DNA of 64,000 nt from Nostoc sp. ATCC 43529 (GTDB lineage: Bacteria > Cyanobacteriota > Cyanobacteriia > Cyanobacteriales > Nostocaceae). The notes beneath the pieces were generated by a model. That model saw only the letters and a list, made by a program, of their open reading frames with translations. It was not told where the DNA came from and did not search any database. The stretch covers positions 124,001-188,000 of the forward strand of contig LWTK01000094.1 in NCBI GenBank assembly GCA_003326205.1, written 5' to 3'. Below, piece by piece: positions 1-64,000 of this stretch (position 1 is the first letter of the stretch; each line of letters opens with the position of its first letter). The translations under genes and the position numbers were made by a program.

Positions 1-834
1 ACTCTTCACATCTGCGACGCGGGTAGCGTCATCCATTTCTTTTGCACCTTGCAGCATGGCGCGAACATCAATGCCTTGCAGTGCTGCTGGTACTAGCCCG
101 ACGGCAGACATTTCTGATGTGCGTCCTCCCACCCAGTCGTACATGGGAAACCTCGCCAGCCAGCCTTCCTCTTTGGCTACCTTATCGAGGTTGCTATCAG
201 GGCTGGTAATAGCTACCGCATATTGGGCAAACTCCAAATTGTGTCCGGCGTAGGCTTTTTTAACTTCAATCATGCCGTTGCGAGGTTCTGGCGTTCCCCC
301 AGATTTGGAGATTACCACTACTAAAGTACTGGCAAGATTGTTTCGCAAATGATTGAGAACGCGATCGATACCTGCCGGATCGCTGTTATCAATAAAGTGA
401 ATTTTCAGGGGCGGGAAATCAGAGGCCAAGGCTTCAGCGACGAATTGGGGGCCGAGGGCGGAACCACCAATACCAATAGAGATAATATCTGTAAAGCGGT
501 TGGCTCTGGGAGGATGAATAGCACCTGTTTGGACTTTTTCCGCAAAGGCTTCGATTTGTTCGAGGGTTTGGACAATTTCTTGGGTAAGTTCTGGAGTTGG
601 CGCTAGATCGGGATTTCGCAGCCAATAGTGTCCAACCATACGGTTCTCATCAGGATTTGCGATCGCACCCTTCTCCAGTTGAGCCATATCCGCAAACGCC
701 TTTTCAAACTTCGGCCGCAACGACTCCACAAAGGCATCATCAAACCGCATTCGACTTACATCTAAGTACAGTCCTAATCCCTCGTGGAAATATAACCAGT
801 TTTGGTATCGTTGCCAAAGTGCCCTAGCATCCAT
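1..834 (-). CDS. pgi: Glucose-6-phosphate isomerase, N-terminal part (runs off left edge)
   Basis: This is the first 278 codons of phosphoglucose isomerase, which interconverts glucose-6-phosphate and fructose-6-phosphate in the cytosol (glycolysis, gluconeogenesis, oxidative pentose phosphate cycle). The frame was read directly on the minus strand because the ORF track omits it (no stop inside the window). It starts at an ATG giving [14 protein letters not shown] and contains the sugar-isomerase signature [14 protein letters not shown] at about residues 120-133. [14 protein letters not shown], the phosphate-binding serine-rich segment of the SIS fold, follows. The protein reads without interruption to the window edge. 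The ORFs listed on the plus strand here are shadows. The next upstream gene on this strand is the RelE-like toxin, with no sign of cotranscription. Identity is secure; only the C-terminus is unseen. Confidence 0.95.
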
Positions 835-946
835 AGGGAAATCTCAAGTAAAGTGTTTTTCAAAAACCAGTTTAATGGAACGTAATAGCGATCCCTGCCT
901 AGCCTTATACAGTTTACAGTTTTAAGTGTTCGCTTAACTCTTTCCC

Positions 947-1204
947 TTAAACATCTGGCATAGGGATGACACGCAAAAATTTCACAATTCCACCCCTAAT
1001 TTCTATACCAATCAAATAATTATCCAGAGTGAAGCGGTGAAAAATCCCTTCACTATCAAGCTGTCGTAGTTCTTTTAGTCCAGTCAGCTGCCACTTTTGG
1101 GCAAACTCGGTAAACACAAAATCATACACCCGCTCGTAAGCAGCAGGTTCTAAATTTTTTAGGTCTAGCAAAAAAGACCTTGCATAGCGTACTTCCACAC
1201 TCAC
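947..1204 (-). CDS. RelE/ParE-like toxin of a type II toxin-antitoxin pair
   Basis: An 85-residue basic protein with the compact RelE/ParE pattern: an N-terminal strand (VEVRYARSFLLDLKNL), a helical hairpin, then strands ending in an aromatic-rich stretch (GIFHRFTLDNYLIGIEI) and a C-terminal FLRVIPMPDV. RelE-family toxins are usually ribosome-dependent mRNA endonucleases neutralised by a cognate antitoxin. The start is a GTG. The only nearby candidate antitoxin is the 65-aa ORF 111 bp upstream on the same strand; typical TA genes overlap or nearly touch, so the pair is loosely spaced. Family assignment rests on size and pattern, and toxicity is an inference. Confidence 0.6.
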   Translation of the reverse strand: MSVEVRYARSFLLDLKNLEPAAYERVYDFVFTEFAQKWQLTGLKELRQLDSEGIFHRFTLDNYLIGIEIRGGIVKFLRVIPMPDV

Positions 1205-1315
1205 CAGGGGTTATACCATTTTGGATTTGAGATTTTCGATTTTAGATTTGGGATTGTGTACTCCTGCAAACAAGCAAGCTAGGCATACTGGTACAAAATC
1301 GAAAGCACTACCGCA

Positions 1316-1513
1316 TCAGAAAAACATTAGCAGTCGTATTGCTTCATCATGGGTTAAAATGTCCCACGGTTGCTGCGATCGCTTCACTTTTTGTATCGCC
1401 TTAAGCATATAAAAGTCACAATGTAAAGCTTCCAGAACGTTCCAAATGCTTTGCAGATCGTCATCGGCTAACTGCTCGATTAAATGATGCATTCTCAGTC
1501 GCAGTAAATTCAT
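1316..1513 (-). CDS. Small antitoxin-like protein upstream of the RelE-like toxin
   Basis: A 65-residue ORF reading MNLLRLRMHHLIEQLADDDL, then a helical core with WNVLEALHCDFYMLKAIQKV and an end at DILTHDEAIRLLMFF. The helical LIEQLxDDDL opening and the DEAxRLL tail resemble cyanobacterial antitoxins that precede RelE-like toxins. It lies on the same strand upstream of the toxin ORF, 111 bp away, and that gap carries simple repeats of the AAATCTAAAATC type. The tail may be shortened relative to its family, since such antitoxins usually run up to the toxin start. No DNA-binding domain is obvious. Function is inferred mainly from context. Confidence 0.45.
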   Translation of the reverse strand: MNLLRLRMHHLIEQLADDDLQSIWNVLEALHCDFYMLKAIQKVKRSQQPWDILTHDEAIRLLMFF

Positions 1514-1732
1514 ACGTTAATTCTTGCTTATAAACAAACTCCAACAATAAATAGTATTCCCAAAAAATTAGTCAGGCTTAACGACAATATTTTGGGTTTT
1601 GAATTGGGAATTGCCTTTGTAGAGACAAGGGAATAGGGAACAGAGGAAAGAAAAAACAGGTTTATCTGAACTGCATTGTGCTATATCCGCCTAACCAAGC
1701 GTACAAGACAGTGTAGGAAGATAAAATTTCAG

Positions 1733-1901
1733 CTTCTGAGGCTCGACGTTGACCTTCTGAGGCTCAACTTTGACCTTCTGAGGCTCGACGTTGACCTTCT
1801 GAGGCTCGACGTTGACCTTCTGAGGTTCAACGTTGACCTTCTGAGGTTCAACTTTGACCTTCTGAGGCTCGACGTTGACCTTCTGAGGCTTGACTTTGGT
1901 C
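1733..1901. repeat. Eight-copy 21-bp tandem repeat
   Basis: Eight copies of a 21-bp unit of the form CTTCTGAGGCTCGACGTTGAC run head to tail with few differences; TTCTGAG recurs every 21 bp from 1734 to 1881. Because 21 is a multiple of three, both strands stay open: the plus strand would encode DLLRLDV heptads and the minus strand VNVEPQK heptads. Neither ORF has a recognisable domain outside the array or a convincing ribosome binding site, so I treat it as a non-coding minisatellite in the intergenic region 1514-2193. Confidence 0.85.
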
Positions 1902-1929
1902 TTGAAATAAATTATCCAAATCCAAATAT

Positions 1930-1987
1930 TGTGGGGTGGACATCTTGTCCGCCCTTGTTTACGGGCGGGCGAGACGCCCACCCCACA
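1930..1987. repeat. Long imperfect hairpin repeat (GTGGGGTGG ... CCACCCCAC)
   Basis: The sequence TGTGGGGTGG continues through CCGCCC, an 8-nt loop and GGGCGG to CCACCCCACA, forming an imperfect stem of about 25 bp. GC-rich palindromes like this are dispersed repeats in Nostocales genomes. It sits between the tandem repeat and livM and has no T-tract, so it is more likely a repeat than a terminator. The rest of 1990-2193 shows nothing recognisable. Confidence 0.6.
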
Positions 1988-2193
1988 AGAGAAATTCAAT
2001 TTTTTTGATCTGGAAAGCCCTTAAATCTTCTCAAGAGGACTAAACTCAATCAATGGCTCGTGCGATCGCAGTCTACAAAACGCGGACTTAAAATAAAAAC
2101 CTGTAAAATCTATTTCTTAATGGTAGATTGAACACACTCCTCACTCTTGTACAGACGCGATTCATCGCATCTCCCAACTTTTAACTATTTAAT

Positions 2194-3327
2194 ATGGTTG
2201 AATATCTCATTTTCTTAGCAATTTCTACAGCCAGTTTTGCCCTATTTGCTCTCGGATTGAATTTACAGTGGGGCTTTACCGGGTTAATTAACTTTGGTCA
2301 CGTTGCTTTCATGACCCTGGGAGCATACACGACTGTGTTGTTAAGCTTCAAGGGCGTTCCTCTACTGATATCAGCGCTGGCTGGGGCAATGGTAGCCGCT
2401 TTGTTGGGTTTGATAATTGGTTTTGCGACTCTGCGGTTGCGGGAAGATTACCTAGCAATTGTCACCATTGGTACAGGAGAATTAATTCGTTTAGTGGTGA
2501 ATAATCAAGAATTACCTGTAGGAAATTCTTGGGTTTCTGGGGCGTTTGGGGTACAAAGTTATCCTATACCCTTCACCACACAGCCGAGTTTGTTTTTAAG
2601 ATTAGTAATGATTGGACTGTTAACGCTGTTAGCCGTCGTAACTTTTTTTACGTTGTGGCGATGGATTCGTACTGCCCAAAGATTTAAAGCTGCTGATTCC
2701 AGTCAAAGGTTGAGTAGCAAACAAGAATTTGCATCGCGTTTAGCAGTGGGAATTTTGTTAGCAGTTTTGTCAGCAGCAATTTATATTTCTGGGGTAATTG
2801 GATTGTATAATTACAACCCAAAAGCAGGTTTGATGCTCGTGTTGCTGTTAGTTTTAGCATTGGTATTCTGGCGCTTAGAAATTTTGGTGCGATCGCCTTG
2901 GGGTAGAATTCTTAAAGCTATCCGTGAAGATGAAGAAATTCCCAAAGCACTAGGAAAAAATGTGTTTTGGTATAAATTACAATCTCTCATGCTTGGTGGT
3001 GCGATCGCTGGTATCGCCGGTGCTTTCTTCGCTTGGCAACTCGGCGCTATTTATCCTGATAATTTCCAACCCCAGCTGACCTTTGATACTTGGATTATGG
3101 TAATTTTAGGCGGTTCTGGGAATAACATCGGCACAATCTTAGGCGCGGTAATTTTCTTTGCCTACGATGCCATCACGCGAGAAGTTTTGCCGAGAATTGT
3201 ACCCCTTGATGAAGCACGTTTGGGTGCATTTCGCATCATGGTAATCGGATTTATTTTAATGGTACTGATGATTTGGCGTCCTCAAGGTATCTTAGGGAAA
3301 AAGGAGGAACTCACCCTTGGTAAATAA
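2194..3327 (+). CDS. livM: Branched-chain/neutral amino-acid ABC transporter permease (LivM type)
   Basis: A 377-residue polytopic inner-membrane protein of the LivM family, the second permease subunit of HAAT-type importers for branched-chain and other neutral amino acids. Near the N-terminus it shows the characteristic LNLQWGFTGLINFGHVAFM, and near the C-terminus the cytoplasmic coupling segment GRILKAIREDEEIPKALGKN that contacts the ATPase. A hydrophilic insertion around residues 155-180 (RWIRTAQRFKAADSSQ) is longer than in enteric LivM. The next gene, the LivG ATPase, overlaps it by 11 nt, so the two are cotranscribed. No LivH, LivF or binding protein is in the window; in Anabaena the analogous Nat N-I system is also split over several loci, so this could be a NatC-type subunit. 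Confidence 0.9.
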   Translation: MVEYLIFLAISTASFALFALGLNLQWGFTGLINFGHVAFMTLGAYTTVLLSFKGVPLLISALAGAMVAALLGLIIGFATLRLREDYLAIVTIGTGELIRLVVNNQELPVGNSWVSGAFGVQSYPIPFTTQPSLFLRLVMIGLLTLLAVVTFFTLWRWIRTAQRFKAADSSQRLSSKQEFASRLAVGILLAVLSAAIYISGVIGLYNYNPKAGLMLVLLLVLALVFWRLEILVRSPWGRILKAIREDEEIPKALGKNVFWYKLQSLMLGGAIAGIAGAFFAWQLGAIYPDNFQPQLTFDTWIMVILGGSGNNIGTILGAVIFFAYDAITREVLPRIVPLDEARLGAFRIMVIGFILMVLMIWRPQGILGKKEELTLGK

Positions 3328-4099
3328 CCAATCATCGCCACTTCCTCTGCTAGTAGCCACTGGACTTTCTAAAAGCTTTGGCGGTATTAAAGCAGTTAAT
3401 GAAGCAAAAATCGAAGTTGCTAAAGGCAGTATCACGGGTTTAATTGGCCCTAATGGTGCTGGTAAAACTACTTTATTTAATTTACTCTCGAACTTCATCC
3501 GCCCAGATAAAGGACGAGTAATTTTTGATGGCGAACCTATCCACAATTTGCAACCATATCAAATCGCCCAACAAGGGGTAGTACGCACCTTTCAAGTTGC
3601 ACGGACTCTTTCGCGGTTGTCGGTGTTAGAAAATATGTTGTTGGCGGCGCAAAAACAAACCGGTGAAAACTTTTGGCAAGTGCAATTACAACCGCACATC
3701 GTCGCCAAAGAAGAAAAGCAACTCCAAGAAAGAGCAATGTTTTTATTAGAATCGGTTGGCTTAGCAAAAAAAGCCCACGATTATGCAGGTGGTTTGTCTG
3801 GCGGACAGCGCAAGCTGTTGGAAATGGGACGCGCACTGATGACTAATCCCAAGTTAATTTTGTTGGATGAACCAGCAGCAGGAGTAAATCCGAGATTAAT
3901 TGATGATATTTGCGATCGCATTCTCGCTTGGAACCGCCAAGATGGAATGACGTTTTTGATTATTGAACACAATATGGATGTGATTATGTCATTGTGCGAT
4001 CGGGTTTGGGTACTTGCCGAAGGACAAAATTTAGCTGACGGTACGCCAGCAGAAATTCAAACCAATCCCAAAGTCCTCGAAGCATATTTAGGAAAATAG
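3317..4099 (+). CDS. livG: Amino-acid ABC transporter ATP-binding protein (LivG type)
   Basis: A 260-residue ABC ATPase that powers the preceding LivM-type permease. It has the Walker A motif GPNGAGKTT at about residue 44, the signature LSGGQRKLLEMGRAL, Walker B LILLDEPAAGVNP, and the His-loop IIEHNMDVIM. The AAGVNP sequence after the Walker B glutamate is typical of LivG rather than LivF. The start is a TTG, supported by an AAGGAGG ribosome binding site at 3301-3307 that lies inside the end of livM; the 11-nt overlap implies translational coupling. A decayed copy of its Walker B region occurs about 1.1 kb downstream. Family assignment is secure; the exact substrate is not visible. Confidence 0.92.
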   Translation: MVNNQSSPLPLLVATGLSKSFGGIKAVNEAKIEVAKGSITGLIGPNGAGKTTLFNLLSNFIRPDKGRVIFDGEPIHNLQPYQIAQQGVVRTFQVARTLSRLSVLENMLLAAQKQTGENFWQVQLQPHIVAKEEKQLQERAMFLLESVGLAKKAHDYAGGLSGGQRKLLEMGRALMTNPKLILLDEPAAGVNPRLIDDICDRILAWNRQDGMTFLIIEHNMDVIMSLCDRVWVLAEGQNLADGTPAEIQTNPKVLEAYLGK

Positions 4100-4109
4100 A
4101 GTGTGGTTG

Positions 4110-4145
4110 GCTTTCTCTTCCACAGAGGGAGAGAAGCTTTTATTC
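4110..4145 (+). terminator. Probable intrinsic terminator after livG
   Basis: GGCTTTCTCTTCC and GGGAGAGAAGC form an imperfect stem with a short loop, followed by TTTTATT, ten bases past the livG stop. This fits a Rho-independent terminator for the livMG unit, though the stem has mismatches. Confidence 0.5.
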
Positions 4146-4274
4146 TTGCTGTTTTTCTGTGGTAGGGAACACGTTGAGGCTCAGATTTGAGAGAAAGTCG
4201 CACACAGCGTCACATCTTTAGAAATTTGGATAGTGTTAAAATTTGACTGATTTAAATACCATAAAACAAGTTTT

Positions 4275-4978
4275 ATGTCAATGATGACAATCAAAGATTT
4301 AGAACGAGTTCAAACCGCTTTTACTGAAGCAGGTTTAGATTACCAACTGGAACTCGAAAATGGGAAGATTTCAATCATGGGCCCATCAGATATTGTATCC
4401 AGTGAAATTAGTAAGTAGGTAGACATAATTAAATGTAAGATTAGAGCTTTGTTCGTAGTCAGCGATTTATCGCTCTTAACAGACGTTTTAAGGACTAAAG
4501 TCCATACTACGAACTTTAGTTTAATTGAGTCCTTCTACTTAGTCGTCTCATTGCCTTTCTCTTTGCTTGGGTAAATCCTCGTCGTTTGGGAAGAGTGTTT
4601 GACTGTGCAGGCGGCTTCATCATGCCAGATACAAATCTCAAAGCACCCGATGTTTCCTTTGTTCGTGCTTCCCGACTTCTCCAAAGTCCTCGTTACTTTG
4701 GCGAACTTGTTCCTGATTTGGTTGTAGAAATTAAATCTCAGAGCGATAAAATTAAACTTCTAGCAACCAAAATTCTAAAATTTATCGAATTAGGAGCGAT
4801 CGTTGGTATTTTAATCGATCCTGATGAAGAGACAGTAACAATTTATCGCTCTACAGGCGAACCTACAGTTTTAGGAAATGGTGACATTTTAGCCATACCA
4901 GAACTTTTTCCTGGTTGGGAATTGTCCATTACTGAATTGTGGCCTCCTATATTTACCGAAGAAGAAACACAAATTTAG
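4275..4978 (+). pseudogene. Uma2-family (DUF820) nuclease-fold gene interrupted by a MITE
   Basis: Two blocks of one Uma2-family protein flank a 126-bp insertion. The 5' block begins ATG at 4275 (MSMMTIKDLERVQTAF) and ends at a stop created in the insertion (SSEISK). The 3' block resumes with SRLIAFLFAWVNPRRLGRVFDCAGG and runs to the stop at 4978. It includes the PD-(D/E)XK core APDVSFV and DLVVEIKS. Deleting the insertion with one TA copy joins the blocks in frame as SSEISSRLIAF. Uma2 proteins are abundant in cyanobacteria and adopt a restriction-endonuclease fold, but their role is unknown. The listed ORF at 4586 is only the distal part and would lack the N-terminal domain, so the gene is probably inactive. 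Confidence 0.85.
4414..4539. mobile_element. 126-bp MITE with TA target-site duplication inside the Uma2 gene
   Basis: The element is bounded by TA dinucleotides at 4412-4413 and 4540-4541. Its ends AGTAGGTAGACATAATTAAA and (reverse complement) AGTAGAAGGACTCAATTAAA match at 15 of 20 positions. The interior is largely palindromic (TTCGTAGT ... ACTACGAA, AGCGATTTATCGCT, GGACTAAAGTCC) and encodes nothing. TA duplication and length fit MITEs mobilised by an IS630/Tc1-type transposase. The flanking gene shows the empty site precisely. Confidence 0.85.
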
Positions 4979-5012
4979 TCAAGAATTTTGGTAGCTACTT
5001 ACTAAACAATTT

Positions 5013-5083
5013 CAAACTAATTTTGCTGAATAAACCAGCAGCAGCGGTAAATCCGAGATTAATTGATAATATTTGCGATCGCA
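5013..5083 (+). pseudogene. Relic of a LivG-type ATPase (Walker B region)
   Basis: This stretch reads KLILLNKPAAAVNPRLIDNICDR, closely matching the Walker B region of livG at about 3849-3920 (KLILLDEPAAGVNPRLIDDICDR). The DNA is also alike over roughly 70 bp. The catalytic Asp-Glu pair has become Asn-Lys, and no Walker A or signature motif is present around it. It is a decayed fragment of a duplicated livG or a close paralogue. The 68-aa ORF listed here is this relic plus chance coding. Confidence 0.75.
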
Positions 5084-5219
5084 ACTTCACAAACCCAAAA
5101 CGCATAGACGCAACGCGGCTTGTCGTTAGACATCGCACGTACTAATTTGCTTTCTTAAAGGAAACCCTCGTTTGGGTACAAAGGCTAAAATATAGAAGTT
5201 GTATTCCATATTCCAACCT

Positions 5220-5543
5220 ATGACGACTCCCAAATTGATGATTGAACCTTCATATTGGTTAGAAACGGGAATAAAATTAGAAAAAGTTAACAATCTCAAT
5301 GTTTTTAAATTTACCGACGAATTACAATCTCGTTCGGATGAGCTTTTAAAAAAAAGTAAATTGGGATTAATTACAGCCGAAGAAAAAGCAGAGTTAGATG
5401 GTATATCTGAATTAGCGCAAATTTTTACTTATGCTAATTCGGTTTTAGCTTCTGAATCTACATGGTCTCCAATTACATCCGAGAAATCGTTGCAGAAAGA
5501 GCAAAATACCTCTGCGAATATTGCCACTCCCCAGAATTTATAA
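5220..5543 (+). CDS. Small protein overlapping the HNH nuclease gene
   Basis: Translation probably begins at the ATG at 5220 (MTTPKLMIEPSYWLETG), seven codons after the track's start. The product of 107 residues is acidic and helical (SRSDELLKKSKLGLITAEEKAELDGISELAQIF). This LTxEExxELDGIxxL pattern occurs in small cyanobacterial proteins found directly before HNH nuclease genes. The last 27 residues overlap the HNH gene in another frame and look unconserved, so an ancestral stop near 5465 may have been lost. It may be a partner of the nuclease; function unknown. Confidence 0.55.
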   Translation: MTTPKLMIEPSYWLETGIKLEKVNNLNVFKFTDELQSRSDELLKKSKLGLITAEEKAELDGISELAQIFTYANSVLASESTWSPITSEKSLQKEQNTSANIATPQNL

Positions 5544-5911
5544 ATACAGACCGCTTCACTGTAGACCATCTTATTCCACAATCTTTGGGGGGTTCGGATG
5601 AAATCGAAAATTTAGCTTTATGTTGTCGTCGCTGTAACGAGCGTCGTTATAATTTCACATCAGGTATCGATCCAGAAACAAAACAAGAAGTCAATTTATT
5701 TAATCCTCAAAAGCAAAAGTGGTCTGAACATTTTATTTGGTCGTTCGATTGTGTAAAAATTGTTGGTATAACTCCTATTGGTAGGGCAACTTGTAATCGG
5801 CTTGATATGAATGATGAACGTAATGGCAATAGATTTATTCAAAAATCTCGTCGGTTATGGGTTCGTGCTGGTTGGCATCCTCCTCAAGAAGACTCATGTC
5901 AGGAAAGTTAA
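5462..5911 (+). CDS. HNH endonuclease domain protein
   Basis: A 149-residue protein with a single HNH (beta-beta-alpha metal) domain: CEYCHSPE, then the catalytic VDHLIPQSLGGSD, then NLALCCRRCNERR, giving two CxxC zinc-knuckle pairs around the HNH core. Such stand-alone nucleases are common in cyanobacteria and of unknown biological target. It overlaps the preceding small ORF by 82 nt in another frame, suggesting coupled expression. Its 3' end overlaps the convergent ArsR-family gene by 77 nt, an unusually long convergent overlap. The start giving MVSNYIREIVAERAKYL matches the family. Confident domain call, unknown role. Confidence 0.85.
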   Translation: MVSNYIREIVAERAKYLCEYCHSPEFINTDRFTVDHLIPQSLGGSDEIENLALCCRRCNERRYNFTSGIDPETKQEVNLFNPQKQKWSEHFIWSFDCVKIVGITPIGRATCNRLDMNDERNGNRFIQKSRRLWVRAGWHPPQEDSCQES

Positions 5912-6494
5912 GATTAGTACGCCAATAAACCCCATTTTCTCGCTGCATCAACTGGTAGCCTATCAACTCCCGTCGTAGGGTAGCGTAGTCAGGATGATAC
6001 TGCTTAAGAACATCATTAACTGCGCGTTCTGGATACTGAACCCCAATCTCAAATCTATTGGCTAACCACTTGAGAATTACTAAGCGCTTTTTCCGGCTAG
6101 CAGGAATTTCTTTGAGGCGTTGCACGGAGTTTTGCTTAGACCCATTGTCTTCGATATAGTTTTTTAGGACTTTGCTTTCCCAAGCTTCAGTATCGATGTC
6201 TTCTATCAAACTTGTCATTGTATTAGGTATAAAAATTTGTTTGCTGATACTTTGCAAAGCTTCGCTATTTAATTGATACAAATGGCTATTCCCATCAGAG
6301 CGCATTGTCACCAAATTTAGCTGCTTAAGTTTTGCCAAATGATGGGATACCGTCGGCTCTTTGAGCTGCATTTCCACCGCCAACTCTTCAACGCTGCATT
6401 GGTGATTCGCCAAAATACCTATTATCTTCAATCTACTATCGTCTGCTAACGCCTTGAAAAAGCGCAGCAAGATGTTAATTTGTTCTGCTTGCAT
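5835..6494 (-). CDS. ArsR-family repressor with C-terminal DUF2087 domain (copy 1)
   Basis: A 219-residue regulator. The N-terminal 75 residues form an ArsR-type winged helix (LLRFFKALADDSRLKIIGIL, recognition helix LKEPTVSHHLAKLKQL). Residues about 115-195 form a DUF2087 domain (RKKRLVILKWLANRFEIG, YPERAVNDVL, LRRELIGYQLMQRENGVYWR). The alpha3 position lacks the CxC metal-binding motif of ArsR/SmtB sensors, so the signal is probably not a metal bound there. It is a close paralogue of the next gene upstream; the shared protein ends at GVYWR, and this copy carries a 26-residue acidic tail that overlaps the HNH gene on the opposite strand. A 34-bp near-perfect palindrome lies 5 bp upstream of the ATG, suggesting autoregulation. 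Confidence 0.85.
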   Translation of the reverse strand: MQAEQINILLRFFKALADDSRLKIIGILANHQCSVEELAVEMQLKEPTVSHHLAKLKQLNLVTMRSDGNSHLYQLNSEALQSISKQIFIPNTMTSLIEDIDTEAWESKVLKNYIEDNGSKQNSVQRLKEIPASRKKRLVILKWLANRFEIGVQYPERAVNDVLKQYHPDYATLRRELIGYQLMQRENGVYWRTNLNFPDMSLLEEDANQHEPITDEIFE

Positions 6495-6498
6495 AACT

Positions 6499-6532
6499 TA
6501 CTTCTAATTAGATGCTCATCTAATTAGAAGTA
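6499..6532 (-). promoter_or_regulatory. 34-bp palindrome, likely operator of ArsR/DUF2087 copy 1
   Basis: TACTTCTAATTAGATG and CATCTAATTAGAAGTA are perfect 16-bp inverted arms around a CT centre, ending 5 bp before the start codon of the repressor gene. ArsR-family dimers bind imperfect dyads of this size over their own promoters. Its core ATTAGAT/ATCTAAT also occurs upstream of the paralogue. Confidence 0.75.
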
Positions 6533-6600
6533 TATCTAATTTAAGTTAATTCAACCACAGTACTCCCCATTTCCGTACAGACAACGGTTATCGACTTATT

Positions 6601-7182
6601 TTACAAACGCCAATAAACCCCATTCTCTCGCTGCATCAACTGGTAGCTTATCAATTCCCGTCTGAGAGTGGCGTAGTCAGGATGGTAGCGCTTGAGAATA
6701 TCGTTCACTGCGCGTTCTGGATACTGAACCCCAATTTCAAATTTATTTGCTAACCACTTGAGAATTACTAAGCGCTTTTTGCGACTAGCAGGGATTTCTT
6801 TGAGGCGTTGGACGGAGTTGTTGTCAAAAACATCCCCATCAAAATAGTTTTTCAATACTTTGTTTTCCCAGGCTTCAGTATCTACGTCATCAATCAAAGA
6901 AGCAATTTGCTCAGGTGTAAAAATTTGCTTACTGATGCTTTGCAAAGCGTCGCTATCCAACTGGTACAGGCGGCTATTACCCTCAGGGCGCATAGTCACT
7001 AAATTTAGTTCCTTAAGTTTCGCTAGATGATGGGATACTGTCGGTTCCTTGAGTTGCAATAACACAGCTAATTCTTCGACGCTGCACTCCTGGTTCGCCA
7101 GGATACCTACAATTTTCAATCTGCTTTCGTCTGCTAAAGCTTTGAAAAATCGCAGCAGGGTCTGAAACTGTTCTTTCTCCAT
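6601..7182 (-). CDS. ArsR-family repressor with C-terminal DUF2087 domain (copy 2)
   Basis: A 193-residue paralogue of the downstream repressor, in tandem on the same strand 106 bp apart. It has the same ArsR winged helix (LLRFFKALADESRLKIVGIL; LKEPTVSHHLAKLKELNLVTM) and DUF2087 domain (RKKRLVILKWLANKFEIG ... LISYQLMQRENGVYWRL), and it stops directly after the DUF2087 core. The two copies differ most in the linker around residues 90-120. No metal-binding CxC is visible. A similar dyad lies just upstream of its ATG, so the two products may cross-regulate. No target gene besides the pair is evident. Confidence 0.85.
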   Translation of the reverse strand: MEKEQFQTLLRFFKALADESRLKIVGILANQECSVEELAVLLQLKEPTVSHHLAKLKELNLVTMRPEGNSRLYQLDSDALQSISKQIFTPEQIASLIDDVDTEAWENKVLKNYFDGDVFDNNSVQRLKEIPASRKKRLVILKWLANKFEIGVQYPERAVNDILKRYHPDYATLRRELISYQLMQRENGVYWRL

Positions 7183-7197
7183 AATTTGTTATAATCA

Positions 7198-7217
7198 AAT
7201 TAGATCTCAATCTAATT
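7198..7217 (-). promoter_or_regulatory. Shorter dyad, likely operator of ArsR/DUF2087 copy 2
   Basis: AATTAGAT and ATCTAATT form perfect 8-bp arms around CTCA, 16 bp upstream of the start codon. The core matches the larger palindrome of copy 1 (ATTAGAT ... ATCTAATTAG), supporting a shared recognition sequence. Confidence 0.65.
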
Positions 7218-7354
7218 AGAAAAAAATCAAATTAGCTCTGCTGTCCTCTTCTGACACAGCATTGCCTTATCTTTGGTAATTGTGAATTAATGTTAATTCT
7301 TAGATTTTTTTCGTAGAAAATTGAGATTTCTTAAGTTGTTCTTTACATTTCGCC

Positions 7355-7573
7355 ATGACACGTCCCTCATCAATTAGGAACAGAAGAAGAGGGAGTATCC
7401 TCCAACAGGGTACTTCACTTGTACAAGCAGCGAGATTTTTGGGTGTAGACCAGAGTACTCTCTACATGGCTCTACAAAGAGGACAGATTCCCACTACTAG
7501 AAGAAACGGTCGGACTGTGGTTAGCCAAGGAGCCTTGATGGACTATAGAGCTAGAACCAGACCACTTTTATAG
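7355..7573 (+). CDS. Small excisionase-like helix-turn-helix protein
   Basis: A 72-residue basic protein with a MerR/excisionase-type HTH: SLVQAARFLGVDQSTLYMALQRGQIPTTRRNG, followed by the wing sequence TVVSQGALMDYRARTR. Such proteins bind DNA as recombination directionality factors or small regulators. No integrase or att site is visible nearby, so a regulatory role is as likely as an excisionase role. The Arg-rich N-terminus (IRNRRRGS) is unusual for the family. It stands alone between the ArsR pair and the hydrolase. Confidence 0.7.
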   Translation: MTRPSSIRNRRRGSILQQGTSLVQAARFLGVDQSTLYMALQRGQIPTTRRNGRTVVSQGALMDYRARTRPLL

Positions 7574-7735
7574 TTCTTGATTGAGTAGAACACAACTTCG
7601 TAAGGGCAAAGCGCATTGCTCATTGGCGTTAACTTCAAAACGAAAGCCCAAATTTGTTGGGTATAAGCTGAAAAAGTAAAAAGGTAATCTCCATGAATTA
7701 ATTTAGGAGATTATCTTTTTATTTTTTAAGTAATA

Positions 7736-8626
7736 TCATTCACTACAAAAATTTAAAATATGCTGGGCAGTGATTTGTGGTTGTTCTAGGTGAGGAAGAT
7801 GTCCGCAATCTTGAATCCACGTCAGGGTACTTTGTAGAATTGCTCTTTTAAATCTTATGGCATCCTTAGTGCCCAAAATTTTATCGGAATCGCCCCATAA
7901 AATTAGCGTTTTTTGCACAATTTGTGATATTTTTTTAAACCTAAAAGCACTATAACCACCACTTTTAGTGAAAGCAATTAAAGCTTGATGCCAATTTGGC
8001 ATTTGTAGGTGTAATGCAGCACAATATAAAGCATCCAAAGAGGCAAGATTTTGATTTTTATATCCAATGCGGGCAACGCGATCGCGCACTTTCATATTAC
8101 TCAAAAATTGAGTTGCTAAATAATCCAATGGTGGAAACATTAACTTACTTAATGGCGAACCACCCGCTAACCCAGCACTATCAATTAACACTAGCTTCTT
8201 GACGATTTCTGGGTAAGTCAGCGCCAAATCAATCGCCGTTGCACCCCCCATTGAAGCCCCCACCAAAATTACAGGTTGGTTAATCAAGCTTTTCCAAAAA
8301 TAATAAAGATGGGTTTTAATTGCAGTTGGGCTATAAGCAATTCCTGAGAGTCTATCTGTAAAGCCAAAACCTAACAAATCTACTGCCCAGGTTTCATTCT
8401 TTTCAGCAAGCAATGGCAAAAGCCGACGAAATTCTAATACAGAACTATCAAAACCGTGAATTAATAAAATAGGAGTTCCACCACTCCCTTGCTTGACATA
8501 AGCTGTGGCGATCGTTTGATTACTTAAAGGCGTGGTGAGAGCAGCTGTTTGAATACTCCGAGCCAGAGCGATCGACTCTGATTCTGTTAGTTGCCCAACT
8601 GCTGTAGGAAGAAAATTTGGAAACAT
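7736..8626 (-). CDS. Alpha/beta-fold hydrolase
   Basis: A 296-residue alpha/beta hydrolase. It has the oxyanion-side HG motif (LLIHGFDSSVLEFRRLLP), the nucleophile elbow VGASMGGATA, an acid-bearing WGDSDKILG, and the catalytic His in DCGHLPHLEQP. The cap region at about residues 160-220 is helical. Substrate cannot be told from sequence; plant and cyanobacterial relatives are annotated as esterases or hydrolases of unknown substrate. It is monocistronic and divergent from ccmK3, with a 250-bp intergenic region. Confidence 0.85.
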   Translation of the reverse strand: MFPNFLPTAVGQLTESESIALARSIQTAALTTPLSNQTIATAYVKQGSGGTPILLIHGFDSSVLEFRRLLPLLAEKNETWAVDLLGFGFTDRLSGIAYSPTAIKTHLYYFWKSLINQPVILVGASMGGATAIDLALTYPEIVKKLVLIDSAGLAGGSPLSKLMFPPLDYLATQFLSNMKVRDRVARIGYKNQNLASLDALYCAALHLQMPNWHQALIAFTKSGGYSAFRFKKISQIVQKTLILWGDSDKILGTKDAIRFKRAILQSTLTWIQDCGHLPHLEQPQITAQHILNFCSE

Positions 8627-8876
8627 AAATATCAGTTTATCGTACTAGGTCACTTCCAAACATCGCTAATTTTGTTAAACCACAAAATTACACAAACTAA
8701 TATTATTAATTATCACTAGTAATATATAAAACATAATTTCGCTTCCGTCAAAACATTCTAGCTCCCCACTCCCTACTCTCCAACCCGCCATTAAAGAAAG
8801 TTTTCCAAAATGTCAAAATTGGGACTAAACCCACGTACAATAAATATCACTTATTATTGACTCAGGAGCTAATGCC

Positions 8877-9188
8877 ATGCCGATGGCGGTTGGCGTAATT
8901 GAAACTTTAGGTTTTCCCAGTGTCTTAGCCGCAGCAGACGCAATGGTAAAATCTGCCGCAGTCACGCTGGTGTATTATGGTCTAGCTGAAAGTGGTCGCT
9001 TTGTAGTCGCCATCCGGGGACAAGTTGCTGAAGTAAAAAGAGCGGTTGCAGAAGGTATTGATGCTGGAGAACAAGTAAAGGCTGAAACAGTAATCACCCA
9101 CTACATTGTTCCCAATCCCCCGGAAAATGTGGAAACTATATTACCAATCCATTTCACTCAAAAATCAGAACCTTTCCGTATGTTCTAA
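8877..9188 (+). CDS. ccmK3: Carboxysome shell hexamer protein CcmK3
   Basis: A 103-residue BMC-domain protein of the beta-carboxysome shell. It opens with [33 protein letters not shown], has the VVAIRGQVAEVKRAV segment, and ends in HYIVPNPPENVETILP. The YYGLAESGRF pore-side loop, instead of the YxxxGSARF loop of CcmK1/2/4, and the HYIVPNPPENV segment point to CcmK3, a minor subunit known to form mixed hexamers with CcmK4. An AGGAG ribosome binding site lies 8 bp before the ATG. The ccmK4 gene follows 86 bp later; this satellite ccmK3-ccmK4 pair away from the main ccm operon is typical of beta-cyanobacteria. Confidence 0.85.
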   Translation: MPMAVGVIETLGFPSVLAAADAMVKSAAVTLVYYGLAESGRFVVAIRGQVAEVKRAVAEGIDAGEQVKAETVITHYIVPNPPENVETILPIHFTQKSEPFRMF

Positions 9189-9274
9189 GCAATTTCGCCA
9201 TCAAAATCTGTAGCGAAGCTTCGTACAATTAATTCGTCGCGCCACATATCGTTTATTCATACAGGAGATTAGTA

Positions 9275-9625
9275 ATGTCCCTACAGGCAGTCGGATCGCT
9301 GGAAACTAAGGGTTTCCCTGCTGTGCTAGCAGCAGCAGACGCTATGGTAAAAGCCGGTCGAGTCACTCTGGTTGGTTACATCCGAGTTGGTAGCGCTCGC
9401 TTTACAGTTAATATTCGTGGTGATGTTTCTGAAGTCAAAACAGCTATGGCTGCTGGTGTTGAAGCCGCAGAAAATGTTTATGGTGGTACCCTAGAGTCTT
9501 GGGTGATTATTCCTCGTCCCCATGAAAACGTTGAAGCTGTTCTACCAATTGCTTACACAGAAGAAGTCCAACAATATCGAGAATCTGTAGAAAACCCCAT
9601 TGTTAGATCCTCGAACGGACGATAA
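9275..9625 (+). CDS. ccmK4: Carboxysome shell hexamer protein CcmK4
   Basis: A 116-residue BMC-domain shell protein. The core reads [54 protein letters not shown], with the GSAR pore loop, and the conserved [16 protein letters not shown]. The C-terminal extension ([20 protein letters not shown]) matches CcmK4-type tails. AGGAG precedes the ATG. With CcmK3 upstream it likely forms heterohexamers that tune shell permeability. The pair is probably one transcript. Confidence 0.88.
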
Positions 9626-10585
9626 ACAAAATTAACCCCTGTTTTTTACTTTTGGCGTTGGCGGAGTCAGAGGCTCGCTAACGCTAAGCTATCGCCCTAG
9701 ACCAATGGCTCATGCTTCTTTGGAATTCAAGCGTCTTTGGCTTGGTTCAAAATCAAACGAACAATTCTTATATATTATCTAGAATAGCGATCGCCACTCA
9801 CCATACTAGAATACATTGCCGCAATACCTACATTGTTCCCTGAAAGCTAATTCATATTTTGATTCAGTAACACCCAAAATTTATCAAGTTTTATCTGAAG
9901 TTTATTTAATTACTTAAATATTAAAATATAAGGGATTTCAGTTAGGTAAAGTTCACAACGTAACTCTGTACTATGGAGTGAAACCTGTTTTCCTTGCCCA
10001 CTCCCACTGGCAAAATTTAGCAAATATCCTGTTTTTTGCTTCCGAGCATCAATCTTGGCGATCGCTATATTTCCAAGCATCAATTAGCTTGATGCATGTA
10101 TTCATAACATCAAAATTATTCTTAATTGATAATTACCATGTATATACTTAGTGGGACTATTTTATGGTTTCAAGTAAAACCAAGTATATAACTACGTAAA
10201 GTATTGCCGATAGTTGAAACTTATACGGGTGAAATAACGTCTGATGTTGAGTTAAATTATATTCGTTCCTCGGCTGGGTTCCCGAAAGTCAAATTTCCTC
10301 AACCCATCTTTTGTAATGATGTATTATCCTCACTACTCTAAGTACATTTCTGTTGTCAGTTAAAAAACACAACTTAATAAAAGTTAAAATTAACAAAATT
10401 GACGGAAATGCCTCATAGATATTGGTTTGTGGCACTTTGAATATCGAGGGAAAACATCAACAGAGAAATTTCTGCATAAAGTTAGTGAATTTAGACGTAA
10501 TAAAAGTGGAATCACTGAGATGTTTTCATGAAACTCATGAAATCCGGGGCAACTGCCAGTTAAACATTTAGGTTAGATGGGATGA
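9626..10585. other. 960-bp gene-free region upstream of the HetZ-related gene
   Basis: No ORF with a plausible start and domain is visible on either strand. Near 9655-9700 there is a GC-rich dispersed repeat (GGCGTTGGCGGAG, GCTAACGCTAAGC); the rest is AT-rich. Short palindromes occur (TATATACTT ... AAGTATATA around 10139-10193; GCATCAAT/ATTAGCTTGATGC around 10075-10095). Given the length and position it may hold a long 5' leader and several promoters for the downstream regulator, but no box could be assigned. Confidence 0.5.
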
Positions 10586-11773
10586 ATGGGGGTTGTGATG
10601 CAAACTTCAAAATTGAGTTTCGAGGAGCGCAATCTCGCTATGACAAAGGATTTGGAAAGACTGGCTTTGGATTGGCAAAAGCGCTTGGCTGTAGAATGTC
10701 CAGAACAAAGTGAAGCTACTAGAAAAAGTATTACTTTGTGGCTGTTGGGGTCTGACTCAAAACGGTTTGATATGTTCAACCCGAAGGAACTTGAGATTGC
10801 CAAGCAAGCAATGGAATATCGCTGGAGAATTTTACGTCAACGCTACTTAGGGTTAGGGCGAGAACGTGCTTATCGTAACTTGATAACGCGATTGGGGAGT
10901 TTAGCAACATTACGGAATAAAATTCAGACTTGGGTTGCCCTGAGCCGCGATCGCCAGCGTAGTGTCATCGATGTGTTGCAAGAAGTACTACAAGAATTAT
11001 TGCAAAACGACACCTACATGCAACAGCAAATGGTTGACATCGCCAAATATACAAGCGATCGACGGTTAGCCGATGCTTTGCTGTTTGCCAGCGTAGAAGA
11101 ATATTGTTTGCGGCCAGTACGCAATCAACCCCTATTAGCTTACCGTTTTGTAAATTACTTACGTCGTACTCAACGTGGTGGCTTAACCCAAGTACCAAGT
11201 CGGGATTTGGTGAGATTAGTCTCAGAAGAAGTTCTCACAGACGACAGCGACAATCGGGTTAACTTAGTCGATAGTCAAGCGATCGCAGAATATCAAGAAG
11301 CACAACAACAAGAGGAACAACAAGCACTACGTCAGTCGGTACAAAAAGAATTTGAACATTATTTACAAGAAAACCTCGGAACCGAGGCAGTTGAATGGCT
11401 GCGGTTGTATCTTCAAGGTAAATCCCAAGAAGAAATTGCCAAAAGACTCAATAAGCCCACTAAGGAAGTATACCGACTCCGAGAAAAAATTAGTTACCAT
11501 GCTGTGCGCGTCTTTGCCCTCAAAGGCAAACCAGAACTCGTAGATAGTTGGCTCTCAATTTCCTTGGAAGAACATAACTTAGGGCTAACACAAAGCCAAT
11601 GGCAGCAACTTCATGAAAAACTCACGCCTTTGGCGCGGCAGATCCTAGATTTACGGAGAGCAGGTAAATCAATAGAAGACATCGCCCAACAATTAAAACT
11701 CAAAACCCATCAAGTGCTAGGCGAATGGACAAAAGTTTATCTTGCAGCCCAAGCTTTAAGAACTCAAGAGTAA
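10586..11773 (+). CDS. HetZ-related putative DNA-binding regulator
   Basis: A 395-residue protein I place with HetZ-like cyanobacterial regulators by overall architecture, not by a diagnostic motif. The N-terminal two thirds is helical and rich in Arg and Gln (LGLGRERAYRNLITRLGSLATLRNKI, ALLFASVEEYCLRPVRNQPLLAYRFVNYLRRTQRGG). The C-terminal third carries two sigma-70-region-4-like HTH segments: WLRLYLQGKSQEEIAKRLNKPTKEVYRLR at about 275-303 and LRRAGKSIEDIAQQLKLKTHQVLGEW at about 357-382. HetZ acts early in heterocyst commitment; whether this paralogue does is unknown. An internal ATG at 10598 is a possible alternative start. It is preceded by an unusually long leader. An alternative is an ECF-like sigma or unclassified HTH protein. 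Confidence 0.6.
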   Translation: MGVVMQTSKLSFEERNLAMTKDLERLALDWQKRLAVECPEQSEATRKSITLWLLGSDSKRFDMFNPKELEIAKQAMEYRWRILRQRYLGLGRERAYRNLITRLGSLATLRNKIQTWVALSRDRQRSVIDVLQEVLQELLQNDTYMQQQMVDIAKYTSDRRLADALLFASVEEYCLRPVRNQPLLAYRFVNYLRRTQRGGLTQVPSRDLVRLVSEEVLTDDSDNRVNLVDSQAIAEYQEAQQQEEQQALRQSVQKEFEHYLQENLGTEAVEWLRLYLQGKSQEEIAKRLNKPTKEVYRLREKISYHAVRVFALKGKPELVDSWLSISLEEHNLGLTQSQWQQLHEKLTPLARQILDLRRAGKSIEDIAQQLKLKTHQVLGEWTKVYLAAQALRTQE

Positions 11774-12208
11774 GTGGGCATGGGGGAGCCACTGCGGTCT
11801 TGGGGTCTCCCCAAGTGGAGCAAGTGGCGTCATTGGGCATTGGGCACTTGTACTGAGCGACTTGTGCCGAGCGTACCCCTTCGGGGAAGCAAGCTACGCG
11901 TAGCGTCTCGTAGAGAAGTCGAGGTAAGTCGAAGTATTGGGCATTGGGAAATGAGGGAGAGAAGAGGAAAAGGGGACAAGGAGAATAATTCTTAACTCTT
12001 AACTCTTAACTCTTAACTTTTAACTCGTATGCTCCATATTCCATTTCTCAGTATTTTCCCTAGTCGTTAATCGAAAATTTATCTTATACTTACGTTTACT
12101 TATGTAATAGATAATTGAATTTTTAACAATCCAGCAATGTATCTTTATTAACTACCTACTAAACTAGAAGGAAAATAGTATATAAGAAAATACCAAGTAA
12201 TAAAATCT
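11774..12208. other. Intergenic region with short tandem repeats
   Basis: It holds a dispersed GC-rich repeat (AGCTACGCGTAGCGTCTCG near 11890), a GGGCATTGGGCA-type repeat, and a four-unit TTAACTC array near 11994-12025. The last 150 bp are AT-rich and precede the MshEN-domain gene. The 73-aa ORF listed here is low-complexity chance coding. Confidence 0.6.
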
Positions 12209-13438
12209 ATGTTGTCTTCAGAAGGCGAACTCACAAATAGCACAGCCAATCGGCGACAGGTGCTAACCGCTACACAAAGTAAGTGGGAGCAAGAAGGCGA
12301 ACGCGAGCAAATATTCCAGCTAATGGATAGTTTTTTGTCGTTTGAAGCTTGTCTTTACCATCAAATTTTGCCTTTTGGATTAAAAGACAACAAACTATTG
12401 CTAGGTATGGTTCATCCAGAAGACGCTGAGGCACTAGATTATGTTAGCCGTATTGCGTCTTATATGAATTGCACGCTGATAATTGAGGCGATCGCAGCTG
12501 AGGCTCACCGTAGAATACTGTCAGCCTACCTCAACCACAAGAATATATCCCAGCTAGATACTCAACAAGCGGATCACCAAATAACAGTTACCATTGTTGA
12601 CAGCTTTATTACCTCTGGCGATACTTACTCTGAATCACAGCACCTACCAACATTCATACCACCTGAGACACAGACTAATGAACATTCTCGGCAGCCGATA
12701 GATTTGCCATCCCCAAATCAAGATAATATTCCTCAAATTTCTACCTTCTTGACCACGGGAAATATAGGCCAACAAAGGGATAAATCCGAAGCCTCGCTAC
12801 TAGAAAATTTACCTATCCTGCCAGTGGAAATTCCCGAACTGTTTAGTCCTGTGGAAGCATTGGCAACACTTCCACCCAAGAGATTACTAGAAGAATTACT
12901 AGGGCGAATTTTGGCAGGGGGAATTGGTCGGTTATATCTAGAAAGGCAACCTTACGAAGGCAGGATACTATGGAGTGACAATGGAGTATTGCAGTCTGTG
13001 TTAGACAAACTGCCGCTCTCTGTTTTTCAAGGAGTGCTTAATGAATTAAAACGGTTTGCTTCCCTACCTATTACCAAGGTTGCAGAACCAAAACAGATAG
13101 AGAAAGAATGTTTGTATCAAAAAACCCGTTTGCTATTACGCTTGCGAGTTATGCCAGGAATCTATGGCGAAGAAGCTACACTCCAAGTTTTGCGGGGAGC
13201 AGCATTAAAGTTTTATCAGCAACAACAGTTGACGCGTTTAAGCCGCGATGCCTTAGGAATTTCTCAGCAACTAAGCTTCAAATTACATGAACTACAAGAA
13301 CGCCTTTTTCTCAATCGCGCCCTTGACTCTGAACAATTAGAGGCTTTAGTTACCCTAAATCAACTAGTGAAAACTTTAGACCAACAGCTCAAAAAACTAT
13401 CACTAGAGGGCGATCCACCGACAAATAGCAAATCATAA
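12209..13438 (+). CDS. GspE/PilB N-terminal (MshEN) domain protein without an ATPase domain
   Basis: A 409-residue protein. Residues about 30-110 resemble the GspE/PilB N-terminal domain (MshEN), which can bind cyclic-di-GMP (LPFGLKDNKLLLGMVHPEDAEALDYVSRI). A polar linker of about 100 residues rich in Gln, Thr and Pro follows. Residues about 210-380 resemble the second N-terminal region of cyanobacterial PilB proteins (LLEELLGRILAGGIGRLYLERQ, RILWSDNGVLQSVLDKLPL, LLLRLRVMPGIYGEEATLQVLRGAAL). No Walker A, Asp box or Walker B is present, so it cannot be a pilus motor; a c-di-GMP-responsive adaptor is plausible but inferred. It lies between two developmental-type regulator genes on the same strand, 135 bp before the DevH-like gene. 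Confidence 0.65.
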   Translation: MLSSEGELTNSTANRRQVLTATQSKWEQEGEREQIFQLMDSFLSFEACLYHQILPFGLKDNKLLLGMVHPEDAEALDYVSRIASYMNCTLIIEAIAAEAHRRILSAYLNHKNISQLDTQQADHQITVTIVDSFITSGDTYSESQHLPTFIPPETQTNEHSRQPIDLPSPNQDNIPQISTFLTTGNIGQQRDKSEASLLENLPILPVEIPELFSPVEALATLPPKRLLEELLGRILAGGIGRLYLERQPYEGRILWSDNGVLQSVLDKLPLSVFQGVLNELKRFASLPITKVAEPKQIEKECLYQKTRLLLRLRVMPGIYGEEATLQVLRGAALKFYQQQQLTRLSRDALGISQQLSFKLHELQERLFLNRALDSEQLEALVTLNQLVKTLDQQLKKLSLEGDPPTNSKS

Positions 13439-13638
13439 GTCTATCAGTGAAACCGCTGATTTCGATCGCAATACATAATTGTTATGTTGTAATCGAACTC
13501 TGAACCGACCGTTCTAAGAAGCTTAGAACAAATAAATATAAATCTTACGTCTATATTCTACGTAAGATTACGTTGAAAGAAAGTTATAGTAACCAAGCTA
13601 ATTTTCGGCTTTTAAATCCATATTATTGCAAATATTTC

Positions 13639-14322
13639 ATGCAAACAGAGGTTTTTAGTGAACTTTTCCCCTTGATGAGTACAGCCAACCCACAAACTTT
13701 GGAATGGCTACTCAACGTTGCAATTGAACATGAATACCCAGGTGGGCGAGCTGTTCTCATGGAAGATGCTTGGGGTAATGCCGTTTATCTCGTTGTTTCT
13801 GGTTGGGTGAAAGTCCGACGTACTGTCGGGGAAGATTCAGTAGCTCTGGCAATTTTTGGCCGTGGGGATTTTTTTGGAGAAATGGCAATTTTAGATGAAT
13901 CTCCCCGTTCAACTGATGTCATTTCACTTTCAACTGTGAAGTTACTTAGCATCTCCAGAGAACGTTTTATTCAAATCTTGTTTAAAGACCCGCAATTACA
14001 CCATCGAATGTTGCAATTGATGGTACGGCGACTACGGCAAATTAACCTGCGCTTGCAAATGCGGTCTTCACCACCAGCAGTCAAACTCGCTCATACCTTA
14101 GTGACTTTAGGCGAAAGCTATGGTCAAGAATCGAACCAGGGCAGAGAAATTTTTAACATTCCCTTTAAAGATTTGGCAGAGGTGACAGAAATCGGTGTTG
14201 AAGAAACCACCAAAATCATGGAAAAGCTGCATGAAAAAGGGTGGATTAACATTGACAGCACCAACAACATTACCTATCTTGTCAACTTCAAACAGTTGAT
14301 GAACTTGGCAGGTAGAGTATAA
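13639..14322 (+). CDS. CRP/FNR-family regulator, DevH-like
   Basis: I start at ATG 13639 (MQTEVFSELFPLM); the track begins at a TTG 22 codons earlier without family support. The 227-residue protein has a cyclic-nucleotide-binding-fold domain at about 15-125 (YLVVSGWVKVRR, GRGDFFGEMAILDESPRS) and a CRP-type winged helix at about 160-215 (NIPFKDLAEVTEIGVEETTKIMEKLHEKGWI). The sequence resembles cyanobacterial DevH, needed for heterocyst glycolipid layer formation. Effector-binding residues for cAMP are not evident. Paralogues exist in Nostocales, so calling it DevH itself would be premature. It probably senses a cellular signal and activates class-specific promoters. Confidence 0.7.
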   Translation: MQTEVFSELFPLMSTANPQTLEWLLNVAIEHEYPGGRAVLMEDAWGNAVYLVVSGWVKVRRTVGEDSVALAIFGRGDFFGEMAILDESPRSTDVISLSTVKLLSISRERFIQILFKDPQLHHRMLQLMVRRLRQINLRLQMRSSPPAVKLAHTLVTLGESYGQESNQGREIFNIPFKDLAEVTEIGVEETTKIMEKLHEKGWINIDSTNNITYLVNFKQLMNLAGRV

Positions 14323-14381
14323 TCGCTTTGCCGATTACCTATTGTCTACTAGCAAGCTGTTCCACATTTAATTTGCATAAC

Positions 14382-14407
14382 TAGGGTGGGCTTTTTGACC
14401 CACCCTA
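14382..14407. repeat. Hairpin TAGGGTGGG ... CCCACCCTA
   Basis: Perfect 9-bp arms around an 8-nt loop, 60 bp after the CRP-family gene. The arm sequence recurs as a dispersed repeat in cyanobacteria. It might terminate transcription weakly, since no T-run follows. The rest of 14323-14651 is AT-rich with nothing recognised. Confidence 0.55.
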
Positions 14408-14651
14408 CAATAATTTGATTTCATCTGAATTATGCAATTTAGATGTTTTTTAGTTCAAATAAAACTCATTTTTATCGACTACCCCACGGATAAATCTGAG
14501 GGCTTCTAAATCACTGCACGACTATAGTAGCTTGACAGCTTGTTTAATTAACTACTAGTTTATTAAACTGGTGTCTGTGTTGTATTTCAAACACAAGCTT
14601 AAGATTGCTCGCGTATTTAGGTTGGCATAATCAAAAATAGAAACTCCAGAA

Positions 14652-15248
14652 ATGACTAGAGCTTCATCTTTACCACCGAATTATACTATTCGCCAAGCTC
14701 GTAATATTGATATTCCAGCAATATATCAAATTATTTTCTTGGGTATTAATGATTTAAAAATTTTAATTATTTTTGCTCTATTTATAGCAATAGGTATTTT
14801 TTTAATCTTTTCTGCTATGTGTATTGCTATTGGAAATTGTTCTCTTAGCTTTCAAGATTTTTGGATAACTCTAGTAATAATACCATTAATAGTAAGCGGT
14901 TCAATATTAATAGCTTCCTTTATACAAATAGCAAGTATTTTTCATAGACAAGATGGCTCAATAGTTTTGTTGATAGAACACCATAATCGGTTGGTAGCTT
15001 ATGCTATACAGTCTCAAAAACGTAACTATTCGTTGTTGAATTCTTTATATGTTAAATCTGATTCTCGCCGCCTTGGGTTGGGATCTTGTTTAGTACAAAA
15101 CCTTACAAGCGTAGGAGTTAGACCCATTTATGTGTTCCCTACACCTGATTCATTAAGATTTTATATACGTCATGGTTTTATTTTAGTCCAAGAGCAAAAT
15201 CTTCCACCCGAACTCCGCAGAAATAGCAGATGTTTAGGTTTGATATAG
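14652..15248 (+). CDS. GNAT acetyltransferase with two inserted membrane segments
   Basis: A 198-residue GNAT-fold protein with an unusual insertion. The N-terminal strand and helix (YTIRQARNIDIPAIYQIIF) lead into two hydrophobic helices at about 36-60 and 71-97. The core then resumes (LLIEHHNRLVAYAIQ, SLYVKSDSRRLGLGSCLVQNL), where RRLGLGS is the acetyl-CoA pyrophosphate-binding loop. The end FYIRHGFILVQEQNLP is typical of motif B. The insertion suggests membrane-anchored acetylation; substrate unknown. Codon use is more AT-rich than its neighbours, and a TnpB relic follows, so horizontal origin is possible. Confidence 0.75.
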   Translation: MTRASSLPPNYTIRQARNIDIPAIYQIIFLGINDLKILIIFALFIAIGIFLIFSAMCIAIGNCSLSFQDFWITLVIIPLIVSGSILIASFIQIASIFHRQDGSIVLLIEHHNRLVAYAIQSQKRNYSLLNSLYVKSDSRRLGLGSCLVQNLTSVGVRPIYVFPTPDSLRFYIRHGFILVQEQNLPPELRRNSRCLGLI

Positions 15249-15293
15249 CTAAGATATTCAATACAAAACGCTACAACCGCGAGTTGCTCAGGT

Positions 15294-15515
15294 GAGTATC
15301 AGTTTTGTCCTAAATGTAGATTTGAAACAGGCAAAAAAGACCTCTCACAACATACCTAATAATTTACTCAAATTGCGGCTACATCACTGATAAAAATGTG
15401 GCAGCCGCTCAAGAGTTTTCGTTCTACAGTTTTTAGCCGTGGGGCACACAGCCAAAATGCTTGGCGAGGGTAAATTCGTTTTTTACACCGTAAAGCAAAA
15501 ATCCCCCAGCTTATA
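15294..15515 (+). pseudogene. Relic of a TnpB (IS605/IS200-type) C-terminal zinc ribbon
   Basis: One frame reads QFCPKCRFETGKKDLSQHT and, after a frameshift, another reads YSNCGYITDKNVAAAQE. Together they give the CPxC ... CG-x3-D-x3-AA signature of the TnpB zinc ribbon and the final RuvC motif. The following GGGGCACACAGCCAAAATGCTTGGCGAGG resembles the usual TnpB tail (VGHTxxxAWG). Stops and shifts interrupt every frame, and no upstream TnpB body is left. The remainder of 15249-15609 shows nothing else. Confidence 0.6.
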
Positions 15516-15609
15516 GCCGTAGGGAATGTCAAAAACTACCAACTTGGTTGAGTTTTGCACCCGAAATTAGTATGCTAACCTATATTCTCAAATCAACGAG
15601 TCAAAATAT

Positions 15610-16452
15610 TTATCCGAATCTGCCGCTGACGTAATCTCTGGTATATTCCTGCTTCGGATTGTTAAAAATCTGCTCTGTCAAATCATATTCCACCAGATAT
15701 CCCATTTTTGAGCCACTTTCCGTTGCCTGGGCATTGAAAAAGGCTGTCATATCCGACACCCGTGCAGCTTGTTGCATATTGTGGGTGACGATAATAATCG
15801 TATATTGGGACTTCAGTTCTTGGAGTAATTCTTCAACCCGCAAAGTTGAAATTGGGTCAAGAGCTGAGCATGGTTCATCCATTAGCAGCACCTCTGGTTG
15901 AATTGCTAAGGCACGAGCAATACACAAGCGCTGCTGTTGTCCGCCAGATATAGATAGACCACTTTGTTTAAGTTTGTGTTTCACTTCATCCCACAAAGCA
16001 GCTTGTCGCAAACTCCGCTCTACCAATTCATCCATATCACCTCGATAGCCATTAATCCTAGCTCCAAAGGCTATATTTTCATAAATTGATTTCGGAAAAG
16101 GGTTGGGTTTTTGAAACACCATACCAATGCGGCGGCGCAATTCTACTGTATCAATTCTTTTATCATAAATATCAGTTTCACCAAAGGTAATTCTTCCCTG
16201 AATGTGTGCGCCGGGAATCAAGTCATTTAAGCGATTAAAACATCTTAATACGGTGCTTTTACCACATCCAGAAGGGCCAATAAAGGCTGTGATTTTGTTT
16301 TTACCAATGTTTAAATTAACATCACGAACTGCTTTGAAATTACCATAGAAAACAGATAATTGTTCAGCTTGCAATATTGTCTCAGATGTAGCAGTTGTTG
16401 AGTTTAATACCATAAAAACGTCAGGAAAATAATGATAACGTGCTTGACTCAT
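15610..16452 (-). CDS. pstB: Phosphate ABC transporter ATPase PstB
   Basis: A 280-residue ABC ATPase driving high-affinity phosphate import. Walker A is GPSGCGKST, the signature is [18 protein letters not shown], Walker B is [13 protein letters not shown], and the His-loop is [33 protein letters not shown] and [18 protein letters not shown] are diagnostic of PstB. The first ~14 residues are unconserved; a start at the Met of [12 protein letters not shown] (codon 14) is possible. Its gene abuts pstA with no gap, so translational coupling in a pstSCAB operon is likely. Expression should follow phosphate starvation through SphS-SphR. Confidence 0.95.
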
Positions 16453-17385
16453 TTAGCGAGACTGCTGGAATTTATTGCGTAAATATATTGCTGTTGAATT
16501 CATCAAAAGCAGCACGATCATCAAAACGATAATGCCAGCAGCAGCATTCTGATGGAAATCTGTTTGGGGGCGAGAAACCCAGTCAAAAATTTGAATTGGT
16601 AGTGCTGTGAAAGAACTTTGTAAACCTTTCAAAGAAAGCTCAGGCAAGAAAGTAATGAAGCCAACAGCCCCAATTACAATCAAGGGAGCTGTTTCGCCGA
16701 TCGCTCTTGAAAGTGCCAAAATTGTACCAGTCAAGATACCTGGCAAAGCAATAGGAAAAATTTGTTCTCTGATGATTTGCCACCTATTCGCACCAAGGGC
16801 AAAACCCGCTTGCCGCAAGCTATCAGGAACAGCACGTAACGCTTCACGAGTAGTAATAATGATGATTGGTAAAATCAATAAACTCAAGGTTAAAGCACCA
16901 GCTAATACGCTGCGTCCTTGAGTAATTGGTTGCATTACCCGCACAAAAATTTGCAAACCTAGCAAGCCATAAATAATAGATGGTACTGCGGCTAAATTTG
17001 CAATGTTGATTTCAATTAACTGAGTAAACCAGTTATCTTCGGCATACTCTTCTAAGAAAATGCCTGCGCCTACTCCTAAGGGAAAGGAGATTAAAGCGGT
17101 TATTACCAATAGCCAAATAGTACCAACTAAGGGAGCTAGTATCCCTGAAGATGAGGCACGACGAGAGGAAAAACTGGTCAGAAAAGACCAATTCAAACGC
17201 CCAAGACCGTCAACTAAAATATCAATTAGCAAAATAGCTAACACCACCAACCCAAATATAGTTGCAACCCAAGTAGCGATCGTAAAAATTTTGTCGAGGT
17301 TGTAACGCTTATCGATTGATAGATCGAAGTTACGATTTGCACCAGAGTCAAACGCATTTTTAGATTGAATATTACTTTTTGTCAT
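16453..17385 (-). CDS. pstA: Phosphate ABC transporter permease PstA
   Basis: A 310-residue membrane permease with six predicted transmembrane helices. The cytoplasmic EAA-type loop [26 protein letters not shown] and [19 protein letters not shown] mark PstA. The segment [23 protein letters not shown] is the typical PstA periplasmic loop. It overlaps pstC by 4 nt (ATGA-type) and abuts pstB. Together with PstC it forms the channel for phosphate delivered by PstS. Confidence 0.95.
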
Positions 17386-18323
17386 TCGTATTTCTCCCGG
17401 AAGCGGCGAACAAACCAGTAACTAAAAATATTCAGAGCTAAGGTTATGAGAAATAATGTCATACCCACTGAAAAAATAGTTTTATATGCCAGTGAACCCG
17501 CTGGTGTATCTCCTTTACTGACTTGGACAATGTATGCTGTCATTGTCTGAATTGGTACTAGCGGATTGAAGCCCAACTGAGGATTTTGGCCAGCCGCTAT
17601 GGTAACAATCATTGTTTCACCAATGGCACGGGAAATCGCCAATATGAAAGAAGCTACTATCCCAGATAAAGCTGCTGGTAATACTACTGAAATGATTGTT
17701 TCCCGCTTCGTTGAACCCAATGCATAAGCACCTTCCCGCAAACTACGCGGAACAGAATAAAGAGCATCTTCACTTAAAGAAGCTACTAGAGGAATAATTG
17801 AAATTCCCAATACTAAACCCGCACTCAAAGCATTAAATCCCTGTATTCCAGGGATGAATTTTTGCAGGAAGGGTGTAACTGTCAACAATGCAAAGTAACC
17901 AAAAACAACAGTAGGCACCCCTGCCAAAATTTCTAAAGCTGGCTTTAGCCATTTACGAAGCTTAGGTGGAGCATACTCACTCAAGCAGATAGCTGCTAGT
18001 AATCCCAGTGGTAACGCTACTACGATCGCAATTATAGATATCAACAAAGTGGCGCTAATTAGCACCATGATTCCAAATTGCTTATTGGCAAACAATGGTG
18101 TCCATTGGGTATCTGTTAAAAACCGCCAGATGGAAACTTCTTGAAAAAATGATACTGTCTCAAAAATTAATGTTAAAACAATACCGATGGTTGTTGCTAC
18201 AGAGACAAACGCAAACAAGGCAAACAAACTTTTGACGCCAAATTCAATTCGCTTACTTAAAGCCCGATTGGGCTGCCATAAGTTGGAATTACTTGGTTGA
18301 TTAGATAATGGATTGGAAGTCAT
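17382..18323 (-). CDS. pstC: Phosphate ABC transporter permease PstC
   Basis: A 313-residue inner-membrane permease and partner of PstA. The conserved coupling loop is [27 protein letters not shown], and [20 protein letters not shown] is diagnostic of PstC. The N-terminal ~30 residues are polar and cytoplasmic. It follows pstS by about 190 bp on the same strand, and this gap is AT-rich, allowing differential expression of the binding protein. Its stop overlaps the pstA start by 4 nt. Confidence 0.95.
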
Positions 18324-18509
18324 TCGGGGACAACCTCATAAATTCAAACTTCCTTTTTGGAAAAATTGCCCTTTAGCTGGAAATTTAGCTCAACTTTCAA
18401 TACAAGTAAGGCTGAAATCTATTTTGCTTACTCTGAATGTTAAGTATAAATATTTCCAGCTACCAGGGCTGAGTTTTAAATTTTGGTCTAGAAAGTCACA
18501 GACTAACTA

Positions 18510-19586
18510 TTACTTTTCTTTTTTGAGAAGCTCTTTAAGGGTGACACCCACTTGAGAACCCTTACCCTCAAAAACCGAGCCTACTGTTCCCTTGTTGAAG
18601 CGTGCTTGAACTTCAGGGAGTAGGTCGCTAGGTAAGGGCACATAGCCCACTTCTGTAACTAGCTTTTGGTTAGCTGGAGCGTAAGTGAAATCAACAAAGG
18701 CCTTGACATCAGGACGCGTCGCCACAGTTTTTTTGACATAGATAAATTCTGGGCGAGAAAGCGGCTGATAAGTACCATCACCGATAGTTTGAGGGCTGGG
18801 TTGAACGCAGCCTTTACCATTATCAATGGCAACCAGCTTTAATTTGTCTTTGTTGTTTTCGTAATAGGCATAGCCAAAGAAGCCTAAACCGCCTTTGTCA
18901 GCGCTTACACCTTGTACTAGAGTATTGTCATCTTCACTAGCAGTGTAGTCTCCGCGGCTTTCCCCTTCTTTACCTACAATTGCTTGGGTGAAATAGTCGT
19001 AAGTACCGGAATCAGTTCCAGGACCATACAAACTGATTTTTTCAGCAGGGAATTTCGGATTAATCTGGTTCCATTGGGTGACTTTGCCTTGAGCGCCGGT
19101 TTCCCACATTTTCTTGAGTTCATCAACTTTGAGGCACTCAACAAAGTTATTTTGGGGGCTAACCACTACTGAGAGACCATCGTAAGCAATGGGCAGTTCA
19201 ATGTACTCGATATTGCCTTTTTTACAGAGTTCTACTTCCTCTGGTTTAATTGGGCGGGAAGCATTAGAAATATCAGTTTCACCCGCGCAAAACTTTTTGA
19301 AACCGCCACCTGTACCAGAAGAAGCGACAGTTACTTTGACACCAGGATTCGCCTTTTGAAACTCTTCTGCCATCGCCTCAGAAATAGGATAGACGGTACT
19401 AGAACCATCCACCCTGACTGTTCCAGATAAATTCGATCCGGTTGCTGTATTGGTGGCTGGGGTAGCACCGCCTTCAGCTGCTGGGCTAGGGTTGTTAGAA
19501 GCCTGATTGTTTTCGCCGCCGCAAGAGCTAACACCAATTGCCAAAGCAACTAGGGGAGCAACCAACCGCACCTTTGAAGAGAACAT
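18510..19586 (-). CDS. pstS: Phosphate-binding lipoprotein PstS
   Basis: A 358-residue periplasmic phosphate receptor. It has a lipoprotein signal peptide with lipobox GVSSC at about residues 18-22, then a Ser/Thr/Asn/Gly-rich linker. The mature domain begins [23 protein letters not shown]. Phosphate-contacting segments [32 protein letters not shown] and [12 protein letters not shown] are intact. PstS of this cyanobacterial clade commonly has a [19 protein letters not shown] stretch, as here. It is the first gene of pstSCAB, with a candidate Pho box upstream. Confidence 0.95.
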
Positions 19587-19634
19587 AAGGATCTTTATAG
19601 ATGATGCTATGGATTAACAGTATGAACATTAGCA

Positions 19635-19669
19635 TTTAAGAGTGACAGAAAAGTTAACAACCGGTTAAG
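19635..19669 (-). promoter_or_regulatory. Candidate Pho (SphR) box upstream of pstS
   Basis: On the minus strand CTTAACC, GTTAACTT and CTTAAA occur in order, about 50-85 bp before the pstS ATG. The first two are 11 bp apart, matching the tandem PyTTAAPyPy pattern of cyanobacterial Pho boxes; the third is 18 bp further. Assignment rests on motif and context only. The rest of 19587-20051 is AT-rich with no ORF. Confidence 0.45.
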
Positions 19670-20051
19670 TCAATCCTAATACATACTCAAAAACACTAAA
19701 AATTCAAGTCAGTAAAGGCACATTTTACTTTCGGTAATAATATAAAACTTGATTTAAATTATACTACTATCTTCGAGAAAATAAATTAAATACAGATAAT
19801 TTGGGTAAGCTAAAAATATTTTTTGAAATCTGCACATTATTTAAATTAAATTATGGCTAGATATTAGCAATCAAATATCAATCACAGTACAGGTTTAAGT
19901 TTAGGTATTCTACTGAGAGATTAGAACCCCTACATACTATTTTGGTTCTGCAAAGGTCTACAGCCAAAGCTAAAGTGGGAAAGTTCATATATTAATGTTT
20001 ATACTGGTTGCTATTGGTTTTCCCTTTTGCCTTTCCTTGGTTGCCTGATAA

Positions 20052-20639
20052 ATGTTTGCTGCTTCCAACCAATTACTATGGTCTATGATTGGCTTACTCC
20101 TGACAATGGGTGGCACCTTCCTAGAAGCCTATGGCATCACTTCACCTTGGAGTTGGAGTCAGCACGGAATTCAGACTTTTTCTTTAGGTGTAACTTTTCA
20201 AGTTGGTGCAGTACTCCTCGTAGGCTGTTTGGGGGGTAAAAATGCCGGTGCGCTCTCGCAAATTGCCTACTTAGTCATGGGGTTAACTTTATTGCCAGTA
20301 TTTGCCGATGGTGGTGGTATTGGTTATGTTAAGCTATCTCAGTTTGGCTATTTGCTAGGTTTTATTCCTGGAGCTTGGATTTGTGGTTTGTTTGCCTTTA
20401 AAGCTAGACCACGACTAGAAACCCTGGCTTTTAGTTGCATCTGTGGGTTGTTAACTCTCCACCTATGCGGTATTAGTTATTTGATTATTAGCTATCTTTT
20501 TCAGTGGAAAGGCACAGAAAATCTACCTTTAATGCAAGCAATTCTCAGATATTCTTGGTTTGTACTCCCAGGTCAACTAACTGTAGTGTGTGCCGTCACT
20601 GTAATAGCATATGTATTGCGTCACTTAATGTTTTATTAG
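20052..20639 (+). CDS. bioY: Biotin transporter BioY (ECF S component)
   Basis: A 195-residue, highly hydrophobic protein with about six transmembrane helices. It has the BioY-type segments TFQVGAVLLVGCLGGKNAGALSQIAYLVMGLTLLPVFADGGG and FGYLLGFIPGAWICG. BioY binds biotin with high affinity and usually works with the shared ECF module. No ecfA or ecfT lies nearby, so it uses a distant module or acts alone. The stop codon lies inside a (TAGTCAT)n repeat array. The next gene, lspA, follows on the same strand 67 bp later. Confidence 0.85.
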   Translation: MFAASNQLLWSMIGLLLTMGGTFLEAYGITSPWSWSQHGIQTFSLGVTFQVGAVLLVGCLGGKNAGALSQIAYLVMGLTLLPVFADGGGIGYVKLSQFGYLLGFIPGAWICGLFAFKARPRLETLAFSCICGLLTLHLCGISYLIISYLFQWKGTENLPLMQAILRYSWFVLPGQLTVVCAVTVIAYVLRHLMFY

Positions 20640-20669
20640 TCATTAGTCATTAGTCATTAGTCATTAGTC
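20637..20669. repeat. (TAGTCAT)n heptamer array overlapping the bioY stop
   Basis: Four and a half copies of TAGTCAT run directly from the TAG stop of bioY. Heptamer short tandem repeats of this type (STRR) are typical of heterocystous cyanobacteria; related arrays occur elsewhere in this window (27.2, 38.5, 59.8 kb). Confidence 0.8.
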
Positions 20670-20706
20670 CTTTTTTCAATGCCCCATGCCCCATGCCTAA
20701 TTTGCC

Positions 20707-21183
20707 ATGCGTTTAAAAAATCGCCTTTTCTGGATTTCTGCCTTCATAGCTTTTTTCTTAGACCAAATAACAAAATACTGGGTGGTGCAAACCTTCAGTT
20801 TGGAGCAAACAGTACCACTTTTACCTGGGATATTTCACTTGACTTACGTCACTAATACTGGTGCGGCTTTTAGTCTGTTAAGCGGGAAAGTAGAATGGTT
20901 GCGCTGGTTATCTTTAGGAGTAAGTTTAGTATTAATAGGACTGGCGTTGTTTGGCCCGACGTTAAATCTGTGGGATCAGCTAGGCTATGGCTTGATTTTA
21001 GGTGGAGCTATGGGCAATGGCATCGATCGCTTTGTTTTAGGCTATGTCGTTGATTTTCTAGATTTTCGCCTAATTAACTTTGCTGTATTTAATGTGGCAG
21101 ATTCATTTATTAGTATCGGTATCGTTTGTCTGCTAATTGCTTCCTTACAAAAAACACCAACTTCAACTGGCAGACCCGATTAA
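20707..21183 (+). CDS. lspA: Lipoprotein signal peptidase II
   Basis: A 158-residue membrane aspartyl protease that removes signal peptides from prolipoproteins. It has four transmembrane segments and the family motifs DQITKYWV, VTNTGAAFSLL, GGAMGNGIDRFVLGYVVDF and FAVFNVADSFISIG; the two catalytic aspartates lie in the last two motifs. Length is normal. Potential substrates in this window include PstS. Confidence 0.95.
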   Translation: MRLKNRLFWISAFIAFFLDQITKYWVVQTFSLEQTVPLLPGIFHLTYVTNTGAAFSLLSGKVEWLRWLSLGVSLVLIGLALFGPTLNLWDQLGYGLILGGAMGNGIDRFVLGYVVDFLDFRLINFAVFNVADSFISIGIVCLLIASLQKTPTSTGRPD

Positions 21184-21190
21184 ATTATGA

Positions 21191-21215
21191 AGCCTGGGAT
21201 GATTCATCCCAGGCT
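21191..21215 (+). terminator. Strong hairpin after lspA
   Basis: AGCCTGGGATGA and TCATCCCAGGCT are perfect 12-bp arms separated by a single base, 7 bp after the lspA stop. There is no T-run, so it may act as a terminator with low efficiency or protect the 3' end. Confidence 0.5.
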
Positions 21216-21291
21216 ATTAATCGTTCAAACCCTTTCTCAGTCATATATGCGAAAACTTGATTTTTGGGTTTGAGTTATTTAGTTTCATAAA

Positions 21292-21318
21292 TTACACCAG
21301 TTACTACAACTGGTGTAA
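21292..21318 (-). terminator. Hairpin downstream of the secreted Ser/Thr/Pro-rich gene
   Basis: TTACACCAGTT and AACTGGTGTAA form perfect 11-bp arms with a 5-nt loop, 54 bp past the end of the minus-strand gene. On that strand TTTATG follows, a weak U-tract. Confidence 0.45.
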
Positions 21319-21371
21319 GATATCAAGACCTACAGCGATCGCTAACGGCAAATCAGTATGCAGATCTAAAT

Positions 21372-22019
21372 TTAGTTACCTGTGCCAGGAGTATTGGGCG
21401 AGGTAGAACCTGGAACTGAACTAGGAGAGCTAGGAGTTGGTTCAGAAGCGCCATCAGAAGGAGTGCTACTTCCTGGTGTTGGAGCTACATTGCTAGGAGT
21501 GCCAGAGTCAGAAGGGGTACCACTTCCTGGTATTGGAGTTATATTGCTAGGAGTGCCAGACTCAGAAGGAGTATTGCTAGGAGCGCCATCAGAAGGGATA
21601 GTACTTCCTGGTGCTGGAGTTATATTGCTAGGAGCGCCAGAGTCGGAAGGGGTGGCTCCTGGTGCTGGAGTTGTAGTGGTGTCATCAGGAGTGCCAGAAC
21701 CGGATGGAGTGACGTTTCCTGGTGTGGTTGTGCTATCGGGAGTGGTGGTTTCCGATGGCGTGGTTTCTGCTGGAACTGTAGTGCTACCAGGAGCAGTAGG
21801 CGTGACTGCCGTACCACCGCTACAGCGGGAGTTAAGGGGGAAATACTCGCACAGAATTTTCATACCTTCTGGCGACATTTTGATTTCCGTTGGTGAACTA
21901 GTGGAGGAGTCGCTACTGGATTGGGCTATGGGGGATTTACTGGATTCAGCTACAGCAATATTAGTGGAAAGTGCCAAAGATAGAGCTGTACCAATCAGGG
22001 TCAGAGATTTTCCCATCAT
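21372..22019 (-). CDS. Secreted protein with Ser/Thr/Pro/Gly-rich low-complexity tail
   Basis: A 215-residue protein. It has a cleavable signal peptide (SLTLIGTALSLALSTNIAVAES) and a short conserved-looking block KMSPEGMKILCEYFPLNSRCSGG with two cysteines. About 140 residues of repeats of the type GTPSDSGTPSNVAPTPGS make up the tail. The Cys block is probably the functional core and the tail a flexible, possibly glycosylated, extracellular linker. The tail's repeat DNA produces a long antisense ORF (21382-22056 +), which is a shadow. Function unknown. Confidence 0.65.
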   Translation of the reverse strand: MMGKSLTLIGTALSLALSTNIAVAESSKSPIAQSSSDSSTSSPTEIKMSPEGMKILCEYFPLNSRCSGGTAVTPTAPGSTTVPAETTPSETTTPDSTTTPGNVTPSGSGTPDDTTTTPAPGATPSDSGAPSNITPAPGSTIPSDGAPSNTPSESGTPSNITPIPGSGTPSDSGTPSNVAPTPGSSTPSDGASEPTPSSPSSVPGSTSPNTPGTGN

Positions 22020-22448
22020 TCTGAAATTAACCTCAACGGAACACTCGCACTATTAAAACAGACAATAAGATTTAGAAAATCTTCCTAAAAGAGGATATTT
22101 AGGTTTGTTGCAAAATATGTTGATATGTAAAACTAGTAAAAATTAAATCTGTTGTTTATCAATGTTTTGTGCCTATGAATACAAGTTTATGAATAGTATT
22201 TATAGTTATTGAGCAGAGAAACCTATATCCAATAACCACTTGAAATTTGATAAGCAAAATCCTCTATTAGCAAAAAAGCAATAAAAAGCACAAGTTATTG
22301 TTAGTTATGAAATGTATTGAGGTATAAAATGAATCTAAAAACTCATCTAGCCAATTTATTCTTTGGCTTATGAGTAAAATGATGGAAGATTAACATCTAA
22401 GTTGTAGTTCGTCCGATTCTTCACTAAAAAGTGTGATGTAAATAGCCG
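22020..22448. other. AT-rich intergenic region before the FHA-PBP gene
   Basis: About 430 bp between divergent genes. It is AT-rich, with no ORF, palindrome or repeat of note; it should contain the promoters of both flanking genes. Confidence 0.5.
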
Positions 22449-24719
22449 ATGAGTTCTCCCCAGCCCCCTCACAAGCCACAAACGTTATTAGGTCAACTGA
22501 CTCAAGCAGTACATACAATTCAAGCTAGGGTTGATTTTTCCAAATTGGCGCTCAAGCCGAATGCCAAAGTGCCGGAACTTTGGGTGCAGGATGCGGGGGC
22601 GGATAAAGCAGAGGTATATCCACTGTTGGGCGATCGCTATGTTCTCGGTCGTAGCTCCAAATCCTGCGATATTGTCATTCGTAACCCTGTTGTCAGCCAA
22701 ATTCACCTATCGCTATCGCGCAATTCCACTCAGCGCACACCAGTTTTCGTCATCAAAGACGAAAATTCCACCAATGGCATCTATCGTGGTAAGCGCCGTG
22801 TCAATTCCCTGGAATTGCGTCATGGCGATATTCTTACCTTGGGGCCACCAGAACTCGCCGCTTCTGTAAGATTGCAATACGTCGATCCGCCACCTTGGTA
22901 TATCAAAGCTGCAACTTGGACGGGTTATGGCATCGGCGGTGTCAGTGCCCTGTTCGCTTTGGTGATTGGCGTCGAATGGCTAAAATTTTCAGTCAGACCC
23001 CTACCCACAACTACACGCGCCCCAGTGGTTGTTTATGCCCGTGATGGGAGTACCCCCCTGAGAGAACCTCGGACTACCTCTCACGTGGATATGAAGCGAT
23101 TAGACGAATTTGGCCCTTATTTGCCTGCTGCCGTGGTTGCTTCCGAAGATAGCCGTTATTATTGGCATTTTGGGGTTGACCCGTTGGGAATTTTGCGAGC
23201 CGTATTGATTAATAGCCGCAGCGGAGATGTCCAACAAGGAGCCAGCACCGTTACCCAGCAAGTCGCCCGCAGCTTGTTCCGCGATTATGTAGGCAGACAG
23301 GACACCTTGGGACGTAAATTGCGGGAGGCAATTGTCGCCCTGAAGCTAGAAACCTTTTACAGCAAAGATGAAATTTTGCTGATGTACTTAAATCGTGTTT
23401 TTTTGGGTGGGGACACCTCTGGATTTGAAGATGCAGCCAAGTATTACTTTGAAAAGCCAGCTAAAGATTTAAGTCTGTCGGAAGCTGCAACATTGGTAGG
23501 AATTTTACCAGCCCCCAACGCTTTCGATTTTTGTGGGGATGGGCCAAATAAGCTAGAAACTGCGGAATACAGGAATCGTGTGATTAAGCGGCTGCTGGAG
23601 ATGGGCAAAATCAAAGCAGAAGACGCTAATCGAGCCAGACGCTCGACTGTTCAAGTTAGTCCAAAAGTTTGCGAACAGCAAGCCAAAACCATTGCTCCTT
23701 ACTTTTACAATTACGTTTTCTCAGAGTTGGAATCAATCCTGGGGGAGGGAGCAGCAAGAGAAGGCAACTATATTATTGAAACCAAACTCGATCCAGCCAT
23801 CCAAAACCAAGCAGAAGCCGCATTGCGTAATTCAGTAAATAGCGCTGGTGCAAGTTTTAACTTTTCTCAAGGGGCAGTGGTTACCCTTGACTCCAGTACC
23901 GGTAGTATCCTGGCAATGGTAGGGGGAACTGATTACAAAAAAAGTCAGTTTAATCGGGCAACCCAAGCTAAAAGACAACCAGGTTCGACCTTTAAAATTT
24001 TTGCTTACACCGCCGCTATTCAACAGGGAATTCCAGAATCAAAAAGTTATTCTTGCGCTCCTTTAACTTGGCAAGGCTTCACTTACAAACCCTGTCGTGC
24101 TGGTGCAGACACGAGTTTAGATATTGCCACTGGGCTAGCTCTTTCGGAAAATCCCATCGCTTTGCGAGTTGCTAGAGAAGTTGGCTTGGATAAAGTAGTT
24201 TCTATGGCCCAACGTTTGGGGGTAAAGTCCTCCCTCGATCCGGTTCCTGGGTTGGTGCTGGGTCAAAGTGTAGTTAATGTTTTGGAAATGACTGGTGCTT
24301 TTGGTGCCATTGGCAATCGCGGTGTATGGAATCCTCCTCATGCCATTAGTCGTATTTTAGATAGTGGTGATTGCCGCGATCGCAACGATTTAAAAACTTG
24401 CCGTGTCATCTACTCCTTCGACCAAGATCCAGACGCCAACAAAAGAGTTTTGCCAAATGGTGTCGCCGATGAAATGACCAGTTTAATGCGCGGTGTAGTC
24501 ACCAGAGGTACTGGTCGTGGTGCCTCCATTGGATTGGGAGAAGGTGGTAAAACAGGCACCACTGATAAAAACGTTGACTTATGGTTTATAGGTTTTATTC
24601 CCAGTCGGCGGCTTGTAACTGGTGTTTGGCTGGGAAACGACAATAATTCCCCCACATCTGGTAGCAGCGCTCAAGCAGCTCAGTTATGGGGAAATTATAT
24701 GCGCCGGATTACAAGGTAA
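22449..24719 (+). CDS. Class A penicillin-binding protein with N-terminal FHA domain
   Basis: A 756-residue bifunctional peptidoglycan synthase fused to a cytoplasmic FHA domain. Residues about 50-125 form the FHA domain (YVLGRSSKSCDIVIRNPVVSQIHLSLS, KDENSTNGIYRGKRR). One transmembrane helix lies at about 155-178. The GT51 transglycosylase follows, with catalytic EDSRYYWHFGVDPLG and GASTVTQQVARSLF. The transpeptidase has RQPGSTFKIFAY (SxxK), SEN (SxN) and GKTGTTD (KTG), all intact. FHA domains bind phosphothreonine, so Ser/Thr kinase signalling may control cell wall synthesis here. The gene stands alone; a simple-repeat array follows. Confidence 0.93.
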   Translation: MSSPQPPHKPQTLLGQLTQAVHTIQARVDFSKLALKPNAKVPELWVQDAGADKAEVYPLLGDRYVLGRSSKSCDIVIRNPVVSQIHLSLSRNSTQRTPVFVIKDENSTNGIYRGKRRVNSLELRHGDILTLGPPELAASVRLQYVDPPPWYIKAATWTGYGIGGVSALFALVIGVEWLKFSVRPLPTTTRAPVVVYARDGSTPLREPRTTSHVDMKRLDEFGPYLPAAVVASEDSRYYWHFGVDPLGILRAVLINSRSGDVQQGASTVTQQVARSLFRDYVGRQDTLGRKLREAIVALKLETFYSKDEILLMYLNRVFLGGDTSGFEDAAKYYFEKPAKDLSLSEAATLVGILPAPNAFDFCGDGPNKLETAEYRNRVIKRLLEMGKIKAEDANRARRSTVQVSPKVCEQQAKTIAPYFYNYVFSELESILGEGAAREGNYIIETKLDPAIQNQAEAALRNSVNSAGASFNFSQGAVVTLDSSTGSILAMVGGTDYKKSQFNRATQAKRQPGSTFKIFAYTAAIQQGIPESKSYSCAPLTWQGFTYKPCRAGADTSLDIATGLALSENPIALRVAREVGLDKVVSMAQRLGVKSSLDPVPGLVLGQSVVNVLEMTGAFGAIGNRGVWNPPHAISRILDSGDCRDRNDLKTCRVIYSFDQDPDANKRVLPNGVADEMTSLMRGVVTRGTGRGASIGLGEGGKTGTTDKNVDLWFIGFIPSRRLVTGVWLGNDNNSPTSGSSAQAAQLWGNYMRRITR

Positions 24720-24840
24720 GGGTTAAGAGTTAGGTGTTAAAAGTTAAGAGTTAAGAGTTAGGAGTTAGGAGTTAAAAGTTAAGAGTTAAGAATTTCTCAT
24801 AACTTCTAACTCCTCACTCCTCACTCCTCACTCTTCACTC
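24720..24840. repeat. Heptamer-type TTAAGAG / CTCCTCA repeat tract
   Basis: Variants of GAGTTAAGAGTTA and GGAGTTAGGAGTTA run for 60 bp, followed by CACTCCTCACTCCTCA. The two halves are partly complementary and could fold into a long hairpin between the convergent PBP and DUF4335 genes, possibly serving as a bidirectional terminator. Confidence 0.6.
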
Positions 24841-24844
24841 ACTA

Positions 24845-26296
24845 TTACTGATATCCCTGCCAAGGACTGATTTCCAATTTGCCACTAGGTTTGAATATCA
24901 CTTGAAAGTGGGCAAGAGGTTCTTTGTTATTCGGGGGTGCTGCATTAGAGCCATAGATAGCGTTAAACATCTGCGGAAGCGGTGTTTCGCGGAAATAGTC
25001 AAAGGCTACTTGGTTGAGTGGTTCATAGTCAGCAATTACACCGTCTTTGTTGACCGCTACCCGATATTTTAAATCTCGTGTAAATGTGGGCTTGCCACTC
25101 CAAGCTTGGCGGACTGTACTATAAAGTTTTTGATTTAAACCTTTGACTATATTAGAGTCACTAATTTTTGTACCTACCACCTCTGGCGTTCTAGCATATC
25201 CGCGCCAAGGGCTGACTTGTAGCACACCACCTGTAGTAAATACTACCCGGAATTGGGCGATCGGTTCATTGGAAATGGGAGCGCGGTTAGCAGGATTGTA
25301 AAGTAAGTTAGGTAGAGGAGTTTGCTCTATTCCTTGATTTGCTTCTTGATTTACCGCTTTATAACCAACGATCGCTCCATCCGCAGCTACACCTAAGCGA
25401 TAGATCAAATCCTGTTGCAATCCTGAGCGATTAGTCCAAGCTGGATGAATTTGATTATACACTTGGCGATTTAAGGCACGCAGTTGAGATGGATCGGTAA
25501 TTTCCGAAACTGTATTTAAAAGTGCTTCTAAATCTTTAACTTCTGGCTTGGTAGTAGTTGTAGCTGTTGGTGTAGGAGTTGCAGCAGCTATGGGCGTCGC
25601 AGCCGACGTGGGAGTTGGATCTGCTGATGCTGAAGGGGTGAGGTTTTTCGTTGTCGAGGTAGTTTGCCCATCTGGCTGAGGCTGTGGTGGACGGATTTGC
25701 GGAGGTGGAATCAAGTTAAAAGCGATCGCTGCTACTGCTAAACTTGATACTCCCACAGCAGCTGGAACTGCCTGCTTGATTAAAGCTTGACTAGCACCAC
25801 CATAGCGTCTGGTAACTGGCTGTAATTCTAGGGAAAGTTCTGGTAAAGTTTGGCTATCAGCAAAAAACTGATCTACTGCTTCTACCAAATCAAACAACTG
25901 CACCGTACTCAAGTCTATTTCAATTGGCGGGCGTTTAGCATGGCTTGGTTGAGACTCGAAACCCTCTGGTGCGCCTTCTGAATGTACAATTAACCGATGT
26001 CGGTTGCTGTCTATTTTTTGAAACTCTACTAACTCTGACTCATGATTGTGGGCTTGGGGATTAGGTACATTACTTAAAAATTCTTGGGCATAGCCACTAA
26101 CTGCCCTCACCAAACTTTCAAAAAACTCCCGCCCTCCAGTTAGAGGTTGATTATATCCAGATAAATAACATTCGGCATTTACCAATATAGATAATTCTGG
26201 GCGTAGTTCTTGGAAGTGTGCAGCCCTAGTGACATCACTTAACCCTTCTAAAAGCAGTGTACAATTAGGCAAACTGTACTTACGTTGAATATTCAT
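24845..26296 (-). CDS. DUF4335-type cyanobacterial protein
   Basis: A 483-residue protein. The N-terminal ~180 residues read as a DUF4335-like domain (KYSLPNCTLLLEGLSD, LRPELSILVNAECYLSG, VQLFDLVEAVDQFFADSQTLPELSLELQPV). A hydrophobic segment at about 190-205 (AVPAAVGVSSLAVAAIAFNLIP) is a likely membrane anchor. A Thr/Pro/Ala-rich linker leads to two homologous C-terminal repeats of about 110 residues, each ending in a xxLxISPWxGY sequence. The 4-nt overlap with the upstream DUF3038 gene indicates an operon. The pair is confined to cyanobacteria as far as I know, and no function is established. Confidence 0.8.
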   Translation of the reverse strand: MNIQRKYSLPNCTLLLEGLSDVTRAAHFQELRPELSILVNAECYLSGYNQPLTGGREFFESLVRAVSGYAQEFLSNVPNPQAHNHESELVEFQKIDSNRHRLIVHSEGAPEGFESQPSHAKRPPIEIDLSTVQLFDLVEAVDQFFADSQTLPELSLELQPVTRRYGGASQALIKQAVPAAVGVSSLAVAAIAFNLIPPPQIRPPQPQPDGQTTSTTKNLTPSASADPTPTSAATPIAAATPTPTATTTTKPEVKDLEALLNTVSEITDPSQLRALNRQVYNQIHPAWTNRSGLQQDLIYRLGVAADGAIVGYKAVNQEANQGIEQTPLPNLLYNPANRAPISNEPIAQFRVVFTTGGVLQVSPWRGYARTPEVVGTKISDSNIVKGLNQKLYSTVRQAWSGKPTFTRDLKYRVAVNKDGVIADYEPLNQVAFDYFRETPLPQMFNAIYGSNAAPPNNKEPLAHFQVIFKPSGKLEISPWQGYQ

Positions 26297-26919
26297 TCCA
26301 CTTCACCGTCAAAAAGACTAATCCAAAACCGCTGCATTCCAGCCGTACCAGTACAAAATAGTAATTGTCCTAACAAATTTATCGCTAGCTCATCTAATTT
26401 TTCATCGGAAGTTAATGCCAGGACACCAGAACGTCGAGCATTCATCCGACTCTTAAAATGCGCTCTAAACCGCTCCAGGTAATTAGATAGCCGCAAATTC
26501 TGTTCTAGGGGAATCTGCTTTTCTTCCATCTGTTGACATAACATTAATAGCTGCCGAATTACAACAGTTAAACGCCGTGCTATGTAACAAGCAATAACTA
26601 CTAAAGCTTTGGCTTCCATAATAGTTAAGGGACGGCGGATGTGCGCTCTGCGTAGCGGGTTAGAGCTACGCATCCGCCATAAATTGACCCGATCTTTAAC
26701 AATTCCTTTAAGATCCAACTCTTGAGCAAAAGCCAAGATTGCTTCAGAACCACCAAGCTCTAAAGCTTCAATAGCAAGTAAAATAAGGTCAATTTGCAAC
26801 CGGGTTCTTCGAGGACATGTTTGTCCGGCGATCGCAGGATCTGGTAAAGTGTCCAGAATCATCGGCAGTGAATCTTGAGTTGGACTTTTCAACGGCGTTA
26901 AACTTGCAGAAACATTCAT
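26293..26919 (-). CDS. DUF3038-type cyanobacterial protein
   Basis: A 208-residue, largely helical protein. Recognisable DUF3038-type segments are QIDLILLAIEALELGGSEAIL, DRVNLWRMRSSNPLRRAH, IMEAKALVVIACYIARRL and LLGQLLFCTGTAGMQRFW. No signal peptide or membrane helix is evident, so it is probably cytoplasmic. Its stop overlaps the start of the DUF4335 gene by 4 nt, consistent with a translationally coupled pair whose products interact. No biochemical role is known. Confidence 0.8.
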   Translation of the reverse strand: MNVSASLTPLKSPTQDSLPMILDTLPDPAIAGQTCPRRTRLQIDLILLAIEALELGGSEAILAFAQELDLKGIVKDRVNLWRMRSSNPLRRAHIRRPLTIMEAKALVVIACYIARRLTVVIRQLLMLCQQMEEKQIPLEQNLRLSNYLERFRAHFKSRMNARRSGVLALTSDEKLDELAINLLGQLLFCTGTAGMQRFWISLFDGEVE

Positions 26920-27395
26920 TCTATAAATACCTTGTACGCTTGTGACAGACTAGGTAAAACAAATTTAAGATAAGTAGCCAAGACTTGAACATTAGATTTG
27001 TGGCAGTAGTCATGACTACCCGATATATACATTACTTAACTCTTTCTACTCAAAGGATTCCCTATATTCAATTCAAAACTTTAAAACATTACTTAATTCA
27101 CCTCATTTATTAGTCCTATACCTTTTCTAGCTTGATTTAGTTTCTACTTATCGTCAATCAAGGGTGAAGCTTTAGCCTCCACGCCCAGCGTATGACATTA
27201 TAGTGTACGATTTTTCACGTATCTGGAATTGGGCATTGGGCATTGGGCATTGGGCATTGGGCAGGGGAAAAGGTTAAAGGTTAAAGGGAAAAGGAATAAA
27301 TTTAATCTTTCCCCTTTTCCCCTTACCCCTTTCCCTTTCCCCTTGTCCTCTTCCTATGCCCCATTCCCCATTCCCTATTCCCCACTCCCCATTCT
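26920..27395. other. Intergenic region with ATTGGGC heptamer array
   Basis: Contains five head-to-tail copies of ATTGGGC at 27228-27263. A purine-rich stretch (GGGGAAAAGGTTAAAGG) is followed by its near inverse complement (CCTTTTCCCCTTACCCC), able to form a long hairpin just before apt. The first 300 bp are AT-rich without recognisable features. Confidence 0.65.
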
Positions 27396-27914
27396 ATGGA
27401 TTTGAAGTCTCTGATTCGTGACATCCCAGATTTCCCCAAACCTGGAATTTTATTTCGGGATATTACTACCCTGCTGCGCGACCCAGAGGGATTGCGCTAT
27501 ACTATTGACTTTTTAACACAAAAATGCATAGAAGCTGAGATGGCAGTGGATTATGTTATTGGTATGGAGTCGAGGGGATTCATTTTTGGCTCACCTCTGG
27601 CTTATAAACTAGGAGCTGGTTTTATTCCCGTCCGCAAAAGAGGTAAGTTACCATCAGCAGTTCACTCAATTGAGTATCAACTAGAGTATGGTACAGACTG
27701 CCTAGAAGTACATCAAGATGCTTTACACGAGGGTAGCCGGGTTTTGATTGTAGACGATTTGATTGCTACCGGTGGAACTGCGAGTGCAACAGCAAACTTG
27801 GTGCAGAAGATTGGCTGCGAACTAGTCGGATTTGGGTTTATTATCGAGCTACGAGATTTAGAAGGACGCAGACATTTGCCAAATGTGCCGATTATTTCTT
27901 TGGTTGAATATTAA
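27396..27914 (+). CDS. apt: Adenine phosphoribosyltransferase
   Basis: A 172-residue purine-salvage enzyme that converts adenine and PRPP to AMP and PPi. It carries the PRPP-binding motif [14 protein letters not shown] at about 120-133, the N-terminal [21 protein letters not shown], and [31 protein letters not shown], all characteristic of bacterial APRT. Length is normal. No operon partner is obvious; a permease gene follows 132 bp later on the same strand. Confidence 0.96.
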
Positions 27915-28046
27915 TGTAATTAGTCATTAGTCAGTGGTCATTTGTCATTAGTTATTTCTCCCCCGATCTCCCCATCTCCCTTGCCTCTTCGCTCAGCCGC
28001 TACGCAAGGATCGTGCAACTGACAAGCAACAACTAAACAAAGTGCT

Positions 28047-29096
28047 ATGACATCTACAGCAAAAATTTCTTTAGCAACGGGTTGGGATTGGCTGATTAGG
28101 CTAGTCACAAGTGAAACTTTTATATACATCGTGAAGCGGCTGTTGCAGGCATTATTGACTTTGTTTTTGGCGTCGGCGCTGTCGTTTCTGGTTATGCAAC
28201 TTGCTCCGGGAGATTTTGTCACCCAATTAGAAGCAGATCCCAAAAAATCTAGAGACCAAATTAAGGCTTTACGGGAATTTTGGGGTTTAAATAAGTCCTG
28301 GGTGGAACAATATTGGCTTTGGTTGTGGAATATTGTATCGAGAGGTGATTTTGGGCCGAGTTTTTCTTATAAACGCCCAGTAGTATCCCTGTTGTGGGAA
28401 CGAGTACCAGCAACATTGTTGTTAGCGATCGCTTCTTTGATTGTAACTTGGGCGATCGCCATTCCTTTGGGCATCATCGCTGCCATCAAGCAAAATCGCT
28501 GGGCTGACCGGGTTTTACAAGTCGTTAGCTACGCTGGACAAGGATTTCCTAGTTTCATCACCGTTTTAGTGCTGCTTTTCTTTGCTCAAATCACCTCGCC
28601 GTTGTTCCCGGTAGGTGGTATGACTAGCATCAATCACTCAGAACTCAATTGGTTTGGTAAAATCCTCGATATTGGCTGGCACATGATTTTACCTACAATC
28701 GCTCTCTCAATTACTAGTTTTGCTGGTTTACAACGCATTACTCGCGGCGAATTGTTAGATGTTCTGCGTCAAGATTACATCCAAACTGCTCGTGCTAAAG
28801 GATTACCAGAAAACCGGGTAATATATGTTCACGCTCTCCGCAACGCTGTAAACCCTTTAATTACTCTATTAGGCTTCGAGTTAGCTAGTTTATTAAGTGG
28901 GGCGTTCATTGCCGAACAATTCTTCAATTGGCCTGGTTTGGGACGATTGACTTTACAAGCTGTAATGTCCCAAGATTTGTATCTGGTCATGGCCAGTTTA
29001 GTCATGAGTGCAGTTTTGCTAATTGTTGGTAACTTAATTGCTGACATAATGCTTAAAGCTGCCGACCCGCGTATTCGTTTAGAAAATTTGAATTAG
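28047..29096 (+). CDS. Peptide/nickel-type ABC transporter permease (DppB family)
   Basis: A 349-residue inner-membrane permease with six helices. It has the family's N-terminal helix (LLTLFLASALSFLVMQLAPGDFV) and the cytoplasmic loop LDVLRQDYIQTARAKGLPENRVIYVHALRNAVNPLI that couples to the ATPase. The end, ADPRIRLENL, is typical of DppB/OppB. No DppC, ATPase or binding protein is adjacent, so the rest of the importer is encoded elsewhere. Substrate could be oligopeptides or nickel; nickel would fit the urease genes in this window, but nothing links them. Confidence 0.85.
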   Translation: MTSTAKISLATGWDWLIRLVTSETFIYIVKRLLQALLTLFLASALSFLVMQLAPGDFVTQLEADPKKSRDQIKALREFWGLNKSWVEQYWLWLWNIVSRGDFGPSFSYKRPVVSLLWERVPATLLLAIASLIVTWAIAIPLGIIAAIKQNRWADRVLQVVSYAGQGFPSFITVLVLLFFAQITSPLFPVGGMTSINHSELNWFGKILDIGWHMILPTIALSITSFAGLQRITRGELLDVLRQDYIQTARAKGLPENRVIYVHALRNAVNPLITLLGFELASLLSGAFIAEQFFNWPGLGRLTLQAVMSQDLYLVMASLVMSAVLLIVGNLIADIMLKAADPRIRLENLN

Positions 29097-29188
29097 TCAT
29101 TAGTCATTGGTCATTTGTCATTTGTCATTAGTTTTTCTTTGCGTCGCCGCGTCCCCGCGTCTCCCACTCCCCACTCCCCACCCCTTCC

Positions 29189-29470
29189 ATGTTGTCCGAA
29201 GTCTATTACCTGGTGCGCTCAAAAAGTGATGGTCGTTACCTGACAGCTCGGCCCAATGCCGATGCATCAGGTTATCTATTATTGTTTCGGGAAAACTTTG
29301 ATGCTCTTAGTTATCTCAACACCCATGCAGCAGAAGTGGCAAATCGTTTTGCGATTGAATCTATTCCGGGTACACAGTTGGGAAGTTTGCTCAAACGCTG
29401 GGGTTTTAGTGGCGTGGGCATTGTAACTGACCCGTTGTTGCCCAAAGTTGAGTTTTTACAACATAGTTGA
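29189..29470 (+). CDS. Conserved-looking small protein, unknown function
   Basis: A 93-residue soluble protein (MLSEVYYLVRSKSDGRYLTARP, LLLFRENFDALSYLNTHA, VANRFAIESIPGTQLGSLLKRWGF). Composition and codon use are those of a normal gene, and the alternating strand/helix pattern suggests a compact alpha/beta fold. I recognise no domain. It lies 92 bp after the permease gene, separated by STRR repeats, so cotranscription is possible but not indicated. It resembles small proteins common to cyanobacteria. Confidence 0.6.
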   Translation: MLSEVYYLVRSKSDGRYLTARPNADASGYLLLFRENFDALSYLNTHAAEVANRFAIESIPGTQLGSLLKRWGFSGVGIVTDPLLPKVEFLQHS

Positions 29471-29547
29471 AAACTAGTTTAGCCATTTTGAGAAAAAGTA
29501 GCTTATTCAATACCTTTGCACGCTTAATCTCAGAAAAAAGGAATATT

Positions 29548-30114
29548 TTAAGTAAATAAAGAGGCGATCGCACAAGTAAAATTAGGCAACATCGGTGAAT
29601 TTAGTTCATCACCATTGAACAATGTTGCGGCTAACTTTAAATTCCCTTGCTCGCGCCGATAAACTTCAACTTGTTGCTTGTGCCAATCCACAATCCAATA
29701 TTCTCTCACTCCTCTTGAAGAGTAGAGCTTCAGTTTAAGTTCCCTATCCCGCTTTTCGTTGTCACTACCAAGAGATAGTACCTCTACCACTAGTTCCGGC
29801 GCACCAGTCAAATGCCCCGCCTCGTCTAAAAGTAAAGGCAATCTTTCATTACTAACCCAGACAATATCAGGAATTACATTATCATTCTCACCAAAAATTA
29901 CTCCTGGAGCAGGTACAACCTGTCCCAATGAAGTGGCTTGTGACCAGGTATCCAAAGGAGCAATAATTCTCACACAGGCTTTTTGATGATTCCAGTGAGG
30001 CGCTCTGGTCACAAACAATTCTCCGTCAATAATTTCATAGCGGTTCCCGTTATCTGGAAACAATTCTAAATCGGCGGTAGTCCAGCGCACTCTCTCAGAT
30101 ATCGGCTGGTTCAT
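29548..30114 (-). CDS. Uma2-family (DUF820) protein
   Basis: A 188-residue protein with the restriction-endonuclease-like Uma2 fold. The signature reads ADLELFPDNGNRYEIIDGELFVTRAPHWNHQ, NVIPDIVWVSNERLP, APELVVEVLS, then KRDRELKLKLYSSRGVREYWIVD. The Asp of PDIVWV, the Glu of VVEVLS and the Lys-bearing helix form the presumed PD-(D/E)XK site. These proteins are numerous in filamentous cyanobacteria, and their biological role remains unknown. Intact, unlike the copy at 4.3 kb. Confidence 0.88.
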   Translation of the reverse strand: MNQPISERVRWTTADLELFPDNGNRYEIIDGELFVTRAPHWNHQKACVRIIAPLDTWSQATSLGQVVPAPGVIFGENDNVIPDIVWVSNERLPLLLDEAGHLTGAPELVVEVLSLGSDNEKRDRELKLKLYSSRGVREYWIVDWHKQQVEVYRREQGNLKLAATLFNGDELNSPMLPNFTCAIASLFT

Positions 30115-30224
30115 AAATCATTATCTGTTAAGGTATTCAACTATTTTAGCTAGAGTGGGCATGGGACATTGGGTGGGGTGAAATCTTGCCATCTCCCCAG
30201 TCCCCAATCCCTAGTCCCCAGCCC

Positions 30225-31730
30225 CTACACTACTACCTTTTCTTTTTCCAAAATCAACTTAGAACGCTTGACTTGCTCAGGAATGGCTACTGGATAATTT
30301 CCAGTAAAGCAGGCAGAACAAAAACTATTGGTGTCTTCTCCTGTTGCTGTTAGCATTCCTTCCCAGCTGAGATAAGCGAGGCTATCTACTTCCAGTTGCT
30401 TGGCAATTTCTTCTACTGATTTGGTGGCAGCAATTAGCTGGTCTTGAGAATCAGTATCGATACCATAAAAGCAAGGATGAGTTACTGGTGGAGAAGAAAT
30501 TCGCATATGTACTTCTATTGCACCCGCCTCACGCAAAGTTTTGACTAGTTTCCGACTGGTGGTACCGCGCACAATTGAGTCATCTACGATGATTACTCTT
30601 TTGCCAACCAGCACATCTTTGAGGGGGTTGAGTTTCATGCGGAGACCTGATTCGCGCATGGTTTGGGTTGGCTGAATAAAGGTTCGCCCGACGTAGCGAT
30701 TTTTAATCAGTCCTTCCATGTACATGACACCAGAAGCTTGGGAAAATCCAATGGCAGCAGGGATACCAGAATCAGGAACACCAAAGACAATATCAGCATC
30801 TACAGCAGATTCTTTTGCTAGTTGCCGCCCTAATCGCATCCGGTAGCTGTACAAACTCTCGTTATGCATAACGCTATCGGGGCGGGCAAAGTAAATCATC
30901 TCAAAAATACACAATTTCCGCTGGGGCTGTTGACTCCAGTGGTAGGAAGCTAAACCTTCTTCGGTAATCCAAACTAATTCACCAGGTTCTACATCCCGCA
31001 GGTATTCGGCTCCAATAATGTCTAAACCACAGGTTTCGGAAGCTAAAACGTAACGGATGGGATTACCAGCCAAAGTCCCAATTACCAAAGGACGAATGCC
31101 ATTGGGGTCGCGGACTCCCATAACGCCAATGGGAGTACCAATAACTAAGCTAAAAGCTCCTTGGCAGCGATGAAACGCCTGAATTGCACCTTCTAACCAA
31201 TCTGCACCTGCATCGATGGCTTGGGCGATCGCAAAAGCAATCATTTCTGAGTCTGTTGTCGTCACTAAGTTGCATTTGTTCTCCAACAACTCTTGACGCA
31301 ATTGCACCGTATTGACTAAATTACCATTGTGTGCTAAACCTAACGTTCCCAAGCGAGTTTCAATGACAGCGGGTTGAGCGTTAACTTTGCGGCTAGAACC
31401 TGTAGTCGAATAACGAGTGTGACCAATAGCATGACTACCAGGTAACTGTTCTAAAACTGATTCGTTGAATACTTGAGACACCAAGCCCATATCTTTGTGG
31501 AGGTGGACTTTCGCGCCCTCAAAGGTGGCAATACCAGCTGATTCTTGACCCCGGTGTTGGAGGGCATACAATCCAAAGTAGCTTAGTTTAGCAACGTTTT
31601 CTCCTGGTGCGTAAATACCGAAAACACCGCAAGCTTCTTCTGGCTTGTCGGGATGATTTTCATAACTATTAATTGGGTTGTTGGTCTGGTCGGGGTATTC
31701 ATCCGAAGTGACAGAATGAATAGAAGTCAT
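30225..31730 (-). CDS. purF: Amidophosphoribosyltransferase
   Basis: A 501-residue enzyme catalysing the first committed step of purine synthesis, from PRPP and glutamine to phosphoribosylamine. After an N-terminal propeptide of about 33 residues comes the catalytic cysteine in EEACGVFGIYAPG. The glutaminase domain shows LQHRGQESAGIATF and GHTRYSTTG. The PRPP loop is VIIVDDSIVRGTT at about 375-387. The C-terminal CSACFTGNYPV and CIFEMIYFARPDS provide cysteines typical of the [4Fe-4S] (Bacillus-type) enzyme. purL lies upstream on the same strand, 434 bp away. Confidence 0.97.
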   Translation of the reverse strand: MTSIHSVTSDEYPDQTNNPINSYENHPDKPEEACGVFGIYAPGENVAKLSYFGLYALQHRGQESAGIATFEGAKVHLHKDMGLVSQVFNESVLEQLPGSHAIGHTRYSTTGSSRKVNAQPAVIETRLGTLGLAHNGNLVNTVQLRQELLENKCNLVTTTDSEMIAFAIAQAIDAGADWLEGAIQAFHRCQGAFSLVIGTPIGVMGVRDPNGIRPLVIGTLAGNPIRYVLASETCGLDIIGAEYLRDVEPGELVWITEEGLASYHWSQQPQRKLCIFEMIYFARPDSVMHNESLYSYRMRLGRQLAKESAVDADIVFGVPDSGIPAAIGFSQASGVMYMEGLIKNRYVGRTFIQPTQTMRESGLRMKLNPLKDVLVGKRVIIVDDSIVRGTTSRKLVKTLREAGAIEVHMRISSPPVTHPCFYGIDTDSQDQLIAATKSVEEIAKQLEVDSLAYLSWEGMLTATGEDTNSFCSACFTGNYPVAIPEQVKRSKLILEKEKVVV

Positions 31731-32163
31731 GCTAGCTTTGCTCCTGGTGGGGGGTCAGTCAATTTTGGATTTTAGATTTACGATTTTGGATTGACCGCAC
31801 CCTAGAAGGAATACGGCTAAATAATTTGAGATTTGTTGAACCTGCTGAAGACGGATGATAGATTAACTAGAAAAAGTACTCTCAATCCAAAATCTAAAAT
31901 CTAAAATCTAAAATTTGGTAGTCGAGTCACTGGGATTATGTCGATAGATAGTCGCAGAGTTCTTAATAAATCTTTAACCATCCATTAAAACAGTACCGTA
32001 ATTCTGTTCACAAAGATTAACAAATTAGGAGTAGAGACGCGATTAATCGCCTGTGTACAGGAGTGAGGAGTTAGGAGTGAGGAGTTAGGAGTTAAAAGTT
32101 AGGCTTTTATTCTTAACTCCTGACTCTCAACTCCTAACTTTTCTAATTTCACTCCTAACTGCT
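31731..32163. other. purL-purF intergenic region with simple repeats
   Basis: Contains AAAATCTAAAATCTAAAATC repeats near 31885-31915 and, at 32060-32155, GAGTTAGGAGTGAGGAG and CTCCTAACTTTTC tracts that are mutually complementary. The repeats could fold into a hairpin after purL. A purF promoter is expected here but not assignable. Confidence 0.55.
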
Positions 32164-34533
32164 TCAACTGGGAGTAGTGGTTTGGATGGCGAGACGCCTA
32201 ACGATCGCCTGAGAATAACGATCGCTCATATGTTCAATATTAACTTTGATTAAGGGTTGGTTGTCAGTGGTTAAAACCCCCAAACCCGTCTCGAAATTAC
32301 CGACTCTGCCAAGTTTTTGCCACTGTTGACCCAGATGTTCCTGTAAGTATGATTCCCAAATTTCTTGGTGTTCTGGTGCTATAGAAACTAAAATTCGGCT
32401 CCCACCTTCAGCAAACAGCACCTCGTCTAAACGATTTAATTGAGTTGGTGTTATTTCTAAATTGATTTCGGCGCCGAGGTTGCCAGAGATGCAACATTCT
32501 GCTATGGCGATCGCTATTCCTCCCTCAGCACAATCGTGGGCAGAACGTACCCAACCATTACGAATTCCATCACGACAAACTTGCTGTACCCGGCGTTCCA
32601 AGTCAAAATCTATTTGTGGCGGTTTTCCAGCAACAGTACCGTGGATGGCGGCTAAATACTCAGACGCTCCTAAACTGAGTTGGGATGTTAAAGGCAATCC
32701 CAGAAGGTAAATCACATCGCCTACTGTTTGCCAACCTTGACCACAAATTTTGGTGATATCCGGAATCAAGCCCACCATACCCACAACAGGAGTGGGATAA
32801 ATTGGTTGGGGAGTTCCTTGAGAATCAAGGGTTTCATTGTATAAAGAGACATTTCCACCTGTAACAGGTGTTGCTAGTTCTCGACAACCTTCTGCTAAAC
32901 CGCGACAAGCTTCTGCTAATTGCCAGTAACCAATTGGTTTTTCTGGAGAGCCAAAATTGAGGTTATCTGTTACCGCCAGAGGTTCGGCACCGACACAACT
33001 GAGATTGCGTGCGGCTTCCGCCACCACTGCCTTAGCTCCTTCATAGGGATCGAGGTAAACATAACGAGAATTGCAGTCTACGGTAGCTGCAACTGCGCTT
33101 TGGGCATTGGGCATTGTGCGGGTACTGGGGATTTCTTCGAGTGGGCGTAAGCGTACTACAGCCGCATCTGCACCACCTGGTAGAATTACGGTATTGTTTT
33201 GTACTTGGTGATCGTACTGACGATATACCCAATTTTTAGAAGCGATCGTTGGTGTATCAAGCAAAGTTAACAGAATATCATTCCAACTTTGCAGGCGTCC
33301 TTGGAGTTCGATTCCAGCAATTGTACAACTAGGTAAAGAATTAGCAGTCCACTGCCAAGCTTGACGCGCATATTCTGGTGGTTCTGCCAGCAATTCCCGT
33401 TGATAAAGTGGGGTATTTTCTGCCAAAGCTTCAGCGGGAATTTCTGCTGCTACTTTACCTTGGTAGAGAATTCGCACAATGGGTTGGGCAATCACTGTAC
33501 CAGCAACAACAGCCTGAAGTCCCCAACGGTGAAAAATGTCTATTAACTCTTGTTCGCGACCTTTGTGGGCAACAAAGAGCATCCGTTCTTGAGATTCTGA
33601 GAGCAGGTATTCATAGGGAACCATCCCCAGCTCCCGCACGGGAATTTTATCTAAATCTAGTTCAATTCCCACACCACCTTTTGCCGCCATCTCTGAAGTA
33701 GAACAGGTAATTCCCGCTGCTCCCATATCCTGGGCGGCGACAACTGCACCTGTTTTAAAAGCTTCCAGACAAGCTTCAATTAACGACTTTTCCAAAAAAG
33801 GGTCGCCTACTTGCACAGCAGGACGGTCATCCATTGACTGTTCGGTCAATTCTGCACTGGCAAAACTCGCGCCCCCCATACCGTCGCGTCCGGTGGTGGA
33901 ACCAACATATAACACAGGGTTACCTAAACCAGATGCCCCAGATTTAACAATTTCTGGCGTTTCCATCAACCCCAACGCCATCACATTCACCAGAGGATTA
34001 CCAGAGTAAGCAGCATCAAAGTAAACTTCACCGCCAACGGTGGGTACTCCCACACAATTACCGTAATGGGAAATCCCCGACACTACACCAGTAAATAACC
34101 TTTGGGTTTTGGCATCTTCTAGGGAACCAAAACGTAGCGAGTTTAAGATGGCAATGGGACGCGCCCCCATAGTAAAGATATCCCTGAGGATACCTCCTAC
34201 TCCCGTTGCCGCTCCTTGAAAGGGTTCGACTGCTGAGGGATGGTTGTGGGATTCTATCTTAAAGGCTAGTTGCAGTCCGTCACCCAAATCTACAACACCA
34301 GCATTTTCACCAGGCCCCACGAGAATGCGGCGACCTTCGGTAGGAAACTGTTTGAGTAAAGGTCGAGAATTTTTATAACAGCAATGCTCTGACCACATTA
34401 CCCCAAACATTCCCAGTTCGGCTTTGTTGGGATGACGCCCTAAACGACGGACGATTTCTGCGTATTCTTCTGGCTTTATACCTTCGGCGGCGATTTCTTC
34501 GGGGGAAAAGGGAGCAGGAGATGTGGCAGTCAT
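32164..34533 (-). CDS. purL: Phosphoribosylformylglycinamidine synthase subunit PurL
   Basis: A 789-residue small-type PurL, the ATP-dependent synthetase subunit that acts with PurQ and PurS to convert FGAR to FGAM. Typical segments are [35 protein letters not shown], the [28 protein letters not shown]-binding motif, and a second AIRS-like half with [19 protein letters not shown]. Near the C-terminus, [20 protein letters not shown] is intact. No purQ or purS is adjacent. Confidence 0.97.
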
Positions 34534-34980
34534 GGAAATAATGCACCAATTGTACAGAGCATTATTCTATCGATTTACTTGCCTTGTAAGTGTAGTTCTA
34601 TAATTGTCGAACTGTTGTTTATTTATAACTATTTAGTTATTTGTATATTTAAAAACTTTTTTAAAAGTATTTAAATATATATTGTATTCAATCCTTAAGT
34701 ACTGGTAATTGTACTGTTGCTAGCAAAGTTATAAAGTTTCTTTTTTTATAACGAGCATAAGTTATTTCTAGAATTTAGAAATAGCTGTTAGCCCATCATA
34801 CTACCCATTAGTTCAAGGCAGAAAAAATTTATCCGAGACGATCGCACCTGCCGAATGTAGATTTAATGCCTCAGAATTGATTGTACTTTATTTACTTCTA
34901 CAACAGTAGGCTTAATCAGCGAATGGCTTTTGGAGAAAGAATTCTGTGAACTTTTCAAAGACAACTCATCCAAATGAATA

Positions 34981-35094
34981 GACTTCTTGCAGAAGTTGGG
35001 AAAAGGGGAAGGGAAAAAGTTCTCTATTGTCCCCTTCCCCTTTAAGCTTTACCCTTTTCCCCCAGGAGTGCAAAAAGCACTTTTGCAAGAGGTC
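34981..35094. mobile_element. 114-bp MITE-like element with TA duplication
   Basis: The ends GACTTCTTGCAGAAGT and (reverse complement) GACCTCTTGCAAAAGT match at 14 of 16 positions and are flanked by TA at 34979-34980 and 35095-35096. The interior holds GGGAAAAGGGGAAGGG and its near complement CCCCTTCCCCTTT, a large potential hairpin. It is non-coding and ends 41 bp before the repeat-protein gene. The rest of 34534-34980 is AT-rich with no ORF. Confidence 0.65.
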
Positions 35095-35135
35095 TAATAA
35101 ATTACCGTAGTAACCCAATTGAGAGGACTTGAATC

Positions 35136-37118
35136 GTGCCTAGAATTAGCATTCCACCCAATTTTATTGGTAGTTTTGGCTCCGACACTTTAGTCGGCGA
35201 AGAGTTAAATGTATCTGTGGCAATAGGTATCGATATTTTAACTGGAGGCTTAATTTGTACCCGCTCAGGTAATGACAGCATTCAGGGTAAAGCTGTTGGT
35301 AGCAGCGGTAGTACCAATGGCGGCAATGGGACTGGCATTGCCAACCGCGGCCGCTTGAATGTAGGAAATGGAAATGACACAATTACTGGCACTGGTACTG
35401 GTGGTGACGGCCAAAACGCCAACAGTAGTAACGGCGGCGACGGTGGCAGCGGCACTGGCATTGCCAACAGCGGCAGCCTGAATGCAGAGAATGGAAATGA
35501 CACAATCGTCGGCACTGGTACTGGTGGTAACGGTGGCGACATTGGATCTGAGAGACCTACCGATGGTGGAGTTGGCACGGGTATTTTTAACAGTGGCAGT
35601 CTGAATGCAGGGAAGGGAAACGACACGATCGCCGGCACTGGCACTGGGGGCAATGGCGGCAACGGCAGCTTTGGTGCCATCAGCAACTCCGGCGGTAATG
35701 CCATCGGCATCGGCAACAGTGGTACTCTCAATACAGGGGATGGAGAAGATACTATCATCGCCACAGGGATTGGTGGCAGTGCCGGCGGGGGCAGGGAGAA
35801 CCTTGGCGAGAGCGGTACGGGCACAGGCATCAGTAACAGTGGCAGTCTGAATGCAGGGGACGGAAAAGATACAATTAACGGTACTGGTACTGGTGGCGAA
35901 GGCGGAAACGGTAACGACAGAGGCGGCGAAGGCGGCACAGGCACAGGCATCAGTAACAGTGGCAGTCTGAATGCAGGGGACGGAAAAGATAAAATTAACG
36001 GCATCGGTACTGGCGGCAACGGCGGCTTTAGTACCATTGGCATCGCGGGCAGCGGTGGTAATGGATTCGGTATTAGTAACGATGGTAGTTTGAATGTAGC
36101 GGAGGGAGAAGACATTATCATCGGCATCGGTACTGGTGGCAGGGGCGACGATGGCTTCATCGGCGGTAATGGCGGTAGTGGCACAGGCATTGCCAACAGT
36201 GGCAGTCTCAATGCAGGGGATGGAAAAGACACTATCTCAGGTACTGGTATCGGTGGTAGCGGTGGTGAGGGCGTCGGGTTAGGCTCTGGCGGTGCTGGGA
36301 TCGGCATCGCTAATACTAGCAGTCTGAATGGAGGGAACGGAGAAGATACTATCATCGGTAACGGTACTGGAGGCAACGCTGGCATCGACACTGACAACGG
36401 TTTTTTCTTGAGCAACGGCGGTAGTGGGACAGGCATTAGCAACAGTGCCCAACTGAATACCAAAGACGGAGAAGACACTATCATTGGCACCGGTACTGGT
36501 GGCAACGGTGGCATCGGTGTTGAACGTCTGGGCGACTCTGGTGCTGGCATCGGCATCGAGAACACTCAAGACGACACCATCACTACAGGATCGGGCAAAG
36601 ACACAATTACTGGTTATGGCAACAGTTCTGGAAATAACTCCATAGCTTATGGCATCTTCAACGATGGAACCATCAATACTGGCAATGATTCTGACGTTCT
36701 TACCGGACAGGCTACAGCAACCATCGGTGGTACTGCCTACGGAATTTACGGAAAGGGAACGATTAAAACTGGTTATGGCAATGACAAAGTTGTCGCTACC
36801 AGTATCCTAGATGGAGTTCAACAGAAAGTGACTATCGGTGGCGGCATCAAGATTGCTCTGGGCGCTGGGGATGACTACTTTAAAGGCTTCGGTGCTGCAA
36901 CTGTTGATGGTGGGGATGGTTTTGACACCCTCGATTTGACAGCTTTTAATCGCTCTCAACTGCTCGTATCTGGTGTTGTTGCTGGCAATACCCTTAAAAC
37001 TGCCAATATCAGTTTCAACAACAATGGAAACCTCATTAGCTTGTCCACGACTGGTTTTGAGAGTTTTATTTTTGCAGATAGCTCTTTCTCTTACAACACT
37101 TTGGCAAATGGGGCATGA
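35136..37118 (+). CDS. Gly-rich repeat protein with RTX-like GxGxDxI motifs
   Basis: A 660-residue acidic, glycine-rich protein of about ten near-regular repeats (~40-45 residues). Each has the form GTGISNSGSLNAGDGKDTI followed by a GTGTGGNGG spacer, then about three shorter divergent repeats, and a non-repetitive C-terminal domain (GAGDDYFKGFGAATVDGGDGFDTLDLTAFN) ending FESFIFADSSFSYNTL. The D/N-x-I turns resemble calcium-binding RTX or hemolysin-type nonapeptides and suggest a beta-roll or beta-solenoid. It starts with GTG after a GAGGAC sequence. There is no signal peptide; RTX proteins are secreted through type I systems via the C-terminus. No exporter is nearby. The 427-aa antisense ORF is a shadow of the repeats. 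Confidence 0.75.
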   Translation: MPRISIPPNFIGSFGSDTLVGEELNVSVAIGIDILTGGLICTRSGNDSIQGKAVGSSGSTNGGNGTGIANRGRLNVGNGNDTITGTGTGGDGQNANSSNGGDGGSGTGIANSGSLNAENGNDTIVGTGTGGNGGDIGSERPTDGGVGTGIFNSGSLNAGKGNDTIAGTGTGGNGGNGSFGAISNSGGNAIGIGNSGTLNTGDGEDTIIATGIGGSAGGGRENLGESGTGTGISNSGSLNAGDGKDTINGTGTGGEGGNGNDRGGEGGTGTGISNSGSLNAGDGKDKINGIGTGGNGGFSTIGIAGSGGNGFGISNDGSLNVAEGEDIIIGIGTGGRGDDGFIGGNGGSGTGIANSGSLNAGDGKDTISGTGIGGSGGEGVGLGSGGAGIGIANTSSLNGGNGEDTIIGNGTGGNAGIDTDNGFFLSNGGSGTGISNSAQLNTKDGEDTIIGTGTGGNGGIGVERLGDSGAGIGIENTQDDTITTGSGKDTITGYGNSSGNNSIAYGIFNDGTINTGNDSDVLTGQATATIGGTAYGIYGKGTIKTGYGNDKVVATSILDGVQQKVTIGGGIKIALGAGDDYFKGFGAATVDGGDGFDTLDLTAFNRSQLLVSGVVAGNTLKTANISFNNNGNLISLSTTGFESFIFADSSFSYNTLANGA

Positions 37119-37403
37119 GTTTGTGAATTCGTCTATCTGATGTTTTACTCCCTAGTTAGGGTGATTGGCGTTATTTGCTTTGAAACTGAAAAAGTATCTA
37201 CCAGCGTATATACTCTTAGCTCGAAACTTGTATAGATTGACTATAAATCAGTGATTTCTTGGGTATATGCAGTTTAGTAGTAACAATCAAGTGACGACAA
37301 TCACACTTATACATGATTAGGATCGTCTCATGGCGATCGCCAGCTAGGCATAATTAAGGACAACTGAACTCTAGCCGAGTCATTAATAGGGAACACACTA
37401 ATT

Positions 37404-37437
37404 ACCGACAGCCTTTATCAAAGACTGTCGGTTTTTT
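37404..37437 (+). terminator. Intrinsic terminator ACCGACAG ... CTGTCGGTTTTTT
   Basis: Perfect 8-bp arms with a 13-nt loop followed by six T residues. It lies 286 bp after the repeat-protein stop, which is far for a simple 3' end; a separate small RNA ending here is possible. The rest of 37119-37739 is AT-rich, with a purine tract and its complement at 37460-37540. Confidence 0.75.
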
Positions 37438-37739
37438 GTTATTAGTCATTGGGCAAACAGGGCATGGGGAAAGGGAAAGGGGTAAGGGGGAAAGATTAAA
37501 TTTATTCCTTTTCCCTTTAACCTTTAACCTTTTCCCCTACTCCCCCATCTCCTCATGCCCCATGCTGAAATAAAATTTCCCCACAACTGGTTGGTAACTT
37601 GACAGAGATTTAGCCATAGCCACTACCAAATGTGGGGAAGTTAAGATGGAATTGCTAATCTTATGCTTATGGAGTGCTAAAATTTCACCCTCACTCTAGT
37701 AGAACAAAAGTATCTCCTAGAATCCGCACAGAGTTTGTA

Positions 37740-38225
37740 TTAAGACATCGCTTGAATGATGTAATCAAAGTATGGCCCAGCTTCCGCAGCATCTTCCGCA
37801 CTCAGTAAGCCAAGAGCGGCTGTTTTGAGGGAACTGATAGCTTCTACCATTCCAGGTACGGGAACGCCCAATGAGTTGTACATTTCCCGCACACCAATCA
37901 AGCCGATTTTTTCAATTGGCTCTTTGTCGCCAGCAAGTACACCATAAGTAATTAGACGTAAATACCAGCCAAAATCACGGATACATAGAGAGCGTTGACG
38001 TTCCCCGTAAGCATTACCACCAGGAGAGATAAAGTCAGGACGCTTTTGCCAAAGTTGTTTGGTTGCTTCCTGGACTATCTTTTTTTCATTTTCAGCTAAG
38101 GTCGCAGCAATGCGCGTCCGTTGTACACCGGTTTGCAAAAAGTCTTTGATATTTTTAAGTTCGCCACTGCTGGGATAACGCAGTTCGTCGTCAGCTTTGA
38201 GAATAACTTGGCTAATTACAGTCAT
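37740..38225 (-). CDS. apcD: Allophycocyanin-B alpha subunit ApcD
   Basis: A 161-residue phycobiliprotein of the phycobilisome core, a terminal emitter that passes energy to the photosystems, notably PSI. I start at ATG 38225 ([23 protein letters not shown]); the track's GTG five codons upstream adds MISII, absent from the family. The chromophore cysteine lies in [24 protein letters not shown]. The DELRYP opening and the [30 protein letters not shown] segment distinguish ApcD from ApcA. As usual, apcD is monocistronic, away from apcABC. Confidence 0.92.
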
Positions 38226-38320
38226 GATGATTGAAATCACCTTAAATATTATCTGCTAGTTTAGCGAGTCTGAGGTACACAAGTGAAGGGGGAGTGGGGA
38301 ATGGGGGTGAGCGAAAAAAG

Positions 38321-38597
38321 GTGTGGGGAGTGTGGGGGTGTGGGGAGTGTGGGGAGTGTGGAGGGTAATTTTTTGGATACTTAGCTAGAAATCCCACACA
38401 AAATTTCCTTCACCCGAGAGATGGGGAGATGAGGGGGATCGGGGAGACGCGGTGAGGAAGTTGGAGTCTTGGCGGTTCCCGTCGAGTCCAAACTTCCCAA
38501 CCCGAAGGAGGACGCGGAGAATAATAAATGCCCAATGCCCTGTTTCCCCAATGACCAATGACCAATGACCAATGACCAATGACCAATGACCAATGAC
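38321..38597. repeat. Two simple repeat arrays, the second spanning the rlmD start
   Basis: GTGTGGGGA-type repeats fill 38321-38363. At 38549-38597 seven copies of CAATGAC run into the next gene, so its first ATG (38593) is part of the array. Between them is a GC-rich tract of no recognised function. Confidence 0.75.
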
Positions 38598-40008
38598 TAA
38601 AATGATTTGGCAACAAGGTGAATTAATTGAAGTAACGATCGCCGATCTCAGCGATACTGGCGATGGGGTGGGACGTGCTAATGAACGTGTAGTATTTGTC
38701 CCGGATACTGTACCAGGCGATCGCGCTATAGTGCGTTTAGTACATGTTAAACCCAAATATGCCCACGCTAAGCTACAAAAGCTATTGCAACCATCTCCTC
38801 ATCGCATCCGCCCTGGCTGTATTGTGGCTGATAAGTGTGGTGGTTGCCAGTGGCAGCATATTAATTATGATTACCAGCTTGTCGCTAAGCAAAATCAAGT
38901 TATCCAAGCTTTGGAGCGCATTGGCGGTTTTACCCAACCACCAGTAGATCCGGTACTGGCTGTGGGTTCTGCTTTGGGCTACCGAAATAAATCTACTTAT
39001 CCTCTAGGCAAATCGGCAACAGGACAAGTACAAGCTGGTTACTACCAAAAAGGTAGTCACCAATTAATTAACTTAAATCAATGTCCAGTCCAAGACTCGC
39101 GTTTAAATCCGATGCTTGCCGAAGTTAAGCAGGATATCCAACAGCGGGGTTGGCAAATTTACGACGAACATCGCCACCTTGGACAAATTCGCCATTTGAG
39201 TTTACGCATCGGCCGCCATACTGGCGAAATGTTGCTGACTTTAGTGGTTAAAGATTGGAATTTACCAGAAATTGCAACCCAAGCCCAGGAATGGTTAAAG
39301 CGTTATCCGCAGTTAATGGGAGTATGTCTGAATCGCAATGGCGATCGCACAAATGCTATCTTTGGAGTAGAAACCCGTTGCATCGCTGGAGTACCCCACC
39401 TGCGTGAAAAATTTGCTGGACTGGAATTTCAAGTGCGCCCAGATACATTTTTCCAAGTTTATACAGAAACAGCAGAGGCATTATTGGAGGTAATTCAGTC
39501 AGAACTTAATCTTCAAGGGCATGAATCTTTAGTTGATGCCTACTGTGGTATAGGCACTTTAACTTTGCCCCTGGCCAAACAAGTACGCCAAGCCACAGGT
39601 TTAGAAGTGCAACCAACAGCCGTGGAACAAGCTATTTTGAATGCCGAACGCAATGAAATTAATAATGTGACATTCCAAGTCGGCGCAGTTGAGAAATTGC
39701 TGCCAAAAATGGGCACAATACCAGAGGTCGTAATTCTCGATCCACCACGTAAAGGGTGCGATCGCGCTGTCATTGACACTTTACGGCAATTGAAACCATC
39801 TCGGATTGTTTACGTCAGCTGTAAAGTAGCCACCCTCGCCCGTGACCTAAAATTACTCTGTCAAGATGGGCAATATAAGATCGCACGGGTACAACCTGCT
39901 GATTTTTTTCCCCAAACTGCTCATGTGGAAGCTGCTGCCTTTCTTGTGCTATCACATTTGGATAATGATGCTGATTCCTTTAAAAAAATTGAAATTTCAA
40001 ATTTGTAG
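38593..40008 (+). CDS. rlmD: 23S rRNA (uracil-5-)-methyltransferase, RlmD/RumA type
   Basis: A 471-residue SAM-dependent m5U methyltransferase. It has an N-terminal TRAM domain (GELIEVTIADLSDTGDGVGR, VPGDRAIVRLV), then the [4Fe-4S] cysteine cluster CIVADKCGGCQWQHINYDYQ. The SAM site is LVDAYCGIGTLTLPLA, and the catalytic cysteine lies in RIVYVSCKVATLARDL. These features match RlmD; the exact uridine cannot be told from sequence, and many cyanobacteria and Gram-positives have a dual-site homologue. The first ATG lies in a heptamer repeat; ATG 38602, three codons later, is an equally good start. Confidence 0.88.
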   Translation: MTKMIWQQGELIEVTIADLSDTGDGVGRANERVVFVPDTVPGDRAIVRLVHVKPKYAHAKLQKLLQPSPHRIRPGCIVADKCGGCQWQHINYDYQLVAKQNQVIQALERIGGFTQPPVDPVLAVGSALGYRNKSTYPLGKSATGQVQAGYYQKGSHQLINLNQCPVQDSRLNPMLAEVKQDIQQRGWQIYDEHRHLGQIRHLSLRIGRHTGEMLLTLVVKDWNLPEIATQAQEWLKRYPQLMGVCLNRNGDRTNAIFGVETRCIAGVPHLREKFAGLEFQVRPDTFFQVYTETAEALLEVIQSELNLQGHESLVDAYCGIGTLTLPLAKQVRQATGLEVQPTAVEQAILNAERNEINNVTFQVGAVEKLLPKMGTIPEVVILDPPRKGCDRAVIDTLRQLKPSRIVYVSCKVATLARDLKLLCQDGQYKIARVQPADFFPQTAHVEAAAFLVLSHLDNDADSFKKIEISNL

Positions 40009-40388
40009 TCTAGTGCATACTAACAATGCTAAAATCGAATTAAGCTAAAAATAGAAATTCATTTTGTTTAAAGAAATTTAAGTTGCATCGACTCCTAAAA
40101 GTATGAATGGGATTGTGTAAATTACAAATCGGCAACTAACTAGAGTATCTCAATACTCAATGAAATTCATAGCAATTTTCTAAGTTGCTCATTCCCCAAT
40201 CAAATTTATTGGAGCCGTTATATATCCGGCCAATCCCAACTAATTCATAGAGTCAATGCTCCCTAGCATTTTCAAAATTTAGTTTTAAAGACGCAAGTTT
40301 GAAGGCAGCATGACCACCTCAATTATTATCAGGGTGCCTGTGACACCAAACTGATGTCTAGCTAACTGAAAGCTATGGGGTTTCTCTT
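40009..40388. other. AT-rich intergenic region
   Basis: About 380 bp between the rRNA methyltransferase and the anti-sigma-like gene. No ORF, clear promoter or palindrome stands out. Confidence 0.5.
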
Positions 40389-40838
40389 GTGATTACTATT
40401 TCACTTCGTCCAGTTGGACGTTATTGGGGCACCATTAGTTTTGCCTCAACCCTCTATCTTTGTCCCATATTAGATTTATTGTTGGCAGAAATTCCAGCAA
40501 AATTACAGTCAGAACTACGTTTAGGACTTCAAGAAGCCCTAGTAAATGCAGCTAAACATGGCAATAATCTCGATCCAAGTAAAAGAGTTGTAGTACGTTT
40601 TTCCTTAATAGATAATCAATATTGGTGGATAATTTCAGACCAGGGTAGCGGCTTTACTCCCTCACCGATTACTGATGAAGAACCAACAGACTATCTACCA
40701 CCAGATGAAGCAGAAAGTGGTCGTGGTTTATGTCTTCTGCATCAAATTTTCGATCAGGTAGAGTGGAATCGCAAGGGTACAGAATTGAGGCTTTGTAAAC
40801 AAATGGAAAATCGTCGGGGACTATCTCTGCGGCGGTAG
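40389..40838 (+). CDS. Anti-sigma-factor-like serine kinase (HATPase_c) protein
   Basis: A 149-residue GHKL ATPase of the RsbW/SpoIIAB type. It has the N box LRLGLQEALVNAAKHGNN, the G1 box ISDQGSGF and the G2 box SGRGLCLLHQIFD. Stand-alone proteins of this class bind partner sigma factors or anti-sigma antagonists and phosphorylate the latter. No STAS antagonist, PP2C phosphatase or sigma gene is adjacent. The start is GTG; nearby upstream codons give no better start. Confidence 0.85.
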   Translation: MITISLRPVGRYWGTISFASTLYLCPILDLLLAEIPAKLQSELRLGLQEALVNAAKHGNNLDPSKRVVVRFSLIDNQYWWIISDQGSGFTPSPITDEEPTDYLPPDEAESGRGLCLLHQIFDQVEWNRKGTELRLCKQMENRRGLSLRR

Positions 40839-40903
40839 TTGTGGTTAGAAGCTAGGAGTGATGAGTTAAAAGTTTTAAACTATTAACTCCTAACTCTTAA
40901 CTC

Positions 40904-41182
40904 CTAACTTTTCCCATGAGTTGGACAGGGAGGAGCAGAAATAGAGCGATCTAGCCAACCAACTGCTTGTTCTAGTCTGGCTTGGGCTTCTTGTGGTTGA
41001 TTGTTTAAAAGATAAACAAGAGCTGCTGCTAGTTGTTCGCTGGCGCGGGAATTGCGGTTAGACTTGAGGCGATGCCAATCTTCAGGAGAAATGCTCAGTC
41101 TCTGCATTAGAGCTTGGGCTAGTTCTAAAGTACTAAATTCACTGAGTTGACTGGTTTTCGGCAGCTGTGCAGATTGAGACAT
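40904..41182 (-). CDS. Small helical cyanobacterial protein, unknown function
   Basis: A 92-residue helical protein (SEFSTLELAQALMQRLSISPEDWHRLKSNRNSRASEQLAAALVYLLNNQPQEAQARLEQAVGWLDRSI). The helical hairpin pattern resembles a single TPR-like unit. It ends in PPCPTHGKS, whose single Cys and His could bind metal. I recognise no named domain. The 41183-41495 region upstream has STRR (CATTAGT) and GC-rich dispersed repeats only. Confidence 0.6.
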   Translation of the reverse strand: MSQSAQLPKTSQLSEFSTLELAQALMQRLSISPEDWHRLKSNRNSRASEQLAAALVYLLNNQPQEAQARLEQAVGWLDRSISAPPCPTHGKS

Positions 41183-41495
41183 AATTTAAAGTCCTTTGTC
41201 ATTAGTTATTAGTCATTTGTCATTTGTCATTAGTCTTCCTTTACAAAGTTCTGTACTCTTCCCCTAACAGAGGCGCTGTTGTTAGCTTACTTACAAAGTA
41301 GGGGTATCGGGTGGCGGAGTTAGACGTTCGCAAACACGGCGAATCACTACTCTATCGCAGCAAACCTGGTAAGAAACTTTGGGCTTTGTCATTTGTCCAA
41401 AGTGCAATGACCTGTTTGACCAATGACTAATGACTAATGACAAATGACCAATGAGAAATGACAATTGACTTTTAATCTTAGTTTACTACTTGTAA

Positions 41496-41858
41496 ATGAA
41501 GCCGTCTCAACAATCACAACCGCCAGGGGAAAATCCGGAACCAGATTTAGAACAAGAAATCGAGGAAGTAGAGCGATCGCTCTTATCCTTGAGAGAACGT
41601 TACAATCAAGTACAGCGCGATCGTCAGCAAAAGGCTCAATCCCAGCAGCGTCAGGAGCAATTAAAGCGCCATAAATCCCAGACACCAGAAATTAAAGCAG
41701 AGTTACGGCAAATCAAACAGCAGTTGGAAATGCTAGAACTCAACTTAGAAAGTCAGTTATTTTCTTGGCGTAGTCTCAAAAAACCTTTCTGGCAGGCCGT
41801 CCGCTTTGGTGGAATGGGCGTTATCATAGGCTGGATATTAAAGTCATATGCTGGATAA
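41496..41858 (+). CDS. Coiled-coil protein with C-terminal membrane segment
   Basis: A 120-residue protein. Residues 10-90 form a charged coiled coil (EQEIEEVERSLLSLRERYNQVQRDRQQKAQSQQRQEQLKRHK, AELRQIKQQLEMLELNLESQL). The end has a short hydrophobic stretch AVRFGGMGVIIGWILKSYAG that likely inserts in or touches the membrane. No homologous function is known to me. It lies 96 bp before asnS on the same strand. Confidence 0.65.
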   Translation: MKPSQQSQPPGENPEPDLEQEIEEVERSLLSLRERYNQVQRDRQQKAQSQQRQEQLKRHKSQTPEIKAELRQIKQQLEMLELNLESQLFSWRSLKKPFWQAVRFGGMGVIIGWILKSYAG

Positions 41859-41954
41859 TGCCAATTTTGGATTTCAGATTTTTGGATTGGGTTAATGAGC
41901 TAACATTCTTTAATATCTTTAGTCCCTACGTTGACAAAATATAAGTTGCATAAT

Positions 41955-43346
41955 ATGGTAAATCGACGGATTGCAGAAATATTGCGAAGTGGTCAACCTG
42001 ATGAGTCTCTCCTAGTTCAAGGCTGGGTGAGGACAAAACGCGAGTCCAAAGGATTTGCTTTTATCGAAGTTAATGACGGCTCATCGCTAGCTAATTTGCA
42101 AGTCGTCATCAATCAGGATTTGCCAGATTATGAAGCTACCTTGAAAAAACTGAATACCGGTGCTGCCGTTGAGGTGGCTGGGGTGTTGGTGGCTTCTTTG
42201 GGTAAAGGACAGCGAATTGAGTTGAAAGCAGAATCTGTAAAAGTCTACGGAGAAGCCGATCCCGATACATATCCTCTGCAAAAGAAACGGCATTCCTTTG
42301 AGTTTCTGCGAACTATTGGACATCTGCGATCGCGTACTAATTCTTTTGGTGCAGTTTTTCGAGTGAGAAATGCTTGTTCGACAGCAATTCACCAATTCTT
42401 CCAAGAAAGAGGTTTTTTGTGGGTACACACACCCATCATCACTGCTAGCGATTGTGAAGGTGCGGGCGAACTTTTTAGCGTTACTAGTTTGGATTTAAAA
42501 AATATTCCCCGCACAGATAATCAAGCAGTAGATTACAGCCAAGACTTTTTTGCTAAACCTACATATTTAACAGTTAGCGGTCAGCTGGAAGCGGAAATCA
42601 TGGCGATGGCGTTTAGCAACGTCTACACATTTGGCCCTACCTTCCGCGCAGAAAATTCTAATACTTCGCGTCACTTAGCCGAATTTTGGATGGTTGAGCC
42701 AGAAATGGCTTTTTGTGACTTAGAAGGCGATATGGATTTAGCTGAAGCATTTCTCAAACATATCTTTAACTATGTTTTGGAAACTTGCCCAGAAGACATG
42801 GAATTTTTCAATCAGCGCATTGATAATTCTGTGTTGGCAACAGCCGATAATATTATTAACAATCAATTTGAACGCTTAACTTACACAGCAGCGATCGCAC
42901 TTTTAGAAAAAGCCGATGTCAAATTTGAATATCCTGTCAGCTGGGGCTTAGATTTACAATCAGAACACGAACGTTATTTGGCTGAACAATTATTTAAAAA
43001 GCCAGTAATCGTCACAGATTATCCAGCAAAAATTAAAGCTTTTTATATGCGCTTGAACGACGACGAAAAAACCGTCCGCGCAATGGATATTCTCGCGCCG
43101 AAAATTGGCGAAATTATTGGTGGTTCCCAACGGGAAGAACGCTTAGAAGTTCTTGAACGTCGGGTAATAGCGCAAGGAATGAAGCCAGAAGATTTATGGT
43201 GGTATCTAGATTTGCGTCGTTATGGTACTGTTCCTCACGCTGGTTTTGGTTTGGGTTTTGAACGACTCGTGCAATTCATCACCGGAATGGCCAATATTCG
43301 TGATGTGATTCCCTTCCCGCGTACACCGCAAAGTGCCGAGTTTTAG
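41955..43346 (+). CDS. asnS: Asparaginyl-tRNA synthetase
   Basis: A 463-residue class IIb aminoacyl-tRNA synthetase that charges tRNA-Asn. I start at ATG 41955 ([31 protein letters not shown]); the track's TTG adds eight unconserved residues. An N-terminal OB-fold anticodon-binding domain is followed by class II motifs: [62 protein letters not shown], and [29 protein letters not shown]. Length is normal. A terminator follows. Confidence 0.97.
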
Positions 43347-43417
43347 TTTCAAAACAAGGAAGCAGAAATCGCATCCACACAAACCAAGTCCATCTGGATG
43401 GACTAATAAAAACTTTG

Positions 43418-43440
43418 AAACCCGCGAATGCGGGTTTTAT
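43418..43440 (+). terminator. Intrinsic terminator after asnS
   Basis: AAACCCGC GAAT GCGGGTTT is a perfect 8-bp stem with a tetraloop, followed by TATTTG, 72 bp past the asnS stop. Confidence 0.8.
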
Positions 43441-43555
43441 TTGTATATCAGTGTATTTTATCAAGTAATTAATTAAAACTAATTTTTTTGAATTTCCTGT
43501 TGTAAAACTTGAATTTGCTCAATAGATAATATCAAGTCCGGATAATCACTTACGA

Positions 43556-44136
43556 TTAAACTCCAATCTGAAGCCACCAATGAAAACCCGTTAACCCGCG
43601 AATTAAATCTTGCTGTTGAAGTAAAGACTGACAGCGATGAAATAAAATATTCTCCAAATCATTAAGTGAGTTAAACGATTGATTAGCAAGTGGTTCATCC
43701 ACCAAAGTCCACAACCTTTCTGCAGGCTGTAACTCAGGTGAGTGAGAAGGCAAAAATGTTAAATGTAGTCCTTCAGGAATCTGTAAATTTTTGCTGGTAT
43801 GCCAGCCAGCACGGTCAACCGCTAATAAAATGTGTTTATTTGTACCTAATCCAAATTCACGAGCAAAATCCGCCAAAACCTGATTAAACAATTCTGTGTT
43901 CACGTAAGGCAGAATCCATGCCTTAGTTTCTCCTGTTTTGGGATGTACAAAAGCATACAACCATAACCATTTAAACCGCCAATGGACATCAGCAATTGGT
44001 GTTTCCCCTTCCGGTACATAAACTCGTCGCAAAATTGGTTTGAGTCCTAAACGATGTTCATCTTCACACCACAACTGAACTTCTGCGTCCGGATAGGTAG
44101 TTTGAATTTGTTCTACTTCTGTGGCGAGTTTTTTTT
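43556..44136 (-). CDS. IS630 transposase, catalytic part (orfB, DDE domain)
   Basis: The frame extends upstream of the track's TTG to the A8 slippery run, reading LATEVEQIQTTYPDAEV before WCEDEHRLGLKPILRR. The DDE triad is visible: Asp in CEDEHRL, Asp in LLAVDRAGWHTSKN, and Glu in SPELQPAERLWTL. The protein ends with IRGLTGFHWWLQIGV. It lacks its own ribosome binding site, so it is most likely made as an orfA-orfB fusion by -1 frameshifting or transcriptional slippage at 44129-44136. The domain appears intact, so the IS may be active. Confidence 0.88.
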
Positions 44137-44637
44137 CCAGGCTTCTTGCTCAAAATAATCACTTTTTGTGTGTGATGGGCGGGGTACTCTGAGTCTAAAA
44201 GTCATCTCCCGTAATATCTCCCATCCCCTCTGTCGGCTGATACGAGTTCCTGTCGCTTCAGTTAACCAATCTGCCACCTTCCTACCATTCCATAATCCTC
44301 CATCCGGTGCTTTTTCTTGTAATACCTGCCATAACTGTGCTTGCTCGATATCATCTACTAGTGGCTGTGTTCCTTGGTTTAACTGTCTGCGTAGGCGAAA
44401 CCCGCCGAAGGCATCGCCTAATCCTTCTGTGCCCAACTCGTTGTATCTTTTTACCAATGCGTATATCCATGTCCTACTGTAGCCTGTAATTTCCTCTACT
44501 TGTTCGGTTTTTCTTCCTTGTGCTAATAACCAGATAATCTGATACTGACGGCTTTCTATCCCATCTTTGGCTTGACGGTAACGTTCTTCTAGCTCTTCTG
44601 GACTCAGATGTGCGGCTACACTAATTCGTTTTGGCAT
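44113..44637 (-). CDS. IS630 transposase, DNA-binding part (orfA)
   Basis: A 174-residue HTH-rich protein: LSPEELEERYRQAKDGIESRQYQIIWLLAQGRKTEQVEEITGYSRTWIYALVKRYNELG is the first winged-helix unit, and a second HTH follows (WNGRKVADWLTEATGTRISRQRGWEILREM). It ends EQEAWKKNSPQK in its own frame, right after the A8 run. It would recognise the terminal repeats. On its own it could act as a competitor of the fusion transposase. Confidence 0.88.
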   Translation of the reverse strand: MPKRISVAAHLSPEELEERYRQAKDGIESRQYQIIWLLAQGRKTEQVEEITGYSRTWIYALVKRYNELGTEGLGDAFGGFRLRRQLNQGTQPLVDDIEQAQLWQVLQEKAPDGGLWNGRKVADWLTEATGTRISRQRGWEILREMTFRLRVPRPSHTKSDYFEQEAWKKNSPQK

Positions 44638-45181
44638 TAGTCATCGAAAGCACTCATTACTTTTATCGTAAGCGATTTCCCGGACATGATATAATTCAGT
44701 AACTTGAGCAATTTGCTCTAAACTCATTCCAATTCGCAACAAATTTAAAGCCAACTTTCTTATTGTTTCTGCTTTACCTTCCGCTTTACCTTTGGCTTCG
44801 CCTTCTTCTAGGATTTGTTGATAAATGACTGATTCAGGCATAATCTCACTCCTTAAGATCTTGCTAATTAAATTTTTATTTAATACTAGACCTGCTAGAA
44901 TGCCACTAGCAGCAGCTATATTTCTTTGTAGTTGGCGATCGCTAATTCCTTCAACTGCGATCGCTACTTGGGTTAATACCATTGCTTAACCCAACCTAAG
45001 TTGACGAACAACAGCCTACACGCTTTACATTCGAGATTTTAAACTTTGGAAAGAGAATTTATCAGTTCCCAAATCCATATAAAAAAGTAGAGGCACAACG
45101 TTCGTTGTACCCCTACAGATTGTTTAATATTTAATTAGATTTAAGATGAATATAAAATAACTATTTAGGTCGTTGCTACTA

Positions 45182-45298
45182 GTAGTCTATCGCATTAGTT
45201 CTGATAGGTAAATAAGTTTGTAGTTAGGACTTTAGTCCTTGATTTTTAAGCACTGAAGTGCTTACTACAAACTCATCAAAATTAATGCGATGAACCAC
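45182..45298. mobile_element. 117-bp MITE-like element with TA duplication
   Basis: The ends GTAGTCTATCGCATTAGTT and (reverse complement) GTGGTTCATCGCATTAATT match at 15 of 19 positions, and TA lies at both edges (45180-45181, 45299-45300). The interior forms a long hairpin (TTTGTAGTTAGGACT ... ACTACAAA; AAGCACTGAAGTGCTT). The GGACTTTAGTCC core recalls the 4.4-kb element, though the ends differ. Nothing else is seen in 44983-45386. Confidence 0.65.
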
Positions 45299-45386
45299 TA
45301 GATTATCAGCAACCCTTCATCTTTATTCACATTCCTGGTTTGCATTGAGTATCGAATAGGAACCTAGAATGGCAATTACAGATATT

Positions 45387-45632
45387 TTAAATAATAGATG
45401 CACCTAAACTCGGATTCAGGTTCGCATTCCCAAAGATTTGAATGAGATAACCAGCTATTTCACACTGGTTTCTCACTATTGCTTCATAATTCTTATTGCT
45501 CTGCTGAGGCAAGCGCAAACATACCAGAATATAGTTGTTTCGACTTGGAACTACGAGGAACAACTTTCCAGATTGAAAGCGCTTTAACCTCTTGCTAGAT
45601 GAACTGGATTTAGAAATTTTGGATCGACCCAA
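45387..45632 (-). CDS. Possible small protein or gene fragment, unknown
   Basis: An 81-residue ORF whose C-terminal 55 residues look gene-like (GKLFLVVPSRNNYILVCLRL, YEAIVRNQCEIAGYLIQIFGN). The N-terminus (SKISKSSSSSKRLKRF) is basic and low complexity. There is no convincing ribosome binding site. It could be the end of a decayed gene. I cannot assign a family. Confidence 0.3.
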   Translation of the reverse strand: MGRSKISKSSSSSKRLKRFQSGKLFLVVPSRNNYILVCLRLPQQSNKNYEAIVRNQCEIAGYLIQIFGNANLNPSLGASII

Positions 45633-45723
45633 TCCTGAAGAAGATGGATGGTAAATTTAGTTAGAAGTTAGGAGTTAGGAGTTAAAAAATTCATAACTCT
45701 TAACTTTTAACTCCTAACTGGAT

Positions 45724-46404
45724 TTATGCCATTTGATTCTCAATCGCCCACCGCGCTAGTTCAGTGCGGTTGTGGAGATTGGTTTTGCCCAACATGTTGG
45801 ACACATGGCTTTCAACCGTACGCTGACTAACGTTAAGTTCTTCAGCAATTTCTCGGTTAGCTAAACCCCTAGCTACAAACTGGACTACTTTCAGTTCGGT
45901 TGGGGTTAATTGGACATCAAAAGGAACTTGAATGCGGGAACCGTTTTCGCCTCCTTTTGCTTGGTGTTCTTTCCAACGGATAGTTTGTTTCAGCGAGGAC
46001 TCAACTTGGGCTACGAGTTCTTCTGGTTCAAAAGGCTTGACCATATAAACATCAGCACCTTTGTTTAGACCTTTAACTCGGTCTGCACTTTGTCCTTTTG
46101 CTGAAAGGAAAAGAACTGGAATCCAGCTGGTGCGTTCGTTTTGCCGGACTTGTTCCACAAAAGTATATCCGTCCATTTCCGGCATCATCACATCGCAGAT
46201 GATCATGTCTGGAACATCCTGCTCTAAAATTTCCAGAGCTTCGCGTCCATTTTCGGCGGTGATGACTTCATATCCTCGGAATTCTAAGTAATCCTTCACC
46301 AGCAAGATGAGGTTAGGGTCATCATCAATCAATAGAAGTCGTTTGTGATCTTTCATGCTGGGCTCTTTCATAGCAGTGGCACTTGTCGCGCTTCGGTCCA
46401 TCAA
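45724..46404 (-). CDS. NarL/LuxR-type response regulator, Rre1/Ycf29-like
   Basis: A 226-residue two-domain response regulator. The receiver domain (about 22-135) has the phosphoacceptor Asp in MIICDVMMPEMDG, the Ser/Thr switch FLSAKG and the Lys in MVKPFEPEEL. The LuxR HTH at about 165-220 reads LTPTELKVVQFVARGLANREIAEELNVSQRTVESHVSNML. The sequence closely resembles cyanobacterial Rre1, the homologue of plastid Ycf29, which controls heat- and light-stress genes including chaperones in cyanobacteria studied so far. Its location about 1.1 kb from groESL is suggestive. The kinase is elsewhere. A later start at MKDHKRLLL (codon 18) cannot be excluded. The 46405-46729 region is AT-rich, without other features. 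Confidence 0.8.
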   Translation of the reverse strand: MMDRSATSATAMKEPSMKDHKRLLLIDDDPNLILLVKDYLEFRGYEVITAENGREALEILEQDVPDMIICDVMMPEMDGYTFVEQVRQNERTSWIPVLFLSAKGQSADRVKGLNKGADVYMVKPFEPEELVAQVESSLKQTIRWKEHQAKGGENGSRIQVPFDVQLTPTELKVVQFVARGLANREIAEELNVSQRTVESHVSNMLGKTNLHNRTELARWAIENQMA

Positions 46405-46729
46405 GGTCTTGAATATTTATCCTCTATGGTGGGTTATGTGAGATGTTGTCCTTTTGTCTACTTAACTTGCCTTTGCTGTCTCAAGTCTCAAAAATGCCGA
46501 GCACTTTCAAGAGACTACTAGCTCGATAGCAAAAGTCCAGCAAGGATACGTATAGCAGTAGTATCTATAATGCGCTATTATATATCGCTTTGAAAGGGGC
46601 GGGGTAAAAAACACTGATTAAATAATAATCCTTCTGACTCACTAGTTAAGTATTGGCTTAAAGATGACCCTACCTCAAAACCAACCCGCACTTTCTTAAA
46701 GCTTACTGCTATAACATATCCTTCGGTTG

Positions 46730-47206
46730 TTAAGCCTCTATAAGATGTTCGCAAGATACCAGGGAAGTTTCTGGCAAAGGATGGGTTAAAAATGCATATT
46801 CTTCAACCGCCATTATGCCTATTAAGTGTTCTTGAACGATCCGCTCAATAACTTCCGAGTTTGCTTGGCGATACCAGACCCCATCAGGGTAGACCACCAT
46901 TATGAGTCCAGAACCACAAACCTGCAAGCAATTGGCTCTAGTTCTGAAGACGCAAATGGGATGACTTGCTTGCGGCTTGTTGAGTTTTAGCTCTTTAAGT
47001 CGCTTTTTTAAGTACTCCCAAGATTCCAGACTAGCTGGTTTTGAGCAGCAGCAGTTAGGAGTTGTTTGGTCAGCACAAATCAAAATATTTTGCTGAATTT
47101 TTGGCGCTCCTAAACTTTCTACACAATTACTCAGAGCTTTATGTTCAAGAGGCTTGGTGGTTTTCGGGATTTGATGGCTTTTCTGGATCACTTTATTGTT
47201 ACTCAT
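46730..47206 (-). CDS. Thioredoxin-like [2Fe-2S] ferredoxin domain protein
   Basis: A 158-residue protein whose C-terminal ~100 residues form a thioredoxin-like [2Fe-2S] domain. It has cysteines in ILICADQTTPNCCCSK, then CVFRTRANCLQVCGSGLIMVVYPDGVWYRQ, which follows the CxxxCxxGP-type pattern, and IVQEHLIG near the end. Such stand-alone proteins resemble the NuoE-like/Shethna ferredoxins and (2Fe-2S) proteins common in cyanobacteria. The N-terminal ~45 residues are polar and unassigned. Likely an electron carrier or cluster sensor; partner unknown. Confidence 0.85.
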   Translation of the reverse strand: MSNNKVIQKSHQIPKTTKPLEHKALSNCVESLGAPKIQQNILICADQTTPNCCCSKPASLESWEYLKKRLKELKLNKPQASHPICVFRTRANCLQVCGSGLIMVVYPDGVWYRQANSEVIERIVQEHLIGIMAVEEYAFLTHPLPETSLVSCEHLIEA

Positions 47207-47452
47207 CGAGCGGCTCCCTGATTACAGTTCTATAACAATTTCCAAGCTTTGCAAATAAAGTTTACTGAGATGGTTACTGGGGATTGGCGATTGGGGATTG
47301 GGCATAGGGACTAGGTACTAGGAAACAAGCTCATATCCCATGCCCTATGCCCCATGCCCTATTCCCTATAAAAATATTCGTAGCTTCCGCAACAGAACCC
47401 GAAGGATAAAAATAATTAAGCATTTATACTTAAGTACGCCCCAGAGATTCTA

Positions 47453-47468
47453 GTTCGGGAACCCGTAC
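47453..47468 (+). promoter_or_regulatory. K-box upstream of groESL, inside an inverted repeat
   Basis: GTTCGGGAACCCGTAC matches the cyanobacterial K-box consensus GTTCGG-NNAN-CCNNAC, reported upstream of groESL and linked to light-responsive expression. Its distal half overlaps the right arm of a perfect 10-bp inverted repeat, CTTAAGTACG (47429-47438) and CGTACTTAAG (47464-47473). Confidence 0.75.
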
Positions 47469-47507
47469 TTAAGAAATTCTTGCCATTGGACGCTGCTTTT
47501 GGGTAGA

Positions 47508-47534
47508 TTAGCACTCAGGAGTTGAGAGTGCTAA
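47508..47534 (+). promoter_or_regulatory. Perfect CIRCE operator upstream of groES
   Basis: TTAGCACTC-N9-GAGTGCTAA is an exact match to the CIRCE consensus bound by the HrcA repressor. It lies 16 bp before the groES ATG, in the usual position over the 5' UTR. Confidence 0.97.
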
Positions 47535-47550
47535 CTCTGGAGAAAATCAT

Positions 47551-47862
47551 ATGGCAGCAATATCTCTAACCGTTTCTACAGTAAAACCTTTGGGCGATCG
47601 CGTTTTCGTAAAAGTGAGCGCCTCTGAAGAAAAGACCGCAGGTGGTCTGTATTTGCCCGATACCGCCAAAGAAAAGCCCCAAGTAGGCGAAGTAGTCGCC
47701 CTTGGCCCTGGCAAGCGTAATGACGACGGTAGCCGTCAAGAATTGGAAATTAAAGTCGGTGATAAAGTTCTGTACTCTAAGTACGCCGGTACTGACATCA
47801 AACTCGGTACTGAAGAATATGTACTGCTTTCTGAAAAAGATATTTTAGCAGTCGTTATCTAA
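47551..47862 (+). CDS. groS: Co-chaperonin GroES
   Basis: A 103-residue GroES lid of the chaperonin. It has [44 protein letters not shown], including the mobile loop GGLYLPD that binds GroEL, and ends [14 protein letters not shown]. groL follows 117 bp later, with an inserted repeat-like tract between them. Control is by CIRCE/HrcA and probably by the K-box and Rre1. Confidence 0.98.
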
Positions 47863-47973
47863 CAGGCGAGTGGGGAATAGGGGATGGGAAATAGGAAAGA
47901 GTTTTCCCGATGCCCAATGCCCTGTTTGGCCAATGCCCAATTCAAAAAAAATTGACTTACTCCTTGGATTTAG

Positions 47974-49614
<1,641 letters not shown>

Positions 49615-49636
49615 TACTCTGTAGTCTGTTATTTGT

Positions 49637-49675
49637 AAAAACAGCTGCTTCCTTTGTGGAGGCGGCTGTTTTTTT
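49637..49675 (+). terminator. Intrinsic terminator after groL
   Basis: AAACAGCTGCTTCC TTTG TGGAGGCGGCTGTTT, with two mismatches, is followed by TTTTTT. It lies 22 bp past the groL stop. Confidence 0.88.
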
Positions 49676-49715
49676 GTGTCACGCAGAGGCGCAGAGGCGC
49701 AGAGAGGAGGAAGAG

Positions 49716-50528
49716 GTGAGTTACGACAATGCTTGTAAATATTTAGCTGAACAGTACCCAGGTGAGTTTGTACGTTGGTTGCTTGGGGTGGAAGTACAAA
49801 AAATTGAAGTATTAAAAACTGAACTGACACTTGAACCAATTCGTGCAGATTCTGTGACATTTCTGCAAGCAGCTAACGAAATTTTGCATATTGAATTTCA
49901 AACTTTAGCGAAATCTAACCCACCGCTGAATTTCCGAATGCTTGATTATTCGGTGAGGTTGAAACGTCAATACCGATGTCGTGTGACTCAGGTATTAATC
50001 TTTTTGCAGGAAACTAGTAACGAGGTGGCTTTCACAGAAGAATATCGAGACGAGACAACGATTCACCAGTATCGGGTGGTTCGCCTGTGGGAACAAGATT
50101 CACAGCTATTTTTGGAAAATCCTGCACTTTTACCTCTAGCAAGTTTGACACGAACTAACTCACCACAAGCTTTACTGGCACAAGTAGCTGAACAAGTCGC
50201 TACAATTCCAGATAGAGAGCAGCGGCAAAATATTGCAAGTTGTGTAGAAATTTTGGCAGGTTTGCGATTTGACAAAGATTTGGTTCGTCAATTTTTACGG
50301 GAGGATATTATGAAAGAATCTGTAATTTATCAAGATATCGTTCAGAAGGAAGCGTTTAAATTAATTAGTCGTCAGCTTAAACGCCGTTTTGGTGATATTG
50401 ATGCATCATTAGTTGAGCAAGTTCGTAATTTATCTGCTGAAGAGTTAGAAGACTTGGCAGAAGAACTACTTGATTTTTCACAAGTAGCTGATTTAGTAGC
50501 TTGGTTAGAACAGCAAGAGTCAGCTTAA
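49716..50528 (+). CDS. Rpn-family PD-(D/E)XK nuclease/putative transposase-like protein
   Basis: A 270-residue protein, starting most likely at the GTG at 49716 (VSYDNACKYLAEQYPGEFVRWLLG) after GAGGAAGAG. The N-terminal nuclease core shows LEPIRADSVTFLQAANEILHIEFQT, giving the Asp and the ExQ/Lys-type active-site pattern of this PD-(D/E)XK family. A helical middle (REQRQNIASCVEILAGLRFDKDL, MKESVIYQDIVQKE) and a DUF4351-like C-terminus (LISRQLKRRFGDIDASLVEQVRNLSAEELEDLAEELLDF) follow. The Rpn family is implicated in recombination; cyanobacteria have many copies. The track's earlier start passes through a simple-repeat tract (CGCAGAGGCGCAGAGG). Confidence 0.85.
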   Translation: MSYDNACKYLAEQYPGEFVRWLLGVEVQKIEVLKTELTLEPIRADSVTFLQAANEILHIEFQTLAKSNPPLNFRMLDYSVRLKRQYRCRVTQVLIFLQETSNEVAFTEEYRDETTIHQYRVVRLWEQDSQLFLENPALLPLASLTRTNSPQALLAQVAEQVATIPDREQRQNIASCVEILAGLRFDKDLVRQFLREDIMKESVIYQDIVQKEAFKLISRQLKRRFGDIDASLVEQVRNLSAEELEDLAEELLDFSQVADLVAWLEQQESA

Positions 50529-50566
50529 TCAAATTTTGAAAGCTGCTATTTGCAAGTTACGCTACC

Positions 50567-50746
50567 GTGACTAAAATGATGCTTGCAGAAGCAGATCTTT
50601 ACGAATCCGATTATTACTTACGTATAGCTCAACTCAAACAATTAAGCTATGACTTGCAATCAAAATATAGATCAGCTTTAGCTCAAGAAGGAAAATATAT
50701 TCGCCAGAAATATCAAGATATGACAATCAAAATTTGGCGAACATAA
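50567..50746 (+). CDS. Small hypothetical protein (below ORF-track cutoff)
   Basis: A 56-59-residue ORF, starting at GTG 50567 or ATG 50576: MMLAEADLYESDYYLRIAQLKQ, then YDLQSKYRSALAQEGKYIRQKYQDMTIKIWRT. It is helical and charged with ordinary codon use. It lies 38 bp after the Rpn-family gene. No family recognised; it may be a fragment. Confidence 0.4.
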   Translation: MTKMMLAEADLYESDYYLRIAQLKQLSYDLQSKYRSALAQEGKYIRQKYQDMTIKIWRT

Positions 50747-50806
50747 AAAATAAAAAGCAATAATTAATATTATTTATAAATTATTTTGTCTTGTAGTAGA
50801 GCATTG

Positions 50807-50899
50807 TTATAATAGTAAATTCTGCACTACATCACGAGTAATTTATAAAGCTTCAGCAACCGTCTGTCCTTGAGTAACTAAACCTTAAAGTTCATCATA
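50807..50899 (-). pseudogene. Relic of a HicB/UPF0150-type antitoxin
   Basis: The minus strand reads YDEL*GLVTQGQTVAEAL*ITRDVVQNLL with two in-frame stops. The GLVTQGxTxxEALxxxRDxxxxxL pattern is that of HicB-like antitoxins. No HicA toxin is recognisable beside it. The rest of 50747-51083 is AT-rich without features. Confidence 0.6.
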
Positions 50900-51083
50900 T
50901 TTACTAAATAAATACCTTCTGACAATTTCTCAATGTAAATGTTTAATAAACTTCACATTGTTGTACTTGCTGATTAGGTTTAGCTTAATTTATATCCTAT
51001 CGCTTTTGTAAAATGGAGGGATCGCACTACTTTAGACTTAATATAAATACTTAAGTAAATTTTTTTCTTTTGTCCAAAAATCC

Positions 51084-51866
51084 ATGAGCCAAAGTCATTC
51101 TGAAACAACTCCTCTACATACCCTAAACCCCCTCAACCGATTTTCCGATAGAGCAGATGATTATGTAAAATACCGACCAAGCTACCCCGCAGATGCAATT
51201 GATATTATTTTGGAAGGATTAGAAAAAAATTCACAAATTATAGCAGTAGATATTGGTGCAGGTACAGGAATTAGTTCAAGATTATTAGCTGAACGTGGAG
51301 TTAATGTCATTGCTATAGAACCAAATGCAGCTATGAGAGAAGCTGCCGAACCACACCCTTTACTAGAGTTTCGTGATGGAACGGCAGAATTTACTAAACT
51401 TGCGGATAAATCTGTTGATTTAGTTACTTGTTTTCAAGCTTTTCACTGGTTCAATCCAGAACCAGCCTTATCAGAATTTCATCGCATTTTAAAACCATCA
51501 GGACGCTTAGCGGTAGTGTGGAATAACCGGGATAAAGAAGATGCTTTAACCGCAGAATATAGCCAAATAGTCCGCGAAGCGTCTAACAATCATCCAGCAG
51601 AATCAAGGATGCAGTCAGTAGAGCCACTATTCGCAACTCCTCATTTTATCAACGTCCGTGAATATACTTTTACTTATAGACAACAGTTAGATTTAACTGG
51701 ACTTATTGGACGAGCAAAAAGCGTTTCTTATCTACCTAATGAAAATTTTTCAGACAACAAACTTATTGATAGTTTTCAAGAAATTTATCAGCGTTTTCGC
51801 GATGAAAATGGTTTTGTGTATCTGGTCTATCGTACTAGCGTACACCTTGGCGAAGCAGTTAATTAA
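51084..51866 (+). CDS. Class I SAM-dependent methyltransferase heading the urease cluster
   Basis: A 260-residue small-molecule methyltransferase. It has RFSDRADDYVKYRPSYP near the N-terminus, the SAM-binding motif I VDIGAGTGISSRLLAERG, and motif II-like VIAIEPN. ADKSVDLVTCFQAFHWFNPEPALSEFHRILKPSGRLAVVWNN then covers motif III and post-III. The family includes Tam/UbiE-like enzymes, but the substrate is unknown. It ends at 51866 and ureD starts at 51867 with no intergenic base, indicating cotranscription with urease genes. Confidence 0.85.
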   Translation: MSQSHSETTPLHTLNPLNRFSDRADDYVKYRPSYPADAIDIILEGLEKNSQIIAVDIGAGTGISSRLLAERGVNVIAIEPNAAMREAAEPHPLLEFRDGTAEFTKLADKSVDLVTCFQAFHWFNPEPALSEFHRILKPSGRLAVVWNNRDKEDALTAEYSQIVREASNNHPAESRMQSVEPLFATPHFINVREYTFTYRQQLDLTGLIGRAKSVSYLPNENFSDNKLIDSFQEIYQRFRDENGFVYLVYRTSVHLGEAVN

Positions 51867-52706
51867 ATGACTTCCAATTCACAAATTACAGAAGGTTGGC
51901 ATGGCAAACTGAATTTAGTTTACGCCGATCGCCACAACACCACGCAATTAATCTACACTCACCAACAAGCACCCTTGAAGGTGCAACGCCCATTTTATCC
52001 AGAAGGGCAAAAAGTCTGTCATAGCGTAATTTTACACACGGCTGGGGGAGTTGTGGGGGGCGATCGCTTATCTTCTAATATCCACCTCCAACCCCATACA
52101 CACGCCTTAATCACTACAGCAGCCGCTAGTAAGATATATCGCAGTAATGGCTTACAAGCTAGGCAAAGCACGCAGATACAAGTTGAGGCTGGCGCTTGTT
52201 TAGAATGGTTACCGCAAGAAACAATTTTATTTAACAGTGCGATTTATCAGCAAGATTTACGGGTAGAATTAGCAACCGGGGCTAGCTTTTTAGGCTGGGA
52301 AATTACCCGCTTTGGTCGCAGTGCTAGAGGAGAAAAATTCGATAAGGGAGAATGGCGATCGCATACTGAAATTTGGCAACAAGGTGTTCCTTTGTGGATA
52401 GATCGGCAATGGTTACCAGCTAGTGAAGAAGTTTTTCACAGTTTTCACGGCTTGGCGGGAAAACCAATCACAGGTAGTCTAGTTTGGCTTGGTGGTGCAG
52501 TTTCACCAGAAATCGTAGAAAAAATCAGAATTTTAGCTAATGGTATTAGTGAAACAGGCGTTACTAGATTAGAACATGGATTATTGTGTCGATATCGCGG
52601 TGATTCTACATGTGAGGTGAGAAACTGGTTTATTGATATCTGGCAGTTGCTACGAGTTTCTTTTTTAAATCGTGGTAACTGTATACCAAGAGTGTGGCAG
52701 GTTTGA
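51867..52706 (+). CDS. ureD: Urease accessory protein UreD (UreH)
   Basis: A 279-residue scaffold that binds apo-urease and, with UreF and UreG, allows nickel insertion. Family segments are VCHSVILHTAGGVVGGDRLSSNIHLQPHTHALITTAAASKIYRS and CLEWLPQETILFNSAIYQQDLRVELATGASFLGWEITRFGRSARGE. The end includes RYRGDSTCEVRNWFIDIWQLLR. Length is normal. It follows the methyltransferase directly and precedes ureA by 21 bp. Confidence 0.95.
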   Translation: MTSNSQITEGWHGKLNLVYADRHNTTQLIYTHQQAPLKVQRPFYPEGQKVCHSVILHTAGGVVGGDRLSSNIHLQPHTHALITTAAASKIYRSNGLQARQSTQIQVEAGACLEWLPQETILFNSAIYQQDLRVELATGASFLGWEITRFGRSARGEKFDKGEWRSHTEIWQQGVPLWIDRQWLPASEEVFHSFHGLAGKPITGSLVWLGGAVSPEIVEKIRILANGISETGVTRLEHGLLCRYRGDSTCEVRNWFIDIWQLLRVSFLNRGNCIPRVWQV

Positions 52707-52727
52707 ATTGCCAAGAGGGAGAGAAGA

Positions 52728-53030
52728 ATGCAACTGACGCCGCAGGAAAAAGATAAGCTATTAATTTTTACTGCTGCTTTATTAGCAGAAAGACGTAAAG
52801 AAAGAGGTTTGAAACTAAATTATCCCGAAGCAGTGGCCTATATTTCTGCTGCTATTTTAGAAGGTGCAAGAGATGGGCAAACTGTAGCTGAATTGATGAG
52901 TTATGGCACAACTTTGTTAACGCGGGATGATGTGATGGAAGGAATACCAGAAATGGTACATGAAGTGCAACTAGAAGCAACTTTTCCTGATGGCACAAAG
53001 TTAGTAACTGTACATAATCCAATTCGTTAA
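52728..53030 (+). CDS. ureA: Urease gamma subunit
   Basis: A 100-residue structural subunit of the urease (UreABC)3. It matches the family over its length: [103 protein letters not shown] precedes the ATG as ribosome binding site. ureB follows after 10 bp. Confidence 0.98.
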
Positions 53031-53040
53031 TTTTTTAATT

Positions 53041-53346
53041 ATGATTCCTGGAGAAATTATTACACCAGAAGGTGATATTGAACTAAATGTTGGTCGTCCT
53101 ACTGTTAAATTGCAGGTGTCAAATACAGGCGATCGCCCCATACAAGTCGGTTCTCATTTTCACTTTTATGAAGTTAATGCTGCCTTAATTTTTGACAGAG
53201 AACAAGCGCGAGGAATGCGCCTTGATATTCCCGCAGGCACGGCAGTTCGCTTTGAACCAGGCGATGAAAAAGAAGTGACATTAGTGCCTTTGGTTGGTAG
53301 CCGCCAAGTCTACGGCTTCAACGGTAAAATTAACGGTTCTCTTTAA
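53041..53346 (+). CDS. ureB: Urease beta subunit
   Basis: A 101-residue subunit: [88 protein letters not shown]. All are diagnostic of UreB. The next ORF begins 2 bp after its stop. Confidence 0.98.
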
Positions 53347-53348
53347 TT

Positions 53349-53891
53349 ATGGAAATGGAATGGTATAATGAACCGCCTGTTTGGGAACTAAAAGATGAGG
53401 CGATAGCTGTCACTTCTGGGGCAAAAACTGATTTTTGGCGGGAAACTCACTACGGTTTTATTAGAGATAATGGTCACTTTTGTTATCAAACAATTGAAGG
53501 TGACTTTATTGCAGAGGTTAAAGTGACTGGACAGTATCACGATTTATACGATCAAGCCGGCTTAATGGTACGTTCAGATGAATTTAATTGGTTAAAATGT
53601 GGCATTGAATTTGTGCATGGCGTACAACAAATTAGCGCAGTAGTGACACGTAATTACTCAGATTGGTCTGTTATTCCAATGCCGCAAAATCCTTCTGAAA
53701 TTTGGATACGTGTAACTCGACGCGGCACAGCAATAGAGGTGGAATACTCTTTAAATGGAACCAAGTATACAATGCTGCGGCTTGCTTATTTGACTCCTGT
53801 GGAAACATTAAATGTTGGTGTGATGTGTGCCTCTCCTGAAGGAAATGGTTTTCAGATGAGGTTTGAAAATTTCCAAATTCGTAGTTTGTAA
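53349..53891 (+). CDS. DUF1349 (concanavalin-like) protein inside the urease operon
   Basis: A 180-residue beta-rich protein with the DUF1349 pattern: WYNEPPVWELKDEAIAVTSGAKTDFWRETHYGFIRDNGHF, TGQYHDLYDQAGLMVRSDEFNWLKCGIEFVHG, VVTRNYSDWSVIPM, MCASPEGNGFQMRFENFQI. This domain has a concanavalin A-like jelly roll and occurs in proteins of unknown catalytic role. It lies between ureB (2 bp) and ureC (9 bp), so it must be translated with urease. No role in urea hydrolysis is established; it might be carried along for common regulation. Confidence 0.85.
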   Translation: MEMEWYNEPPVWELKDEAIAVTSGAKTDFWRETHYGFIRDNGHFCYQTIEGDFIAEVKVTGQYHDLYDQAGLMVRSDEFNWLKCGIEFVHGVQQISAVVTRNYSDWSVIPMPQNPSEIWIRVTRRGTAIEVEYSLNGTKYTMLRLAYLTPVETLNVGVMCASPEGNGFQMRFENFQIRSL

Positions 53892-53900
53892 AGAGTAGTT

Positions 53901-55616
53901 ATGAGTTATAGAATGTCTCGCCGTGCTTACGCTGAAACATACGGGCCAACAGTAGGCGATCGCATCCGACTTGCAGACACAGAATTATTCATCGAAGTTG
54001 AACAAGATTTCACCACTTACGGCGATGAAGTGAAATTCGGCGGCGGAAAAGTTATTAGAGATGGTATGGGACAATCCCCCATTTCTAATGCCGATGGCGC
54101 TGTAGATTTAGTAATTACTAATGCTTTAATCCTCGATTGGTGGGGTATTGTCAAAGCAGATATCGGGATTAAAGATGGTAAGATTTTCAAAATTGGTAAA
54201 GCCGGAAATCCTTATATTCAAAATAATATAGATATTATTATTGGCCCCGGAACTGAAGCTTTAGCAGGGGAAGGAATGATTCTCACTGCTGGCGGTATTG
54301 ATGCCCATATTCATTTTATTTGTCCCCAACAAATTGAAGTGGCGATCGCTTCTGGTATTACCACCATGATTGGCGGCGGTACTGGCCCCGCTACGGGTAC
54401 AAATGCCACTACCTGCACCCCAGGCCCTTGGAATATTTATCGGATGTTGCAAGCTGCTGATGCTTTTCCTGTCAACTTAGGATTTTTGGGTAAAGGTAAC
54501 GCCAGTCAACCCCAAGGACTTGTAGAACAAGTAGCCGCAGGTGCAATGGGGTTAAAGTTACATGAAGATTGGGGAACTACCCCCGCAGCAATCGATACTT
54601 GCCTTAGCGTTGCCGATGAATACGATGTCCAAGTGGCTATCCATACTGATACGCTGAATGAAGCCGGATTTGTGGAAGATACCATCGCTGCGTTTAAGAA
54701 TCGTGTCATCCACACCTACCACACCGAAGGCGCAGGCGGTGGACACGCACCAGATATCATCAAAGTTTGCGGCCAAGCCAACGTTTTGCCATCTTCTACC
54801 AATCCCACGCGTCCTTACACCCTCAACACCTTAGACGAACACCTAGATATGTTGATGGTATGCCATCACCTCGATCCAGCGATCGCTGAAGATGTCGCCT
54901 TTGCTGAGTCCCGCATCCGCCGAGAAACCATTGCTGCTGAAGACATTTTGCACGACTTAGGCGCATTTAGTATGATTTCTTCTGATTCCCAGGCAATGGG
55001 CAGGGTAGGCGAAGTGATAATTCGCACCTGGCAGACATCTCATAAAATGAAGGTGCAACGAGGAACTTTTAATCCACAAGGAACTGAGCAACCAGCGGAT
55101 AATTTTCGTGCCAAAAGATATGTGGCTAAGTATACTATTAATCCAGCGATCGCTCATGGAATTGCTGAATATGTGGGTTCAGTGGAAGAGGGAAAACTAG
55201 CAGATTTGTGCTTATGGCGTCCTGCATTTTTTGGCGTCAAGCCAGAAATAGTCATTAAAGGCGGAATGATTGCATGGTCGCAAATGGGCGATGCTAACGC
55301 CAGTATTCCCACACCCCAACCAGTACATATGCGGCCGATGTTTGGTAGTTTTGCTGGTGCTAGGAACGCCACATCATTAACTTTTGTTTCCCAGGCAGCT
55401 TTAGAGAGGGAAATTCCTACACAGTTAGGTTTACGAAAAACAGCAGTTGCAGTTTCCAGAACCCGCCAATTGAGTAAGCAGGATATGAAGCTTAACGATG
55501 CGCTACCCAACATTGAAGTTGACCCGGAAACCTACGAAGTCAGGGCAGACGGTAATTTACTGATTTGTGAACCTGCAACAGTTTTACCAATGACTCAAAG
55601 ATACTTTTTGTTTTAA
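53901..55616 (+). CDS. ureC: Urease alpha (catalytic) subunit
   Basis: A 571-residue nickel enzyme that hydrolyses urea to ammonia and carbamate. Nickel ligands appear in [14 protein letters not shown] (two His), the carbamylated lysine in [15 protein letters not shown], further His in [10 protein letters not shown] and [16 protein letters not shown], and Asp in [14 protein letters not shown]. The flap [20 protein letters not shown] carries the conserved Cys-His-His. Family length is 567-572. The nickel chaperones ureE, ureF and ureG do not follow; corA lies convergent. They must be elsewhere. Confidence 0.98.
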
Positions 55617-55645
55617 TTTCTTAACAGTCAACAGTCAACAGTGAA

Positions 55646-56626
55646 CTACAACCAACGTTGTTTTTTAGCATAAACAATACTAACAATCACAATTAAAGCC
55701 ATAACAGCAAGTGCAGCCGGATAACCCCAAGGTTGCTCTAATTCTGGCATATACTTGAAGTTCATACCATAAACACCAGCGATGAAAGTGATTGGTAAGA
55801 ATACCGCTGATAAGATAGTTAAGCGGTTAATTCTATCGCTAGTTTCACTGGCAATATTATCACGCTGAATTTCCATTAATTCTGACATCCAGATTCTCAG
55901 AGTTTGATATTCCTGCCAGAGATTATCGATATGGTGAACAAATTCTTGATTGAATAATCCTTTCACTGGCTGCGAAATCCATTGGAAATCGTCGTAATCC
56001 ATCATCATTAAAAGTGACTTAATACTTTGGAAATTACGACGCCCAACACGAGTAGATTGCCTCATGCTAGCAATTTTATGGTACGTTGCTTCATCACCAA
56101 AATTTCCTAAAACTTCATCTTCTAAATCATCAAGCTGCCTAGAAATGTATTCAAATACTGTATGGTAATTATTTAAAATATCTTTAAAAATCAGATAAAA
56201 AAGATAGTCAATTCCCCACTTTTGTAGGTCTATATTTCGCTTTTGAAGGTTATTAGTTAATACAGTAAATATTTTAACTTCAGTAATTTCAAACGTAATG
56301 ATAAAATTTCTTCCCAACAAAATAGTGCCACGTGCTACTTCAAACTCCTGATTTTTTAGTTGAGGAGTTAAAATTTCATAATTATCAAATAAACAATCTT
56401 CTGTGTCTTCATCCATTCCTATAGGTGTATGGTTGAAAACCATGTTCACACGGGATGGATTTAGTTGAAAGTGATTGAGAATTCTACCAGTTCCAGCGCG
56501 ATCGCGAAAATTAACACAGCGCAACCAAATATTCTGAGAATTATCAATTCTTTGGAGTACCGTATCAACATCCCTACTGGAAAATAAATCTAGCTGATTC
56601 TGGGAAAAGGCAAGAAGAATTAGCAT
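55646..56626 (-). CDS. corA: CorA-type magnesium/cobalt transporter
   Basis: A 326-residue CorA-family divalent-cation channel. Near the C-terminus is the signature YGMNFKYMPELEQPWGYPAAL in the loop between two transmembrane helices (LTILSAVFLPITFIAGVYGMNF and ALAVMALIVIVSIVYA). The N-terminal ~250 residues form the cytosolic funnel (VFEYISRQLDDLEDEVLGNF, RQSTRVGRRNFQSIKSLLMMM). It probably takes up Mg2+; cobalt or nickel transport is possible for relatives. Convergent with ureC and downstream of psbA on its strand. Confidence 0.93.
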   Translation of the reverse strand: MLILLAFSQNQLDLFSSRDVDTVLQRIDNSQNIWLRCVNFRDRAGTGRILNHFQLNPSRVNMVFNHTPIGMDEDTEDCLFDNYEILTPQLKNQEFEVARGTILLGRNFIITFEITEVKIFTVLTNNLQKRNIDLQKWGIDYLFYLIFKDILNNYHTVFEYISRQLDDLEDEVLGNFGDEATYHKIASMRQSTRVGRRNFQSIKSLLMMMDYDDFQWISQPVKGLFNQEFVHHIDNLWQEYQTLRIWMSELMEIQRDNIASETSDRINRLTILSAVFLPITFIAGVYGMNFKYMPELEQPWGYPAALAVMALIVIVSIVYAKKQRWL

Positions 56627-56652
56627 GTAGATTTTAACGTCACAATTCCAAT

Positions 56653-56687
56653 AAAAAAGCGCCCCCTTTTCAAGGGACGCTTTTTAT
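56653..56687 (-). terminator. Intrinsic terminator of psbA
   Basis: On the minus strand AAAAAGCGTCCCTT GAAA AGGGGGCGCTTTTTT forms a strong stem with a tetraloop and a U-run. The stem begins 19 bp after the psbA stop and ends 27 bp before the corA ATG. Confidence 0.9.
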
Positions 56688-56705
56688 TCAGCTATTAGCT
56701 AACTA

Positions 56706-57788
56706 TTAGCCGTTGATAGCAGGAGCAGTCAAAGCTACAGGAGCAACATCAGCAGCAGCCAAGTCTAAGGGGAAGTTGTGAGCGTTACGCTCGTGCATTA
56801 CTTCCATACCCAAGTTAGCGCGGTTGATTACGTCTGCCCAAGTGCTGATAACGCGACCTTGAGAGTCAATGATGGACTGGTTGAAGTTGAAACCGTTGAG
56901 GTTGAAAGCCATTGTGCTTACACCCAAAGCGGTGAACCAGATACCTACAACAGGCCAAGCAGCTAAGAAGAAGTGCAAGGAACGGCTGTTGTTGAAGGAA
57001 GCGTATTGGAAGATCAAGCGACCGAAGTAACCGTGTGCTGCAACGATGTTGTAGGTTTCTTCTTCTTGACCGAATCTGTAACCGTAGTTTTGAGATTCGG
57101 TTTCGGTGGTTTCACGAACCAAGGAAGAGGTTACCAAAGAACCGTGCATTGCGGAGAACAAGGAACCGCCGAATACACCAGCCACACCTAACATGTGGAA
57201 GGGGTGCATCAAGATGTTGTGTTCTGCTTGGAACACGATCATGAAGTTGAAGGTTCCGGAAATACCCAAAGGCATACCATCAGAGAAAGAACCTTGACCG
57301 ATTGGGTAGATCAAGAATACTGCGGTAGCAGAAGCTAGAGGTGCGCTGTAAGCTACGCAGATCCAAGGACGCATACCTAAGCGGTAAGAAAGTTCCCACT
57401 GACGGCCCATGTAGCAAGCGCAACCGAGCAAGAAGTGGAAAATTACCAACTGGTAAGGGCCACCGTTGTACAACCACTCATCTAAGGAAGCAGCTTCCCA
57501 GATGGGGTAGAAGTGCAAACCGATCGCGTTAGAAGAAGGAACAACTGCACCAGAGATGATGTTGTTTCCGTAGATCAAAGAACCGGCAACAGGCTCGCGG
57601 ATACCATCGATGTCCACAGGAGGAGCAGCAATGAAAGCGATTGTGAAGCAAACGGTAGCGGCTAGCAGGGTAGGAATCATCAATACACCAAACCAACCAA
57701 CATAGATGCGGTTGTCAGTGCTGGTGATCCACTCGCAAAACCGATCCCATACGTTAGCGTTAGAACGCCGTTGTAAGGTAGTTGTCAT
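56706..57788 (-). CDS. psbA: Photosystem II D1 protein
   Basis: A 360-residue D1 core protein with five transmembrane helices. Key residues are intact by count: Tyr161 (TyrZ), Asp170, His190, His198 (P680 ligand), His215 and Ser264 with His272 (QB site and iron), and His332, Glu333, His337 and Asp342 at the Mn cluster. Processing occurs after Ala344, leaving a 16-residue extension ([16 protein letters not shown]). Residue 130 is Gln, the form usually seen in standard (low-light) D1; high-light copies have Glu. Other psbA copies probably exist in the genome. The 57789-58346 upstream region contains the promoter and a hairpin (58261-58290). Confidence 0.98.
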
Positions 57789-58346
57789 TGTTTTATGAGT
57801 GCTATGTTTTGTAAAAATTGAACAGGCTAATTTCTTTTTTCGCCTGTAGAAATAAGTCTACATGAATTTACTTTGATGCGAGATGTAGCTTAATATTCTG
57901 TAACATATTTGTTGAATAAACTCACGCAAAAGTAAAGTTTTTCTTCGGATTTATTGCAGTCCCAAAAAGCATCAAAAGTATTAATTTGTATGGCTTCAAG
58001 GGATTTAAACACTAAACTAATTTTGTGACTCTATCCCCCATAGTACTGACGCACAAATCTCTCTAACTCCTTTCCCTGTGTGTTATCTGCGCCCTCTGTG
58101 GTTAGATTTTCCTTTAACTATGCGTCAGTCCTACCGTAATTATTCTGCTTTACATTTCTTTACAAATTTAATTAAAAATATTTAATAAAAAATATGTTGT
58201 AAGAATCAATCATCCAGAACTTATAAGGATTTTCAATTACATAGAATTACGAAAAATCAATAGGGTAGCACAGCCAGCTGTGCTACCCTATGTTCTACCT
58301 CAAAAATTGCTATTAACTACGGTCAGCTGTGTCCCAAGAAAGTGAA
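57789..58346. other. psbA upstream region and MBOAT downstream hairpin
   Basis: The first ~150 bp are AT-rich and must hold the psbA promoter and leader (minus strand); TTAAGC-N17-TAAATT is a weak -35/-10 candidate. TAGGGTAGCACAG and CTGTGCTACCCTA (58261-58290) form perfect 13-bp arms 57 bp past the end of the MBOAT gene, possibly a terminator although a U-run is lacking. Nothing else is recognised. Confidence 0.5.
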
Positions 58347-59846
58347 TTAAAAATCAAAGTATATATATGGCAAGCTACCTTCAGGAGCTAATAACCAAAC
58401 TGCGTAGAAGCATAAAGGTACAAAAACAAGCTTTATAGGCCAGTTAAACTCTAACTTCAACATCCGGTTAAAGGCATAGACTATAGCCATGAAAATAGCT
58501 AAAGTTGCCAGCACGCAAGCGAGTTGGTATTGGCTCATATTTAAAGCTTCCACATAGACTTTTTGGGCAAACTGGGCGTCGGCTGGATAACCCCAAAGAT
58601 GTCGAGTTACCAAAAGAGAGTCTTGGGGGTTAGGTAAGCGGAACCAAATCCAAGAGGTAAAAACCATCAGTTGGGTCAACAGCCAAGCTATAAATATACC
58701 CAAAGGATTTTGCCAGAAATGTTCTAGTTTTTCAAAGCGATCGCTAATTACATCTGTAAGCCGATGAACCACCAATGCTAATCCGTGAAGTATCCCCCAC
58801 ACTACATAACCTAAAGCAGCTCCGTGCCAGATACCAGCAATTAGCATCACAATAAATAAATTCGCACAAGTGCGAGTCAAACCCTGACGCGAACCACCTA
58901 AAGGAAAATAAACATAGTTACGCAGCCAATCGCCTAGAGTCATGTGCCAGCGCCGCCAAAATTCTGCAATGCTGGTGGTGAAATAAGGAAAATCAAAGTT
59001 CTCAGGCAAAACCAACCCGAAAAGTAAAGCACTACCACGGGCAATATCTACATAGCCATTGAAATCTAGATATAACTGCAAACCGTAGGCAAATGTAGCT
59101 AACCAGAGATCCGTACTACCCGCCCGCTGTAGATTGCCAAAACATAAATCAACAAAAACTCCCAAATGGTCTGCAAAAATACCTTTTTTGACTGCACCCC
59201 TAGCAATTAACCACAATCCTTCTGCCATTCTATTAGTAGTAGGTAAGTGTAGAGTATTAAATTGATTTGCTAAGTTGTGGTAGCGCGTAATTGGGCCGGA
59301 AATCAGCTTGGCAAAAAATAATTTGTACGAAGCAAATTGCAGAAACTTATCCGTAGCTGGGGCACCACGATAAACATCTATTAAATAAGCAATACACTCA
59401 AAGGTAAAAAATGAAATACCTAAGGGTGCAATTAATCTAAAAGAGTTTTCTTGTGGATTTATTTGGATATTAAAAACAAAGTTATATAAAGGAATAGTAT
59501 ACTTAAAGCCTAATAAAAGTAAAACGTTGAGAACTATACCTAACCACAGCAGTTTTAAACGACGTAAATTCCAATCATTTTCGATAAATCGCCATTCTTC
59601 ATTAGAAATTCGCCAGTCATGAGAATGTTTTCCCAGAGATGTATTCTTGCCAATTTCTACTCCCAAGCGAAAATTAATAAAAGTCAATGCTAATAGCAAT
59701 GGTATGTACTGGATATGCAAAGATGCATAGAAAACCAAACTGGCAATTAAGAGTGTCCACAATCGCAATTTCTGTTGTCCTAAAGACCAGTAAATTCCCA
59801 GTACACTCAACAAGAAAAGCGCATAGAAAATTGATATAAAGTTCAT
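58347..59846 (-). CDS. MBOAT-family O-acyltransferase (AlgI-like)
   Basis: A 499-residue membrane acyltransferase with about 10 helices. MBOAT segments are FRLIAPLGISFFTFECIAYLIDVYRG, NFPYFTTSIAEFWRRWHMTLGDWLRNYVYFPLGGSR (as FDFPYF in this protein) and IAGIWHGAALGYVVWGILHG, which holds the catalytic His. AlgI-type enzymes carry acetyl groups across the inner membrane to an SGNH-fold transferase that acetylates an exopolysaccharide. The downstream end is at 58347; upstream, 108 bp away on the same strand, lies a DUF1574/SGNH protein, the likely partner. Confidence 0.9.
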   Translation of the reverse strand: MNFISIFYALFLLSVLGIYWSLGQQKLRLWTLLIASLVFYASLHIQYIPLLLALTFINFRLGVEIGKNTSLGKHSHDWRISNEEWRFIENDWNLRRLKLLWLGIVLNVLLLLGFKYTIPLYNFVFNIQINPQENSFRLIAPLGISFFTFECIAYLIDVYRGAPATDKFLQFASYKLFFAKLISGPITRYHNLANQFNTLHLPTTNRMAEGLWLIARGAVKKGIFADHLGVFVDLCFGNLQRAGSTDLWLATFAYGLQLYLDFNGYVDIARGSALLFGLVLPENFDFPYFTTSIAEFWRRWHMTLGDWLRNYVYFPLGGSRQGLTRTCANLFIVMLIAGIWHGAALGYVVWGILHGLALVVHRLTDVISDRFEKLEHFWQNPLGIFIAWLLTQLMVFTSWIWFRLPNPQDSLLVTRHLWGYPADAQFAQKVYVEALNMSQYQLACVLATLAIFMAIVYAFNRMLKLEFNWPIKLVFVPLCFYAVWLLAPEGSLPYIYFDF

Positions 59847-59954
59847 TTTTTAGTCATTAGTCATTAGTCATTGGTCATTAGTCATTAGTTTTTTTCCCCT
59901 ATTTCCCGCTACTCCCTGCCCCCTGCCTCCTCTGCCCCCCTGCTCCCCATCTCT

Positions 59955-62951
59955 CTACTTAACTGGCCAGGGAATCATTGGGTCACTTGCTAACTTTTTC
60001 GAGACTTCGTAAGCGCCAAAGCGGTTGAGGTGGCTAGGGTCAGAAAAATAGTCATTTACTTTCGGCCACTGTTGGCTTAAATCGCGATAAATAAAGTTGG
60101 GGTTAGTTGCTAAACGCAACATATATTGTTGGAATTCTTGCTCATATTTTTTACGAACTGGATCTAAATAATCTGCTGTTAGGGGCATGTTGATAAACGC
60201 TAAAGAAATTTTCTGAAATTGGGTAAATTGCAGCACTTCTTGGAATGCGGCTTCTTGCTCTCCTCCTACTTGGAAAGATTTATAATCGTTGTCATAATTT
60301 CCTGGAACTCTAGAATGCTTTTGATAGTATCTAGCAGGATTAAAGCGAATAGACAAAGGTAAAAATCCATCAAAATCAACCGCTTGCTGGGATGTATCTT
60401 CTAAATTTCCGTCTGTTGGCTGCTTTTGGGATGTAACTGTCTGACTTTGACCAAATTGAAGCAGTTGTTTTTGGACTAAACTTTTAATTAGATCGCGGTT
60501 TTGATAGGTAATAGAAACAGATGCTAGAGCCTGATTTAACGAATCATTGACAGCTTGATAACCGTTAGTTTCTTGCTTTTCTTCTTTTGCCTTTTCTTTT
60601 TTGGGGTTTTCAGGGGAATCAGTGCTAGTTGCAGTTGTCGAGGCTTTCTGCAAGGCTTGTTTATAGCCAGCTGATGCAGCGATGGATTTAAAGGTAATAT
60701 CCTCGCGTCCGCTGTTGAAAGCACGTGCGCCATCTGCCCAAAGAATTAATTTCGGCAGTTCTGATGGTTCTAAAACCTGGCGGAGTACAAAGTTTACAAC
60801 TTGTGCAGTCGCACCATTAATTCCGAAGTTGAACACATCAACATTTGGATAGCCCTGAGTTGCTAAAGCTTTAGAAAGTGCTGCTGGGTCTACTCCTCTA
60901 AGGGCGCGGGAGGAACCAATAATTAATACATCTGGTGGGCTACCAGTTCTAGCGAGGCGTTGTTTATACAGGGCTAGTTGCTCGTCTAATTGCCTAACAT
61001 TGAAACTTGGCATTTGCGATCGCGCTGCTAAAAGAATAGCAGTGGCGGTTGCTTTTTCTTTCAGTGGTGCGGCTGCTAAATTCTCGTTTTGCGTATCATC
61101 ACCTTGGGTGAATTGAGAAGCATTGAATACAGTACTTTGATTTGGAGAAGATTTGGCTTTGCTAGTGCTGGCCAAAAATGTCTTTTTTTCATTGGGATTT
61201 TTCCCAGATGTCAACGATGCTTTTTGCTCAGATGGTGCAGGTGAGACATTAGCGACTGTTGGCGTCGGCGTAGTGCGGGCGATGAATTGACCCAACACCC
61301 AATCACTTTGAACAGTGAGCAATAATCCGAGTGTGCCCCAAACCAAAGCAATCTTAATTCCTTGAGCATCAGGGTTGAGGTCTTCTGATTGGTCAGTTTC
61401 GGTAAATAGCTGACTTCCCAACAGGAATTTTTTAACTGCTGCATTCGCCGTTGCTAGCCAATCGCGGGCTACTTCTGTAACAAAACTTTGAACTTCTTCT
61501 GTGGTTAAGTCTGGACGCAAAATTGGTTCGCTAGTTTCAGCCGTGACCAAATCGTTAACGTATTGAGAAGTAGCAGCAAATTCTGGGGTCGCTTCTGGTA
61601 CTAAACGTTGGCGGTGTCCTAAATCGATGCCATGATGCCAAAAAGGTTCCTTATTCCCTGCACGCCTTCCATAGACGCGCACTCCTTTTATACCGGGAAT
61701 TTTTAATTGGCGGATAAACTGTGTAACTTTATTAGCTACCTGTGAGCGTCCTGGACAAACAGGTGCATCACACATAATGTGCAATAAATCACCTTTATTC
61801 AGCAGCTGTACGCGAATTCCACCTGTGAGCAAACGCCAATCTAAGTCAGGATTGAGTAAACGCTCTAGTAAAAAAACGATCGCTTCTTCATCGCCAGTAT
61901 TTGCCAAATCCAGCGGCGATGTCGCAAAGACGGAATGCTCCGCAGCAGGTAAAGCTAGCCAATCAATCCAAGCAGGTTGGCTGTCGCCTGCTTTTTGTCC
62001 GTATATTGTGGCGCCGAGAATGCCTTGGGGAGCGATCGCTTCTAGCTGGGGTACAATTACCTCCAAGCACACTGCTTTATCTGGGATTGGGGCGGTTCCT
62101 AAGTGGTCAAAAGCTGGCGTACAAAAAATATGTAGCGTTGATTCTTTGAGAGAAGCTTGGACAGCAACCTTTAACCCTGACAATACCTCAGTTAGTAATC
62201 TGGCGATCGCTTGCACATCTCCCCAACGCGCCCACTCCTTGAGCATCACCTCTGGAGGCGTTAAATCCACCCGCAGCAGCCAATCAGGTGCAGTTTCACC
62301 AGTCACTTGAGAAACTATTACCGCATCTGGATAGCCACAAAGCCTGAGATAACGTAACTTTTGGGCTATTGGTTCCGCTAGCAACGATGCATCGGGACTA
62401 TAGCTAGAGTGGCAAAATATCCACAGGCGATTTTCTTCAACCTGAGAATTCTTGGGCTTATATAGCTTAATTTTTGCGTTTACTGACACACCCAACGTAC
62501 TCAAAGTTTCGCTCAGGTAGCGAGCAATGGCATCTGGGTTACCTTGGCGTGCCAAACTTTCATTAGAGACAATCAGCGCCCCACCTGGCTGTTTTGAATT
62601 TTCCGAGTCCGCTAGTAAAGCTTGCTCCACCTGCTCTACATGCTTGTCAATTTGATTCAAATAAACTCGATGACACCATTTAGGGCGCGATTCCCCTTTT
62701 CTTCGACCATAGACAAATACTTGGTATATTGAGGGTTGTTCGTTGCTTGTGAGGCTATCCAAATCTGTTTGCTGTAGTGCTTGCAGCAAATCAGACAGGG
62801 TACGCCAACGCTGCGGACATTCTGTCCCCTCACAAAGAATATGAAGGTCATTTCCCCGTAATCGGATTTTTACCCCGAAAGTGTTAATTCCTGTTGCTTG
62901 ACTGATCCATTGCACTAACGATTGCTGGCGATCTGGTAATACTGTTTTCAT
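59955..62951 (-). CDS. SGNH-fold (DUF1574-type) protein with four N-terminal repeats
   Basis: A 998-residue membrane protein. Residues 1-445 contain four homologous repeats of about 100 residues, each with an LHILC-type strand (LHILC, LWIFC, LHIFC, LHIMC) and a later xVxxYGRRxGExxPxW segment. A charged linker leads to one transmembrane helix at about 547-570 (IALVWGTLGLLLTVQSDWVLGQF), then a Ser/Thr/Lys-rich stretch. The C-terminal domain (about 670-998) is SGNH-like: VLIIGSSRALRGVDP, VFNFGINGATAQ and the catalytic-type DPSHLN. It is paired with the MBOAT gene and probably transfers acetyl to an extracellular glycan. Repeats would face the cytoplasm; their function is unknown. Confidence 0.8.
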   Translation of the reverse strand: MKTVLPDRQQSLVQWISQATGINTFGVKIRLRGNDLHILCEGTECPQRWRTLSDLLQALQQTDLDSLTSNEQPSIYQVFVYGRRKGESRPKWCHRVYLNQIDKHVEQVEQALLADSENSKQPGGALIVSNESLARQGNPDAIARYLSETLSTLGVSVNAKIKLYKPKNSQVEENRLWIFCHSSYSPDASLLAEPIAQKLRYLRLCGYPDAVIVSQVTGETAPDWLLRVDLTPPEVMLKEWARWGDVQAIARLLTEVLSGLKVAVQASLKESTLHIFCTPAFDHLGTAPIPDKAVCLEVIVPQLEAIAPQGILGATIYGQKAGDSQPAWIDWLALPAAEHSVFATSPLDLANTGDEEAIVFLLERLLNPDLDWRLLTGGIRVQLLNKGDLLHIMCDAPVCPGRSQVANKVTQFIRQLKIPGIKGVRVYGRRAGNKEPFWHHGIDLGHRQRLVPEATPEFAATSQYVNDLVTAETSEPILRPDLTTEEVQSFVTEVARDWLATANAAVKKFLLGSQLFTETDQSEDLNPDAQGIKIALVWGTLGLLLTVQSDWVLGQFIARTTPTPTVANVSPAPSEQKASLTSGKNPNEKKTFLASTSKAKSSPNQSTVFNASQFTQGDDTQNENLAAAPLKEKATATAILLAARSQMPSFNVRQLDEQLALYKQRLARTGSPPDVLIIGSSRALRGVDPAALSKALATQGYPNVDVFNFGINGATAQVVNFVLRQVLEPSELPKLILWADGARAFNSGREDITFKSIAASAGYKQALQKASTTATSTDSPENPKKEKAKEEKQETNGYQAVNDSLNQALASVSITYQNRDLIKSLVQKQLLQFGQSQTVTSQKQPTDGNLEDTSQQAVDFDGFLPLSIRFNPARYYQKHSRVPGNYDNDYKSFQVGGEQEAAFQEVLQFTQFQKISLAFINMPLTADYLDPVRKKYEQEFQQYMLRLATNPNFIYRDLSQQWPKVNDYFSDPSHLNRFGAYEVSKKLASDPMIPWPVK

Positions 62952-63423
62952 GGGAAATTAACTTTAACAGTCAGCGATTGTTGGGGATAGTGCCTGCACT
63001 TGTAAACTAGAACCATAGGTCTATCACAGTTTGACGTTTTTTTTTAACAATTTTGTTACCTTTGTAGCTTGCAAAATCGGCAAAGATAGTCTTGTACGGT
63101 TGCAAGTCTGGCTAATGTTGAGTTTTGCGTTTATTTTACTCGCAAGGAGTCAGAAGTCAGAAGTTAGGAGTCAGGAGTCAGAAGTCAGAATTCAGAACTC
63201 AGAAGTCACGAGTTATAAGTCAGAATAATTTTATGTGACTAGCTGATAAATTGTCTTTTAGAGTCTGAACGCCTCCGATTGAGCTAACGCTCCTTGTAGG
63301 CTAAACCAATAACAAATCTTATCCAATTTAAACTCCTTCTCCTGATATGTGAAGTCCTTCTGAATTCTGACTCCTGAATTCTGACTCCTTTTGACTGATT
63401 TTTCCACAACCAAAGAATTAGCA
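62952..63423. other. Intergenic region with AGTCAGA-type heptamers
   Basis: Around 63147-63220 variants of AGTCAGAAGTCAGAATTCAGAA repeat, and a complementary TTCTGACTCCTGAATTC tract follows near 63360-63390, so a long hairpin is possible. No gene is recognised; the two short ORFs listed here are repeat-derived. Confidence 0.6.
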
Positions 63424-63660
63424 ATGACAGCAGCAAACCAAAAACCCTCAGATAACCCCCCATCCAATCTGGATTTCTTTAGCATTCCCCAATCGTTCCT
63501 CCTGCAAATAGGTACAGCGTCTATGGTACTGCTGCTGGTTACACAAAAAGCTACAGTAAAGGCATTAGAAGCTATGGGGGAAGCTAGTGAAGAATTATTT
63601 CGAGGCGATCGCTTACCCATTCTCGACTTCCCAGACGATAACGAAACTGAACGAACTTAG
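63424..63660 (+). CDS. Small protein with one hydrophobic segment, possibly truncated
   Basis: Starting at ATG 63424 (the track's start adds an unconserved segment), this 78-residue protein has a polar N-terminus (QKPSDNPPSNLDFFSIPQSFLLQIG), a hydrophobic stretch (TASMVLLLVTQKATVKAL) and an acidic end. It stops at TAG 63658, yet the same frame continues with gene-like sequence KIYIEQLSAQEEHRERRVQNLQV to a TAA at 63732. A point mutation may have truncated a ~102-residue protein. It ends 31 bp before ppc on the same strand (from the second stop). Function unknown. Confidence 0.55.
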   Translation: MTAANQKPSDNPPSNLDFFSIPQSFLLQIGTASMVLLLVTQKATVKALEAMGEASEELFRGDRLPILDFPDDNETERT

Positions 63661-63762
63661 AAAATATACATCGAACAATTATCTGCTCAGGAAGAACATC
63701 GTGAGCGCCGAGTGCAAAACCTACAAGTGTAAACAGTAATTGGCTTTACAATCATCAAGAAT

Positions 63763-64000
63763 ATGAGTTCCCTTTTATACTCTTCATCGCAAACTGCGGA
63801 TATATACCCGGTGTCGGAATTATTTTTGCGTCATCGGCTACAGGTAGTGGAAGAATTGTGGGAGTCAGTTCTGAGGCAAGAATGCGGCCAAAACATGGTA
63901 GATCTGTTGCGGCAATTGCGGGATTTGTGTTCGCCAGAAGGACAAACAACAAATGACCAAGCCTCTTCAGCTGTCAAGTTGATCGAACAACTCAACATCA
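63763..64000 (+). CDS. ppc: Phosphoenolpyruvate carboxylase, N-terminal part (runs off right edge)
   Basis: The first 79 codons of PEP carboxylase, which fixes bicarbonate onto PEP to form oxaloacetate. This ORF is absent from the track because it is open at the edge. It starts ATG 63763 and reads MSSLLYSSSQTADIYPVSELFLRHRL. It continues QVVEELWESVLRQECGQNMVDLLRQLRDLCSPEG and VKLIEQLNI, matching the N-terminus of cyanobacterial PEPC enzymes. No interruption is seen. Confidence 0.9.
   Translation, partial: MSSLLYSSSQTADIYPVSELFLRHRLQVVEELWESVLRQECGQNMVDLLRQLRDLCSPEGQTTNDQASSAVKLIEQLNI

Follow-up and report, generated by a model that had tools for sequence, protein, structure and literature searches.

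A non-autonomous 126-bp MITE of the IS630/Tc1 type has, very probably, been pasted into a TA dinucleotide of a Uma2 gene in Nostoc sp. ATCC 43529, duplicating the TA and bringing with it a pair of GTAG-tagged hairpins as a passenger. Comparison with relatives and with the other copies in the genome establishes the borders of the element, the TA duplication, the multi-copy family, the empty site in orthologues and the loss of the reading frame. The window, by which we mean the whole stretch of 64,000 nucleotides that was analysed, lies on contig C94 of a draft assembly (8.46 Mb, 113 contigs). The split gene and the element are laid out as follows.

4275–4413, plus strand: 5′ part of the Uma2 gene, including the target TA (ORF reading)
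4412–4413: left copy of the TA target duplication (a single TA stands here in 11 of 12 orthologues)
4414–4539, plus strand: MITE, 126 bp (57 full-length copies in the genome)
4414–4440, plus strand: left terminal repeat, AGTAGGTAGACATAATTAAATGTAAGA (matches the left end of the IS in locus L127, of IS630 type, at 18/20)
4513–4539, minus strand: right terminal repeat, its minus strand reading AGTAGAAGGACTCAATTAAACTAAAGT (end pattern and end comparison)
4540–4541: right copy of the TA target duplication (orthologue comparison and copy flanks)
4542–4978, plus strand: 3′ part of the Uma2 gene (PF05685, E 3.3e-19)

Translation of the broken frame now ends at a TAG (4416–4418) within the element, and the Uma2 domain is found mostly in the 3′ part (positions 53–171 of the 172 in the Pfam profile PF05685). 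When the flanks are joined with one TA, they give a single open frame of 576 nt, 191 codons with a stop at the end only, which reads ...SSEISSRLIAFLFAW... across the junction. An earlier reading of the letters by themselves (the sequence-only reading) had described a 126-bp element with 15/20-matching ends between two TA copies, whose removal together with one TA would make the Uma2 frame continuous, and both statements hold. The insertion would have struck the codons ...ATT AGT AGT... of the gene, which adjoins an ABC-transporter gene of the branched-chain amino acid type.

The same reading had suggested a search for Uma2 orthologues lacking the insertion. Twelve were found, 11 of them in same-genus genomes and one in a genome from a different family of the same order; all align gap-free through the joined junction, at 80–91% DNA identity, and conserve the frame join. 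Their junction reads GAAATCAGTAGTCGTCT or near it, with TA in 11 of the 12 (L137 has CA), and what they are missing is the whole 126 bp plus one TA. Most of them also retain the upstream ABC-transporter region; these are therefore orthologues and not just paralogues. More distant Uma2 homologues (L147, L148) are likewise uninterrupted. That the split gene should be the ancestral form, the intact orthologues having arisen by loss of the element, is hardly credible: all 12 orthologues, one of them from a further family, are uninterrupted, the element recurs at 56 further, unrelated sites, and no point in favour of an ancestral split was found. A second site of the family, L100, is empty in G013 and G009, yet the bases beside it differ, so this site supports the insertion reading and does no more than that.

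Two further observations concern the neighbourhood. Just 3′ of the Uma2 gene, at 4992–5005, 14 nt match the left end of the MITE in inverted orientation; this match was rejected as a second MITE end because orthologues that lack the MITE (L139, L140 and L143) have part of it too. At 1691–1999 of the window, heptad-like tandem repeats are open in both directions, with one strand reading (VEPQKVN)n and the opposite strand (LLRLDVD)n.

The ends of the element, AGTAGGTAGACATAATTAAA and AGTAGAAGGACTCAATTAAA, match at 15 of 20 positions and form imperfect terminal inverted repeats; the 126 bp have no coding capacity. Such a match also arises by chance, reached within the 64-kb window by 1 of 296 TA..TA pairs at the same spacing and by 11 of 104,116 pairs at spacings of 60–400, and the terminal repeat by itself is therefore only moderate evidence for an element. 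Decisive are the matches of the end patterns against their controls, the 57 copies with unrelated flanks and the 12 uninterrupted orthologues. In the genome the 5′ end pattern gave 99 matches (reversed control, 0) and the 3′ end pattern 68 (reversed control, 1), while a search with the MITE itself gave 40 scored matches among 178 candidates. No Rfam match to a structured RNA was found over the MITE (one sub-threshold snoRNA model fell elsewhere in the window), and the MITE was unmatched in plasmid and phage collections, from which records close to this genome may be left out.

Copy numbers in this genome are taken from searches and are lower bounds. There are at least 57 full-length copies, 53 of them exactly 126 bp long, and 56 have TA on both sides; no two share flanks. 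The call of a MITE holds, and the copies with the same borders and TA flanks that the sequence-only reading proposed to look for exist in this genome, with related copies in all 34 same-genus genomes searched and in a few others; an exact end-to-core pattern match occurs in Nostoc paludosum FACHB-159. Base choice around the TA is weakly symmetrical (T at −3, A at +4, over the 57 copies). Mean pairwise divergence among the copies is 4.6%, with 21 identical pairs. The window copy is one of a young group: its nearest copies, L002, L004 and L045, each differ from it by one mismatch. Because of these three copies, and because none of the 12 orthologues carries the MITE, a recent insertion, as had been claimed, is supported by the comparison.

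Whichever way round it lies, the MITE brings stop codons in all three frames at its ends, and insertion into any gene therefore ends translation. For about 31 copies we asked whether joining the flanks opens a frame of 150 codons or more, and only three scored, Uma2 included. The other two sit just after or between genes; the Uma2 insertion is therefore the exception among the copies tested.

Related ends also enclose other interiors in this genome. Four loci (L071, L080, L087 and L126) have the 27-bp left end of the MITE with an interior of CCTGCCT heptamer repeats, variable in number, and end in CTTCTACTTA, so that one terminal repeat is found with quite different interiors. A third interior lies between the closely related ends TAAGTAGGTGGACACAATTA and TAAGTAGAAGGACTAAATTAAACC at L113, L118 and L121. 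At about 371–415 of L115 there is a near-perfect palindrome of about 44 bp, two ends of the MITE type (TAAGTAGTCGGACAGAATTAA...) with nothing between.

The IS630/Tc1-type source that had been read from the TA target, with a transposase presumed to act in trans, gains support as to its type from an IS630-family IS in the same genome, on contig C84. Among seven DDE_3 matches in the genome this one alone (L127) is flanked by ends of the MITE type. The IS occupies 1389–2532 of its locus, TA-bounded with 1,140 bp between the TAs, its left end reading TAAGTAGCTAGACATGATTAA and its right end TAAGTAGCTAGACATGAAAAA. The left end of the MITE matches the left end of the IS at 18 of 20 and 23 of 27 positions; the right end of the MITE matches the left end of the IS at 14 of 20 and its right end at 11 of 20. 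Because the right end matches less well, the MITE is not a simple internal deletion of this IS, and a closer relative, as yet unseen, could be its true source. Sister elements in relatives (L165, L166) show 90% protein identity. The transposase of L166, in one frame, is assigned to the IS630 family (NCBIfam NF033545, E 9.4e-47) with a DDE_3 domain, whereas those of L127 and L165, from different genomes, are both split into two frames at the same A9 run (about 2052–2100 in L127), which suggests frameshifting or slippage and could also be decay.

We infer that the MITE would be mobilised in trans by an enzyme of the IS630-family group that the 1,140-bp IS on C84 represents, or by a sister now lost or unassembled. 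The mechanism would be cut-and-paste as for ISY100, a member of the IS630/Tc1/mariner group that inserts into TA, duplicates it and transposes by cut-and-paste in vitro (PMC2170065). The TA target and its duplication are shared with that group, and the IS related to the MITE has helix-turn-helix and DDE domains; unlike the autonomous ISY100, the MITE codes for nothing (PMC2170065). It is quite possible, though we lean against it, that in the same event the MITE was moved by a different IS630-type transposase and not by that of C84, for instance by one of those known in relatives that this genome has lost or that its assembly lacks. The poor fit of the right end to the C84 element speaks for such an enzyme, as do the draft state of the assembly, in 113 contigs, and the IS630-type elements of relatives with related ends (L165, TAAGTAGGTAGACATG; L167–L169, TAAGTAGGTCAACC; L177, TAAGTAGGTGGGCATAATTAA), but among the seven DDE_3 matches of this genome only C84 has ends of this kind.

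Between its terminal repeats the MITE carries TTCGTAGTCAGCGATTTATCGCT and, inverted, TTCGTAGTATGGACTTTAGTCC, two GTAG-tagged hairpins arranged as REP dimers. The sequence-only reading had passed over this interior, which is less ordinary than the rest of the element.

4451–4514, plus strand: GTAG-hairpin dimer module, GTTCGTAGT...ACTACGAAC (motif search and inspection)
4461–4474, plus strand: hairpin 1, AGCGATTTATCGCT, 2 nt after the GTAG tag region (GTAG at 4455–4458; fold and copies)
4492–4503, minus strand: hairpin 2, minus strand GGACTTTAGTCC, after GTAG (4507–4510, minus strand; fold and copies)

The DNA fold of the MITE has a z-score of −3.42, part of which is owed to the terminal repeats. 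Hairpin 1 is kept in 50 of 51 copies scored in this genome; hairpin 2 varies more, its stem being kept in most copies, with double changes from A-T to G-C. This core resembles the GTAG-tagged REP dimers or REPINs (PMC3116915, PMC3733652) in having two inverted GTAG-tagged hairpins with stems of 4–7 bp and short loops, and differs in being enclosed by transposon ends.

The likeness raises the question whether the element is itself a REP or REPIN moved by a tyrosine (RAYT) transposase, its outer terminal repeats being mere flanking context. The genome does hold two Y1-transposase loci, L230 and L231, of which one scored as a REP-associated tyrosine transposase. Neither offers a RAYT gene flanked by the REP of the MITE core: the REPtron L230 (C32:117089–117759) has a different REP, GTGTAGCCGCGANTTCNANTCGC, on both sides and in 19 copies, and near L231, the second Y1 gene, no matching palindrome was seen. 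The copies of the MITE, moreover, share their outer ends exactly at TA with unrelated sequence beyond, and the empty site lacks the full 126 bp and a TA, which contradicts movement of a REPIN for this insertion. We therefore consider that origin very improbable; in a TA-targeted IS630/Tc1-type insertion the hairpin pair would most likely be a passenger. The Y1 transposase gene of L230 contains one in-frame TGA.

The GTAG-hairpin motif occurs 202 times in the genome and not at all in the control. We read 77 distinct dimers from this genome with their flanks, and 75 lie inside a terminal-repeat element: 43 in the 126-bp MITE family (two of these have decayed ends and had been left unclassified by the script), a share that is inflated because many of the loci were fetched by the ends of the MITE. 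Of the others, 29 belong to a family whose ends read (C)TAGTGGTCTRTCSCATTA (one reclassified by eye), two to a family ending in TAAGTAGAACG and one to a family ending in TAAGTAGGCGAGA. The rest of the sample came from the motif list in contig order, and dimers from that list alone still fall within elements, apart from L234 and L248, the two without visible ends. The module is thus present in at least three terminal-repeat families of this genome besides the 126-bp MITE, and by inspection the visible similarity between families is limited to the module, GTTYGTAGT...ACTACRAAC. The window itself contains, at about 45182–45299, a mini-transposon of the (C)TAGTGGTCTRTCSCATTA family, with ends TAGTAGTCTATCGCATTAGTTCTGAT and, inverted, TAGTGGTTCATCGCATTAATTTTGAT, borders of TA or CTAG and a core of the GTAG-hairpin dimer.

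The same palindrome is found in G035, a genome from a different family within the order, where 1,652 occurrences were counted; many of the listed ones form head-to-tail arrays with a period of about 31–35 bp. Most other families of the order lack it. These distributions would fit a Nostoc GTAG-hairpin dimer that is a cargo module, having entered at least four terminal-repeat families (ends TAAGTAGGTAGACAT, (C)TAGTGGTCTRTCSCATTA, TAAGTAGAACG and TAAGTAGGCGAGA) and now owing its spread to DDE transposases in place of a RAYT, while the same palindromes stand in tandem arrays by the hundred in a relative of another family. We hold this proposal to be nearly balanced, tipping slightly towards doubt. 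Nesting of the dimers as such has precedent, since the GTAG-15 dimers of Anabaena variabilis have already been seen within long palindromes (PMC3733652). Those TATAGGA palindromes are the closest precedent for the nested layout: there too REP dimers regularly lie within a longer inverted repeat, and no empty palindromes were found. They differ in that the paper treats the palindrome as a target and not as a transposon, and in the sequence of the palindrome (PMC3733652).

An IS630-type MITE insertion is ordinary in kind; the MITE family itself is new. Nezha, described by Zhou in 2008, is reported to duplicate TA and to have long, nearly perfect terminal repeats. It is a cyanobacterial MITE of about the same size as ours, and the difference is between its reportedly long near-perfect repeats and the 15/20 match here. 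Passages of PMC10969869 and PMC3733652 cite Nezha as a MITE of cyanobacteria. The sequence-only reading had called such an exact reconstruction rare for MITEs annotated only by repeats; a readable empty site is not unusual for the MITEs of cyanobacteria: 15 MITEs of Anabaena sp. 90 were recognised through interrupted ORFs (PMC3542288). Ours was likewise recognised because it splits a gene, and it differs in having an IS with a matching left end, where no matching IS ends were found for those of Anabaena sp. 90 (type II; PMC3542288). The empty site is nevertheless unusually well supported.

The Uma2 locus cleanly documents a single natural insertion of an IS630-type MITE, with its empty site in a dozen relatives, and thereby fixes the borders and the target of the family. 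The part meriting follow-up is the hairpin module common to several transposon families. REP-like dimers are commonly treated together with tyrosine transposases; here they nearly always sit within mini-transposons whose ends are of the DDE type, and carriage within such mini-transposons would explain their spread without a cognate RAYT.
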